In this document: piece after piece, positions 1-45,020 of the stretch | How positions within the stretch are numbered: position 1 is the stretch's first letter | How the letters are laid out: each line of letters starts with the position of its first letter | Virus record (IMG/VR): IMGVR_UViG_3300036766_000214 | Location: 1-45,020 of that record | Length of the DNA: 45,020 nt | Reading direction: 5' to 3' (one strand) | Source: a virus | Notes under the pieces: model-generated | Databases searched by the model: none | Told to the model about the DNA's origin: nothing | Seen by the model: only the letters and a program-made list of their open reading frames with translations | Translations under genes and position numbers: made by a program

Positions 1-51
1 CGCGCGCGCGCCTACTACTATGTAGGATGCCCGCTGAATGCAAGGGGAAGC

Positions 52-168
52 ATGAGAAAAAGACTGCCAGAAAAAGCTTGTCTCGTTTGTGCAAAAATAT
101 TTAAGCCCCAAAGAGTATGGCAGGAATTCTGCTCTCCAACCTGCCGTAATGGTGCGCGTCCTCTCTAG
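52..168 (+). CDS. 38-aa zinc-finger microprotein
   Basis: The ORF starts at an ATG preceded by AAGGGGAAGC, a good SD at normal spacing, and ends TAG. The 38-residue product carries two cysteine pairs, CLVC and C-x3-C (FCSPTC), about 15 residues apart, the pattern of a single treble-clef or zinc-ribbon knuckle. The rest is short and basic. No specific family is recognised; such microproteins often bind nucleic acid, but that is inference. It is the first gene in the window and is followed by a second small ORF and a terminator. Confidence 0.6.
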   Translation: MRKRLPEKACLVCAKIFKPQRVWQEFCSPTCRNGARPL

Positions 169-236
169 TAGAGCTTGGATTAGATAAAAGCTATCCTTTC
201 CTAGAAGTTCGAGCAAGCAAGGAGTGCAATTGCCTT

Positions 237-431
237 TTGGGAGTTAGACCGCTTTGGACTGTAGCATTGCGAAAAAGCTACATCAAAAAACGGTTAAGTC
301 AGAGATACAAAAAATACTTAGTTCTCCCTGATTGGTCCGATGCTGAACTGGCTCAGCTGTCCGCAGAACTCCGAGAATTTACGTTGAATGGTTTGGCTGT
401 AAAGGAGCTAGCACTTTTGCGACTAAAGTAG
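237..431 (+). CDS. Hypothetical small basic protein
   Basis: 64 aa from a TTG start; AAGGAG lies 12 nt upstream, longer than ideal spacing. The frame is open back to a TAA at 147-149 without any better start codon, so the start is uncertain. The N-terminal third is Lys/Arg-rich and the C-terminal half is predicted helical and leucine-rich (SAELREFTLNGLAVKELALL). No family is recognised. It sits between the zinc-finger microprotein and the terminator at 482. Confidence 0.4.
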   Translation: MGVRPLWTVALRKSYIKKRLSQRYKKYLVLPDWSDAELAQLSAELREFTLNGLAVKELALLRLK

Positions 432-481
432 CTCATGATTAAAGGTCGTGCGCGCGTAGTCGGTAAGTGTGCGCGTAGCCC

Positions 482-512
482 GCTTACGGTTTACGTAAGC
501 ATTTTTCTTTTC
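482..512 (+). terminator. Rho-independent terminator
   Basis: A perfect 7-bp stem (GCTTACG/CGTAAGC) with a GTTTA loop is followed directly by ATTTTTCTTTT. It closes the small left-end transcription unit and insulates it from the promoter at 550. Confidence 0.75.
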
Positions 513-549
513 GGGGTGCGATCCGTTCAACTACGCGTTCGCTTTGCAC

Positions 550-578
550 TTGACATTCATTGTGCGAACCTGTATGAT
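550..578 (+). promoter_or_regulatory. Sigma70 promoter, near-consensus
   Basis: TTGACA at 550-555 and TATGAT at 573-578 are separated by exactly 17 bp. Transcription would start near 585, giving a leader of about 44 nt for the gene at 629. The -10 and the next four bases (TATGATCGCT) match the leftward promoter at 44679-44707, suggesting a shared early promoter type. Confidence 0.85.
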
Positions 579-628
579 CGCTTTGTAAGTAGGCAATAAC
601 GCTTGCTTACGACAGGAGTGTTACAGAT

Positions 629-1156
629 ATGAAGAACCCGAATCCGTTCGTTACCGACGACTCGTTTCTCTCAGACATGGCCGAAGCGGCGATCAAGGCA
701 GGCGACGTGCGCGAAGTCGGCAAGGTGATTACCGTATCGGCAAAGGCCCTGAAGACCGCGAAGATTCCGATCGAAACGGTCAAGGCAGCGGGCCTCCCGA
801 CGAACGCTGAGGGCGACATCGTTCTTCCCGTCACGATGCTTGAGGGCGTGAACGGCAAGGGAATGGCTGCTCTCTTTGCCGGGAAGATCGCTCCGCGTGA
901 CCGTGCCCCAGAGGAAGGCAAGGACGAGCGAACCGACGAGCAGAAGACCCGCGGCGCTTGCGATCCGTTCAACTACGCGCTTGATCTGGAATTCCGGCAG
1001 GCTGGGCGCGCCTACATCATGGGCAAGCTTGAATCGCCCGAGAAGGCAATCGAGAAGGCGGCCGAGGCTCTCGTGGCGGTTGGCGAATACGAGAGCGTGG
1101 ACGAAGCACGCGCCTACATCGTGGAGCGTCGCAAGGCAAAGGGATTGCCCGTTTAG
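629..1156 (+). CDS. Promoter-proximal protein of unknown function
   Basis: 175 aa, ATG start with an ACAGGAG SD about 11 nt upstream. The gene is alone between a near-consensus promoter (550-578) and a terminator (1183-1214), the usual arrangement of an early host-takeover or strongly expressed gene. The protein is soluble and charged with no transmembrane segment. A central stretch (about residues 90-105) is very polar (EEGKDERTDEQKTRG) and separates two predicted helical parts. Codon use is more GC-rich than in neighbours. I do not recognise a family. Possible roles include host inhibition, anti-restriction or a DNA-packaging accessory, none shown by sequence. Confidence 0.8.
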   Translation: MKNPNPFVTDDSFLSDMAEAAIKAGDVREVGKVITVSAKALKTAKIPIETVKAAGLPTNAEGDIVLPVTMLEGVNGKGMAALFAGKIAPRDRAPEEGKDERTDEQKTRGACDPFNYALDLEFRQAGRAYIMGKLESPEKAIEKAAEALVAVGEYESVDEARAYIVERRKAKGLPV

Positions 1157-1182
1157 CTTTCCCATCAAAGCCTACTCTCACA

Positions 1183-1214
1183 GGGGCGGGACAGCAGACC
1201 GCCTCTCGTTTTTT
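1183..1214 (+). terminator. Rho-independent terminator
   Basis: Stem GGGGCGG/CCGCCTC (7 bp, one G-T wobble) with a 9-nt loop, followed by TCG and six Ts. It lies 27 bp after the stop of the gene at 629-1156. Confidence 0.7.
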
Positions 1215-1369
1215 GTCGGACCACTTTACCCTGCCAAGTGCTTTGCTAAAGCTCTCTACTTTGTCGAAGTTCTTTTCCCATCAAAGCTCTCCGTATGATA
1301 AAGGGCTTTACCCCATAAACCACTTTATCGGGTCCCATACCAGCTGGGGGGTGTAAGGTTCATCACACG

Positions 1370-1620
1370 CAAATTACGCAAATTACGCAGTTTATACGAT
1401 TTATACGATTTAGCTTAGCTTGCAGCTTGTCTATTCAGCTTACAGCTTGTCTATTCAGCTTGCCTATTCAGCTAGTCTATACACTAACTGACAAGGAATA
1501 AGTAGTTCGCCCCCCGAAATACTTTAAGCCCGCGATTTCCTTAATCTTTTGGCCTATTGCTTTCTGTCTTCACTTCTGGTATACTTTCAGCTTGCAGCTT
1601 AGCTTGCAGCTTGCTTAGAG
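1370..1620. repeat. Short-repeat cluster in non-coding leader
   Basis: No convincing gene lies in 1215-1667. The stretch holds stacked short direct repeats: ACGCAAATT twice near 1375-1392, TTTATACGA twice near 1393-1410, a 13-bp unit CAGCTTGTCTATT with variants between 1420 and 1475, and AGCTTGCAGCTT repeated around 1415-1430 and 1587-1616. An inverted repeat GATAAAG/CTTTATC spans about 1297-1330. Position before the terminase genes makes a packaging or regulatory site possible, but that is inference. Confidence 0.6.
1557..1585 (+). promoter_or_regulatory. Extended -10 promoter for the structural operon
   Basis: TTGCTT at 1557-1562 and TATACT at 1580-1585 are 17 bp apart, and TGG immediately precedes the -10, giving an extended TGnTATACT element. 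It is the only good promoter between the terminator at 1183 and TerS at 1668, so it probably drives the rightward late genes. Confidence 0.5.
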
Positions 1621-1635
1621 TCGAGGACGCGCGTT

Positions 1636-1665
1636 CGTTGAGAGAGATGTCGTTGAGAGAGATGT
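1636..1665 (+). repeat. 15-bp exact tandem duplication at TerS start
   Basis: CGTTGAGAGAGATGT occurs twice head to tail (1636-1650, 1651-1665). Each unit carries a GAGAG SD-like string and an in-frame ATG, so TerS has stacked SD/ATG pairs at 1647, 1662 and 1668. Confidence 0.8.
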
Positions 1666-1667
1666 CA

Positions 1668-2489
1668 ATGATTGTGAGTCGACGAGAAGCACTGGAACGT
1701 CTTAGTAGCCCGGAGAACATCTTCGGGGATCGGTCCGGAGTCCTTACTCCTGGGGATACTCCCGACGCGCCCACGATTCCCTTGACTCCTCCTGTGCTTC
1801 CTAATGATGCTCCAGTGCTTCCCAACGATTCGCATTCATCTGCTTTCTTAGAATCATCGTCTGCTTTAGAATCATCTGCGACGTCTGCTTTCTTAGAAGA
1901 TGAAGCCGTTGAAACTGCTGCTCATGCTGCCGAGCTATCAGAGACGGTTGGACTCCTCGACCTCTCCTCACTCGACGACTTGATTCAGAACCGACCAAGA
2001 GTCAACTACAAGCACAAGATGGAAGCTCAGGTCGCGATCGCTGAGACTGCTCTCATCTTGGGCTCGAATCGACAGGCTGGGCATATCTTCGGTCATACCT
2101 CGGGGATGCAAGCTGGTGCCTATCGTGAGGGTAAGTCAGGCAACCAGGACAAGCATCTCGATACTCCCTACAAAAATCTCCGTCGCGTCAAGCTCAATGA
2201 TATGAAGGAGAGGCTTGCTCTCAAGGCAGGGCGCAGACTGAAGAAGTCCCTTGAACTCATGAGCGACGAGCTTCTCGAAAGCATCAAAGACCCTATCAAG
2301 CTCTCGACTGTTGCGAAGGATATGGCTTCGGTCATTGATCGCATCAAGGTGCAAGAGGAGAGGTCTGCGGGAGACTCGGTTCACTTCCACATTTACAGAC
2401 CTGAGATGGGCGAGCAGACGTATGAGCGCATTGAAGTTGGAGCCGCTGTTCCTATCGATGTGACTCCTATCTCTTATGTCTCTCCGTAG
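1668..2489 (+). CDS. Terminase small subunit (TerS)
   Basis: 273 aa from the ATG at 1668, chosen for the GAGAGAG SD 7 nt upstream; in-frame ATGs at 1647 and 1662 and a longer TTG-started frame from 1557 also exist. The first ~110 residues are low-complexity, Pro/Ser/Glu-rich, with small internal duplications (VLPND repeated; AFLES/ALESS/AFLED). The rest is helical and basic. From about residue 190 it carries the pattern of phage TerS oligomerisation and C-terminal segments (KDPIKLSTVAKDMASVIDR, then VHFHIYRPEM and a closing beta-type IEV segment). Position two to four small genes upstream of TerL supports the call. TerS binds the packaging site and regulates the TerL motor. Confidence 0.7.
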   Translation: MIVSRREALERLSSPENIFGDRSGVLTPGDTPDAPTIPLTPPVLPNDAPVLPNDSHSSAFLESSSALESSATSAFLEDEAVETAAHAAELSETVGLLDLSSLDDLIQNRPRVNYKHKMEAQVAIAETALILGSNRQAGHIFGHTSGMQAGAYREGKSGNQDKHLDTPYKNLRRVKLNDMKERLALKAGRRLKKSLELMSDELLESIKDPIKLSTVAKDMASVIDRIKVQEERSAGDSVHFHIYRPEMGEQTYERIEVGAAVPIDVTPISYVSP

Positions 2490-2532
2490 CGCTTACGCGC
2501 TCGACTATCCTCTCCACCTCACAAAGGGTCCC

Positions 2533-2796
2533 ATGTCGACTTCGACTCAGCCTAAACTATACGGTGCAGTCCGTAAGCTCGGGAAAGGCTTTGGCTTCAT
2601 TGCTGGAGATGACGGGCAGGACTATTTCTTCCATTGGACTGGAGTCGTTGGGCGCGAGTTTAACGATGTCAAGATGAAGGAGCGGGTTTCTTTTATCAAG
2701 ACGGAGACACCGAAGGGCTGGCGTGCGATTCTGGTTGAGGGTGTTCTTCCTGAGACTGTATCGGAGGTTGTATCAATCGGAGGTTGTATCAAGTGA
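2533..2796 (+). CDS. Cold-shock-domain nucleic-acid-binding protein
   Basis: 87 aa from the ATG at 2533, preceded by AAAGGG at good spacing; a longer frame from 2476 overlaps TerS and lacks an SD. The RNP1-like (KGFGFI) and RNP2-like (DYFFHW) motifs of the CspA OB fold are intact, so binding of single-stranded RNA/DNA is expected. A cold-shock protein between the terminase subunits is uncommon; it may act as an RNA chaperone in late expression. The stop overlaps the next gene's GTG start as GTGA. Confidence 0.85.
   Translation: MSTSTQPKLYGAVRKLGKGFGFIAGDDGQDYFFHWTGVVGREFNDVKMKERVSFIKTETPKGWRAILVEGVLPETVSEVVSIGGCIK
2760..2791 (+). repeat. 16-bp exact tandem duplication containing an SD
   Basis: ATCGGAGGTTGTATCA is repeated without gap. 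Each copy contains GGAGG, so the next gene (GTG at 2793) has two SD sites; the duplication also lengthened the C-terminus of the cold-shock protein (VVSIGGC). Confidence 0.85.
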
Positions 2797-3005
2797 AGCT
2801 TCCGCTTGAGATTCGTGAGCCTCTTCTTCGTGAGCCTCTTCCTGGGACGTATGGTGCGCTTACGCGCTCGACTGAACCTTGGAATTGGAGGGCTTCCTTA
2901 GAACGTGTTGGCATCTCTCCTGCAAAACTCTCTGCTCATGTGAAGGCGATGGCAGATGAGATTGATAGGATTGAGTTCGACAAGTTGATGCGAGACTTGC
3001 GATAG
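2793..3005 (+). CDS. Hypothetical small protein
   Basis: 70 aa from a GTG placed 9 nt after GGAGG and overlapping the upstream TGA (GTGA), which decides the start over the TTG at 2784. An exact 15-bp tandem DNA repeat (2811-2840) gives the peptide repeat REPLLREPL. The C-terminal half is helical (LSAHVKAMADEIDRIEFDKLMRDLR). No family is recognised. Confidence 0.6.
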   Translation: MKLPLEIREPLLREPLPGTYGALTRSTEPWNWRASLERVGISPAKLSAHVKAMADEIDRIEFDKLMRDLR

Positions 3006-3010
3006 GTTAT

Positions 3011-3035
3011 GCTCCCGTAGCTTAGTAAAAAGCAC
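3011..3035 (+). other. tRNA 5'-end-like fragment
   Basis: The bases from 3011 read like a tRNA acceptor strand plus D-arm (GCTCCCG, TA, then GCTT-loop-AAGC). No matching anticodon stem, T-arm or acceptor 3' strand follows, so this is not a functional tRNA; it may be a remnant of one or chance. Confidence 0.3.
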
Positions 3036-3068
3036 TTGAGATAGTCCTGTATTCGTAGCGAGTAGACT

Positions 3069-3227
3069 ATGGCGCGCGTAAAAAAGCATATGCCAAAGAA
3101 GCTCGAAGCAGCGTTGAAGAAAACCGCGCTCAAGAAGTTTGGCTCCTCGTCTAGCGATAAAGCTAATGCCTATGTTTTCGGAACTCTACGTAAGACTGGT
3201 TGGAAGCCTGCCCGAGAGAAGAAGTGA
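3069..3227 (+). CDS. 52-aa basic phage microprotein
   Basis: ATG at 3069 to TGA at 3225-3227. The product is rich in Lys and ends with an ordered segment (ANAYVFGTLRKTGWKPAREKK). Small proteins with an A-x-A-Y-x-x-G-T-L-R-K-T-G-W tail are familiar from phage late regions, next to terminase or head genes, with unknown role; this is from memory, not a search. No strong SD precedes the ATG. It could bind DNA, given its charge. Confidence 0.6.
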   Translation: MARVKKHMPKKLEAALKKTALKKFGSSSSDKANAYVFGTLRKTGWKPAREKK

Positions 3228-3256
3228 CAGGAAGCTATTGAGGAATGGAGCAAGTA

Positions 3257-3436
3257 ATGGGTATGGGTTCTCTTTTCGGAGCCGCCGGGAAAGCCATGAA
3301 GTCGCAAGTCAAATCGAACTTCTCCTCGAAAGGTGAGGGCTTCAAGTCTTTGATGCGTGGAGCTGCTGGAGCATCTGGCGCTTCTCTCCCGCCACGCAAG
3401 AAGAAGAAGATGCCATTTAACGAGAAGCCTGCTTAG
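3257..3436 (+). CDS. Hypothetical small basic protein
   Basis: 59 aa from the ATG at 3257, which has GGAG 6 nt upstream; the ATG at 3245 has none at proper spacing. The N-terminus is Gly/Met/Phe-rich (MGMGSLFGAAGKAMK) and could form a short amphipathic helix; the C-terminus holds a run of basic residues (RKKKKM). Unknown function, immediately upstream of TerL. Confidence 0.5.
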   Translation: MGMGSLFGAAGKAMKSQVKSNFSSKGEGFKSLMRGAAGASGASLPPRKKKKMPFNEKPA

Positions 3437-3454
3437 TCTTTTCTAAACCCCTTC

Positions 3455-3519
3455 CCCTCTTACTCCTTACTCTTACTCCTTACTCTTACTCCTTACTCTA
3501 GCTCATCTCTAGCTCATAG
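3455..3519 (+). repeat. Pyrimidine-rich repeated leader of TerL
   Basis: The 88-bp gap before TerL is nearly all pyrimidine on the + strand and consists of repeated CTTACTC/TTACTCC units followed by two copies of TAGCTCATC/TAGCTCATA. The TerL ATG has no SD here, so translation may rely on coupling or on a pyrimidine-rich S1-type leader (inference). Confidence 0.6.
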
Positions 3520-3524
3520 ACTGA

Positions 3525-5192
3525 ATGGCTGTCGAGGTAATCGATCGTAGTGAACGGCTCTGGAAACCTCATGCGAAGCAAGTTGATTTCATTCGCATAC
3601 CATTCGACTTTTTCGAAGCCCTTTACGGTGGGGCCGTCGGAGGAGGTAAGTCCGAGCTCCTCTACATGCTTCCGATCGTTTACGGGTTTCATCAGCAAGC
3701 AAAGTTTCACGGCGTCCTTTTTAGAGAGTCTTTCCCTCAGCTCGAAGAGTCGCTCATCATGCGAGCGGTTCCGATCTACAAGATGCTGGGAGCGACTTAC
3801 GATTCTCAGAAGCACGTTGCGACGTTTCCTTCTGGAGCCAAGATTCGATTCTCATACATTGAGAATCTCAAGGACGCCTGGGACCATGATACCGCGGAGT
3901 ATCAGTATATTGGGTTTGACGAGCTCACTCACTTTGAGTGGCCTGTCTACCAGTATATCACTTCCCGCATCCGTTCCTTGGTTAATGGTATCCCTCCTAT
4001 CATTCGTTGTGCTACTAATCCTGGGAACATCGGCCATCTGTGGGTTCGGAAAAGGTTTATCGAGCCTGCGCCGCTTGGTGGAAAACAAATCTACGACAGG
4101 GAACTGGAAACCTCGCGTATCTTCGTTCGGGCCTTACTCACTGACAATCCTGAGCTGCTCAAGAAAGACCCAGGATACATCAAGCGCCTGCGCATCCTCA
4201 GCCAGGCCGACTACAGAGCAAAGGTCCTCGGAGATTGGTGGGTTTTCGCCGGACAGGTTTTTACCGAATGGCGAGACCCATTCTTTGGAGTTCGATTTCC
4301 AGACGAACCAGAGCGTGCCTGTCATGTTATCGAAGATCGAGAACCTCCGATTTGGCTCCCTCGAATCCTCGCCGTTGACTGGGGATACTTCCCTGGAAAG
4401 ACTTGGGCGGGCTGGGCCGCGATTACTCCAGACAAGCGAGCCATTTTGTATCGGGAGCGAGTCTGGGAGAAAACTGATATTGCTATCTGGGGAGCAGATA
4501 TTGCACGTCTTACTCAGTCAGAACGACAGTCTCTCGTCTCAGCTAAACTAGATCCTTCTGCTTGGGGCAAACGTGGGGAAGCCAAGACGCTCGCCGAACA
4601 GATCATCGAAGCGACGGGGATTCGATTTGACCGCGCAGACAATGACCGACTCGGTGGAAAGGCACTTGTTCACGAGTATCTTAGATGGAACGAGAGGCCA
4701 GCTCGCTTCGTTCCACAATCGGGCTACAGCGAAGATCAAGCTTATTCCATTCTGCGAAACTACGGACCCGAGAAGTATCGAGAATACTGTGACCTTTTTG
4801 AGACGGACAAACCCGAGGAGAACCTTCCCAAGCTCCTAGTATGTAAGTCGTGCGAGGAGTTTAGGAAAGTTATCCCTGCCTGTGTCTACGCTGACAAGGA
4901 AGGAAAGAAGGCTGAAGATGTTGCAGAGTTCACAGGTGACGATGCTTACGACGGTGGTCGCTATCTTCTAAAGGCAATCAATGACTACATTACTGGACTC
5001 TCTGCGAAACAAGCTCAGAAGCATTCGGACTTGGATGACATCGTTTGCCAGTTCGAATCAACACAGGACTGGAACTCCTACTACCGAAGGATGGCCCTCT
5101 ACGACAAGCAGTATCGAAGTGGGGGAACAAAATCCGTTTCGCGCGCCGGTAAGTTTTCTTCAGTTACAAGATCAAGTTTTCGTCGCAGGTAA
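3525..5192 (+). CDS. terL: Terminase large subunit (TerL)
   Basis: 555 aa. The ATPase domain has Walker A GGAVGGGKS at residues 35-43, Walker B with D132-E133 (YIGFDE) and the coupling motif CATNPG at 162-167. The C-terminal RNase-H-fold nuclease domain starts near residue 280 with its first catalytic aspartate in LAVDWGYF (about 285); further acidic residues follow. Size and motif order match phage packaging motors that translocate DNA into the prohead and cut the concatemer. The start has no SD; it follows a pyrimidine-rich repeat leader. The 3' end overlaps the next gene by 74 bp if that gene starts at GTG 5119. Confidence 0.96.
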   Translation: MAVEVIDRSERLWKPHAKQVDFIRIPFDFFEALYGGAVGGGKSELLYMLPIVYGFHQQAKFHGVLFRESFPQLEESLIMRAVPIYKMLGATYDSQKHVATFPSGAKIRFSYIENLKDAWDHDTAEYQYIGFDELTHFEWPVYQYITSRIRSLVNGIPPIIRCATNPGNIGHLWVRKRFIEPAPLGGKQIYDRELETSRIFVRALLTDNPELLKKDPGYIKRLRILSQADYRAKVLGDWWVFAGQVFTEWRDPFFGVRFPDEPERACHVIEDREPPIWLPRILAVDWGYFPGKTWAGWAAITPDKRAILYRERVWEKTDIAIWGADIARLTQSERQSLVSAKLDPSAWGKRGEAKTLAEQIIEATGIRFDRADNDRLGGKALVHEYLRWNERPARFVPQSGYSEDQAYSILRNYGPEKYREYCDLFETDKPEENLPKLLVCKSCEEFRKVIPACVYADKEGKKAEDVAEFTGDDAYDGGRYLLKAINDYITGLSAKQAQKHSDLDDIVCQFESTQDWNSYYRRMALYDKQYRSGGTKSVSRAGKFSSVTRSSFRRR

Positions 5193-5613
5193 GACTTGGC
5201 TGAGGTCGGAGGTTATTAGACTTCGCCAGGAGCTTGCGACTGAGAGAGTAAAAACGCGACAGGAAAGAGTTTCGCGGGGCGAAGAACTTGCTAGGTTAGA
5301 GACTCTCTGTGCGACGCTTCTCGAGCAGAACGATCGGTTTGTTTCGCGGGAATCTGATCGATTCGATAGACTTCTCGAGCAGAGTGAGTCTATTGTATCT
5401 CAGAGGTTAGGGCTTGGTTCTCAGGTTGCTCCCCAGTCGGCAGCTAGGGAACCAGTGCAGAAGCGAGATGTTGGCGCATTGAAAGGTCAGCTTCTCCGCT
5501 ACGAAGCACAAAAGCGTCAGGAGTATTGGGATACACGCATCGCAACTCTCGAGAAGTCTGTAGACTCGACCTCACCTCTAAACAAAAAGAAGTCTGACAA
5601 AACTGGAGCATAA
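5119..5613 (+). CDS. Coiled-coil protein overlapping the TerL 3' end
   Basis: The frame +1 to TerL is open to 5613. After the TerL stop it has no ATG, GTG or TTG before the body of a charged helical protein, so the nearest usable start is GTG 5119 inside TerL (164 aa), without a good SD. The product is a long Glu/Arg-rich helix with coiled-coil character (about residues 25-110), then a flexible Lys-rich C-terminus. A +1 frameshift from TerL would give a C-terminal extension instead. Function unknown; possibly a packaging or head-assembly accessory. Confidence 0.55.
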   Translation: MGEQNPFRAPVSFLQLQDQVFVAGKTWLRSEVIRLRQELATERVKTRQERVSRGEELARLETLCATLLEQNDRFVSRESDRFDRLLEQSESIVSQRLGLGSQVAPQSAAREPVQKRDVGALKGQLLRYEAQKRQEYWDTRIATLEKSVDSTSPLNKKKSDKTGA

Positions 5614-5614
5614 C

Positions 5615-6364
5615 ATGACAGGACTTATCGGTGTCATCGGCAATCGACCAAGAGCAACTGAGTTCAGCGATGCGCTTGACCGGCTCTGGAAACCCAAAGG
5701 ATGGTTCATATCGCGTCAGATTGGTAACTCTCCTGCGCGCGCTCGGAACCAACTCATTCGGACTGCAATTGAGCAGGAGTTGGACTACGTTCTCTTTCTC
5801 GACGATGACCATGTCTTTCCCCCTGATACGTTACTCAGACTTCTCAATCATGGAGTCGACTGCGTATCGGCACTCTACACTTGGCGTGTGAATCCTTTTC
5901 ACGCGAATGTTTTCGACCAGCTCAGTGCAACTCCTGAGGGCGAACCTGACCCACACGGAAAGTTGGTTATCAAGCCCTTGATGGGAGTCAAGCCTGGGCT
6001 TATTACGTGCAACATCGTAGGCTCTGGCTTCTTCCTCGCGAAGGTTGAAGTTCTCAAGAAAGTGGACGATCCCTGGTTCACTCTCGGCTGGCCGTTTCAA
6101 GAAGAATGGTGCGACGATATTTCGTTCTGCGTCAGACTTCGCGAGGCTGGTGTCGAGATTCATGTGGACACAGCAACGTGCATCGACCACATCGGAACTG
6201 TCCTCTGCCGTCCCTTCTATTTTGTTAACGAGGAAGAAAGCTGTGGTGAATGGAGAACAGCCTTCGTCGTGGATGGCACTGTGGTAGGCGTCGCTCGACA
6301 CGATTACGAGGCAGCAAAGATGCCTATGGACAAGCTGCCCACTTCCAAGGAGACACATCGATGA
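5615..6364 (+). CDS. GT-A fold glycosyltransferase (family 2-like)
   Basis: 249 aa, ATG with a GGAG SD 7 nt upstream. The N-terminal half has a Rossmann-like GT-A core with the metal-binding DxD motif in FLDDDHVFPP (about residues 66-75). A second conserved segment, EEWCDDISFCVRLREAG (about 164-180), resembles the catalytic-base region, followed by a conserved His (CIDHIGT). It should transfer a sugar from a nucleotide donor; acceptor candidates are a virion protein, host surface glycan or modified DNA base. No sugar-nucleotide or base-modifying enzyme is nearby. Its TGA overlaps the next ATG (ATGA), so the two genes are coupled. Confidence 0.85.
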   Translation: MTGLIGVIGNRPRATEFSDALDRLWKPKGWFISRQIGNSPARARNQLIRTAIEQELDYVLFLDDDHVFPPDTLLRLLNHGVDCVSALYTWRVNPFHANVFDQLSATPEGEPDPHGKLVIKPLMGVKPGLITCNIVGSGFFLAKVEVLKKVDDPWFTLGWPFQEEWCDDISFCVRLREAGVEIHVDTATCIDHIGTVLCRPFYFVNEEESCGEWRTAFVVDGTVVGVARHDYEAAKMPMDKLPTSKETHR

Positions 6365-6774
6365 AAAGATTTCTTGCGTTTCTTCTCGCTCTGATCGTCG
6401 TATCATGGCAGCCTGCAAGCGCGCAGGTCGCTACGACAGGAAACAAGTTGGGCTTCACCGAGGTCGGAATGACCGTGGCGATTGCCAACTCAGCGACATA
6501 CAAGATTTACGTGGACGGTGCAGCGACAGGAGCAGCGACTACAGGACTGACATGCGCAGCAGGCTCTCCTGCGACGAACGCAGATTGCTCCGTGAATCTC
6601 CCGGCTCTCACGGTCGGCACACACACCGTGACTCTCACGCAGGTCATCAGTGCGGCGGAGAGTGCGAAGCCTACCCCTTTTTCTTTCAGTTTCGTTGTCG
6701 TAGTTACGCCGACGGGGCTTCAGATTGTCAACCTGCAAGACCTTCTTTCTGGCATCGGTTTCTCGCTTTCCTGA
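6361..6774 (+). CDS. Secreted Ig/FN3-like protein with signal peptide
   Basis: 137 aa, start fixed by ATGA overlap with the glycosyltransferase and an AAGGAG SD. Residues 1-22 form a textbook signal peptide: basic MKR, hydrophobic core, and an ASA-Q cleavage site. The mature part is a small beta-sandwich-like domain with Thr/Ala/Val strands and one cysteine pair (TC near residue 62, DC near 76) that could form a disulfide after export. It is probably periplasmic or outer-surface in the infected cell. Coupling to a glycosyltransferase suggests a shared cell-envelope role, such as superinfection exclusion; that is inference. Confidence 0.65.
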   Translation: MKRFLAFLLALIVVSWQPASAQVATTGNKLGFTEVGMTVAIANSATYKIYVDGAATGAATTGLTCAAGSPATNADCSVNLPALTVGTHTVTLTQVISAAESAKPTPFSFSFVVVVTPTGLQIVNLQDLLSGIGFSLS

Positions 6775-6838
6775 AATTCTGGCGCTGGTTCTAGTCGGGC
6801 GCGCGTAAATAGCATCGTCAACTCATCAGGAGTCGCAG

Positions 6839-7132
6839 ATGAAAAACGTTCTCAAGATCATTCTCAACTCACTCAAGCAGATTCTTCTCTCAGGCGCGAT
6901 GGTGACAGCTGACCTCATCCCTGGGTCCGACCTCGTCATTCATGGGGCTGAGAAGCTCTTTGACAATGACAAGTCGAACAACATGGAGGGTATCCTTCAG
7001 ATCAATGAGGGTGCCATCACCGCGCTCGAAGCGATCAAGGGCAACGACATCGTGGACGAGGTTCTTCTCAACGAAGGTATCTCGGACATGAAAGCGGCCT
7101 TCGACAAGATTCGCAAGGCTGTGAAGAAGTAG
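6839..7132 (+). CDS. Hypothetical small protein, possibly membrane-associated
   Basis: 97 aa with a strong AGGAG SD. Residues 1-25 form an amphipathic to hydrophobic segment (ILNSLKQILLSGAMVTADLI); the rest is helical and charged and ends KKIRKAVKK-like. It could be a peripheral membrane or head protein. It lies just before the portal gene. No family is recognised. Confidence 0.65.
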   Translation: MKNVLKIILNSLKQILLSGAMVTADLIPGSDLVIHGAEKLFDNDKSNNMEGILQINEGAITALEAIKGNDIVDEVLLNEGISDMKAAFDKIRKAVKK

Positions 7133-7142
7133 AGCCCGAAAA

Positions 7143-9452
7143 ATGGATACGCCAGTCACGCCGCTTGGTCCTGAGACGACAGACGAGTCCATCATCGCTG
7201 GTGATGTTAAGGAGCCGACACTTCTTAACGATACCGACGAGGGTGCGGCTCTACTGACGCTCATTCAGGAGTATGACCGCGAGGAGGAATTTGCTCGCGG
7301 GAATCTCTTGATGGAGTGGAAGAAACAAATCCGCTATTGGGATGGCTTCTCCTATCTCGCATGGGATGAAGTGGCGCATGACTGGCGGACTCCACAGGAA
7401 ATCTCAGCAGAAGATCCTACAAACGACATCGACCCAAGCATCAACGCGAAGGTCGTCAATATCTACAAGGCACACGGTGAGATTCTCATTGGTGCCCTCT
7501 CATCTGGAACTCCGACTGTTCGTTTCTTCCCTGCCGATGCCGATGACCATGAGGATACGCAGACTGCCAAAGCGTATTCCAAGATTTGCGAACTAATCCA
7601 GCGGCACAATCGTATTCGCCTGTTCTTCATGAAGGCGCTTTACATCCTCTATAATCAGGGGTTTGTGGCGTGCTATAATGAGAGCAAGCAAGACTTCAAG
7701 TATGGCTATACTGAGGAGCCAGAATACGAGGATGTTCCTATAATCGATCGAAGCCTCTACTGTCCTGCATGTGGAGAGTCTCTTAGCCAGGAGCAGCTTC
7801 CCGCTGAGTCTGCCAGCCAACCCACCGAGCCGATGCAATGTAATAACTGCGGTGGTACTGTCCAACCTGAAGCAGAGGATATGCCCTCCAGTGTTCGTCA
7901 GATTTCTGATTACAGTAAGATTCCAAAGTCGCGCGAGTGCCTTGAAGTCTATGGGCCGATGAACGTGAAGGTTCCACTCTGGGCGAGGGATCAGGCTTCA
8001 GTGCCTTATCTCATTCTGGAGACCGAGGAACCTATCACCCTCATGCGCGAGATTTATCCCGAGCTCGCCGACAAAATCAATGACTCCTCGTATCCTGATA
8101 CTCGCGAGAAAGATGCGCGTGTGCCAGTGAGTTATCGAGGAGATTGGCCGCGAAATCTCTGCACAGTCCAGCGTGTTTGGCTCCGACCGTGGGCACTCAA
8201 TCTCTACATGAGAGACCAAGAACTCATGAAGACGATGAAGTCGACCTACAAGAAGGGGCTTTACGTCGTCGTCATCAATGGATCTCTTGCCGCTGAGATC
8301 GTTGAGGATGGACTTGATGAGCACTGGACGATTTCAGAACAACCACTCGCAGAGACTCTCCATCCGCGCGCTATTGGTGCAACGATGGTTCCTCTGCAAG
8401 ATATCGAGAACGAGCTTGACAACATCACGCTCGAAACGATTGAGTTTGGAATGGGTGAGGTCTTTGCTGACCCGAACGTTCTGGACTTTGACTCCTACGG
8501 TAAAGTAGAGGCTAAGCCCGGTCAGATTTCTGCGGCCGTTGCTCCCGTAGGTCAGGGACTCTCGGCTGGCTTCTATGAAGTTAAGCCTGCGACTCTTTCA
8601 CGGGAAGTCGACCTATTCGCTGAAAGGATGAATTCGCGACAGCAGTTTGTTCAGGGAACCTATCCCTCCATCTACGGTGGAACGCTTGAAGGTGGTGGAG
8701 GGACTGCAAGAGAGTATGAGACATCGAAGGCTTCTGCTCTACAGCGGCTTTCGACGACTTGGATTATCCTGCAGGAATGGTATGCTCAGATCATGGGGAA
8801 GGCGACGAAGTCTTACGTTGCCAACATGAAAGGTGATGAGCATGTTGTTCAGGCTCAGGGTTCAAACTTTGTCAACGTTTGGATTCGTCAGAGCGAGTTG
8901 GGTGGAAAGGTAGGAGAGGTTGAACCGGAAGTTTCGGAAGCCTTTCCTGTCTCTTGGTCACAAAAGAGGGATATCCTTCTCAACCTCATGCAGATGGGGA
9001 ATGAAGATATCTCTGCTGTCATCCGTCATCCTGAGAATGCTTCAACTGTCGCTCGTCTAATTGGGGTTCCTGAGCTTTATATCCCAGGCGACGATTCGAG
9101 AAACAAACAGCTTTACGAGATTGCTCAGCTCATCATGAACGCGCCGATTGAGGGAGCGCCAATGATGGGGTTCGACGCAATGAAACAGCCGGGACAGATG
9201 ATGTCCTCAGTTCCTGTCACTCCCGAGCTTGACGACCATGAGGTTGAGGCTGAGATTTGTCGAGCTTGGCTTCGTTCAGAAGTTGGGCTTGACGCGAGAA
9301 CAACGAATCCCCCTGGTTACGCAAACGTCCTCGCTCATCTCAAGGAACATCTGATGTATGAGGCAGCTTCCCAGCCTCCACCAGATGAGGAGGGGGCTGA
9401 GGGGGATACGAAGAAGGACTCAAAGTCTGAGGAAATGTCGGAGCAGATGTAA
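7143..9452 (+). CDS. Portal protein
   Basis: 769 aa, ATG 10 nt after the upstream stop. Long, acidic-helical, with the large-portal layout of short-tailed phages: an N-terminal wing (residues 50-190, with a TPTVRFFPADADD segment), a stem/crown region of long helices around 425-560, and a disordered acidic C-terminal tail. Position between the terminase block and scaffold/capsid supports it. It forms the dodecameric vertex that docks TerL and the tail. Odd feature: residues ~207-240 carry CPAC and CNNC pairs about 28 residues apart, a zinc-ribbon insertion. The TAA overlaps the next ATG (TAATG). Confidence 0.85.
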   Translation: MDTPVTPLGPETTDESIIAGDVKEPTLLNDTDEGAALLTLIQEYDREEEFARGNLLMEWKKQIRYWDGFSYLAWDEVAHDWRTPQEISAEDPTNDIDPSINAKVVNIYKAHGEILIGALSSGTPTVRFFPADADDHEDTQTAKAYSKICELIQRHNRIRLFFMKALYILYNQGFVACYNESKQDFKYGYTEEPEYEDVPIIDRSLYCPACGESLSQEQLPAESASQPTEPMQCNNCGGTVQPEAEDMPSSVRQISDYSKIPKSRECLEVYGPMNVKVPLWARDQASVPYLILETEEPITLMREIYPELADKINDSSYPDTREKDARVPVSYRGDWPRNLCTVQRVWLRPWALNLYMRDQELMKTMKSTYKKGLYVVVINGSLAAEIVEDGLDEHWTISEQPLAETLHPRAIGATMVPLQDIENELDNITLETIEFGMGEVFADPNVLDFDSYGKVEAKPGQISAAVAPVGQGLSAGFYEVKPATLSREVDLFAERMNSRQQFVQGTYPSIYGGTLEGGGGTAREYETSKASALQRLSTTWIILQEWYAQIMGKATKSYVANMKGDEHVVQAQGSNFVNVWIRQSELGGKVGEVEPEVSEAFPVSWSQKRDILLNLMQMGNEDISAVIRHPENASTVARLIGVPELYIPGDDSRNKQLYEIAQLIMNAPIEGAPMMGFDAMKQPGQMMSSVPVTPELDDHEVEAEICRAWLRSEVGLDARTTNPPGYANVLAHLKEHLMYEAASQPPPDEEGAEGDTKKDSKSEEMSEQM

Positions 9453-10168
9453 TGTCATACGCTGCTTATAACACAGGGACGAATACAGCGGATAGTGTAA
9501 CGACGCCGAACGCGACGTTTACGAATCCCTGCAATGTCGTCGTTGCTGTCGTGGCTGAGGGAGATAACGTCGCTCCCGTGATGAGTGATACGAAGTCGAA
9601 TACTTATGTCCTCATCAATAAGATTGCAGCAGGTGCCGATGCTTGGCTTTTCGTTTTCAAGTGTCTCAATGGCACAGGGGGATCAAGCTTTCGTGTGACA
9701 GCCGCAAAGAATGGGAGCAATGCTTCCGTTGCTGTCACGAACATCGCTCTGAATAAGACTACAACGCGCGCAAATCTCGTAAGCTCGGACTTCACAGCTA
9801 ATGATGAGGGCGCGCCGTTTACTACAAACGATTTGAGATTTCATCCCCGCGTGGGTGATGCGCTTGGCGTTGGGATTGCCTCCTTTGGTTTTCCTGATGC
9901 TGTTATTACTCCAGTGCTCGCTGATGGATGGATTCAGCTTGAGCTTTCAGGAGATCGGCAGTTTAGCTTAGTCTTGGCTTACAAGCTCTTTTCACATTTT
10001 CGCGTGGAGAACTTTGCACTTACTCCTGACACGTTGGGCATCGAGGATAGTCCTTATGCCCTCGTCTTGCTGGACTTCACGGAAAAGAATCTCTACGCAG
10101 GTAGTGGGGAACAACCCATGACCGCGGAAACTGGTATGTCAGCCCTAGCGGGTGGAGGAAGGCGATGA
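9452..10168 (+). CDS. Structural protein, beta-rich, unknown
   Basis: 238 aa, coupled to the portal by TAATG and to the next gene by ATGA. Composition is Thr/Asn/Ala/Val-rich with alternating strands and few charges, typical of jelly-roll or Ig-like virion proteins. The C-terminus is Gly-rich (SALAGGGRR). Position between portal and scaffold suggests a head or connector component. No family is recognised. Confidence 0.65.
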   Translation: MSYAAYNTGTNTADSVTTPNATFTNPCNVVVAVVAEGDNVAPVMSDTKSNTYVLINKIAAGADAWLFVFKCLNGTGGSSFRVTAAKNGSNASVAVTNIALNKTTTRANLVSSDFTANDEGAPFTTNDLRFHPRVGDALGVGIASFGFPDAVITPVLADGWIQLELSGDRQFSLVLAYKLFSHFRVENFALTPDTLGIEDSPYALVLLDFTEKNLYAGSGEQPMTAETGMSALAGGGRR

Positions 10169-10545
10169 TTGTCAAGACGACGCGGACAACCCTGCGGAAC
10201 AGTCAGATCAAGGTAGCTTACGGGGCTGCCTCTCATGCTATCGCTGAAGTAGACCTTACTTCCTTAATCGCCGACAAGCCCCTCGTCCTTGTTCTTCATC
10301 GAGTGACTTTTGCTTACTCAGGAACGCCAACAGAGGGGCAGCTTGCGCTCTTCTACGCGCAGGATGGGGAGGAAATCGAAGTGAATCTTTCCATCACAGC
10401 GGCTGGTCCTGGACAGCTCGATTTCCACATCGTTTCTGATTCAGGCGAGGATGGTGGCTACATCGATGCTACCCTTCTCGATGGTGGTTCAGGAGTCGAT
10501 GGTTCAATCCTCGTGGAATACTCAATCGAACCAGCAGGAGACTAG
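10165..10545 (+). CDS. Structural protein, small beta-sandwich candidate
   Basis: 126 aa, start set by ATGA overlap. Strand-rich throughout, with an acidic Gly-containing C-terminal half (GEDGGYIDATLLDGGSGVDG). Likely a minor head protein, by position before the scaffold. Not recognised at family level. Confidence 0.6.
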   Translation: MIVKTTRTTLRNSQIKVAYGAASHAIAEVDLTSLIADKPLVLVLHRVTFAYSGTPTEGQLALFYAQDGEEIEVNLSITAAGPGQLDFHIVSDSGEDGGYIDATLLDGGSGVDGSILVEYSIEPAGD

Positions 10546-10548
10546 CAC

Positions 10549-11865
10549 ATGTATCGACGACACCTACTTTTCCCATTCTACAACGCTGCCAGTGACGGGA
10601 CTGGCGGTGGAGACTCTGGTCTGTCTGAAGACCTTCAAGACATGCAAGACCTTGGCGACGACACTGGTGACGATGACGACACTGGTGACGATGACGACAC
10701 TGGGTCTGGCGATGAAGATGGAGACGGCGAAGGCGCTGATGATGATGGCTCGTCTGATGAGGACGAGGATGCTGGAGACGACAAAGGCGACGAAGGAGAC
10801 GACGACAAAGGGGAGAAAGACGAGAAGGACGGGAAGGACGGAAAAAGCAAGAAAGAAATCGAGGCCAATCTCAGTCCGACTGTCAAGGACCTCAAGTCGA
10901 AGTATCCAAACATCTTCAAGGAGTTTCCATCACTCCGCGCGGCGTTCTTCGACTATCCAAAGTTTCTCGAGGTTTTCCCTGACCCTGACTCGGCTTCTGT
11001 GGCGGCTCAGAAAGCTGAGGAGTTCGACGCAATGGAAGCTGATATCGCAGGAAAGGGTGATGTTGGTATCCTGCTGCGGTCTCTCGAACAGAACAATCCA
11101 AGGGCTCTCTCGAAAGTCATTGGAGGATTTGGTGAGGCCGTAAGAGCAGTCAACGGTGAACTCTACGCGAAGCTCGCAGTTCCTTTCATCGATGAGGCGC
11201 TTTATCTCGCTTTTTCGCATGGTGAAAAGGTTGGTGGTCAGACAGGCAAGAATCTTCAGCTTGCTGCTCGTCACATCGCTAACTACATGCACGGCAACGG
11301 TGGAGAAATCGCAGCGCCGAAAGTCGGAGCGAGAAGGGAAGAGCCCTCAGAGGCAGAAGTCGAGCTGCAACACGAGAGGGAAGACCGCGATAAGGAACGG
11401 CTCGAAGTTGCTGGCGACCGAATCATGAAGGCTATCGAGCCTGAAATCAATACGGTCATCGGTAACAAACTCGATCAATTGACTCCTTTCGAGAAGCGTC
11501 AGGTCGTTAAGGAAACACGAAACGAGCTTGACCGTGTTCTCTCGGAAGACAAAGGATTCCAATCTACCCTCGCCGGACTGTGGAAGAGGGCAAAAGCAGC
11601 TGGATATAGCAGTGACTCAATGTCGAGAATCAAACGCACGTGGCTCGACCGTGCAAAAGTCACTGCTCCCGGTATACGGAACAAACTCCTCAAGGAGGCT
11701 CTTGATGCTCGGTCCGACAAGGGCGACTCAAAGGACGACAAAGGACGAAAGCGAACTTTCCCGTCTCAGGGTGGTGGACGTGGCGGTGGGTCAGGCTCTA
11801 AGGTTCTCGATCCGACCAAAATCGATTGGAGCAAGACTTCCGACATAGACATCATCAACGGGTAG
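10549..11865 (+). CDS. Scaffolding protein
   Basis: 438 aa. Residues ~30-105 are an extreme acidic, Gly/Asp/Glu tract with an exact 18-bp DNA repeat encoding DTGDDD twice, followed by a Lys-rich stretch. Residues 110-300 contain helical segments; the C-terminal third is basic helical with a Gly-rich linker and a short final segment (KIDWSKTSDIDIING). Acidic, helical, flexible, and immediately upstream of the capsid gene: this fits the internal scaffold that directs prohead assembly and leaves before packaging. The call rests on position and composition rather than a motif. Confidence 0.8.
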   Translation: MYRRHLLFPFYNAASDGTGGGDSGLSEDLQDMQDLGDDTGDDDDTGDDDDTGSGDEDGDGEGADDDGSSDEDEDAGDDKGDEGDDDKGEKDEKDGKDGKSKKEIEANLSPTVKDLKSKYPNIFKEFPSLRAAFFDYPKFLEVFPDPDSASVAAQKAEEFDAMEADIAGKGDVGILLRSLEQNNPRALSKVIGGFGEAVRAVNGELYAKLAVPFIDEALYLAFSHGEKVGGQTGKNLQLAARHIANYMHGNGGEIAAPKVGARREEPSEAEVELQHEREDRDKERLEVAGDRIMKAIEPEINTVIGNKLDQLTPFEKRQVVKETRNELDRVLSEDKGFQSTLAGLWKRAKAAGYSSDSMSRIKRTWLDRAKVTAPGIRNKLLKEALDARSDKGDSKDDKGRKRTFPSQGGGRGGGSGSKVLDPTKIDWSKTSDIDIING

Positions 11866-11871
11866 TAGGAC

Positions 11872-11884
11872 CAGTCCTGGACTG
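11872..11884 (+). promoter_or_regulatory. Short hairpin before the capsid gene
   Basis: CAGTCC-T-GGACTG is a perfect 13-nt inverted repeat just after the scaffold stop and before the capsid SD (GTAAGGA). The loop is too short for a stable hairpin and there is no U-tract, so it may be a processing or stability element, or chance. Confidence 0.25.
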
Positions 11885-11899
11885 TAAGGAAAAGCAAAC

Positions 11900-13153
11900 A
11901 TGGCTCAGACCGAATCACAGGTCGTGGCTGCGGAATTGGAGAGAGTCGACTCCAAGGTTCCGCTCCTTTTCGAGCGCGATGCGATGTTCTACGCGAACGT
12001 CGAGAAGCGCCCGGTCGAAAAGGTTTCAGCCCGCGACATGAGGATTCCATTGGAAATCCGACCGGGTGGCCTCTTCGGCTACTTTGACTCGGCAGGTGGA
12101 GACCTCGGCCGCGGTGAGGGTCCGACGTTCGAGAAAGCGACAATCTCCACGGTGAACTTCAAGTATGCCGTGGAATACCACAAGAAGGCTGACTGGGCGA
12201 CTGACGATGCTCGTAAGAGCGTGGTCCAGAGCGTTCGTCATCTTCTCGCCGTTGCGATGAAGGAATTCCGTCGCATGGTGGATGCCAACCTCATGACCGC
12301 TGGCGATGGTGTCATTGGCACTGTCTCGGCTGTCTCGGGCACTGGCCCCTACACGTTGACTCTTGGCACGGATGGGTTTGGCACACGTCTCATCCGCATC
12401 GGTCAGAAGGTCAACGTCTACGATTCAACCGTGGCAACAAGTCGAACGGCTGGTGACGAGCGTTCGGTCACGAGCATCGACCCTGACGCGAAGACAATCA
12501 CCATTGGTGGCGGTGTCATCACTGGCATCACCGCGGGTGACAAGATCGTGGCTTCGGGTCTCACGGGTGCGAATCCGACGGGTATCTACGGCGTTCCCTA
12601 CCACCACAACTCGGCTTCAACCGGGACGTGGCTGTCTCTGGACCGCTCGACCTACCCTGAGATTCGCTCGAATCGCATCAACGCAGGTGGCGGACTTGGT
12701 CTTACCCATGCTCGGCGCGCACTGAACAAGATTCAGGAGCGTCTCGGTATGGAGAACGGGACCAAGATGCAGGCGTGGATGCATCCGTGTCAGGCGCAGG
12801 CTTACGAGGAGTTGGGCCAGCTCGTCCAGCTTATCAACAAGACTCCGTCTGCCAACGAGAAGCTGGACCTCTACTTCGACGTTCAGCAGCTCGCCGGAAT
12901 CCCGGTGAAGAAGCACTTCAACTGGGACAAGACCCGCATCGACTTCATCGTGAATGAGGTGTGGGGTCGCGCTGAGATGCGTCCTGCCGGGTTCTACGAG
13001 GAGGAAGGTCGACGCCTCTTCGAAGTTCGCGGACCCTCGGGTGGTGTTGCTGCGGCGACCCTGTTCTATCTGGTCGCTTCGTTCAACACTTTCATCAACC
13101 AGCCTCCGGGAACCGCGTATATCTCGGACCTTTCCGTCCCGACGGGATACTAG
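11900..13153 (+). CDS. Major capsid protein
   Basis: 417 aa with a TAAGGA SD. The layout fits a HK97-fold capsid protein of the large, N4-gp56-like type: an N-terminal arm (residues 1-60), an E-loop/P-domain with an early KADWATDDARKSV helix, a strand-rich Gly/Thr insertion (about 145-225) and a conserved C-terminal A-domain with a Phe/Asn-rich end (VASFNTFINQPPGTAYI). Codons are the most biased towards C/G-ending in the window, as expected of the most highly expressed gene. A terminator follows one gene later at 13494. Confidence 0.88.
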   Translation: MAQTESQVVAAELERVDSKVPLLFERDAMFYANVEKRPVEKVSARDMRIPLEIRPGGLFGYFDSAGGDLGRGEGPTFEKATISTVNFKYAVEYHKKADWATDDARKSVVQSVRHLLAVAMKEFRRMVDANLMTAGDGVIGTVSAVSGTGPYTLTLGTDGFGTRLIRIGQKVNVYDSTVATSRTAGDERSVTSIDPDAKTITIGGGVITGITAGDKIVASGLTGANPTGIYGVPYHHNSASTGTWLSLDRSTYPEIRSNRINAGGGLGLTHARRALNKIQERLGMENGTKMQAWMHPCQAQAYEELGQLVQLINKTPSANEKLDLYFDVQQLAGIPVKKHFNWDKTRIDFIVNEVWGRAEMRPAGFYEEEGRRLFEVRGPSGGVAAATLFYLVASFNTFINQPPGTAYISDLSVPTGY

Positions 13154-13162
13154 GAGGAAGCA

Positions 13163-13483
13163 ATGGCCCAAGAGTATCCCGAACGGTTTGGAGTGGGTGG
13201 GGTCAACAATGGTATCGTTGGTGCGACTATCGTCTCCGAGACGGCAGCCACCATCGTTATCACGCACAAGATCCACATGCTCTCCGGGACCGGTGCGATG
13301 TCCTCAATCACTCCGCCCTGGCCGACGTTCGCGGGGACCATTCTCCTGATTCCCACGGGCATCTGCACCTTCACTTCGACTGGTAACGTCCGACTCGCCA
13401 TCACCACGGTTGCACAACAGGCGCTCGAGCTTGCCTACAATCCGGTGACGGGCTACTGGTATCCGGTCGGCGACGTTTCATAG
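13163..13483 (+). CDS. Head decoration-like protein
   Basis: 106 aa with an excellent AGGAGGAAGCA SD, so highly expressed. All-beta; the segment TFAGTILLIPTGICTFTSTG followed by TTVAQQ and a YWYP-like end resembles small phage surface or head-fibre proteins known to me by pattern only. It shares the capsid gene's strong codon bias and sits between it and a terminator, consistent with a near-stoichiometric capsid decoration protein. Confidence 0.6.
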   Translation: MAQEYPERFGVGGVNNGIVGATIVSETAATIVITHKIHMLSGTGAMSSITPPWPTFAGTILLIPTGICTFTSTGNVRLAITTVAQQALELAYNPVTGYWYPVGDVS

Positions 13484-13493
13484 CTCTTTCTCA

Positions 13494-13521
13494 GGGGGAG
13501 GGGTTTAATCGCCTCTCCCCC
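13494..13521 (+). terminator. Strong hairpin terminator after capsid genes
   Basis: A 10-bp stem (GGGGGAGGGG with CCTCTCCCCC, one G-U pair) and an 8-nt loop, followed by GATTTC. The U-tract is short, so it may reduce rather than end transcription into the tail genes. Confidence 0.65.
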
Positions 13522-13534
13522 GATTTCTACATAT

Positions 13535-14164
13535 ATGACAGACCTTGTCGTAATAGACGCCATCAATAAGTCGTTGAAGTTGAAGTATCGAGTCTTCGAT
13601 GGTCGACCACTTTTTCGCGTCGTCTGGAGCAATGACCAACTGGAGATTCGCAAGGGAACTTACACTGACTGGTATGGCACAATCATGATTCGGCAGGAGT
13701 ATCAGGCCGTTCGTGAGGTGAAGAAATACTGGTATCTTAAGACTCCTTGCTGGGTGCTTGAGAAGCTCGTTTTCATCAATGGAGTTCAGGCACTCAAGGA
13801 TATTCAAGAAGAACTCGTAAACGCGCGCAACGGAGTCTATGAGACGCTCTACGCGTTTCAGAAAGAGGATGGGACTCCACTTCCCGTTGTGCATGACATC
13901 ATCGAGTTTATCATTCACGCAGTTCATAACCCGAAGAAACTGACGGAGAGTGACTACTACGACATTGAGAAGAAGCAAGAACAATCCGAGGTCAGCTACT
14001 TTGAGGAACAGCTTGGGCAAGATGCTCGCTCTGACCTCTTTGTCTTTGAAAACTCGTCGTTTGTAAGTTCGAATCAGCTGAAGTGGAAGAAAGAAAACCA
14101 ATACATCGAGCCACTGAACCAGATTGAAGGAGTCTCCAATGGACCCGTTGTCACCCTCTCTTGA
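13535..14164 (+). CDS. Conserved-type phage protein, unknown
   Basis: 209 aa. The N-terminal half has an aromatic, strand-rich pattern (VDGRPLFRVVWSNDQLEIRKG type, then VREVKKYWYLK and CWVLEKLVF) that I associate with small conserved proteins of podovirus-like head-tail regions. The C-terminal half is helical and acidic. There is no clear SD, only a pyrimidine-rich leader after the hairpin. Likely a structural or assembly factor. Confidence 0.65.
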   Translation: MTDLVVIDAINKSLKLKYRVFDGRPLFRVVWSNDQLEIRKGTYTDWYGTIMIRQEYQAVREVKKYWYLKTPCWVLEKLVFINGVQALKDIQEELVNARNGVYETLYAFQKEDGTPLPVVHDIIEFIIHAVHNPKKLTESDYYDIEKKQEQSEVSYFEEQLGQDARSDLFVFENSSFVSSNQLKWKKENQYIEPLNQIEGVSNGPVVTLS

Positions 14165-14795
14165 CGATTACTCGACTGTTGTCTCCATCCTCCCTGTCCG
14201 ACTGAGCGACAAGAAGCCCGGATTGATTCCAGGCACCTACGAGCTTGAAGCAGTAAAAGATCCAATGACAGAATACTCGTCGTTGGTCATCGGAAGGGCC
14301 AAGTTTCCAGTCTACATCGACGAGAATCGACCCTCGCTGATGGTGCCTGAACCGTCTGACCGCGTTGCTGCTGCCATCGTTCGCGACTACAAAGTTGCAA
14401 TGGATGGCTATAATCCTCCTGTTGCTGAGCCTGGGCTCTTCTGGGTTCGCGGAGGACATGAGCACGCGACGATTGGAAAGAAGTTTGCGGCCGAACTCAC
14501 CGAAGCGCGTAAGCGTCAGATTGAGTGGTTCAAGTTCATCATTTCTCGAGCAGACGACGACTGGGAAAAGTATCATATGCGTCGGATGATTACGGGACTT
14601 CAGCGAATCGCGTGTCAGCTGATGAAGCTCGATCGTCCCTGGAGCATCGACGTTCAGTTCGATGCGGCGCAGTCCTCGGGATACGTCAAGTGCCCATTCT
14701 GCTTTGGAGAGGTTCATCCCGAGGCAGTCCTGTGTATGCACTGTCGGAACGTGCTCAACGAGGCGAAGCACAAGGTTTTACTCACAGTGAAGTAG
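14139..14795 (+). CDS. Zinc-ribbon protein of the connector region
   Basis: 218 aa from the ATG at 14139 (GAAGGAG SD 7 nt upstream), overlapping the previous gene by 26 bp. The N-terminal part is strand-rich, a central helical region follows (EARKRQIEWFKFIISRADDDWEK), and the C-terminus has CPFC and CMHC pairs 16 residues apart, a zinc ribbon. Many phages carry such proteins near the connector; the role is unknown. The zinc site may bind nucleic acid or only stabilise the fold. Confidence 0.7.
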   Translation: MDPLSPSLDDYSTVVSILPVRLSDKKPGLIPGTYELEAVKDPMTEYSSLVIGRAKFPVYIDENRPSLMVPEPSDRVAAAIVRDYKVAMDGYNPPVAEPGLFWVRGGHEHATIGKKFAAELTEARKRQIEWFKFIISRADDDWEKYHMRRMITGLQRIACQLMKLDRPWSIDVQFDAAQSSGYVKCPFCFGEVHPEAVLCMHCRNVLNEAKHKVLLTVK

Positions 14796-14836
14796 GCTTT
14801 GCTCGTAGGGAAAGAAGTTCGGAGGGCGAATCACTT

Positions 14837-15490
14837 ATGGCTTTGACCTTTGCAACTCCCCTCGCGGAAGCTAGGGCGATGTTGAATGACCTTGACGGAG
14901 CTATATACACTGACGCGCTCATGATCAAGCTCGGGGCTAAAGTCTACCGTGAACTACAGACCAAGCTTGCCAAGATGGGGATTGGTGCTGTCAAGGAAAT
15001 CTCTTCGGCAGTTGACGTAGCTGCGGGGACAGTGGTTCTCTCGGATGGAGCTGGACTTCCTTCGGATATTCTCTATCCAATCGAGCTTAAAGAACGTGCG
15101 GATGGAGCTATAGTTTGGCCGACCGAATCGAACATGAGCGAGCGAGACTGGGAGCCTAATATTCCTCTCATCGCTGAGCTTCAATACTGGGCTTGGCGTG
15201 AGGAGCAAATTAAGTTCCCCGGTGCTACTACTGCTCGGGAAGTTCTCATTCGGTATGCCAAATCGCTCGGAACAATTACTCTTACTACTTCTAACATCCT
15301 CGTTCTAAACTGTGAGACTTGGTTTGCTCAAAGATTAGCGTCGATTGCGGCTCTGGCTCTTAGCAATCCAACTCGTGCTACTGCTTTGGCTATCGACTTG
15401 ACTACGACATGGAATGATTTTGCTACGACATTGGTTCGTCGGAAGCAGTCCATTCCAGTGCGTCGACGCAGAACTCGGTATCGGAGGTAG
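14837..15490 (+). CDS. Head-tail adaptor candidate
   Basis: 217 aa; GGAGGG lies about 11 nt upstream of ATG 14837. The N-terminus is helical (LAEARAMLNDLDGAIYTDALM), the middle strand-rich, and the C-terminus ends in a basic run (RRRRTRYRR). Helical-bundle adaptors of this size dock below the portal in P22/T7-like tails; this is an inference from size, fold pattern and position between portal/capsid genes and the nozzle-like protein. Confidence 0.6.
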   Translation: MALTFATPLAEARAMLNDLDGAIYTDALMIKLGAKVYRELQTKLAKMGIGAVKEISSAVDVAAGTVVLSDGAGLPSDILYPIELKERADGAIVWPTESNMSERDWEPNIPLIAELQYWAWREEQIKFPGATTAREVLIRYAKSLGTITLTTSNILVLNCETWFAQRLASIAALALSNPTRATALAIDLTTTWNDFATTLVRRKQSIPVRRRRTRYRR

Positions 15491-15499
15491 TTAGATAGG

Positions 15500-15539
15500 C
15501 TACTAGGGCATGGGCCTGCGTTTTGACGCGAACTAGTAG
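15500..15539 (+). promoter_or_regulatory. Nested inverted repeat before the beta-helix gene
   Basis: CTACTAG (15500-15506) pairs with CTAGTAG (15533-15539) around an inner hairpin GCGT-TTTG-ACGC. There is no U-tract. It could be an RNase processing site or weak attenuator separating transcript segments. Confidence 0.35.
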
Positions 15540-15553
15540 CTGGGAGAATCAAA

Positions 15554-16534
15554 ATGGCAAGACCTCGTGGCTTTCGCGGACTGGGGATGATCAACCAGTT
15601 CGCTCAGATGACCCTCCTCGACAAGGGCATCTTCGGACCGTTCAGGGTCTTCTGGGTTGACCCCGCGAATGGCAGCGACCAGCGGTCAGGTATCACTCCT
15701 GATGAAGCCCTCGCAACGTTAGGGGAAGCTCACAATCGCTGCACAGCAGGCATGAACGATGTCGTCGTTCTTGTCAGCGACGGTTCGATAACCGGAACTG
15801 CACGTCTCTCGACAACTCTCACCTGGAGCAAGAACGCGACGCATCTCATTGGCGTTGGTGCTCCCTCAATGAACAACCGCGCACGTATCGCTCAGCTTTC
15901 AGGAGCGACAGCGGTAGCCGCGTTTGTCGTCGTGACGGCGAGCGGTTGCATCTTCAAGAACTTCTCCGTCTTCAACGACATGGCAATCGCAGGCCAAATC
16001 ACGTGGGATGACCAGGCTGGACGCAACTACTACGAGGACGTGTTCCTTGGTGGTATGGGCGATGCGACCTCGGCTCACTCGACCACCTCACGTGTTCTGC
16101 GACTCGGTGGAGCATCGGCAGCGGGAGAGAACATCTTCCGACGCTGCACGATCGGCCTCGATACCTCGCTGGGAGCGGGGCGTGACGTGGCCAATGCGAC
16201 AATCGAATTCTCTGGCGGCTCCAAGCGCAATCGATTCGAGGACTGCTTCTTCGACATCAGCGCCAAGGCGACCACTGCACTTCACATCATCTCCTCAGGT
16301 GTAAACCCACTTGAGACGTTTCAGATGTTCAATCGTTGCATTTTCCACAATCCGTATCCCCACTCATCGGCGTCGCTGATGGCGGCGGTTGCGACGTTGG
16401 CGGCGAATGGCAACGGTCGACTCATCATGAACGACTGCAAGCGATACGGTGCAACCAAGTGGGGCACTGACGCAACATCAACAGCACAAATCTACGAGAA
16501 TCCGGCAAACGGCATTGGACTCGTAGCGACGTAG
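15554..16534 (+). CDS. Right-handed beta-helix virion protein
   Basis: 326 aa with a GGGAGAATCAAA SD. After a 30-residue head, it shows the pectate-lyase-like pattern: repeated strands of about 20-25 residues with turns (WVDPANGSDQRSG, VVLVSDGSITG, GCIFKNFSVFND, NRFEDCFFDIS, FNRCIFHNP). This fold is typical of tailspikes and other phage surface proteins. No catalytic signature for depolymerase activity can be seen. It lies between the adaptor and nozzle-like genes, so it may be a tail-hub or surface protein rather than the terminal spike. Confidence 0.7.
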   Translation: MARPRGFRGLGMINQFAQMTLLDKGIFGPFRVFWVDPANGSDQRSGITPDEALATLGEAHNRCTAGMNDVVVLVSDGSITGTARLSTTLTWSKNATHLIGVGAPSMNNRARIAQLSGATAVAAFVVVTASGCIFKNFSVFNDMAIAGQITWDDQAGRNYYEDVFLGGMGDATSAHSTTSRVLRLGGASAAGENIFRRCTIGLDTSLGAGRDVANATIEFSGGSKRNRFEDCFFDISAKATTALHIISSGVNPLETFQMFNRCIFHNPYPHSSASLMAAVATLAANGNGRLIMNDCKRYGATKWGTDATSTAQIYENPANGIGLVAT

Positions 16535-16541
16535 GAGAGTC

Positions 16542-18395
16542 ATGCGCGACCATCAACCGCTCAAGATTGGGGATTTTCGGGGGACGTTCAATCGGGGGGA
16601 AGAGGAATCCACCCCGTTGGGATACTTCTGTGACTCTCTCAATCTGCGGTTTTTGGGCAAGGGTGGTGTGACGACGAGGCCGGGTGTGAACCAATCACTC
16701 ACACTCGGCTCCGTTCGTCGCATTTACAAATACAAAATCATTGGGCAGGCTTCTCGCTTGCTCTTACTTGACGGCTCCAATCGAATCTACGACTCGACGA
16801 ATCTCTCGTCCCCAATTCTTACCGTTACGGGGATGACTGACTTTTCTGCGGTAACTGCTTTTGATAGATGCTATATCACGCCGCACAATGGCGTAACGGG
16901 ACTTTCAGGTGAGAAAGTTTATGTCTATTCAGGATCTGGGGTTGCACGAGCAGCCGCGGGTTCGGCTCCTTCTTCCTTTACTCTTACTGCGGTCGACTCT
17001 GCTACTTCTGGAAACGTCGAGGCTGGCGCGCGAGTGTTTGCAGTCATTTATCAGACAGTCTCAGGCTTCCAAACCGCACCAGGAGGTTTTGTTGCCTTTA
17101 CCTCGGTTGGAAATAGAAAAGTAACTATTGGGAATCTACCCCTTGGTGGTGCCTCTGTAGTTGCTCGCTATATCCTAGCTACTAAGAGGATTGTTGATTA
17201 CGCAGGAGATACAACAAATCAGACCTACTACTTCGTCCCCGACACTGGTTTCGTCGCTGACAATACTACGACTTCTATTGACATCAATTTCTTCGATGCT
17301 GATCTGCAAGGCGATGCGACCTACCTATTGGAGCGGCTCTCAGAGATTCCAGCAGGTGTGGCTATTGCTTTGATTGGTGGTCTGCTTTACGTAGGCGGCG
17401 AAAACTCAGCACCCTCTATCGTACGCGTCTCGGAAGTTGGAGAGCCTGAATCCTTCAATGAAGTGGATGGCTACCTAACTGTGAATCCTGGAGATGCTGG
17501 AGCTGGAGTGCTTAACATCTTTGGCTATCGCACCTCAGTCTACTTTGCAAAGGATTTGCGAACCTATGTAACGAGCCCAAGTGATAATCCACCCTCAACT
17601 TGGCCTGTGGATGAAGTCGATTCTTCTGCTGGGACGTGTGCTCATGGCGTCGCTCGCTCGCTTGATACCGGAGCAAACGTTACTGACTATACAATCGCCG
17701 CTGACCGACTTGGGCTTCGGCTCTTTTCTGGTTCCTATGCGCCTGACGAAGTGCTCACTTGGAATATCGACGACATTTGGACAAGCATCAACCAGGCTGC
17801 CTTTAAGACAATCGAAGTTGCGCTTGACCCGATTCAACAACTTATCTATGTTGCTATTCCAACTGGGGTAGCGACGAGTCCGAACACTCTCCTTGTAGGG
17901 GATTACTCGGAAGGTTTAACGATTGAAAACATTCGTTGGACCGTTTGGGATACTGAAGTCGGGTCGCCTACTACGATTGTTGTCGACGTGAACTCTAATA
18001 GTGTGACTTACCTCCGAGTTGGTTGCACTGAGGGAAATGTTTACGACCTCGATGAAACTGCCACTGACGACGAGGGATTGGCAATCGAGAGCTACTGCGA
18101 GTTTCCGCTTCTCCCGAATGATACCGATGGAGCTCTTTTTCATTTCACAGGTATCCGGATGCGCGTCAAGGGTTCTGGTTCTCTCCTTATCTCCTGTCGA
18201 GGCCTTGATAACGTTGCGACACTTACTGCACTTCCTCTTACACTCTCCTCTGTCCCTGGAAAGTTCTACACTCGGGGCTTCAACTTTACATCTGAGTCAT
18301 GCGCAGTTAAGTTGCGTATGACAGGACTTGGCGAACACTTCACTCTTACTCGCTGGGCCTTGATGTTGACCGAGATTGGGGATAGGGTTGTCTGA
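16542..18395 (+). CDS. Tail nozzle / stabilisation protein candidate
   Basis: 617 aa. The opening (FRGTFNRGEEESTPLGYFCDSLNLRF followed by TRPGV) is the pattern of P22 gp10/T7 gp12-like tail proteins, in which residues after a short N-terminal segment enter a beta-propeller; the rest is strand repeats with DG, GG and Trp/Tyr blades. It would form the tube through which DNA leaves. The stop overlaps the next gene's TTG start region. Confidence 0.75.
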   Translation: MRDHQPLKIGDFRGTFNRGEEESTPLGYFCDSLNLRFLGKGGVTTRPGVNQSLTLGSVRRIYKYKIIGQASRLLLLDGSNRIYDSTNLSSPILTVTGMTDFSAVTAFDRCYITPHNGVTGLSGEKVYVYSGSGVARAAAGSAPSSFTLTAVDSATSGNVEAGARVFAVIYQTVSGFQTAPGGFVAFTSVGNRKVTIGNLPLGGASVVARYILATKRIVDYAGDTTNQTYYFVPDTGFVADNTTTSIDINFFDADLQGDATYLLERLSEIPAGVAIALIGGLLYVGGENSAPSIVRVSEVGEPESFNEVDGYLTVNPGDAGAGVLNIFGYRTSVYFAKDLRTYVTSPSDNPPSTWPVDEVDSSAGTCAHGVARSLDTGANVTDYTIAADRLGLRLFSGSYAPDEVLTWNIDDIWTSINQAAFKTIEVALDPIQQLIYVAIPTGVATSPNTLLVGDYSEGLTIENIRWTVWDTEVGSPTTIVVDVNSNSVTYLRVGCTEGNVYDLDETATDDEGLAIESYCEFPLLPNDTDGALFHFTGIRMRVKGSGSLLISCRGLDNVATLTALPLTLSSVPGKFYTRGFNFTSESCAVKLRMTGLGEHFTLTRWALMLTEIGDRVV

Positions 18396-19806
18396 TAATC
18401 TCCAACTAATCGGTGGGAAAGTTAGCTCTCTCGTAGCGGGGTTGCAGAAAACCGACCCTAAGCTCTGGGAAGCTCTTATTCTCATCTCAAAGCAAGCAGA
18501 TTTAGTAAAAGAGACACTAAATCCTACTATTTCTACATCTATAGCTACTCCTGGTGTTACAACATCGGATGCTTACCTTCCTCCAACAAACTTTCGCGCA
18601 GCTTCTACAGGGAGAACACTTCGTTTTACATGGGATGCTGCTACTTCTGGCTTCCTTTATGAGATTCGGCGTGGAACTTCTTGGGATTCTGCTGATTTCA
18701 TTACACGCACTCCTAACTTGCAGGCAGATATTGACCCTGTTCTATATGGGACATATGACTACCTCATCAAAACGGTTACTTTGGGCGGAGTTTACTCCTC
18801 TCTTGCTACTTCACTCGAGTTTACACTTGGAGCCATTCCTACAATCAATATTACAGCCCAAGTTATCGATAACAACGTTCTTTTCTATTGGACTGCACCG
18901 ACCAGCACTTTTGAGATCGATTATTATACGCTCTATCGAGATGGAGTTGAAATTGGAAGGTCGAGGGGCACTTTCTCGGCCATTTTTGAACAGTCTCCAG
19001 GCACTTTTGCCTATTCCATCATAGCGACGGACATTGCTGGTAATGACAGTGTTGAATCTTTCGTTACAGGCATCATTTCTCAACCTCCTGACTATGAGCT
19101 ATTCGACAACTTCATGTCGAGTCTCAACGGGACACTAACTAATCTTTTGCTCGAAGCTAGCCCTAAGCTCCTATGCTGCGTAAATCTAACCGAAACTTGG
19201 GCGACTCACTTCTCGGTTCCCTCCTGGACAAGTATCCAGGACCAAATCGATGCTGGATTCCCCTATTTTGAGCAGCCAGCGAAAACAACAGGTCAATACG
19301 ACGAAAAGATTGACTTCGGAACGATTCTTACTGATACTCTCATCACTGTTCTTTACGATACGAACGTTCTCGATGGTTCAACTACGATTACTGTTAAAAT
19401 GTCAGTCTCTGATGATGACATGAGCTACAGTTCGTATGTTGCAGGCTCATCCCAATTTTACGCTTCTTTTCGATATGTAAAGATTCGATTGGAGTTCGTA
19501 GGAGCGGATACTACTGCCCTACTTGAGCTTTACAATCTTGTCGTTAATCTCGATGTGAAGCATGGTAACGACGGTGGACAGATTGATGCGCTTGCAGCGG
19601 ATACAGGTGGAACAGTCACAAGCTTTAATCGAGCTTTTAAGGACATTACGAGTCTGACAGCGACTCCTTGGGACCCAACTTCTCTAAAGGCTGTTGTCGA
19701 TTTCGTAGATGTCCCAGACCCAACTGACTTTAAGGTCCTTGTATTTGACGATACCGGAACTAGAGTTGACGCTACTGTTTACTGGAAAGCAAGAGGGGTA
19801 ATTTAA
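18388..19806 (+). CDS. Tail protein with FN3-like domains
   Basis: 472 aa from TTG 18388, which has GGGGA five nt upstream and overlaps the previous TGA by 8 bp; TTG 18376 is an in-frame alternative. An N-terminal helix (residues 5-45) precedes two FN3-like sandwiches: about 65-150 (LPPTNFRAASTGRTLRFTWD start) and 155-235 (FYWTAPTSTFEIDYYTLYRDG). The remainder resembles the central region of host-specificity proteins, with Tyr/Phe-rich strands. It probably joins the tail tip to the fibre encoded downstream. Stop overlaps the next start as TAATG. Confidence 0.7.
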   Translation: MSDNLQLIGGKVSSLVAGLQKTDPKLWEALILISKQADLVKETLNPTISTSIATPGVTTSDAYLPPTNFRAASTGRTLRFTWDAATSGFLYEIRRGTSWDSADFITRTPNLQADIDPVLYGTYDYLIKTVTLGGVYSSLATSLEFTLGAIPTINITAQVIDNNVLFYWTAPTSTFEIDYYTLYRDGVEIGRSRGTFSAIFEQSPGTFAYSIIATDIAGNDSVESFVTGIISQPPDYELFDNFMSSLNGTLTNLLLEASPKLLCCVNLTETWATHFSVPSWTSIQDQIDAGFPYFEQPAKTTGQYDEKIDFGTILTDTLITVLYDTNVLDGSTTITVKMSVSDDDMSYSSYVAGSSQFYASFRYVKIRLEFVGADTTALLELYNLVVNLDVKHGNDGGQIDALAADTGGTVTSFNRAFKDITSLTATPWDPTSLKAVVDFVDVPDPTDFKVLVFDDTGTRVDATVYWKARGVI

Positions 19807-20060
19807 TGGCTGTTAAGGTCACAGTAGTGCTTGAGGATAATTCGGAAGCTGCTCTTGCCTACCTTGCAAAACAATCTGGGATGGATCTTCCGACTTATAT
19901 ACAGATGCAGGTCGAACAGAGGATTGTGATTCCTGCGCTCTCAGCATGCCGCAAATCTTGCACTATAGACATCGATCGGGCATTTACCAATGTGCCTTAC
20001 CAAAAACAATACGATGTTCGTGACAAGATTCTTGAGATTATCAAGGAAGCGAGCCAGTAA
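19806..20060 (+). CDS. Hypothetical small protein of the fibre operon
   Basis: 84 aa, coupled by TAATG on both sides. Begins with a strand pair (MAVKVTVVLEDNSEAAL) and a helix (LPTYIQMQVEQRIVIPALSAC), ends with a helical tail. Its place between the tip protein and fibre suggests a fibre assembly or structural partner. The fold is not recognised. Confidence 0.6.
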   Translation: MAVKVTVVLEDNSEAALAYLAKQSGMDLPTYIQMQVEQRIVIPALSACRKSCTIDIDRAFTNVPYQKQYDVRDKILEIIKEASQ

Positions 20061-21064
20061 TGCCGACAGATTGGAATCAACCGACTACAAGCAGTCTCTA
20101 CACAGATATTCTTGCTCTGCTAGAGGCTCGCGACGTAGATGCTTTTACGCTTGGTCTAACCGACCCGACGAACAAGCCTACTGGAGCTATTCGTTGGAAT
20201 CGGGGAACTAAGAAGTTTCAAGAGTGGAGTGGAGCAGCTTGGGCCGACCTTGATGTTTCGACAGGTCTTGGCCTAGGCACGATGGCTGTTCAGAACTCCA
20301 ATAACGTCTCTATCTCAGGTGGTTCGATTGGAACAGGGGTCAACATTGACGCCTCTCGACTCACTTCGGGAACAGTAGCACTCGCGCGACTTGCAAATAT
20401 TGCCAATGCTCAGATTGATGCAGCAGCGGCGATTGCGTGGTCAAAGCTTTCTAAGTCTGGTTCATCCTTAGCTGACCTTGCTACTCGGTCGGCTGGAGAC
20501 TTGAACTCTGGGACTCTCCCACTTGCAAGACTCGTTGACATCACAAATGCGGAGATTGCTGCCGCTGCTGCTATCGCTTGGAGCAAGATTTCTAAATCGG
20601 GTTCCTCACTAGCAGATTTGGCGACTCGCCTTTCTACGAATCTTACAGACGTTTCTGCGTCAAACTGGACTCCTCACTTCAACTCAACCGATAGCAACAT
20701 GAGCAATCCGACCTACACAACTACGGATGGATTTTATTTCCGTATTGGCGTGATGGTCTTCGTTGCGATTCATCTTACACTTGATGGTTTCGACTTTGCC
20801 GGTTCTGGCGGACTTATCGTTGACAATCTTCCATTTGGAATTGCAGCTGGAGCGGGCTATCCTGCTCTCGCAGTTCCTTACTACGATGGATTCCCCGCTT
20901 CCTCTTGCATGGTTCTCATTGGTCAACCTGGGGCTAGCTACTTCGGAATCAATCGTGTCAATGGAGCGAGCGGAGCTTCAATGGTTGATACAGGCACTGG
21001 GATTCCCTTTGGTGGTCAGTGGCAGCTTATTGCCTCTGGCTGGTATGCGACGGATGATGACTAA
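20060..21064 (+). CDS. Tail fibre protein
   Basis: 334 aa. The N-terminal attachment part (residues 1-75, with a GAIRWNRGTKKFQEWSG-like strand pair) leads to two tandem 43-residue modules at about 107-150 and 152-195 that share SGT, ARL, AAAAIAWSK and KSGSSLADLATR segments, the pattern of a trimeric shaft with repeating turns. A compact Gly/Tyr-rich C-terminal domain (~220-334) ends GWYATDDD and would be the receptor-binding head. No chaperone gene adjoins it. Confidence 0.8.
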   Translation: MPTDWNQPTTSSLYTDILALLEARDVDAFTLGLTDPTNKPTGAIRWNRGTKKFQEWSGAAWADLDVSTGLGLGTMAVQNSNNVSISGGSIGTGVNIDASRLTSGTVALARLANIANAQIDAAAAIAWSKLSKSGSSLADLATRSAGDLNSGTLPLARLVDITNAEIAAAAAIAWSKISKSGSSLADLATRLSTNLTDVSASNWTPHFNSTDSNMSNPTYTTTDGFYFRIGVMVFVAIHLTLDGFDFAGSGGLIVDNLPFGIAAGAGYPALAVPYYDGFPASSCMVLIGQPGASYFGINRVNGASGASMVDTGTGIPFGGQWQLIASGWYATDDD

Positions 21065-21066
21065 AC

Positions 21067-21492
21067 ATGGAACTGCTACTAAAGCGTGAGCCTACAATCG
21101 ACAACAAAACTTTCGGAAAGCTCTACATCGACGGCATTTTCTTCTGCTGGACGTTGGAAGACACTATCAGAGATACAAAAGTCGACAAAATGACTTGTAT
21201 TTGGCCTGGTCGATACAAGGTCATTATCGACATGTCTACACGTTTCAAACGGTTCATGCTGCATGTGCTTGCTGTCATGAACTTCTCCGGCATTCGCATT
21301 CACTCGGGTAATACAGAGCAAGACACCGAGGGTTGTATTCTCGTTGGATTCTCACGAGTCTCGACGATGATTATGAGCTCTCGTAAAGCACTTGACGAGC
21401 TTCAACCAAAGGTCCAGGCAGCTTTGAATAAAGGACAAGAGGTATGGCTGACAATACAGAATCCGGGCATCAGCACGACGCTCATCACGTAG
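21067..21492 (+). CDS. DUF5675-like protein, candidate lysis enzyme
   Basis: 141 aa. Small-strand-rich protein with the signature GIRIHSGN followed by DTEGCILVG; H79 and C90 sit where L,D-transpeptidase-like folds place their catalytic His and Cys. I recognise the pattern as DUF5675, of unproven function, common in phage genomes close to lysis genes. It overlaps the one-TM protein gene by 49 bp. No lysozyme, amidase or other endolysin is visible in the window, so this is the best available peptidoglycan-acting candidate. The activity is inference. Confidence 0.75.
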   Translation: MELLLKREPTIDNKTFGKLYIDGIFFCWTLEDTIRDTKVDKMTCIWPGRYKVIIDMSTRFKRFMLHVLAVMNFSGIRIHSGNTEQDTEGCILVGFSRVSTMIMSSRKALDELQPKVQAALNKGQEVWLTIQNPGISTTLIT

Positions 21493-21803
21493 AGGTGGAA
21501 GTGGCAGAATCCAACGCAGAATCCAACGGCGACAAGGACGTGTGGGTAGCGCGAGGGAAGATGATTGCAATGCTGGGCGCTCCAGCTGTTATTGCTCTCT
21601 ATCTTGTCTATCTACTCGGTCAGTTCTCAACGAATGGAGTGACAAGTCTTCTGGTAGAGGCGAGGAAAGCCAATGAGTTGGTCATTGAGCACGTGAAGGC
21701 GACTCAGGAGTCAGAGAAAGCACTAAAACAGCTCCTCTTTCGCATCTGCTACAATACGGCACAAACAGATGACCAGAGGACAAGGTGCTCTGAGGCATAC
21801 TAA
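21444..21803 (+). CDS. One-TM protein, holin/spanin-like candidate
   Basis: 119 aa, ATG with an AAGAGG SD inside the previous gene. The N-terminal 38 residues are polar with a His/Glu/Asp-rich start, one TM segment spans about 40-59 (MIAMLGAPAVIALYLVYLLG), and the C-terminal 60 residues form a coiled coil-like helix ending with two cysteines. The topology resembles single-TM lysis proteins. Position next to the DUF5675 gene supports a lysis role. It could instead be a membrane-anchored assembly factor. Confidence 0.6.
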   Translation: MADNTESGHQHDAHHVEVEVAESNAESNGDKDVWVARGKMIAMLGAPAVIALYLVYLLGQFSTNGVTSLLVEARKANELVIEHVKATQESEKALKQLLFRICYNTAQTDDQRTRCSEAY

Positions 21804-22192
21804 TGATTCATCTTCGCTCTCTCGTTCCATCGGACTTAACTAAACTCGACGAACTCTGGCGTGAGCATTGGTCCTCCGAATCTTCTTTGCCGAACTTGCG
21901 GACCAGAATTACGGATGCAGTTGCAGTCGACAAGCGTAGAATCGTAGGCTACGGGCAGGTAAAACAGTTCGCCGAGCTTATGATGTTTGTCGATCCAACT
22001 ACTTCCACGCGCACACGGGCAGAGGCAACAAAGCTGCTCATGGATAAAGCATTGCGAGACTCACGAGCGGCTGGTCTCCCTGACGTCTACTGTTTCGTTC
22101 GAGACGCCGACTTTTCACTCATTGTCCAAAAGCACTTTGGGTTTGAGAAAGCCGACGACCCAGGTGAACTTTTACTCAAGAAGCTGGAGTAA
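21803..22192 (+). CDS. GNAT-like acetyltransferase, short
   Basis: 129 aa, start by TAATG overlap. The start (MIHLRSLVPSDLTKLDELW) matches the first strand and helix of GNAT enzymes; a basic segment follows (DKRRIVGYGQVKQFAELMMFVDP), then helix TRAEATKLLMDKALRDSRAAG where the acetyl-CoA pyrophosphate loop (Q/RxxGxG/A) should be, here degenerate, and an end with GFEKADD. Acetyl-CoA binding may be lost or modified. Such proteins occur in podovirus tail/lysis regions with unknown role. Confidence 0.6.
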   Translation: MIHLRSLVPSDLTKLDELWREHWSSESSLPNLRTRITDAVAVDKRRIVGYGQVKQFAELMMFVDPTTSTRTRAEATKLLMDKALRDSRAAGLPDVYCFVRDADFSLIVQKHFGFEKADDPGELLLKKLE

Positions 22193-22195
22193 CTC

Positions 22196-22930
22196 ATGGG
22201 TGGAGACAAGCAACAGAAAAAGACCAACCAACTGATTCAAAACCAGCAGGCTCAAATTGGTCAAGAGCACGCTCAGGCGACGTCCCAGAATCAGAGCGAC
22301 GTCAATCGCTCTCAGGGTCAGGCTAATGCTCAATATGGTGGATTGAATGAGGGATACAAATCTCTCATGAATCCTGCCGCAGCTGACCCTCGCCTTGAGC
22401 AGTCAGGCGGAGTCTACAAGGATTTCGCTACGACAGGGGGTATATCCGATGCTGACCGAGCCAACATTCGAGCGCGTGGGACATCAACGATTCCAGCCTT
22501 TTTCGACGTTGCAAAGAATGAGGCCAATCGTGCGCGGGCAGTTCAAGGCGGCTATGGACCTGGAACATCTGGGCTCATGGCACGCTTTGGGAGAAGCCAA
22601 GCTGCTGCGGGTGCTGATGCTGCTCTGAATACTGAGCTTGGTATCTCAGATAGGGTCAGTCAGGGTCGCCAGTGGGGAGCAACTGGACTCGAGAATCAAG
22701 CGCGAGGCGACCAAACTCTCAACATGCAGAGAACCTCACTTGGACTCGCAGGTCGGCAAGGACTCTACGATACGGCAAACTCCAATGCTGAAGCTGCAAA
22801 AAGTCGTGGGCTTCAAGAACGTGGCTTGACCTATGACGCTCAGGGAAATGTCATCAACTCCTCGATGCAGAACAAAGCTAATCCGTGGTGGAAGAGCGTC
22901 ATCGGTGGCGCAGTAGGAGCATTCACCTAA
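22196..22930 (+). CDS. Small internal virion/ejection protein candidate
   Basis: 244 aa. Gln/Asn/Ala/Gly-rich, mostly predicted helical, with few hydrophobic core patterns; the C-terminus has WWKSVIGGAVGAFT, which could insert in a membrane. It opens a coupled three-gene cassette (TAATG overlaps) of increasing size, as internal-core/ejection proteins are arranged in T7- and P22-like phages. Family not recognised. Confidence 0.55.
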   Translation: MGGDKQQKKTNQLIQNQQAQIGQEHAQATSQNQSDVNRSQGQANAQYGGLNEGYKSLMNPAAADPRLEQSGGVYKDFATTGGISDADRANIRARGTSTIPAFFDVAKNEANRARAVQGGYGPGTSGLMARFGRSQAAAGADAALNTELGISDRVSQGRQWGATGLENQARGDQTLNMQRTSLGLAGRQGLYDTANSNAEAAKSRGLQERGLTYDAQGNVINSSMQNKANPWWKSVIGGAVGAFT

Positions 22931-23982
22931 TGGCTTTCTCCCCATTCAACATCGTTCCGACAGCCCGACAGGTAAGCATCTTTGCGAACCAGCCGGATTC
23001 TGTCATCAATTCCTATTCTGGCTTGAAAAAGCGGTTTCTTGGAGGACCTCTACCTGATGCAACTCCTCCAAACTCAGTTGACGCTCGACCAGATTCTGAG
23101 AAATACTACGACGAGCTTTCTAATCTGGCAACGCAACGCCCTCTCATGTCGGCATATCAGAAGCAGATTCTCTCCCCTCTGCCAAAAGATGAGCCGAGTG
23201 TTAAGCGCCGTGTCGGTGCAGGTGTCCTTGGCGGCTTGATGGGATATGCGACGAACAACGCGGTTTCAGGAGCCGAGACTGCTGCTGGATTCGCTCACAA
23301 ACCCTACCAAGAGGCGATGCAGAAGCGGAATCTGGGCATCGATCAGCTCGGTAAGGCTTCATCCATCGAGGACAAGGCTTTACAGGACCGAATCGATGCT
23401 CTCAAGGAAGCTCGCAACTTCGGTTTGAAGTATTCCGAATACGAGCTGAAGCAACTTGTACAACAGCAAAAGGACAAAATCGACCAGGCCAACCTCGAAT
23501 TGAACGCTGTGAGAACTGGAGCTTATACCTCAGACCTGGGGAATCAGGGAAGAAACCGAGATGCGGGAACAACCTTGAGAGGTCGAGAAGTCGCTGCAAC
23601 AGAAGGACGTCTTGCTAACGACCAGAAGAACACAGCTTCTCTCATCGGTTATCGCTTGGCAATGCAGGCGATTGGACAGAAGAATGCCGATGCGAATCTC
23701 AAGAGGGCCGATGGAACTCCTGCAACTCCTGAGCAGAAAGGCGCAGCAATCGACAATGCCCTTCTTCTCTTGAAGATGCGACCCGAGAATGGTGCCTTCT
23801 TCGATTCGACAACTGGAAAGATCAAGGCCCCCTCGACTCCAACAAGGGCATATCAAGTGTTCTTGCAAGAGTTTGCTCGACTGACACAGGCTGAATTGAG
23901 CAAAGTCTCGAACGCCGCTCCCGACCAATTCTCTGTCACCTACCCCAACTCAGATATCGAGTTCCTTGATGGGAATCCCTAA
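22930..23982 (+). CDS. Middle internal virion protein candidate
   Basis: 350 aa from the ATG at 22930 (TAATG); a longer in-frame TTG start upstream is a read-back into the previous gene. A Gly/Ala-rich hydrophobic stretch near 95-120 (GAGVLGGLMGYATNNAVSGA) may be membrane-active. Residues ~130-215 form a charged coiled coil. Together with its neighbours it may form the ejected core that spans the envelope during DNA entry. No catalytic motif. Confidence 0.55.
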   Translation: MAFSPFNIVPTARQVSIFANQPDSVINSYSGLKKRFLGGPLPDATPPNSVDARPDSEKYYDELSNLATQRPLMSAYQKQILSPLPKDEPSVKRRVGAGVLGGLMGYATNNAVSGAETAAGFAHKPYQEAMQKRNLGIDQLGKASSIEDKALQDRIDALKEARNFGLKYSEYELKQLVQQQKDKIDQANLELNAVRTGAYTSDLGNQGRNRDAGTTLRGREVAATEGRLANDQKNTASLIGYRLAMQAIGQKNADANLKRADGTPATPEQKGAAIDNALLLLKMRPENGAFFDSTTGKIKAPSTPTRAYQVFLQEFARLTQAELSKVSNAAPDQFSVTYPNSDIEFLDGNP

Positions 23983-26900
23983 TGCCTGATAAAGTAGTCA
24001 CATTTCGTGACAAGAAGACTGGCAAGGTCTACCAGATGCCGTGGAGCAGCTATATTGCTCCCACACCTGCGGATGCAGCCAAGTTCATCGATGATACTGA
24101 GAATCCAAGCTCGTGGACAAAAGCAAAAAACTGGATTGAGTCCCCACTTACAAACTTGCCGACGAAGATTGGTAAGTCCCTTGCCGAACCTCTCTACAAG
24201 TTTGGCGAGGAGGGAACAGCTAAGCCCACAGGAAAGGTAGATAAGAAGGGAAAGCCGGTAATGAAGACCGAGCCGACCCATCCCTACCTTGGTCCTCTTG
24301 CACGTGGGACGGCTGCATATCTGGAATCGCTTGGTTTGACTGGCTCAAGCCTGACTTCTCCTGCGAATGTGGGTGTGACTGCTTTGACTCTTGGAGCAGG
24401 TGCAGCTGCTAATGCTGGAAGGGCTGGACTTGCTACGTCTCTCTCGATCCCAGGTCGCGCGCTCGGGGCTACTCAACTTGCTCATGGGGCATATGGGGTT
24501 TACTCTGAACCGACGATGTCCGGTAAGGTCGGACGAGCTGCCGAGGCCGTGCTTGGAGGATTTGGGGCTGCCTACAATCCTAACGTAGCCGCTGCAAAGC
24601 CTGCGATGGGACGCGCGCCGATTGTTGAACCTGGTCCTCCTCCGGCAGGTGCGATTCGTGTGGGTGGAAATCTTCCGCCTATGTCAGAGGGTCCAATTGG
24701 TGGATTGGGTGAGACTTCGAGAAGAGGTCTGCCTTCTCCTCCTGCTGCACCCCAAAATCCCTACTACGTCAGCCCATTTGGTGATGTATCGCAGTCTCTT
24801 GAGCAAGCGACTCCTTCTGTGCCAGATAGGACGTTTATCGACGTTCCTCCCCAAGTTGGGATGGGAGCAGTTTCTGAGCATGGACTCCGGCAGGTTCCTA
24901 CATATCCAAAGTTAAATCGGGGAACTGCACGTTCGACTCGACTTCCTGATATGACTGAGGTTCCTGCTGTAGAAGCGGCTCCTGCACAAGCTGCTCCTCT
25001 CGAGAACATGCCTGAGCCTCAACAGGCGGCTCCGCCAAAAGTCGAAACAGCTACTCCACAGCCAGACCCCGTAATGAGAGGTTTCTCGGATAGCGATATC
25101 CAAGCAATGGCAGAGGGTGGGGATGAATCTGCTATCATTGAGGGTCTTGCTCGACCTTCGCTCACTGAGAGATTCAAGCAGCTTTTTCAAGATGAGGCCG
25201 GCGCGGTAGGAAATATCAAGAAGCTCAAGGCCGACAAGTTGAAGTCGGGTAAGCAGGCTGATATGTTCGACCGGGGTGAGTTCCAGCAGCCCAAGTCTCA
25301 AAAGGAGCCTTTTACTCACGAGGCTTTTATCCAGTCTCTTAAAGCGACTCTTGGTCGTCTAAAGAGTGAGAAGGGAGAGGTTAAGCTTCCATCGAAGGAT
25401 GATATTATCTCTCCCAAGATGCAAAGATCGATTAGAAAGGTCTATGACGACATTGCTACTTCAGGACTTACTGTTATCAAGAATCTAGGTGGTGATGCGT
25501 TAGAGCGACTCATCATCAAAAATCGGCTTGATGCAGAACAATTCGCCGGCAATATCAATTCTACGCTCAAGAAGGTTACGAAGGGTCTTACTCCAGAGGA
25601 GCTTACTAGCTACATCGACATGCGCGATAAGGGAGCTGCTCCGCTCAACGATAAGGTGAAAGCTGCCTTCGATGCGTGGAAGAATGTAGATAACCTTGTC
25701 ATGAATGCTGCCGAGGAATCTGGTGCTGGTATGGCTCATAGGGGAGAGACTATCCCGATTGAGGAGAAACCCCAGAACTTCCCGCACATCTATCCTCCTG
25801 AGTTCTTCTCCGATGCAAATCGTGTGAAGTCTCTACGCTCGATTATGAAGGAGGGTTACTCTTACAAGGAAGCCAAAGACATCTTCAATCGGGCAGCAAA
25901 ACTTAACGAGCGCCTCATTGACCCTGAAACTGGCAAAAACATCAATGCTGAGGGTTATCGGCGTGACATTAATGCTGACTACCAACACTACAATGACATT
26001 GCTAAGCGCATTTCTCAGGCTAACGACTTTGGTCCCCTTGATACTTCAGATAGTGGGAGTCCAATCTCTCAGCTCATCGCGCGCACAGATAATCCAGCGA
26101 GGGTCGCTGAGATTGTGCGTAAGTATCTTGGAAAGAGTAAACCATCCGACCCAAATTGGGCTCGCGTAAATGCGAAGCTCTCTCGATTCGAGACATTTAC
26201 TAAGCTCTCACATTTCATCGTCAATAACTCCGCAAATCTTGCGATGCTCCCTGTAAGGTCGAGCGGTAAAGGTTTGCTTGAGGCTCTTGGGAAAGTAACA
26301 ACCGATTATCGGGGAGCTGTGGAAGAAGCAGAAAAGACTGGTGCTCTCCAATCTATCTACACAGAACTTGTGCGTGAGACAGGTGGGCCTACAGGTCCGA
26401 CGAAGTGGTTTGGGATTCAGAAGGGTGAGGAGATTAACCGAACTATCTCAGCTATCGCAGGAAAGCGAACGGCTCTGGATCTCTTTCAACGACTCAAGGC
26501 AAATCCCCAAGATGTGCGAGTTCGGAGTCGTCTTGAGAATCTCATCCTCGAAAATCCCGATAAGCTCTTGAGCCAGGAAGGGCTTAATGAGGTTCAAGTT
26601 AATCGTGCGGGAAATCGAATGTCCGAGATTACGCAGGGTCGAGCATCAAACATCGACCTTCCGAAGACTTGGACAGATGAACCCTACATGGTCCCTGTCA
26701 TGCTTTTCAAACGCTATGCTTATCAGCAGAGTCGAAACATCTATGCTGCGATTAAGCAGGAGAATCCTCTAAAGGTTGCAACTATTCTCGTCGGCCTCAT
26801 GAATCTCTTTGGCGAGGCGACTGGAGATATCAATGCGGCTCTTCGAGGAGGCTCTCGCGCTGTGGCTCAGGGAAAGGATGTGAAGGAGGAGGTAGGTAAA

Positions 26901-27269
26901 GAAATTGCTAAGCGAGGTAAATATCCTACCATTCAGACTGTCACTGACTGGATTCAGAATCCTACGAAGAAAGGAGCTGCTGATAATCTTGAACGCCTGG
27001 TCAATAATCTCTCCCAAGCGTGGGCACTTGGTTATCTTGGAGACTTGGGAACTGCCATACGTCAGGATAGAAAGGGGCTCGCGGCTAACCTAGCTGGTCC
27101 TGTTATTGGAGATATCGGAGAAGCTTCCTACCACATTGGAAATCTCGATGCTAGGGGACTAGCTCGACAAGCTGCTCGAATGGTTCCTATCTTTGGGGGA
27201 GGTCTATCGGATGCTCTGAAGAAGCAGACCGAATCAAAAAACCAACGTCCTAATCAGAAGTCTAGGTAG
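23982..27269 (+). CDS. Large internal/ejected virion protein
   Basis: 1095 aa, the largest protein. It opens with a short strand motif (VVTFRDKKTGKVYQMPWSS), a hydrophobic Gly/Ala segment (about 125-175), a Pro/Ala-rich linker (200-370), then helical domains to the end. The C-terminal 250 residues (from LPKTWTDEPYMVPVMLFKRY) resemble large polyvalent-protein-associated helical regions (LPD38 type), a family-level guess. No lysozyme motif is seen. Size, position and helix content fit an internal core protein ejected with the genome. Its TAG lies inside the opposing gene's 3' end. Confidence 0.65.
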   Translation: MPDKVVTFRDKKTGKVYQMPWSSYIAPTPADAAKFIDDTENPSSWTKAKNWIESPLTNLPTKIGKSLAEPLYKFGEEGTAKPTGKVDKKGKPVMKTEPTHPYLGPLARGTAAYLESLGLTGSSLTSPANVGVTALTLGAGAAANAGRAGLATSLSIPGRALGATQLAHGAYGVYSEPTMSGKVGRAAEAVLGGFGAAYNPNVAAAKPAMGRAPIVEPGPPPAGAIRVGGNLPPMSEGPIGGLGETSRRGLPSPPAAPQNPYYVSPFGDVSQSLEQATPSVPDRTFIDVPPQVGMGAVSEHGLRQVPTYPKLNRGTARSTRLPDMTEVPAVEAAPAQAAPLENMPEPQQAAPPKVETATPQPDPVMRGFSDSDIQAMAEGGDESAIIEGLARPSLTERFKQLFQDEAGAVGNIKKLKADKLKSGKQADMFDRGEFQQPKSQKEPFTHEAFIQSLKATLGRLKSEKGEVKLPSKDDIISPKMQRSIRKVYDDIATSGLTVIKNLGGDALERLIIKNRLDAEQFAGNINSTLKKVTKGLTPEELTSYIDMRDKGAAPLNDKVKAAFDAWKNVDNLVMNAAEESGAGMAHRGETIPIEEKPQNFPHIYPPEFFSDANRVKSLRSIMKEGYSYKEAKDIFNRAAKLNERLIDPETGKNINAEGYRRDINADYQHYNDIAKRISQANDFGPLDTSDSGSPISQLIARTDNPARVAEIVRKYLGKSKPSDPNWARVNAKLSRFETFTKLSHFIVNNSANLAMLPVRSSGKGLLEALGKVTTDYRGAVEEAEKTGALQSIYTELVRETGGPTGPTKWFGIQKGEEINRTISAIAGKRTALDLFQRLKANPQDVRVRSRLENLILENPDKLLSQEGLNEVQVNRAGNRMSEITQGRASNIDLPKTWTDEPYMVPVMLFKRYAYQQSRNIYAAIKQENPLKVATILVGLMNLFGEATGDINAALRGGSRAVAQGKDVKEEVGKEIAKRGKYPTIQTVTDWIQNPTKKGAADNLERLVNNLSQAWALGYLGDLGTAIRQDRKGLAANLAGPVIGDIGEASYHIGNLDARGLARQAARMVPIFGGGLSDALKKQTESKNQRPNQKSR

Positions 27270-28464
27270 CTTCAGTTTTCCTCATGTAACGCTCGAGGAC
27301 TTCTGGATTTAAGATGTAGACGACCTCTTGCCTGTCCCCAATTCGGCGTGCTCGAATCTCAATAGCTTTTTGAGCAAAGAGAGACTCCGCAATTCGGTCT
27401 AGCTCGAAGTTATCAAAGTGCTGCCAGTGCTTCTTGAGGGCTTCTGTTCTTGTTATCTCGTGTTCTTTCCTCGTGATTAGCTCGCGGAGTAGAACTGCTG
27501 TCCCAGGTGCAGAAACTGATTTTCCTACCTGACTAATAGCAATTCTCTTAGCTCCTGGAACAAAGTCCTTACAGGCTCGAATAGCCTCGTCTAAGTCCTC
27601 GTATTCCAAAATCATATCCCGCTTGCGCGCGATCGAAATGAGGATTGCAGTCTTCAAAATGTGATCGTGCAGTCTTTCCATCGTGCCTGTTGTATCTTCC
27701 TCAGTCTCGATAGTTTGAAACTGTGTATACCACTCATTGTAGAGTGCCTTCCCGCGCACCGACCATTTCATCTCTCCTTTACATCTAGCTATCTCCTTTA
27801 GTTCATCTATCAATCCTTGATATGGGAAGGTTATCTCGGGTCTATCTGTGAGTGAGTTTGCTACGCTCTTTTTGTCTGCGTAGATGATGAAGGTTCGAGC
27901 AATGAAGCCACCACCGATTGCATTATCGGGGATAACATCCTTCATATTGACTTCGTTTGTAGCACCGAATAGAACAACGCAGGGTCTTTTCAGGCTCGCA
28001 TTGGGGCTATTCTTGAGCATATACGTCCACTCGGGATTGTAATGCCCATCGTAGAGGTCTGTCAAGATTGTCAATGCTTGAGGATCTGAGACGAGGAAGC
28101 TCGCAAACTCAGAGGCAAAGAGGGAACCAGCAGAGTCCATTTGAGGAGGACCTCCACCTTCCTTCGTCTTTGATTTGGCTAGGTCTGTGATAACGCCTTG
28201 AATCGAAACTCGACCGGCATATATGCGTGTATTATTGACTTCACGCACGAGAGCTTGAGCCAAGTTGATAGGCGGACCTTTCCTCAAACCTGAACGCCCT
28301 ACGAGAAGGACGTAAATGTTGGGATATAATTTGTAGTAGAATTTGTCAAGGTATACTTGGTCTTTGAGAACAGAGGCGATGGCGACGAGCGATGACCAGT
28401 AGTAGTAGCGCCTCGGAGACTCAGAACCTATTGTATACTTGAGAACGCTATCGATGAAACTCAT
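27262..28464 (-). CDS. DUF3987-like ATPase, helicase candidate
   Basis: 400 aa, ATGA-coupled to the polymerase gene. The N-terminal region reads as the DUF3987 pattern (YWSSLVAIASVLKDQVYL, then LYPNIYVLLVGRSGLRKGPP). Around residues 55-63 the Walker A is degenerate: GRSGLRKG replaces the usual GxxGxGKS. A C-terminal winged helix (about 335-390) is visible (EHEITRTEALKKHW). DUF3987 proteins stand beside phage replication genes as presumed replicative helicases or primase partners. No other replicative helicase is found, so this is the likely one. ATPase competence needs testing because of the Walker change. Confidence 0.7.
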   Translation of the reverse strand: MSFIDSVLKYTIGSESPRRYYYWSSLVAIASVLKDQVYLDKFYYKLYPNIYVLLVGRSGLRKGPPINLAQALVREVNNTRIYAGRVSIQGVITDLAKSKTKEGGGPPQMDSAGSLFASEFASFLVSDPQALTILTDLYDGHYNPEWTYMLKNSPNASLKRPCVVLFGATNEVNMKDVIPDNAIGGGFIARTFIIYADKKSVANSLTDRPEITFPYQGLIDELKEIARCKGEMKWSVRGKALYNEWYTQFQTIETEEDTTGTMERLHDHILKTAILISIARKRDMILEYEDLDEAIRACKDFVPGAKRIAISQVGKSVSAPGTAVLLRELITRKEHEITRTEALKKHWQHFDNFELDRIAESLFAQKAIEIRARRIGDRQEVVYILNPEVLERYMRKTEAT

Positions 28465-30944
28465 GCGGCCATCGGAAGTTCATACTTCTTCAGGTTCTTG
28501 TAATCCATACCGATTTTCGTTTCGGCAGGAATGATGATCGGGTCGCGCGAAATAGTGCAATTCTTAAAGTCGATGGGTTTCTCGATCTCTTCGTGAATCA
28601 GTGTTACGTATCGGTCGATGTGTTCTGTTCTGACAAGTGCGACAAGAGCGTCGTGAGCCTCGACCACAAACCGCGCGTCAATACCGTCTCCCACAAAGCG
28701 ACCATTAGCTCGGATTCCCGCTCGACGGAGACTATCCGGAACTGTCGATTGTGGCAAATGAGCGTACGCCTCTTTCCAGAGTTCACGCCCCCAGCGGTCG
28801 AAGAACTGTCGGTAGCGGCCAAATGGATTGACAAGGATACGGTTATTGTTTTGGAGTTGGTTTTGAATCTCCTGATGGAAGACTCCACGAATGTTTGGAG
28901 AGAAGGAATGGAAGGCGTCAAGGAGTTTACCTGCTTTCCATTCTGACAAGTTAATGTCGATGTGTTGACGCTTAGCCTCTGTATTGACTAGTTCCATCAG
29001 TCTGTGCTTACCCATGTCATAGTTACCAGCATGGCGCACGATTTTTCCGATAAAACGCATCTCCTTCGTAACTTGACTGACGTTTACGTTGAAGATGGAA
29101 GCGGCTGTAATCTTGTGAACGTCCGCTTTGTCAGCAAAGAGCTTGAGTAGTTTGAAATCATTAGCGAACGACGCGACGATTCTTGCTTCTGCCTGAGACA
29201 TGTCCGTTTCGACGATTGTATAGCCCTCGTCAGCAATGAACATCTCCCGTACTTCCGTTCCAATGTCTCCATGCTTAGTCATGGTATGGAACGGCATTCC
29301 TAAATCTTCGGGTCGCATTGGCGGTTTCATCGTGCCAGTAGATGAACGACCTGTCTCTGTTCCTGCAATACGATAGACGCACTTCATACGCCCGTCGTAG
29401 TCAGGTTTCGCGGAGATTTTCTTCTTCGCCATTTGAAGACGACGGATAAGAAGGATCAGTTCAAGGATTCGTCGCATCCCTGGAGTGATTTTCTTCGTAT
29501 TCGCCATCAACGCGACTAGGACTTCTTCTGCGGTCCCCTTTCTCTGTGGGAATCTAAGCTGCGTATAGACTAGTGTAGCGCACTGGGGTTTTGAGTTGAC
29601 GTTGACTTCCCAGCCTGCAAGTTTATTGAGCTCATCCTGTGCCTCTTTTACGAGATTTCCATAATGGGCAACAAGCTCTTTCTGCCTTTCAAGATTTATC
29701 CTAAAGCCTACATCCTCAAGCTCGTAGTAGAATCGATGAAGCGAGGTAGTATACTTTAGGACGAAGTTCTCGTACCAATCAGGGAAGCCAGGAACATTAA
29801 GCTCTCTGGCATCTTTCCGCATCTCCTCGAAAACTTCAAAGGTAACGCAAGCATCGCGTCCATTATAAGTCAGGAAGCGAGTTATCTTGTCGCGTTTCCA
29901 GTCAAATTCTTTTCCTTCTTCTTTGTAGTAAGGCTCCTTTGTGTAGATACTGGTCGTGAACTCCAACGCCTTCGGGAACTCAGGATGGAGAGAGTGAGCT
30001 AAGAGGGACGTATCGCAATGAAAATTCTTAATGAAAATTCCACATAGTCGTGCGAGCTGTCTCCGGTCGAACTTGAAGTTCTGTCCGATAACTTGAACAT
30101 CCGATTCGAGAAGCTCCGCAACCATACGCCACATCTCGGCAAGTTGGTGGTCATGGATTCCTTCTAAGTTTTGCCAACTAAAGACGTCAATGAGAGGGAT
30201 GGAGATTGCGTGCCAGGAATTGAAGGCTAGACCGATGCAGAAGGGAACGGACTTAACTACTTCGATGTCAACGGAGACCGTGGGATATGTATCTCGATTC
30301 GAATAGAGGGACAGGAATCGTCCAAGAGAGATGGAATCCTTGGCGATTTCAATAACTCGCTCAGGAGGCGCATAAAGGCTTGACTCTGCCTCGGCCTTAG
30401 CTCGTAAGAGATCGAGTTTAAGGATATGACGATAAGAGTATTTGAGCGGACCCTTTTTCTTCCCTTGCCAGTCATCCTCTAGTTCCTCTCCAGACGAGTG
30501 TAGTAGTGCAGCGGGGTGAATAGTCGGGACGACCTTAAAGTCCATCCCTACGGTTTTCATACAGGAACCACGCCATTTCATGATTCCCGATGAGCCGTTC
30601 CCTTTTCCAGCGATTGCCTTTAGAGCTAAGTTTCCAAACGCGACAATACAGTTAGGTTTGAGGGCGTTAATCTCATCCCAAAGCTGATTGATCGAATCGT
30701 CGATAGAGACGCCTATTTCTCCCAGTCTCTTCAACTGATTCTGCGGCGGTCGGTATTTGATGACGTTGGTGGCGTAGATATCACCCCACTCAATGCCTAT
30801 CTCTCGACAAATTTCTTTGAGAAGCTCTCCAGTTGGTCCTACGAAGGGTTCCTGAAGATACTCCTCTGACTGGCCCGGAGCTTCACCGACGAAAAGGAGC
30901 TTCGCCTCGCGGTTTCCGCATCCGGGGACGTAGTTTCCCCTCAT
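28461..30944 (-). CDS. Uracil-DNA glycosylase / 3'-5' exonuclease / family A DNA polymerase fusion
   Basis: 827 aa. Residues 10-175 are a family-4/5-type UDG: catalytic GEAPG with E21, PFVGPTG, KYRPP and HPA (143-145). Cysteines that bind Fe-S in family 4 are absent. Residues 215-395 are the proofreading domain: D226/E228 (SVDIEV), the GQNFKFD block and YNGRDAC. Residues ~440-820 are polymerase A: motif A DMSQAEAR (~580), O-helix R-x3-K-x3-H-x3-Y (~630-645) and motif C VEAHD (~763). No 5'-3' nuclease. The O-helix residue equal to Pol I F762 is His. This is the replicative polymerase; the UDG domain may remove or sense uracil at the fork. Starts by ATGA overlap. Confidence 0.92.
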   Translation of the reverse strand: MRGNYVPGCGNREAKLLFVGEAPGQSEEYLQEPFVGPTGELLKEICREIGIEWGDIYATNVIKYRPPQNQLKRLGEIGVSIDDSINQLWDEINALKPNCIVAFGNLALKAIAGKGNGSSGIMKWRGSCMKTVGMDFKVVPTIHPAALLHSSGEELEDDWQGKKKGPLKYSYRHILKLDLLRAKAEAESSLYAPPERVIEIAKDSISLGRFLSLYSNRDTYPTVSVDIEVVKSVPFCIGLAFNSWHAISIPLIDVFSWQNLEGIHDHQLAEMWRMVAELLESDVQVIGQNFKFDRRQLARLCGIFIKNFHCDTSLLAHSLHPEFPKALEFTTSIYTKEPYYKEEGKEFDWKRDKITRFLTYNGRDACVTFEVFEEMRKDARELNVPGFPDWYENFVLKYTTSLHRFYYELEDVGFRINLERQKELVAHYGNLVKEAQDELNKLAGWEVNVNSKPQCATLVYTQLRFPQRKGTAEEVLVALMANTKKITPGMRRILELILLIRRLQMAKKKISAKPDYDGRMKCVYRIAGTETGRSSTGTMKPPMRPEDLGMPFHTMTKHGDIGTEVREMFIADEGYTIVETDMSQAEARIVASFANDFKLLKLFADKADVHKITAASIFNVNVSQVTKEMRFIGKIVRHAGNYDMGKHRLMELVNTEAKRQHIDINLSEWKAGKLLDAFHSFSPNIRGVFHQEIQNQLQNNNRILVNPFGRYRQFFDRWGRELWKEAYAHLPQSTVPDSLRRAGIRANGRFVGDGIDARFVVEAHDALVALVRTEHIDRYVTLIHEEIEKPIDFKNCTISRDPIIIPAETKIGMDYKNLKKYELPMAA

Positions 30945-31144
30945 GCGTCGATATCTAGATCAGCGTTGAAATAGGAGCTTTCTCGGTATTCGCGATACTG
31001 GCTTTTCCAGATGTAGAGAATTCCCAAGTAAAGAATTCCCAAGTAAAGAATAGCATCTGGCATGATGGGCTGATGCGGAATTTTGATAGCAATTCTGACC
31101 CTGCCATTTGAGTCGTGGAGCAAGACGCCTATCACAGTGCTCAT
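30941..31144 (-). CDS. Small membrane-associated protein
   Basis: 67 aa; ATG 31144 overlaps the upstream TGA (ATGA) and follows AAGGTGAAGG. Soluble first 35 residues, then a hydrophobic repeat LYLGILYLGILYIW created by an exact 15-bp tandem DNA duplication (about 31018-31047), then a Tyr/Glu-rich tail. ATGA overlap with the polymerase gene shows tight coupling. Function unknown. Confidence 0.6.
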   Translation of the reverse strand: MSTVIGVLLHDSNGRVRIAIKIPHQPIMPDAILYLGILYLGILYIWKSQYREYRESSYFNADLDIDA

Positions 31145-31278
31145 TCCTTCACCTTGAATTCCTTGGAGCAGACGTCGCAAAGATAAACGAAGACCTTGAC
31201 CCCATTCTCAGTTGTGACGCAGAGATACCCAAGAGACTTGGGATTGGAATTCGTGCAATGTGGGCAGATGATTTCCAT
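31141..31278 (-). CDS. 45-aa zinc-ribbon microprotein
   Basis: ATG 31278 to TGA 31141, ATGA overlap with the next gene. Two cysteine pairs, CPHC (residues 5-8) and CDVC (about 35-38), frame a compact beta-hairpin-like middle (GYLCVTTENGVKVFVYLC), the classic one-ribbon zinc fold. Probable nucleic-acid or protein-binding accessory of the replication operon (inference). Confidence 0.75.
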   Translation of the reverse strand: MEIICPHCTNSNPKSLGYLCVTTENGVKVFVYLCDVCSKEFKVKE

Positions 31279-31279
31279 C

Positions 31280-31444
31280 TTAGTGCTTATAGAGGAAAGT
31301 AACGGTCAGAGTGATTGCCATAGCGGAAAGCCAATAGCAAACATCCGCAATTTTTCCTGCGAACGCCCATCTCGTAGCGTTCAACCCGTATAGCACAATG
31401 ATGACGTAGTTGAAAATCTTCGGGTCGAGCAAGAGCTTAAACAT
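31280..31444 (-). CDS. 54-aa protein with two TM segments
   Basis: ATG 31444 lies in the 3' end of the methyltransferase gene (8-bp overlap). Two hydrophobic segments are visible (FNYVIIVLYGLNATRWAFA and VCYWLSAMAITLTVTFLY) with a short Lys/Asp loop between them. Such two-TM microproteins are common in phage early regions. The longer frame to 31507 has no good start signal. Role unknown, perhaps inner-membrane anchoring. Confidence 0.65.
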   Translation of the reverse strand: MFKLLLDPKIFNYVIIVLYGLNATRWAFAGKIADVCYWLSAMAITLTVTFLYKH

Positions 31445-32717
31445 TCTTCTTCTCCATTCGCTTGACAATCTTCTCGTAAGAAGAGGGGTCGCGTTCGATG
31501 AGAACATACTTTCTGTTCGTCAACTTGCACGCGGAACCGACGACACCGGAGCCTGCGAATGGGTCGATGATGATGTTTCCCTCATAGCTACAGTCCTTAA
31601 TAAGATTAGACATCAGCTCAATTGGTTTTTCATTAGGATGTATCATCTGTGAGGGATGGACGATTGGAAATGGCTTGATACCACTTAACTGTCCGGCAGA
31701 GGAGAGAGCAGCAGGAGGCTTGGCTGCTACAATGATGAACTCGAAGTCTCTCGAATACTCCCAAGGAGCTACTCCCCGCCTTGAGAGACTCTTAAGTTTC
31801 TGCCAGATAATTGGAGTCTTTGAGACAGCGTAACCGAGCTTTTCGAGCTTACCAGCTACGTGCTTAGACTCCTCAATGCCTGGCTCATCGTGGCCTACGT
31901 AATACTCGTAATCGTCAAGGCCACAAAAGATGTAAATGAGCGCACCAGACTTCAAGACGCGATAGAGTTCGCGGAAAACTGGTAGTGTTCTATCGTCAAT
32001 CGTCAAGCTCCGATCAAAGAACTTGATCCACGGCGGGTCAGTCACACAATGGTCGATTGATTGGGGAGGAAGTTGCTTGAGAATCTCTGAGGAGTCGCCG
32101 CAATAGATGTCGTTTCCCTCAAACTTGGTAGGTAGGCCAGCCGATCGCTCAGTCGTATAGCGATGAATGGCTACCCGAGCAAGCTTAACCGCGGTTTTCT
32201 TATCCTTAACCTGAGCGAGGGTTGGGTCTTTCTGTAGAGCGCGCGCCAAGGTGAGATCATCGGATAGTGAACCGATGCCCATCGAAAGCTCCTCAGCGGT
32301 ATCCTTTAGCGACCACCCGACTTTGGTTTTGGGGGGTCCTTCTTTGGAGGGACGTCCTGTCTTCTGCGGGAGGCCATGTTCCTCTTGACGAAGCGAATGA
32401 AGTTCTTCGATCAATTTGACCTGTTCGGGCCAGGGGAGGTCGAATCGTTTGAGGTTTTCATGGATACGAGTCTCCTTCGAACGCTTGTCGCTCATTTCTC
32501 GAATGGAAGCCTCGATCTCTTCCCATCCAAGACGAGCGCAGGCGAGTAGTCGTTTCTCCCCTGATACCAAGGAAAATCGTTCGCCCGGTGAAGGACTTAC
32601 AATGATCGCTTGGCTTAGACCAATCTCAGCAATCGAGTCGGCCAGTTCTTGGAGCTTGATTTCATCGATGTTTTGTATGGGACGTGGGATATCAATGAGG
32701 TCGATTCGTATGATCAC
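31437..32717 (-). CDS. ParB-like domain fused to DNA methyltransferase
   Basis: 426 aa, GTG start overlapping the upstream TGA (GTGA). Residues 1-105 are a ParB/Srx-type N-terminal domain with GEKR at 53-56 (GEKRLLACARLGW). Residues ~133-162 look like a helix-turn-helix. The C-terminal half is an amino-methyltransferase in beta-class order: DPPW at 227-230 (catalytic, N6-A or N4-C) before the SAM-binding DPFAGSG at 385-391. ParB-N/MTase fusions are known in phages and mobile elements and usually act as orphan methylases for anti-restriction or regulation. No cognate restriction enzyme is nearby. Target sequence unknown. Confidence 0.88.
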   Translation of the reverse strand: MIIRIDLIDIPRPIQNIDEIKLQELADSIAEIGLSQAIIVSPSPGERFSLVSGEKRLLACARLGWEEIEASIREMSDKRSKETRIHENLKRFDLPWPEQVKLIEELHSLRQEEHGLPQKTGRPSKEGPPKTKVGWSLKDTAEELSMGIGSLSDDLTLARALQKDPTLAQVKDKKTAVKLARVAIHRYTTERSAGLPTKFEGNDIYCGDSSEILKQLPPQSIDHCVTDPPWIKFFDRSLTIDDRTLPVFRELYRVLKSGALIYIFCGLDDYEYYVGHDEPGIEESKHVAGKLEKLGYAVSKTPIIWQKLKSLSRRGVAPWEYSRDFEFIIVAAKPPAALSSAGQLSGIKPFPIVHPSQMIHPNEKPIELMSNLIKDCSYEGNIIIDPFAGSGVVGSACKLTNRKYVLIERDPSSYEKIVKRMEKKNV

Positions 32718-32917
32718 TTAGTTTTCTCCGCGTAGATGTCCTTAAGCTTCTTGGCCTGATACTCGGTAGGAAGACGACCTTCGCAACAGATATGCTCTTC
32801 CATGTGAAGGACGAAGGAAGTTTCCCAATCATTCAGGTCGCCTAATGCCTCGTCGATGATAGCTTTAACCCATGCGACGTAAACCTTATGTTCGTGGGGC
32901 TTCCACATTAGAGGCAT
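32714..32917 (-). CDS. Hypothetical small acidic-helical protein
   Basis: 67 aa from ATG 32917 (TTGGGGAAACCG upstream); ATG 32908 and TTG 32929 are alternatives. The C-terminal half shows LNDWETSFV, a cysteine pair EHICCEG and TEYQAKKLKDIYAEK, a pattern seen in small phage proteins next to replication genes. Role unknown. Coupled to the methyltransferase by GTGA. Confidence 0.55.
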   Translation of the reverse strand: MPLMWKPHEHKVYVAWVKAIIDEALGDLNDWETSFVLHMEEHICCEGRLPTEYQAKKLKDIYAEKTK

Positions 32918-33023
32918 CGGTTTCCCCAATAAAAATTTGGGCCGAACGTTTATCGTCCCTCGGCTCCTACAAGACTACCCCCTGTCGCGGGTGCATCACT
33001 CCCGATTCAGGAACCTCGACGGG

Positions 33024-33182
33024 CTACTTCTCGGATGCGTCCGCGTCTTCCCCATCTTCGGTGAGGTCGTTCTCGCCGTCATCCTCATCATCGGTTCCAT
33101 CATCGAACTCATCGTCGTCCGGCTCGTTTGCGGAGTCGAGGAGTTCGTCGGGGTTCGCGGGAAGCTTTTCATCTCCACTCAT
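33024..33182 (-). CDS. 52-aa very acidic microprotein
   Basis: ATG 33182 has a strong AACAGGAG SD. About half of the residues are Asp or Glu (EPDDDEFDDGTDDEDDGEND core), with no cysteine and only two lysines. The product resembles DNA-mimic or acidic tail proteins that bind DNA-binding proteins; the adjacent SSB-like gene makes a partner role possible (inference). Confidence 0.65.
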   Translation of the reverse strand: MSGDEKLPANPDELLDSANEPDDDEFDDGTDDEDDGENDLTEDGEDADASEK

Positions 33183-33245
33183 TGTCGTTTCTCCTGTTTA
33201 AGAGTTTCGTTCCCCTCATCTTTCCCATCCTCGCCTCTGGAGTAT

Positions 33246-33276
33246 ACTCATGTCCTTAAGGACAATCCTTATGAGT
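33246..33276 (-). promoter_or_regulatory. Nested palindrome in gene junction
   Basis: ACTCAT (33246-33251) and ATGAGT (33271-33276) flank a perfect 14-bp palindrome TGTCCTTAAGGACA (33251-33264). It could be an operator or an RNA cruciform/attenuator between the SSB-like gene and the acidic microprotein. There is no U-tract. Confidence 0.4.
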
Positions 33277-33378
33277 CCCAACATAGAGACAACCATGTGG
33301 GACGATGAAGAGTATGCTGGTCCTTGTCACCAAGATCAGGCGGTCAAGGATACTCCGCTTTTCCCGTCCCTTCGCCAT
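33256..33378 (-). pseudogene. 40-aa ORF resembling a decayed HNH C-terminus
   Basis: ATG 33378, just after the SSB-like stop, to TAA 33256, without an SD. The last third reads GCLYVGTHKD, close to the HLYVGTHKDN end of HNH nucleases, but the expected CxNPDH before it is scrambled (VPHG). The same frame continues after the TAA with a basic segment. Probably a frame-damaged remnant; it could also be a translated microprotein. Confidence 0.35.
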
Positions 33379-33380
33379 GT

Positions 33381-33833
33381 CTAGCCCCCGAATCCAGCGA
33401 CAGCAGGTGCGCCTGTCGCAGTGTTCGAGTTTAGATGCTCCCATGCCTTCGGGAGTGGTGCCCAGTCGTCGATTTGATTGCGCGCGGGGTCGGTGCCGTC
33501 CTTGCCGCGGTTGGTGGACCACTTCGCGTAGATGAAGCGACCCTTGTGGTTCCCGAATTCGATGTCCGCGATGGCTGACTCGGAGATACCCGGTTCGACG
33601 GCCTTGACGAAGGAGACAGCCGACTGTGGGAACTTCTCGGTGAACCAGACCTTCGCGGGAACGCCCATGAACTCCGTCTTGTTGTCAGCGTTCTCGACGT
33701 CCAGGACGATGTTCATCCCGTCCTTCTTGGAGTTCAGCTCCTCGACGACGTCCTTGATGAGCGTTGGATACCAACCTGGTTTGACAATCTTGGCTCGCTT
33801 GAATTCTTCTGGCGTAATCTGTAAACGGGGCAT
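33381..33833 (-). CDS. ssDNA-binding-like protein (DUF669-like candidate)
   Basis: 150 aa with an AAGGAAAAGACA SD. The N-terminal 30 residues lead into OB-like strands (KPGWYPTLIKDVVEELNSKK, then MNIVLDVEN and VWFTEKFPQS), then a basic patch (NHKGRFIYAKWS), and the protein ends with a short Gly/Ala tail (GAPAVAGFGG). The layout and place next to the RecA-like gene suggest a phage SSB or recombination-mediator protein. Codon bias is stronger than in neighbours, consistent with high expression. No acidic SSB tail is seen, but an acidic microprotein is encoded downstream. Confidence 0.55.
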   Translation of the reverse strand: MPRLQITPEEFKRAKIVKPGWYPTLIKDVVEELNSKKDGMNIVLDVENADNKTEFMGVPAKVWFTEKFPQSAVSFVKAVEPGISESAIADIEFGNHKGRFIYAKWSTNRGKDGTDPARNQIDDWAPLPKAWEHLNSNTATGAPAVAGFGG

Positions 33834-33984
33834 TGTCTTTTCCTTGGTTTGTGGCTGTTTGCGATTCTCGCTAGTTTTAAGCTCTCCAGCTAGAGCCTAC
33901 TTCTTTACGCCCTTCACCTCCTTTGGAGCGCGCTTCTCTATTTCAAGCGCTTCTCCTTTTCAAATTTATTCTTGGACCCTATTT

Positions 33985-34809
33985 TTACCCTCCCCCAGTG
34001 GTTCCTTGTAGTTTCAGTTTATACTCATTGAGATAAGCTTGGACTACGTTATAGCACGGTTTATCGGTAATATCGAAGACTTTTGGTAGAGGTAGTGCAG
34101 TCTTGGCGACGATTTCCCCAGCACTCACAGTTTGGACTTTTCGGCTGATTGTTTGTCCAAGCTGGTTTGAGACATCGGTCCAAAAATGCCACATTTCATT
34201 AAAGTAGTTAGGAAGGAGAGAAGGAGTCTTCCAACCATACGATGCGATTGACTGACCCTTAATCATCGATGCGAGGACATCGTTCGCAGATCCACCTTGC
34301 TTAGTAGTCTTCGCGGCCTGAATTGGATGAGCCGTAACGATAACATTGCAAGGAAGGATCTTGAGGATTTCGAGGATCTGAAGCATGACCCCGGTCTCAC
34401 CCTTATACTCGTCCCAATCCGGGATAGGCAAGCCACCCTTTGTCTTCTTCACATCATTCGAGTGCAGCCCCATCTGGTGAAGGACCGCGACGGCTGAGTA
34501 GGACGTATAGGAATCCATCATCACCCAATCGTAGGGACAACGGTCCTGCAAATCCTCAATCTTCTTAATGCCCTCGGAAAAACCGACTACGTCAGACCGA
34601 GCGTCGCCATCAAGTCCAACGGTCCAGTATTCGATATCAGTTCGCTTGGGATAAAACAGACGGACGGGAGCAACACGCCCATCAAAATCGAGAATGAGGC
34701 CATTACCGGGCCATGAAGCTCCAGCGATTGTCTTACCACTTCCATTGGTTCCTACAAAAAGTCCCATAAAGCGGCCACCAAGCTCGATGTCACAGGTGCG
34801 TGGACTCAT
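33985..34809 (-). CDS. RecA/Sak4-like recombination ATPase
   Basis: 274 aa. Walker A GTNGSGKT at residues 20-27 and a Walker B-like YDWVMMDS around 95-102. A Gln/Thr sensor segment NVIVTAHP follows near 150. The protein is a minimal RecA core without N- or C-terminal DNA-binding domains, as in Sak4-type single-strand annealing/strand-exchange ATPases of phages. Pairing with an SSB-like protein (33381) and a Cas4/RecB-like nuclease (35830) makes a recombination module. The start ATG has a GAGAGG SD inside an 18-bp duplication. A 151-bp untranslated gap follows, with SD-like GGAG strings but no ORF. Confidence 0.82.
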   Translation of the reverse strand: MSPRTCDIELGGRFMGLFVGTNGSGKTIAGASWPGNGLILDFDGRVAPVRLFYPKRTDIEYWTVGLDGDARSDVVGFSEGIKKIEDLQDRCPYDWVMMDSYTSYSAVAVLHQMGLHSNDVKKTKGGLPIPDWDEYKGETGVMLQILEILKILPCNVIVTAHPIQAAKTTKQGGSANDVLASMIKGQSIASYGWKTPSLLPNYFNEMWHFWTDVSNQLGQTISRKVQTVSAGEIVAKTALPLPKVFDITDKPCYNVVQAYLNEYKLKLQGTTGGG

Positions 34810-34842
34810 ATACCTCTCTCACTTCTCATATACCTCTCTCAC
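34805..34842 (-). repeat. 18-bp duplication of a gene junction
   Basis: CTCATATACCTCTCTCAC occurs at 34805-34822 and 34825-34842 (20-bp period). One copy is the SD and start of the RecA-like gene; the other encodes the last residues (VREVYE) of the upstream gene. Thus a start-site segment was copied into, or out of, the neighbour's C-terminus. Confidence 0.85.
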
Positions 34843-35016
34843 CTCAAGACCTGGGAAAACTTGGGTGTAAAACTCACGATACCTTGACTCGCTCATGACC
34901 AAGACTTTCCTGTCTCCAACGAGTCGCAGAAAAGTGTGGGCTTTCCCGTTGCGGTCCACTATCTCCATTCCCTCCCTGATCGGTTCCTCGTTGTAGAACG
35001 GCTTGAACATTCGCAT
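34819..35016 (-). CDS. Hypothetical small protein
   Basis: 65 aa, GAGG SD four nt before ATG 35016 or ten nt before ATG 35010. Strand-rich with KAHTFLRLVGDRKVLVMSESRY, reminiscent of a small SH3-like barrel. The C-terminus was probably rewritten by the 18-bp duplication at 34805-34842. Function unknown. Confidence 0.6.
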   Translation of the reverse strand: MRMFKPFYNEEPIREGMEIVDRNGKAHTFLRLVGDRKVLVMSESRYREFYTQVFPGLEVREVYEK

Positions 35017-35109
35017 CCTTCCTCTTTTTAGCTCTAAGCTTAGCTCTAAGCGCCCTACGTATACCGTCTCGTAGGACGAGTAAGTGGATAGACTCCCGCT
35101 GCTCGATTG

Positions 35110-35424
35110 TTAGGTCTTGCCACCCAACTCGACCGAGGCGCCAGTCTTTGTAGAGGGATTTGATTTGTCGAGGGATTCGAGCCAGACGTAGGTGTTTCCC
35201 TCCTTGTCCGTGCTCAATCGAATCCTGTGGGACGTGTGTTTCCGGAAGTAAATCCCTAGACTGTTGAGCATCAACTTGGTGAACTGGCCCGGTTTGAACT
35301 TTAACGAGCTCCCCTTTTGATTCACCGTCAGAAGGAGTGGCTCGATCAAAGGGCGGTTTTTAGCGACTGACCTTTTCTCAGGACGAACCGCGACTACTTC
35401 AAATTCAGGGATATCAGATGCCAT
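35110..35424 (-). CDS. Hypothetical basic protein
   Basis: 104 aa; ATG 35424 follows AAGGAGC and overlaps the upstream TAA (TAATG). Basic, strand-rich, with FRKHTSHRIRLSTDKEGNTY in the middle and a Lys/Ser/Thr-rich end. May bind nucleic acid. In the -1 frame from about 35359 a second long open stretch without start codon runs through this gene and beyond its stop (see findings). Confidence 0.65.
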   Translation of the reverse strand: MASDIPEFEVVAVRPEKRSVAKNRPLIEPLLLTVNQKGSSLKFKPGQFTKLMLNSLGIYFRKHTSHRIRLSTDKEGNTYVWLESLDKSNPSTKTGASVELGGKT

Positions 35425-35537
35425 TATAGCTCCTTGAGCTTCGTCAAGTAGTTACGATTATCTAATCGATGGTCAGCGAACTCGACGAGACGACGACCAA
35501 CGCCTGCGAGGAGATAGAGAAAGAGCTCACTTATCAA
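35424..35537 (-). CDS. 37-aa microprotein filling a gene gap
   Basis: TTG 35537 overlaps the stop of the upstream gene and the TAA at 35424 overlaps the next ATG. It fully fills the gap; its last codons (LKEL) encode the AAGGAG SD of the next gene. A hydrophobic start (ELFLYLLAGVG) is followed by a charged tail. The SD for this TTG is too close (GAGGGG, 2 nt), so translation, if any, is by coupling. Confidence 0.35.
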   Translation of the reverse strand: MISELFLYLLAGVGRRLVEFADHRLDNRNYLTKLKEL

Positions 35538-35811
35538 GCCCCTCGAGCAGTTCGTCGATGTCCTCGAAAATCGTTTGGGTCGAACCTTTACGTCGTACGC
35601 AACTGTTGCATTTTGGCTTGACACGATTGAGCTTGTCCTTGGTTAGAGTGAATTCCTCTTCGCAGTTCCAACAAACAGACTTGCGATTCTCCGCCAACGC
35701 CTTTGGGACGTAGTGTGTGCAGCCCGGAACCATGCACTTAAAGATGAGAGTCTTTTTGATCCCCCACTCTATGAGCTGATACTTATGGACGTGAGTGTGC
35801 CGTTTAGTCAA
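35527..35811 (-). CDS. Zinc-binding protein with three cysteine pairs
   Basis: 94 aa from TTG 35811, with an AGGAAGG SD 7 nt upstream. Cys motifs: C-x4-C (KCMVPGC, residues 26-31), C-x2-C (CWNC) and C-x2-C (CNSC). The middle resembles a zinc-finger module often found in phage DNA-metabolism operons, and the C-terminus is acidic (EDIDELLEGLDK). It may bind two metal ions. Partner unknown. Confidence 0.7.
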   Translation of the reverse strand: MTKRHTHVHKYQLIEWGIKKTLIFKCMVPGCTHYVPKALAENRKSVCWNCEEEFTLTKDKLNRVKPKCNSCVRRKGSTQTIFEDIDELLEGLDK

Positions 35812-35829
35812 GTTTTGCCTTCCTAAAAG

Positions 35830-36744
35830 CTAATCCTCGTCTACCATTCCTGAATCCTCATCACGGGTGTAAGGGTCCCACTTCTCATCCTTAATGAAGT
35901 TGGCCTGGAGCTTGAACGCGCGAGATTCCTCTGGAACTTGACAGACTTTCTGGTAAGTGCAACCCGAATACTTATCGCAGGAAGTCCGATTTTTGGGCAG
36001 ACGGATACCCTTGTGCATCAACTCATGCCAACCTAATGCTTGGTTAACATAAGAGATACAATCTTCTCTCCACTCCCTAACTCCGTGAACTCCGGAATCA
36101 TGGAGGAGACGCCTGAACTTTTCTTCTGGTTTAAGGGAGGTCTGGTAGCCGACTTTATCGATAAGGACCGGGACTCCGAAAGCCCACTCGTATCCTTGAA
36201 ACTGGTTGGAGAGGACGTAAGGCCAAGAACGTCTACTCTCTGTCTTCGTATCTACAACAAATACGCCTTGCTTGGGGTCGCGTATGCGTGCATCGATGAT
36301 ACCCTCGTAGATGATAACGAGGCCATTGTATTCAACGTCCATGACAGTTCTAAGAGTCTCATCTTCATAGAGAACCTTAGAGAAGGGTTGCTCAACATCG
36401 ATGATATCCCAACCATCATATTGCCACTTGAGAATGTAGTCGTAAAAGACTGGAATATCCTCTTCCTCGAACATCTGGACGCTGATGTTCTCCATCCCAG
36501 TGATAGCGACTCGACCCTTGAGAATGCTCGCTGCTACTACCCTATGATGGTCCTCTCTAGCAAATCCTGCTTTCTTGCAACGACGATAATGGGCAATCAT
36601 CGTGTGCATAGCCGAGCCGCGCTCCAACGCTTTTGCCTTCGAGATTGGACGCCAATGCTCAGTCATCTCAAGCCGATATCTCTCAGGACAGAGGGACATT
36701 GAGTTGAGTATCTGCGAGTCCAACTTTACGTAGAGTTTATCCAC
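35830..36744 (-). CDS. PD-(D/E)XK nuclease with Fe-S cysteines (Cas4/RecB-like)
   Basis: 304 aa. The core has GIIDARIRD followed by VFVVDTKTESRR (about residues 150-172), the D-(x)n-D/E-x-K motif of RecB/Cas4/AddB-type nucleases; H48 in SAMHTMI is the usual conserved His of the family. One N-terminal cysteine (C19, LCPERYRL) and three C-terminal ones spaced C-x5-C-x5-C (SCDKYSGCTYQKVC) can hold a 4Fe-4S cluster. Expected to be a ssDNA/dsDNA end-processing exonuclease feeding the RecA-like ATPase. No CRISPR array or Cas1/2 is present. Confidence 0.87.
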   Translation of the reverse strand: MDKLYVKLDSQILNSMSLCPERYRLEMTEHWRPISKAKALERGSAMHTMIAHYRRCKKAGFAREDHHRVVAASILKGRVAITGMENISVQMFEEEDIPVFYDYILKWQYDGWDIIDVEQPFSKVLYEDETLRTVMDVEYNGLVIIYEGIIDARIRDPKQGVFVVDTKTESRRSWPYVLSNQFQGYEWAFGVPVLIDKVGYQTSLKPEEKFRRLLHDSGVHGVREWREDCISYVNQALGWHELMHKGIRLPKNRTSCDKYSGCTYQKVCQVPEESRAFKLQANFIKDEKWDPYTRDEDSGMVDED

Positions 36745-37104
36745 CTAGGACTCGTAATCCTTAAGCTTGCGTCTGAGGGCTTCGGCAGGAATTTCTTCAT
36801 CCTCGGGAGTTTCTTCATCCTCCCCTTCGTCTTCGTGTCCACCCATCATACGCTCATACATCAGCGCCTGAATAGCTGCGAGCATAGGACCAGGAGGGAT
36901 TCCCGTCCTATCACTCCATACAGCAGCGATTCGTGCAATGAGATTGAGCTTACAGCTTTGTTCTGAGAAGTTAAAGTTCTTGAGCATCTCAGGAGGCATC
37001 TGGCTAGATAAAGACTTAATGACAGTCTCCTTCCATTCCTCAGGAGTGACCAACTTTTCGATGGAGTCGATGATGAAATCGACCTTATCGCATATCGCAC
37101 ACAA
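36745..37104 (-). CDS. Hypothetical acidic helical protein
   Basis: 119 aa from TTG 37104 (SD weak; GGCGGGA upstream). CAIC forms a lone cysteine pair near the N-terminus; the middle is helical (EEWKETVIKSLSSQMPPEML) and the last third extremely acidic (HEDEGEDEETPEDEEIPAE). It ends one base before the nuclease ATG. Possibly a regulator or partner of the nuclease. Confidence 0.55.
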   Translation of the reverse strand: MCAICDKVDFIIDSIEKLVTPEEWKETVIKSLSSQMPPEMLKNFNFSEQSCKLNLIARIAAVWSDRTGIPPGPMLAAIQALMYERMMGGHEDEGEDEETPEDEEIPAEALRRKLKDYES

Positions 37105-37108
37105 TTTT

Positions 37109-37357
37109 TTATCCCGCCTCTCCCTTAAAGTTCTTCCGGTTTCCTTGGGTATATTGGTCCCTTTGAGTTCCTACATAGAGATGATCAGGATTCCAACAGT
37201 CGAGGTATCCTCTCGTATCATGGCAGCCAGTATAGCACCAATCCCCTCCTAGACATGTTGCGTATCCTGTCTCAGCCTTCGAAGCAACGCATGGAGATGC
37301 TCGTAGTCGTGATCGATGAACCGACGATCCACAAATTCGAGAAGCTCGCGCGCTTCC
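37109..37357 (-). pseudogene. HNH endonuclease-like ORF without start codon
   Basis: The -1 frame relative to the gene at 37249-37524 is open for 82 codons from 37357 to a TAA at 37109-37111 with no ATG, GTG or TTG. Its second half, which fills the gap 37109-37248, reads CLGGDWC...CHDTRG, then DCWNPDHLYVGTQRD: the zinc-knuckle cysteines and the N-P-D-H-L-Y-x-G-T end of HNH_3-type nucleases. It is either a truncated mobile nuclease or is made by -1 frameshift from the upstream gene; no classic slippery heptamer is seen. AGGAGG lies inside but no in-frame start follows. Confidence 0.6.
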
Positions 37358-37524
37358 TCATCCTTGACGAACCTTGGACTGTTCCTTTCAAACGCACGAC
37401 CGGCATCGAAGGACTCCCCTGTTGTTGGATCGGGAGTTTCCTTGATGTCTTCAAGAAGACCATCGACCAGCTTTCCTATGCCCTCGATACGAATGTCAAC
37501 CTCACTTGAAGAAGTCGAACTCAT
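37249..37524 (-). CDS. Hypothetical small acidic protein
   Basis: 91 aa from ATG 37524 (ATG 37527 also in frame), inside the previous gene's last codons. Helical; charged residues throughout (DEEARELLEFVDRRFIDHDYEHLHALL). Its 3' half overlaps the start-less HNH frame. Unknown function. Confidence 0.5.
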   Translation of the reverse strand: MSSTSSSEVDIRIEGIGKLVDGLLEDIKETPDPTTGESFDAGRAFERNSPRFVKDEEARELLEFVDRRFIDHDYEHLHALLRRLRQDTQHV

Positions 37525-37945
37525 CATCGAGGACGGCCTTGAGTCGTGCCGCCGCACCTTTGGCCGGGTTTTTCGGAACCTTTTCGTTTTTGTTGGACGC
37601 TCTTTTCTCCAAGCCATAATTTTCCCTCATTGTATTACGTTCAGGACTATTCGGATAGATGTAACCCCGAAACTCGTCCTGCCTTGTCACACCGTATTTC
37701 TTGCTTTGCTCGACCCACCATTCTCTCGGTAGGTTTCTAACGTAGTCGTAGAGTGTGCAACAGACAATGGCTTCGACGCACAAGCCCCAATCGGTATTTT
37801 GAGAGGCTCCAATCCGCGCGCGGGCATCGTAATCGATAGTAAATGGCCGAACTGAAATGAGTTTCTCCCGCTTCTCGTGGCATCTCTCACAGCAAACGAT
37901 ATTCGCTATTCCAAAGTAGTCGCACTCTAAAAAGACGATGCTCAT
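37502..37945 (-). CDS. Cysteine-containing protein of unknown function
   Basis: 147 aa from ATG 37945; a GTG at 38002 gives a longer version whose extra residues look like a read-back. N-terminus has ECDYFG, then CCERC, and a second CC near residue 60; a basic C-terminal third (RASNKNEKVPKNPAKGAAARLK) ends in an acidic-aromatic DDEFDFFK tail similar to SSB-interaction tails. The cysteines may bind metal. Follows the HNH remnant and the promoter at 38162. Confidence 0.6.
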   Translation of the reverse strand: MSIVFLECDYFGIANIVCCERCHEKREKLISVRPFTIDYDARARIGASQNTDWGLCVEAIVCCTLYDYVRNLPREWWVEQSKKYGVTRQDEFRGYIYPNSPERNTMRENYGLEKRASNKNEKVPKNPAKGAAARLKAVLDDEFDFFK

Positions 37946-38005
37946 GTTTCTTAGCCCTATTTGAGGCGACCAAGCATTTGGGGCAGTACTCACCGACTTC
38001 ACTTC

Positions 38006-38161
38006 CTATCTCTTTCTTTCTGGACTGTAGCTGCCCTCATAGAGATGTTCTGGCTCAATACAAAGGTCATTGTCGCAATGATGTAGGTCAGTAGCTTTGC
38101 CCAGTCATTTTGCAGGGTTTATCCACTTCCACAGCCTCCCACAGATCGCGCCCATTCCCAT
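38006..38161 (-). pseudogene. HNH endonuclease gene interrupted by in-frame TGA
   Basis: From ATG 38161 or 38155 the frame reads 16-18 residues ending LWKWINPAK, then TGA, then without frame change LGKATDLHHCDNDLCIEPEH and LYEG, the core of an HNH-type nuclease (His-His-Cys, N, C-I-x-P-E-H-L-Y-x-G), to TAG 38006. Both sides of the TGA belong to one fold. So it is a pseudogene by point nonsense, a read-through gene or a sequence error. The first ATGs sit directly at the start site of the promoter at 38162-38190. Confidence 0.65.
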
Positions 38162-38190
38162 ATCATAGCAGAAAACGCGAGCGAAGTCAA
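38162..38190 (-). promoter_or_regulatory. Leftward sigma70 promoter with leaderless start
   Basis: On the minus strand TTGACT (38190-38185) and TATGAT (38167-38162) are 17 bp apart. Six nt downstream of the -10 is ATG 38155, where transcription would begin, so the first ORF has no leader. The hexamers and spacing are identical to the promoter at 44679-44707. Confidence 0.8.
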
Positions 38191-38199
38191 GCCCCTTCT

Positions 38200-38283
38200 C
38201 TACAGTAGAAGTAGGCTTAGAATCACTACGAGTAGAGCAGTAAAGACGAAACAGCCGATGATGAAGTCAGTCCTTGCGCTCAT
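38200..38283 (-). CDS. 27-aa single-TM microprotein
   Basis: ATG 38283 has GAGG at good spacing and lies within the 3' end of the previous gene. After a six-residue polar head (MSARTD) the whole peptide is hydrophobic (FIIGCFVFTALLVVILSLLL), one TM helix. Could act as a small inner-membrane or toxin-like peptide; unknown. Confidence 0.5.
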   Translation of the reverse strand: MSARTDFIIGCFVFTALLVVILSLLLL

Positions 38284-38455
38284 ACTTTTGCCTCGGTTTG
38301 ATGATGAGTCGGTTGAGGCGGAATCTTAACACCGCCTCCTCCCGATTTTGGTGACACTCTGGTTGCCAATCGCTCCCCTCGATGCAGCAAGAAGGATAGC
38401 GACAACTAACAAGCGGACACTCGAAGTGAACGACTATCTTATTTCCCTCGGCCAT
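38267..38455 (-). CDS. Cys-rich small protein
   Basis: 62 aa, ATG 38455 immediately after the upstream stop. Five cysteines in the first half (ECPLVSCRYPSCC, then PEC) suggest metal binding; the second half is Arg-rich (RFRLNRLIIKPRQKYERKD) and may bind nucleic acid. Function unknown. Confidence 0.6.
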   Translation of the reverse strand: MAEGNKIVVHFECPLVSCRYPSCCIEGSDWQPECHQNREEAVLRFRLNRLIIKPRQKYERKD

Positions 38456-38668
38456 CTACTTCTTCTTCCTCTCCTGCTCATCGTACCTTGGAATCCTGAT
38501 GCCGTAGTAATGGGCGAGGATGGTAGCCTGCACCCATGACTTACCGCAGTTAAAAGCGCGTGCGTCCTGAGCGATGAGTTTCGCAACCTCCGGGATGACG
38601 CAGTTGGAGAGGGAGTCCCTTCCCCCATTCACCTTCGGTTGATGACGACGTTTCTTAACGCCGCTCAA
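38456..38668 (-). CDS. Small basic DNA-binding-like protein
   Basis: 70 aa from TTG 38668 with GGAGATGAG upstream (spacing 7). Basic N-terminus (KKRRHQPK), then helices with GKSWVQATILAHYYGIRIPRYDE, a pattern like small ribbon-helix-helix or HTH phage proteins. It may be a regulator. Overlaps the upstream gene by 14 bp. Confidence 0.55.
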   Translation of the reverse strand: MSGVKKRRHQPKVNGGRDSLSNCVIPEVAKLIAQDARAFNCGKSWVQATILAHYYGIRIPRYDEQERKKK

Positions 38669-38933
38669 GTCTCATCTCCACGATCTCAGTGCCGATGTAG
38701 TCGACGAAGAGCATCCGCATGATGTCGTAGTTAAGGTTCCTCACCTTTCGCTCGACGCGCTCCAATTCCTTGCCATCCTTAAGGAGAAAAACGACGCGAT
38801 AGACAGGCTCTCTGGTCCCCTTGCTTTTCGACCCTCCCTGCGCCATCGCCTTCTCGACGTGCTTCTGCTGTTTGAGAACTCTCCAACGCTTCCTCTGTGC
38901 GCGAGCAATTGCTTTTCGACCTTCCATCGTCAT
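38655..38933 (-). CDS. Hypothetical basic protein
   Basis: 92 aa from ATG 38933 (AAAGGACACGCATC before it); a longer start at 38969 has no SD. The N-terminal GRKAIARAQRKRWRVLKQQK resembles the short basic helix seen in NUMOD-like or other phage DNA-binding proteins; the second half is strand-helix (YRVVFLLKDGKELERVE). Nucleic-acid binding is likely but unproven. Confidence 0.6.
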   Translation of the reverse strand: MTMEGRKAIARAQRKRWRVLKQQKHVEKAMAQGGSKSKGTREPVYRVVFLLKDGKELERVERKVRNLNYDIMRMLFVDYIGTEIVEMRLERR

Positions 38934-38990
38934 GATGCGTGTCCTTTCGAGTTTAGTTGAAGTTACCATCGTCGTGGAGTTCCAGGGTGA

Positions 38991-39101
38991 TCATATGATA
39001 ATGTCCTCTCCAGCCGCTAACCTGACAGCCTGTTCATGGTTTTTGCACATGGCCTCAGTCGGCATATGGCACCTCCTCAAACTCCAGTCCATCTTATCCA
39101 T
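38991..39101 (-). CDS. 36-aa microprotein
   Basis: ATG 39101 has AAGG 6 nt upstream; an internal ATG at 39065 has a full GAGGAGG SD and would give a 24-aa product, so two forms are possible. It contains two Cys (RRCHMPTEAMCKNHEQA) with a His each, and ends DIII. Unknown. Confidence 0.45.
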   Translation of the reverse strand: MDKMDWSLRRCHMPTEAMCKNHEQAVRLAAGEDIII

Positions 39102-39102
39102 C

Positions 39103-39357
39103 TTAGACCTTCAACTTACAGTCGCTACAGACGAATCGCTTGGGCACTGAGAGGTCCATATTCAAGTGAACATAGTCTCCCTCACCTTTGAGCTTGTTCT
39201 TGCCGCAGTTGACGCAGGTTCGATACTCCAAGCGCATCTCGATGAGTCGCCTGAGACCGAGAAGTTCTTCCTGCGAAAAGGTATATTTTTGCAGCTTACT
39301 ACCCACGTCAGCAAGAATCGCATCGTGCATCTTGTCAGAGAAGTTTGGCCCACTCAT
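39103..39357 (-). CDS. Zinc-ribbon protein
   Basis: 84 aa, ATGA-type overlap with the upstream gene. Helical N-terminal half (HDAILADVGSKLQKYTF, then EELLGLRRLIEMRLEY), then CVNC and CSDC about 30 residues apart enclosing a strand pair, a one-ribbon zinc domain. Likely DNA- or protein-binding accessory. Confidence 0.7.
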   Translation of the reverse strand: MSGPNFSDKMHDAILADVGSKLQKYTFSQEELLGLRRLIEMRLEYRTCVNCGKNKLKGEGDYVHLNMDLSVPKRFVCSDCKLKV

Positions 39358-39536
39358 CGCTTATCCTCGATGTAAATGATGATGTCGATAAGGGATTCCT
39401 GAATGACGCCAGCAGTCTGCTCGGGAGTACAGGACTCCGTGAAGCAACGATAGATAATATTGCGAACGACTCTATCGTGCTCCTCTCTTGGTGCAAACTG
39501 GTCAGCGTAGTCCCTAATTAAAGCTTTGTAGGGCAT
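39354..39536 (-). CDS. Hypothetical small helical protein
   Basis: 60 aa, GGTAGAGG upstream of ATG 39536. All-helical with CFTESCTPEQTAGVIQESLID; ends with an EDKR tail coupled to the next gene by ATGA. Unknown. Confidence 0.6.
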   Translation of the reverse strand: MPYKALIRDYADQFAPREEHDRVVRNIIYRCFTESCTPEQTAGVIQESLIDIIIYIEDKR

Positions 39537-39553
39537 CTTGTCAAGCTCTACCT

Positions 39554-39769
39554 CTACCTTCTTGATAAAGGCAAGAACCTGTGAGAAACGACTGAGGCAG
39601 CCCTCGAGAAAGGTGGCACGTTAATGCCATAGCTAAGCTCGACAAGCGTGACCATTGAAGTCTCGATAAACTTGTCTTGGTCAGGGAAGAGCCACTTCAA
39701 CTCTCCTAGAAGTTCATCGCGCTTCTTAGCCCCGATGCGAACTTCCTTGTAGTAATCGGCGAATGTCAT
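39554..39769 (-). CDS. Hypothetical small protein
   Basis: 71 aa from ATG 39769, which forms ATGA with the upstream stop; GTG 39778 is an alternative. Helical N-terminus (FADYYKEVRIGAKKRDELLG), then LKWLFPDQDKFIETSMV. The last ~15 residues (RAASVVSHRFLPLSRR) look unlike the rest and may follow a frame change. Unknown function. Confidence 0.55.
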   Translation of the reverse strand: MTFADYYKEVRIGAKKRDELLGELKWLFPDQDKFIETSMVTLVELSYGINVPPFSRAASVVSHRFLPLSRR

Positions 39770-40104
39770 GGTAGCCACGATGGACGCCCCAATCCTGCGG
39801 CAGCGATGAGACGAGTCTGCAACTTTCGATCTGCAAAATAGAGGTTGTCTGCTGCTCCCACGATTTCCTCTACCCTCTCAAGTTCAAGCAGTTTTGATGG
39901 TAGGAGGTACTCGCAGTAGCCAAAGTGACGCTCTGGAAATCTCCGCATCGCGACGAAAGAGATAGGACAATGCCGCGTGAAATCAGGATTTGGCCCGTCC
40001 TCGGTAATCTGTCGGAGAGCACCATCTGTCCCGCGCACAAGCCATTTCGTCTTGGACTCTTTGACTTCCTGCGTGAAGATATCAACGAATTCGTCGATTG
40101 TCAT
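39766..40104 (-). CDS. Hypothetical protein
   Basis: 112 aa from ATG 40104, placed 7 nt after GGGGGG. Begins with a helix (IDEFVDIFTQEVKES), then a strand pair (KWLVRGTDGALRQ), PDFTRHCPISFVA and a long helix. The sequence CPISFVA and following Arg/Phe residues recall small phage proteins of unknown role. Overlaps its upstream neighbour by 23 bp. Confidence 0.6.
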   Translation of the reverse strand: MTIDEFVDIFTQEVKESKTKWLVRGTDGALRQITEDGPNPDFTRHCPISFVAMRRFPERHFGYCEYLLPSKLLELERVEEIVGAADNLYFADRKLQTRLIAAAGLGRPSWLP

Positions 40105-40459
40105 GTTTTTTCCCCCCGAAAATACGACGAGTCGCGGGTCCAAGCGTGAGTGGCTCTCCGATTTGAGGAGTCCTTGGAGCAGGCTCGGGTTTTTTCCCCT
40201 CGAATCTATCGTCTCTTGGTATGCTGCCAGAACTCAAGTCCTTTGCAGCCTGGACAATGGCTTTGAGATGATCCTCTTCAAGCTGCATATCGGTGCGGCA
40301 CTGAGCAATCTCGAGACTCGTTTCGATAAGCCTCTCGGTCAGCTTGTCGATGCGTTTCTTGAGAGCTTCCCTACGACGCTGCCACGCTTGAACCTCGCCA
40401 GCAACGATGATCTCACCCGTGCTTGGCTCTTTTTCTTCCTTTGACTCGATAGACTCCAT
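40082..40459 (-). CDS. Coiled-coil protein
   Basis: 125 aa from ATG 40459 (GAGAGG SD). Acidic first 20 residues, coiled coil ~30-85 (AWQRRREALKKRIDKLTERL), and a disordered Pro/Arg-rich C-terminus ending KKHDNRRIR. Probably an assembly or scaffold-type accessory in the replication arm. Family unknown. Confidence 0.6.
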   Translation of the reverse strand: MESIESKEEKEPSTGEIIVAGEVQAWQRRREALKKRIDKLTERLIETSLEIAQCRTDMQLEEDHLKAIVQAAKDLSSGSIPRDDRFEGKKPEPAPRTPQIGEPLTLGPATRRIFGGKKHDNRRIR

Positions 40460-40538
40460 CGGTTCCTCTCTCCATTTCAATTACTTGCCGATAGTGAAAG
40501 CTGTATTCTACGCCAAAGCTCAGCTCATTGTTTTTCAC
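40413..40538 (-). CDS. 41-aa microprotein overlapping the next gene
   Basis: GTG 40538 (GGGAAAGCGAA before it, weak SD) to TGA 40413, overlapping the coiled-coil gene start by 47 bp. Reads as an ordered beta-type peptide (ELSFGVEYSFHYRQVIEMER) with a basic tail (RVKGRKRAKHG). Fills an otherwise empty gap. Translation is uncertain. Confidence 0.4.
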   Translation of the reverse strand: MKNNELSFGVEYSFHYRQVIEMERGTDGVYRVKGRKRAKHG

Positions 40539-40550
40539 TTCGCTTTCCCA

Positions 40551-40619
40551 TCATGCGGGCTTTCCCTTCAGGTTATAATCGTCGAGGGGAACGTAACCTT
40601 CATCGCTTATGCTCCTCAT
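40551..40619 (-). CDS. 22-aa microprotein candidate
   Basis: ATG 40619 lies inside the 3' end of the TM/zinc protein gene in another frame; stop TGA 40551. The peptide SDEGYVPLDDYNLKGKPA is protein-like and covers the gap, but there is no SD, so it rests only on coupling and composition. Confidence 0.3.
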   Translation of the reverse strand: MRSISDEGYVPLDDYNLKGKPA

Positions 40620-40809
40620 TAAAGATGAAACCTGAGTCACAATTAGGACAGGCGACATCCCAGGCCACTCCATGCTCACAACATGGATCAAGCTCTCGCT
40701 GCTCTCGATCAAGCCTCGCCCGCTCCTTCACTCGCATGATAGCGACTACGACATGAAGGACTATCAGCGTGAGAACGAGAGACGAGATGCCATAGAGAAT
40801 CATTATCAT
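40600..40809 (-). CDS. Membrane-anchored zinc-ribbon protein
   Basis: 69 aa, ATG 40809 with GGAGATAAATCCAA upstream. Residues 1-25 are one TM helix (MIMILYGISSLVLTLIVLHV), a charged linker follows (RVKERARLDREQRELD), then cysteine pairs CC and CPNC with an intervening His form a zinc-ribbon-like end. Such topology could tether a DNA-metabolism component to the membrane. Role unknown. Confidence 0.65.
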   Translation of the reverse strand: MIMILYGISSLVLTLIVLHVVVAIMRVKERARLDREQRELDPCCEHGVAWDVACPNCDSGFIFNEEHKR

Positions 40810-40839
40810 TTGGATTTATCTCCTAGAGCAAACTGCAAG

Positions 40840-42525
40840 TTATGCTGCCAACTTCCACTTTTTCAAGCCCTTCGTCGCAAGAGCCTGAGCCAACTCCATC
40901 TGTAGAGAGGACTCATTCCACTCGTAGTCCGTCCCATCGATGGTCATGTCCACATTGCGTCGTTTGACTTCGACAATCTCAGTCAGGAAGTCGTCGATGG
41001 TTCCCGCTGCAATGAGATAGACTGCGTTAATCTTCGCATCGGCAGGCCAGGGGTCATCGGGCCTCGGTCGTGGAAATCTAGTCTCGGCCTGCTCCTCCCA
41101 CTTAGGATTCCACTGACGCTCGAGGAACAAACAATCAGAGCAGAACTGGAGATTCAAGCCCTCACAACTCGCAAGCGTAGAGGCTACGAGGATACGACTC
41201 TTGCCCTCTCTAAAAGCTTGCTCAACTTCCACTCGGTCAGTCAGGGTCATCCCACCCTTCAGATACAAGGGAGCGGCAATCTTCTCGTCGTTGATGCCCT
41301 CCTCTGTCATGATCTTAGTGAGTCGAATGATAAGCTCCGCTGCTGCCTGCTGATGATGAAGAAATACGACGAGTGGCCTGTCGCACTCCTCTAGGAAGGA
41401 CTGACACCAATCGACAGCCGTAGGAACCTTGGCAATCCCTGTGATATGTCGCATCCGAGCCATATAGCCAAGGATGTCGGTAGGAATCTTAGGAGTCGGG
41501 TCTTCCATGAACTCCTGAAACTCCTTGACTACTCGAATATAAGAGTCGAGCTCGCTACCCTCCAATTCTGCAAGCTGAAACTGTCGAAAAATCTTGGGTA
41601 GGTCGGGGAGAACGTCCTTACGTAGACGCCTGAGAATGAAATCCTTGGTCAACTCTCGGAATCGCTCAGGATTCTTCAAGCCGCCAATCTTCCCAGTCTC
41701 AGGATTGACTTTGCAATGAGAAAGGATGTAGGTTGCGTGTTGTGGGAAAAGCTCTGGTCGAATCATGTTGAGCGCAGGGAAAAACTCCCCCGCGTGCTTG
41801 TCGATAGGCGTTCCAGAAAGACCTACGACGCGCGCCTTCTGTCCCCCATTCGCGAGTGCGATGATTTTCCGCAAAGCCTTCGTCCGAGCAGAGTTCGGAT
41901 TCTTGACCTTCTGAATCTCATCGACTGCAATATGCTTGAAGCGACCGATAGTCTCGTCTGACCAAAGAGGCTTAAGCTCCTTGACCTTCTTGCCTGCTGA
42001 CTCGGCAACTATCTTGTCCCAATCGCTTACGACCTTGATGTCAGGACGCAGTAGTCGCAAAGTATCGATGCTCACGATTACTACGTCAAATGCATCGAAG
42101 TAAGGCTGCTCTTTCGACGACGTGATGATCTGAGCAACGAGCCCGGTCCACCTGTATATCTCAGCGAACCATTGAGCACGTAGGCCCGACTTGACCACGA
42201 TGAGCGCAGGGAGGAGCTTAGGATTCCTCTTGAGAATCATGCACTCTTGGACAGTCTTACCTAGTCCTTGGTCATCGAGTAGAAGCGCATTACAGTCGGC
42301 GTCCTCTAGGAACTTACAGCCCTCGATTTGGTAAGGAAAAGGCCGACGCCCATCCTTTGATACGATGTCAATGCTGTCTGCAAGCTTGGAATCGAGCGCA
42401 TCCGAGATGATGGAATGGCCGCACTCGAGGTCTACGCACCATTCCTCACCGAATCTGTAGCGAGCCCTTTCCTTCGCGAGCTTGCCGCAGCTTGGACATT
42501 TGACTTGGATGATTGTCTTCGCCAT
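40840..42525 (-). CDS. SNF2-family helicase with N-terminal zinc ribbon
   Basis: 561 aa. Zinc ribbon C10/C13/C30/C35, Q-like PYQ (64-66), Walker A DDQGLGKT (84-91), motif II DEIQ (about 206), motif III SGTP (~240), and motif VI Q-x3-R-x2-R (QAETRFPRPR). Domain order is standard for small SNF2/DEAD-like dsDNA translocases of phages, which assist replication or recombination or remodel protein-DNA complexes. Start ATG 42525 in a clear frame; stop overlaps a conserved repeat GAGCAAACTGCAAGTT at 40825-40843. Confidence 0.93.
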   Translation of the reverse strand: MAKTIIQVKCPSCGKLAKERARYRFGEEWCVDLECGHSIISDALDSKLADSIDIVSKDGRRPFPYQIEGCKFLEDADCNALLLDDQGLGKTVQECMILKRNPKLLPALIVVKSGLRAQWFAEIYRWTGLVAQIITSSKEQPYFDAFDVVIVSIDTLRLLRPDIKVVSDWDKIVAESAGKKVKELKPLWSDETIGRFKHIAVDEIQKVKNPNSARTKALRKIIALANGGQKARVVGLSGTPIDKHAGEFFPALNMIRPELFPQHATYILSHCKVNPETGKIGGLKNPERFRELTKDFILRRLRKDVLPDLPKIFRQFQLAELEGSELDSYIRVVKEFQEFMEDPTPKIPTDILGYMARMRHITGIAKVPTAVDWCQSFLEECDRPLVVFLHHQQAAAELIIRLTKIMTEEGINDEKIAAPLYLKGGMTLTDRVEVEQAFREGKSRILVASTLASCEGLNLQFCSDCLFLERQWNPKWEEQAETRFPRPRPDDPWPADAKINAVYLIAAGTIDDFLTEIVEVKRRNVDMTIDGTDYEWNESSLQMELAQALATKGLKKWKLAA

Positions 42526-42559
42526 GATCTACTGATTGATCTACAGGTCCGAGGATTAT

Positions 42560-42715
42560 CTAATCGACTTTAAGAGATACGAGGTGGATGCTTGGATTCC
42601 AGCCTTGCGAATTGAGAGCCAGATAGCGACGAAAAGCAAGTCGATGCTCGTCGAATTCCTCGACTAGCTCGACACCATTTCTGAAGTAGACGACAGTCCA
42701 ATTCTTTTTTGTCAT
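42560..42715 (-). CDS. 51-aa hypothetical protein
   Basis: ATG 42715 to TAG 42560, weak SD (GCAGAGAATCATC). Two strands then a helix (WTVVYFRNGVELVEEF, then HRLAFRRYLAL), a compact fold of unknown role. The longer opposite-frame ORF at 42570-42770 is its shadow. Upstream lies a 16-bp duplication (42723-42761). Confidence 0.6.
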   Translation of the reverse strand: MTKKNWTVVYFRNGVELVEEFDEHRLAFRRYLALNSQGWNPSIHLVSLKVD

Positions 42716-42722
42716 GATGATT

Positions 42723-42761
42723 CTCTGCTATCTTGCGTAAAAAGCCTCTGCTATCTTGCGT
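42723..42761 (-). repeat. 16-bp duplication in leader
   Basis: CTCTGCTATCTTGCGT at 42723-42738 and 42746-42761, separated by 7 bp, in the non-coding gap between the genes at 42802 and 42715. Confidence 0.8.
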
Positions 42762-42801
42762 TGATATCAAGCGACCAGAATAAAAAGCATCGCCCGGCGA
42801 A

Positions 42802-43677
42802 CTACTTCCTGCTGAAGACGTCGTCGATGTAAGACTGTGTTTCGGCGTCCAGCTTTCCGAGGCTCTTCATCTTGTCGATAACTTGTTCGCGTGAGAATCC
42901 CATGACTTCGATGTAAGTGTCTACAGCCTTCGTAATGGCCTTCGCGTATTTCTTCTTCGCGGATACGGATGCCGCCTTGTCCTTCGCTTTGGTCTTGGCC
43001 GCTTCCGGGTCTGCCGTTCGACGCTTGGTCTTTGCTGAGAGCTGCTTGTCCAGTTCGAGGATACGGTTCCTCTCGGCCGCAGAAGTAGCAGCCAACAAAT
43101 CCTCGAGTCCTCGGCGAAGACCCTGCTGCGTAGCCTTGATGAGAGCGATGGCTCTGTCTAGCTTGTGAAACCGTGTAATGACATCCTCGGGCGTCATCTT
43201 GGTCACGGAAATCGTATAGGACTGAGTAAAGGCTTTCTTCCATTCCTCAGAGACTTGAGCAGGACTAACGGTCTCGGTGATATACTGATAACCAGCCCTG
43301 CCTCGAATGTTCAGCTCGGTCGCTTGGACATCTGGAGTCGGCGGGATAGGCTCAGACGCGCGTATAGGCGCGCATAGGTCATAATCAACCGCGAACTCGT
43401 CCACAACGGGGGCACTTCCAGGTCCATCGGATGTCGCGTCGCTGGCCTTTTCGACCTTCAGGTCTGAGGTGCCATCTGACGAACCGGGCACCACATTTAC
43501 AGAGCTTCGAGGAGTCCAGTCGTCGTTCGCCTCCTCCTGTCGACCCGTCGCTATCGTCGCCATCTCGGAAGCCGGTTTGTGCCATGTCTTTTCTTTGTCC
43601 TTCAGATACTGCTCGAAGTTGTTGTTATCCTCAGCATCGAAGCCGAGAAGCTCTCTCAAATCGTCGTTCTTTGCCAT
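42802..43677 (-). CDS. Hypothetical leftward-arm protein
   Basis: 291 aa with an AAGAAGGACATATCA SD. N-terminal ~95 residues are acidic/low complexity; residues 120-180 form a compact part (AGYQYITETVSPAQVSEEWK); 180-235 a helix (LIKATQQGLRRGLEDLLAA); then a Lys/Ala-rich histone-like segment (KTKAKDKAASVSAKKKYAK) and a final helix. Strong codon bias suggests high expression, and it is among the first genes of the arm. It could bind DNA. No family is recognised. Confidence 0.7.
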   Translation of the reverse strand: MAKNDDLRELLGFDAEDNNNFEQYLKDKEKTWHKPASEMATIATGRQEEANDDWTPRSSVNVVPGSSDGTSDLKVEKASDATSDGPGSAPVVDEFAVDYDLCAPIRASEPIPPTPDVQATELNIRGRAGYQYITETVSPAQVSEEWKKAFTQSYTISVTKMTPEDVITRFHKLDRAIALIKATQQGLRRGLEDLLAATSAAERNRILELDKQLSAKTKRRTADPEAAKTKAKDKAASVSAKKKYAKAITKAVDTYIEVMGFSREQVIDKMKSLGKLDAETQSYIDDVFSRK

Positions 43678-43709
43678 TGATATGTCCTTCTTTAGATGCT
43701 ATGTCCTTC

Positions 43710-43763
43710 GAGCAAACTGCAAGCTTAGAGCAAACTACAAGCTTCGAGCAAACTGCAAGTTTA
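43710..43763 (-). repeat. Three tandem 18-bp repeats before the 43677 gene
   Basis: GAGCAAACTGCAAGCTTA, GAGCAAACTACAAGCTTC and GAGCAAACTGCAAGTTTA follow one another (43710-43763). A fourth copy of GAGCAAACTGCAAGTT lies at 40827-40842 after the SNF2 stop. Possible regulator-binding or replication iterons; too few and without spacers for CRISPR. Confidence 0.8.
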
Positions 43764-43943
43764 GAACCAAGAGAGAACGATGTCCACGAATTCTTCCCAA
43801 GATGCAAACGCCGACGCAGCGTAGCCCTTGATGACTACGGGCCAAACTCCTCGAACGTCTACAACTACGCGCCGCTCCAAGACTACAGGCGAATTGAGAA
43901 CGCGCCTGAGTATCATTGGATTTATTACCTGTCTATTCTCCAT
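43761..43943 (-). CDS. 60-aa hypothetical protein
   Basis: ATG 43943 has an AAAGGACAGAAT SD; an upstream in-frame TTG (43982) lacks one. Strand-rich middle (RRVVVDVRGVWPVVIKGY), then a helix (SWEEFVDIVLSWF). Unknown. The opposite-strand frame over this region is judged a shadow. Confidence 0.6.
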   Translation of the reverse strand: MENRQVINPMILRRVLNSPVVLERRVVVDVRGVWPVVIKGYAASAFASWEEFVDIVLSWF

Positions 43944-43994
43944 ATTCTGTCCTTTCGTTTGAGGATTGTTTACTTGATTCAAGTCGTTAGCTTC

Positions 43995-44036
43995 TTAAAG
44001 GTCATCGGGTCCGTGCGAACCATGTGCCTTGACCAT
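43995..44036 (-). CDS. 13-codon leader peptide candidate
   Basis: ATG 44036 is preceded by a near-perfect GGAGGGATTGAT, and the 13-residue reading frame (MVKAHGSHGPDDL) ends TAA. A second short frame (14 aa) starts inside at 44023. Strong SD with no long ORF suggests a leader peptide or translation-coupled attenuator. Confidence 0.35.
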   Translation of the reverse strand: MVKAHGSHGPDDL

Positions 44037-44099
44037 ATCAATCCCTCCAATGAATACAAGGATAAATCAGCCGAGTTTGGCCCCGAAGTGTTTATCTGT

Positions 44100-44131
44100 T
44101 CCCCCTGTGAACCGACTCCCCCTGTGAACCG
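44100..44131 (-). repeat. 15-bp duplication in the leader region
   Basis: TCCCCCTGTGAACCG at 44100-44114 and again at 44117-44131 (17-bp period) in the non-coding leader between the GIY-YIG gene and the gene at 43943. Confidence 0.8.
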
Positions 44132-44231
44132 GCGACGAGTCTAGAATCGCATTCACAGCCGCGCACAAGCCTTACCAATACCAGGATACCACGCCTGTCA
44201 AGACACAAGATGTAGTATTAGGTCGTGTAAG

Positions 44232-44265
44232 GTATACTACATATTGGGGTGTATACTAAGTATAC
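44232..44265. promoter_or_regulatory. Palindromic GTATACT operator cluster
   Basis: GTATACT-A-AGTATAC at 44251-44265 is a perfect 7-1-7 palindrome, and GTATACTAC at 44232-44240 is a half-site 19 bp away. The cluster follows the GIY-YIG stop and precedes the leader of the leftward operon. It may be a repressor operator; TATACT strings could also be -10 elements. No regulator gene with matching HTH is identified. Confidence 0.5.
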
Positions 44266-44278
44266 AGCTGGCTGACGT

Positions 44279-44671
44279 CTATTCTTTCTCCTTGATTATA
44301 TCTTTCTCCTTGATTATATTATCAATGATAGCGTCTATATTGGTCTTGGGGCTGAAACCAGTTCTATTCAACTCCGGTAGATACTTCTGGATGAGCTCCC
44401 GTTCGAGCTGGTTAAGCTGCTCCTTAGGGCATTGAATGATTTGAAGCTCGTCGCCCGGCTTGAACTCCTCAACAATGTTAGCGTCATGAGAGGAGTTTAG
44501 AGGTCTTACTAGACCGTACCTACTCTGCCCTATGTAGCGGCAATCCCTACCTCTCCACCATATGTAGATAATGGATAGTGTTAGCCGCTTGAAGTCTGGA
44601 TACTTAATGCTGTACTCCCAGTTCGAGTATCCCGGCTTGAGTTTAAGTCTAGGCGCAGGAAAGTTAGCCAT
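44279..44671 (-). CDS. GIY-YIG family endonuclease
   Basis: 130 aa from ATG 44671. GIY-YIG core: IIYIWW (34-39) and RYIGQS (45-50) with R56 and the helix-borne catalytic Glu/Asn segment ELIQKYLPELNRTG near 105-118. The C-terminus IIKEKDIIKEKE arises from an exact 18-bp duplication (44284-44319). The ATG is seven nt after the -10 of the promoter at 44679-44707, so the mRNA appears leaderless. It stands alone at the arm's upstream end, as a mobile or host-DNA-degrading nuclease would. The longer frame from 44707 would lie upstream of the promoter start. Confidence 0.85.
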   Translation of the reverse strand: MANFPAPRLKLKPGYSNWEYSIKYPDFKRLTLSIIYIWWRGRDCRYIGQSRYGLVRPLNSSHDANIVEEFKPGDELQIIQCPKEQLNQLERELIQKYLPELNRTGFSPKTNIDAIIDNIIKEKDIIKEKE

Positions 44672-44678
44672 AGGAGCG

Positions 44679-44707
44679 ATCATAACACAAAACCGTGGGC
44701 AAGTCAA
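44679..44707 (-). promoter_or_regulatory. Leftward sigma70 promoter with leaderless start
   Basis: TTGACT (44707-44702) and TATGAT (44684-44679) are 17 bp apart on the minus strand. ATG 44671 is 7 nt beyond the -10, at the expected start point. It matches the promoter at 38162-38190 in both hexamers and spacing. Confidence 0.85.
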
Positions 44708-44796
44708 CTATCAACGACTAGGCAGATATGAAAAAGGCGAAGGTATAGAGTAGCATGGCAAACCGCATGCCCGCTTTTCGTCCCAACACGATCCTT

Positions 44797-44966
44797 ACTA
44801 GTTTTTTGATAGCTAAAGCCTTATAGATCATAGGGTTAGCGGATCTAGGGAGTGGCCCCCTCCCTCAAAATCCCTAGTACGATCCCAACACGATCCCAAC
44901 CTGTTCCCAACTAGTTTTTTGGTAGTTAAAGCCTTATAGATCAACAACTTAGCGGATCTAGGGAGA
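44797..44966. repeat. Two imperfect ~57-bp direct repeats, right end
   Basis: Copies at 44797-44852 and 44910-44966 share ACTAGTTTTTTG, TAAAGCCTTATAGATCA and TTAGCGGATCTAGGGAG with a few changes; the period is about 113 bp. An inverted repeat CTAGGGA/TCCCTAG joins them (about 44845-44876), with CGATCCCAAC repeated just after. No gene lies in 44672-45020. Could be an origin, packaging or regulatory array. Confidence 0.75.
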
Positions 44967-44971
44967 GGGCC

Positions 44972-45020
44972 GTTTTTCACCCCCTCCCCCTCCCCTCCTC
45001 CCTTTCGCCTCCCCTCTCCT
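44972..45020. other. Terminal polypyrimidine tract
   Basis: The last 49 bases of the + strand are almost only C and T. The window begins with six CG dinucleotides. The two ends share no direct repeat, so the true genome ends cannot be deduced. Confidence 0.6.

Follow-up and report, generated by a model that had tools for sequence, protein, structure and literature searches.

What a UDG domain does on a phage DNA polymerase is the question raised by one gene in a linear IMG/VR virus record of 45,020 nt, the whole of which was analysed and is called the window here. A sequence-only reading had described the gene product as a fusion of a UDG domain with a proofreading family A polymerase that lacks the 5' nuclease of bacterial Pol I. 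Pfam domains, motifs and the AF2 fold bear out this architecture, and the GEAPG, KYRPP and HPA motifs attributed to the UDG part were all found there (Table 1).

Table 1. Positions of the fusion gene, its domains and motifs, and neighbouring genes in the window.
Feature	Position	Strand	Basis or remark
UDG / 3'-5' exonuclease / family A DNA polymerase (P0001)	28461..30944	-	827 aa, ATG start
UDG domain without Fe-S cysteines, residues 7-152	30489..30926	-	PF03167, E 1e-22
UDG motif A GEAPG, residues 20-24	30873..30887	-	translation
Phe34, equivalent of S. tokodaii UDG Phe55	30843..30845	-	alignment
Asn60, equivalent of S. tokodaii UDG Asn82	30765..30767	-	alignment
KYRPP, residues 63-67; Tyr64 for Fe-S cysteine 3 of KCRPP	30744..30758	-	alignment
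UDG motif B HPA, residues 143-145	30510..30518	-	clade conservation
3'-5' exonuclease domain, residues about 222-380	29805..30281	-	PF01612
Family A polymerase domain, residues 422-790	28575..29681	-	PF00476, E 2e-38
His638, at E. coli Pol I F762 position	29031..29033	-	H in 55/56 listed clade members
DUF3987 / phage primase-like protein	27262..28464	-	directly downstream of fusion, 4-base overlap
ParB N-terminal domain + N6/N4 DNA methyltransferase	31437..32717	-	upstream of fusion
Sak4-like ATPase, same module	33985..34809	-	phrog_124, E 1e-10
PD-(D/E)XK exonuclease, same module, syntenic	35830..36744	-	PF12705, E 4e-9
SNF2-family helicase/translocase	40840..42525	-	PF00176, E 8e-26

A scan of viral contigs yielded at least 533 confirmed relatives, with 80 loci among the matches listed; the clade sample used below consists of 56 listed sequences, counting the window, whose UDG domains are less than 85% identical. 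The catalytic residues of exonuclease motifs I-III and polymerase motifs A, B and C are all present, as in a proofreading family A polymerase. The exonuclease residues DxE (226/228), N289/D293 and Y360/D364 are invariant in the clade sample except for Y360 (49/56), and the polymerase residues D581, R630, K634, H764 and D765 are invariant. Pfam placed the DNA_pol_A_exo1 match of the exonuclease domain at residues 263-378 (E 2e-6), and found no 5'-3' exonuclease (5' nuclease) domain in the 827-aa protein; none was found elsewhere in the record. With its UDG domain N-terminal to the exonuclease and family A polymerase in a single chain, the protein has the organization of the SPO1-type UDG-PolA fusions.

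For the UDG part, the sequence-only reading had proposed a domain search, a structure prediction and a comparison with stand-alone UDGs. The first two confirmed a UDG fold (PF03167; AF2; 1L9G). The AF2 model of residues 1-189, built from 53 clade sequences (pLDDT 90.9, pTM 0.87), matched best the family-4 UDGs 1L9G, 1VK2, 1UI1 and 4ZBX in the PDB (TM 0.74-0.78), with UdgX interleaved; the top match was T. maritima 1L9G (E 4e-17, TM 0.78). Judged by the predicted fold, the UDG assignment is far beyond chance. The domain shares with the family-4 UDGs T. maritima TM0511, T. thermophilus UDGA and S. tokodaii UDG the fold, motif A GE(A/G)PG, motif B HP, the uracil-stacking Phe and the uracil-binding Asn, but those are stand-alone enzymes with a 4Fe-4S cluster, the four cysteines of which are missing from the window protein. 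It scored 112.4 bits against TIGR00758 (NCBIfam UDG_fam4), below the curated cut-off of 125.3 bits, and this was still the best-matching kind of family. UdgX is the closest non-family-4 structural match; several of its PDB entries are named 'Phage SPO1 DNA polymerase-related protein'. UdgX-type covalent chemistry was considered and rejected: there is no KRRIH R-loop and motif A reads GEAPG, not GEQPG, so with Ala for the motif-A Gln, covalent His109 chemistry is not expected.

The full-length AF2 model (pLDDT 91.2, pTM 0.88) resembles Klenow-type polymerases, and its best BFVD match was a viral predicted polymerase (TM 0.79, 880 columns). Because this match covers almost the entire protein, the UDG domain appears to have a conserved position on the polymerase body, its geometry being judged from pTM and Foldseek scores.

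All four family-4 cysteine positions are lost: the N-terminal pair is absent, Tyr64 stands for the third cysteine, and the fourth is absent. Alignment with the T. maritima, S. tokodaii and T. thermophilus enzymes begins at residue 2-5 and ends at about residue 155. Only about five in-frame codons are open upstream of the ATG, and no CxxC, missed cysteine pair or frameshift was found in the upstream reading frame. A relative with 84% full-length identity has this start and these losses too, as do 56/56 listed non-redundant clade members, in none of which motif A is preceded by a CxxC or position 64 is a Cys. These shared features exclude a frameshift, truncation or split-ORF artefact. The loss of the cluster asserted by the sequence-only reading is thus upheld, with four ligands absent, but not as a distinctive trait. 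The SPO1 and Exiguobacterium phage polymerases likewise have no Fe-S cysteines, and 16 of the 49 stand-alone UDGs in the tree set, from sources including Peregrinibacteria, Woesearchaeota and Trueperaceae, lack the N-terminal pair and the third cysteine while retaining the pocket in all 16 cases (16/49 is not a natural frequency, since the set took in all sequences without Fe-S cysteines but only half of the rest). A coarse tree of UDG domains required about 10 changes of Fe-S state. Fe-S loss is therefore not special to the window's clade.

Since the tree rests on few columns and a quick method and has many open forks, only its coarse grouping was used. The window's clade groups with fusions from Desulfofustis, Vibrio, Microcystis, Manatee ctMlz233, a Planctomycetota MAG and vir526 (SH-aLRT 95), separately from the SPO1-like fusions and, in answer to the proposed comparison, from the stand-alone UDGs.

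The UDG-PolA architecture itself is not new, and it is better documented than the sequence-only reading had implied (SPO1 gp31, Shbh1 and phiLo, 9QHS). The N-terminal UDG domain of the Shbh1 and SPO1 polymerases has been described, with mention of a proposed processivity role (PMC5135824); this was the only direct statement on such fusions found in the literature, and no paper was found for 9QHS. That entry, titled 'phiLo family-A DNA polymerase with modified template', is the polymerase of Thermus phage phiLo, identical to the phiLo gene over 1142 residues, and contains the UDG domain. Further isolates with the fusion are Brevundimonas, Serratia, Pseudomonas, Lysinibacillus, Exiguobacterium, Microcystis and Desulfofustis phages. 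Bacillus phage SPO1 gp31 resembles the window protein in its N-terminal UDG, exonuclease/PolA body and absence of both 5' nuclease and Fe-S cysteines (UDG domains 34% identical), but has lost the pocket (Q-E-N-P motif A, Met/Ser for F34/N60, HPN), and SPO1 encodes a dUMP hydroxymethylase, for which no gene was found in the window. The phiLo polymerase has the same UDG-exonuclease-PolA order with an intact pocket (GE.PG / F / N / HP) but, unlike the window protein, has the full set of four Fe-S cysteines and a length of about 1150 aa. UDG-PolA fusions are also encoded by Microcystis phage Mel-JY34 and by Manatee Spring phage ctMlz233, where the annotation says only DNA polymerase. In both, the pocket is intact, the KCRPP cysteine is missing and the 762 position is His, and the gene lies between an upstream ParB/methyltransferase gene and a downstream DUF3987 gene. 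Identity to the window protein is only 26-28%, and ctMlz233 differs in retaining N-terminal cysteines, scattered ahead of the annotated start. The window protein is a real, intact member of this known group of fusions, belonging to a large variant clade that is free of Fe-S and conserved in the pocket.

In S. tokodaii UDG, F55 stacks on the flipped uracil and N82 hydrogen-bonds it (PMC11078745); F34 and N60 of the window protein align with these residues. F34 is kept in 54/56 listed clade members and N60 in 55/56. In motif A, G20 and P23 are each found in 56/56 and E21 in 48/56, with Ile at position 21 in seven of the 56; in motif B, H143 is kept in 55/56 and P144 in 56/56. The majority residue averages 97% at the seven pocket positions against 61% for the UDG domain of these 56 members, and random seven-position sets matched the pocket's conservation once per 20,000 draws. 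By these residues, this is a large and little-noticed clade of environmental phages that has lost the usual Fe-S cluster and kept the uracil pocket. Such invariance contradicts the idea that the fusion is decaying and its UDG domain a neutral relic without present function, to which the loss of the Fe-S ligands and N-terminal segment might otherwise point. Compared with relative L009, moreover, the window protein shows the same identity in the UDG and polymerase domains (0.83 and 0.83; pN/pS 0.13 versus 0.17, with synonymous sites saturated even against the nearest relative, so that a proper dN/dS between domains is not computable). We regard a relic as extremely unlikely.

Other lineages of the fusion have not kept the pocket. 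N60 is lost, mostly together with F34 or the motif-A Glu, in the SPO1-like, Serratia/Pseudomonas, Desulfofustis and Vibrio phage fusions, and Pfam still detects their UDG domain. Survival of the domain in these lineages indicates that the pocket is unnecessary for fold or fusion; that the window's clade retains it so strictly, when it is dispensable elsewhere, points to a function there, and in this clade the pocket is probably functional. The pocketless lineages also speak for the main rival explanation, in which the UDG domain serves as a DNA-binding or processivity module that needs no catalysis, as D4 of vaccinia does in the E9/A20/D4 holoenzyme, and uracil recognition is secondary or vestigial. 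The suggestion published for the SPO1 and Shbh1 polymerases and the fixed placement on the polymerase body, as read from model scores, are in keeping with such a module, as is the finding that the vaccinia UNG protein is needed for replication and its catalytic site is not (PMC2630940). A purely structural role, however, leaves the near-invariant pocket residues of the window's clade unexplained, and for this clade we consider the module explanation possible but somewhat doubtful.

Pocket state was also compared with gene content. A thymidylate-synthase-family gene, counted so as to include the SPO1 dUMP hydroxymethylase, was present in 6/8 pocket-eroded versus 2/36 pocket-intact phages (Fisher P 1e-4, kinship ignored). 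Because the eroded positives fall in about two lineages, the association is suggestive only, and we take the link between pocket loss and this gene family as a lead. It would fit two states of UDG-PolA fusions: a live, Fe-S-free pocket that keeps watch for uracil at the fork in phages whose DNA has ordinary thymine, the window's clade among them, and a dismantled one in modified-uracil phages such as SPO1, where it would attack the phage's own modified-uracil genome. We rate this two-state scheme as rather unlikely.

The same covariation could be read differently, the pocket recognizing another base, such as a modified pyrimidine of the host, a competing phage or the phage itself, so that modification and not damage would be the target. 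Specificity can change within the UDG superfamily, as in Brig1, which excises alpha-glucosyl-hmC (PMC11078745), and the phiLo structure was solved with a modified template. The window, however, retains exactly the uracil-type residues F34, N60 and H143. Searches for ThyA-family, ThyX, dUTPase (two families), MazG and PurZ genes found none in the window, a linear record that may be incomplete, and neither ThyA nor dUTPase was found in 28 long clade records. Recognition of another base thus appears quite improbable. The polymerase was also compared with DpoZ, the aminoadenine-incorporating polymerase, and this candidate was rejected (47 bits against an NCBIfam cut-off of 500; no PF00709 match for PurZ).

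The surroundings of the gene are stable across the clade. The DUF3987 primase-like gene lies downstream of the fusion in 63/63 listed clade loci with room for it, a homologue of the ParB-methyltransferase lies upstream in 46 of 69, and a Sak4 homologue is present in 46 of 54. The fusion gene has a constant place in a replication module. Among the genes examined, none next to the fusion proved to be defence-related, and nothing supports the counter-defence role, directed at a uracil-based system of the host, that the sequence-only reading had offered.

Our preferred reading, held with modest confidence, is that the protein is the replicative polymerase used by a tailed phage and carries, in fixed position, a uracil-recognition module derived from a family-4 UDG, which has dropped the Fe-S cluster and kept the pocket. 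Counting against it, functional family-4 enzymes normally carry an Fe-S cluster, Ile replaces the motif-A Glu in seven of the 56 clade members, and the domain falls short of the UDG_fam4 cut-off. The UDG domain would sit at the N-terminus of the Klenow-like body, in place of the 5' nuclease of bacterial Pol I, sampling DNA at the replication fork and adding DNA-binding surface; uracil arising from dUTP incorporation or cytosine deamination would be flipped into its pocket and marked or excised while the phage genome is copied. Going by its residues, the domain is likely to bind uracil. Conserved pocket residues do not prove catalysis, and the chances that it performs glycosidic excision seem evenly balanced; stalling at uracil or its exclusion, which the sequence-only reading put forward beside excision, would be conceivable outcomes of such a pocket. 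An active glycosylase working on the template would create blocking abasic sites, which favours binding or post-synthetic action over excision from the template. The analysis shows the identity and fold of the domain, the intact residues of pocket, exonuclease and polymerase, and their conservation, with the replication module, across a large clade; action on uracil, coupling to polymerization and the biological purpose of the domain are what we infer.

In archaea, family B polymerases detect uracil in the template through a different pocket, and poxviruses employ a UDG as a processivity factor. A base-excision domain joined covalently to a replicative polymerase could couple copying to base surveillance. 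If the two-state scheme were true, the eroded-pocket domain would persist only as a processivity element. The pocket-intact, Fe-S-free clade offers clean comparison material for these fusions, with the pocket-eroded SPO1 lineage as a natural control.

Among the 56 non-redundant members of the clade formed by the window's UDG-PolA fusion and its relatives in environmental phages, a subgroup of seven (L049, L060, L062, L080, L082, L083, and L090) was observed in which the Glu of UDG motif A is replaced by Ile, giving GIAPG or GIAPA, which recalls the GLAPA of family 5. The pocket residues N60 and H143 are retained in this subgroup. Outside the fusions, stand-alone family-4-like UDGs from several cellular groups, including Peregrinibacteria/Peribacteria, Woesearchaeota, and Trueperaceae, lack the Fe-S cysteines and keep the entire uracil pocket. 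Several of the loci are listed in the table.

Features compared in the window and in other loci
Feature	Location	Source or note
His638, aligned with E. coli Pol I F762	window 29031-29033	clade alignment A4
ParB N-terminal domain fused to N6/N4 DNA methyltransferase	window 31437-32717	
DNA polymerase III alpha subunit (family C) with C-terminal UDG domain, Pseudomonas phage phiK7B1	L176:97-3486	
UDG-bearing N-terminal part, 369 aa, Caulobacter phage Kuura	L179:3453-4562	annotated gene
Polymerase, 560 aa, Caulobacter phage Kuura	L179:5175-6857	annotated gene
Stand-alone UDGs, Fe-S-less and pocket-intact	L099, L101, L110, L111, L114, L117, L127, L128, L130, L139, L144, L145, L150, L162, L173	

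UDG-PolA fusions with an eroded pocket (UDG domain kept, F34 and/or N60 lost) occur in SPO1-like, Serratia, and Pseudomonas phages (L007, L008, L010, L013, L175, and L178), and in each of these genomes a thymidylate-synthase-family gene lies no more than a few kilobases from the polymerase gene. The pocket is also eroded in the UDG domain of the phiK7B1 polymerase (PF03167 at residues 978-1107, E 4e-12). This protein is a separate UDG-polymerase fusion, built on a polymerase family unrelated to PolA. In Kuura, the UDG part and the polymerase are annotated as two genes with two ORFs in between; the polymerase of Vibrio phage L014 is also divided over separate ORFs.

The ParB-methyltransferase gene upstream of the polymerase is conserved in most relatives. 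A UDG-PolA fusion is encoded on a contig binned as bacterial, from the Planctomycetota MAG VRUF01000001 (L094), where its neighbors are ParB-methyltransferase and the primase-like DUF3987 gene; this contig is probably a phage or prophage.

In the polymerase domain, alignment A4 places His at the E. coli Pol I F762 position in all but one of the clade members (55/56), and Leu at the Y766 position in 15 of the 56. A published survey of viral PolA retained F, L, or Y alone at 762 (PMC9069017), a filter that would have excluded this clade's polymerases.
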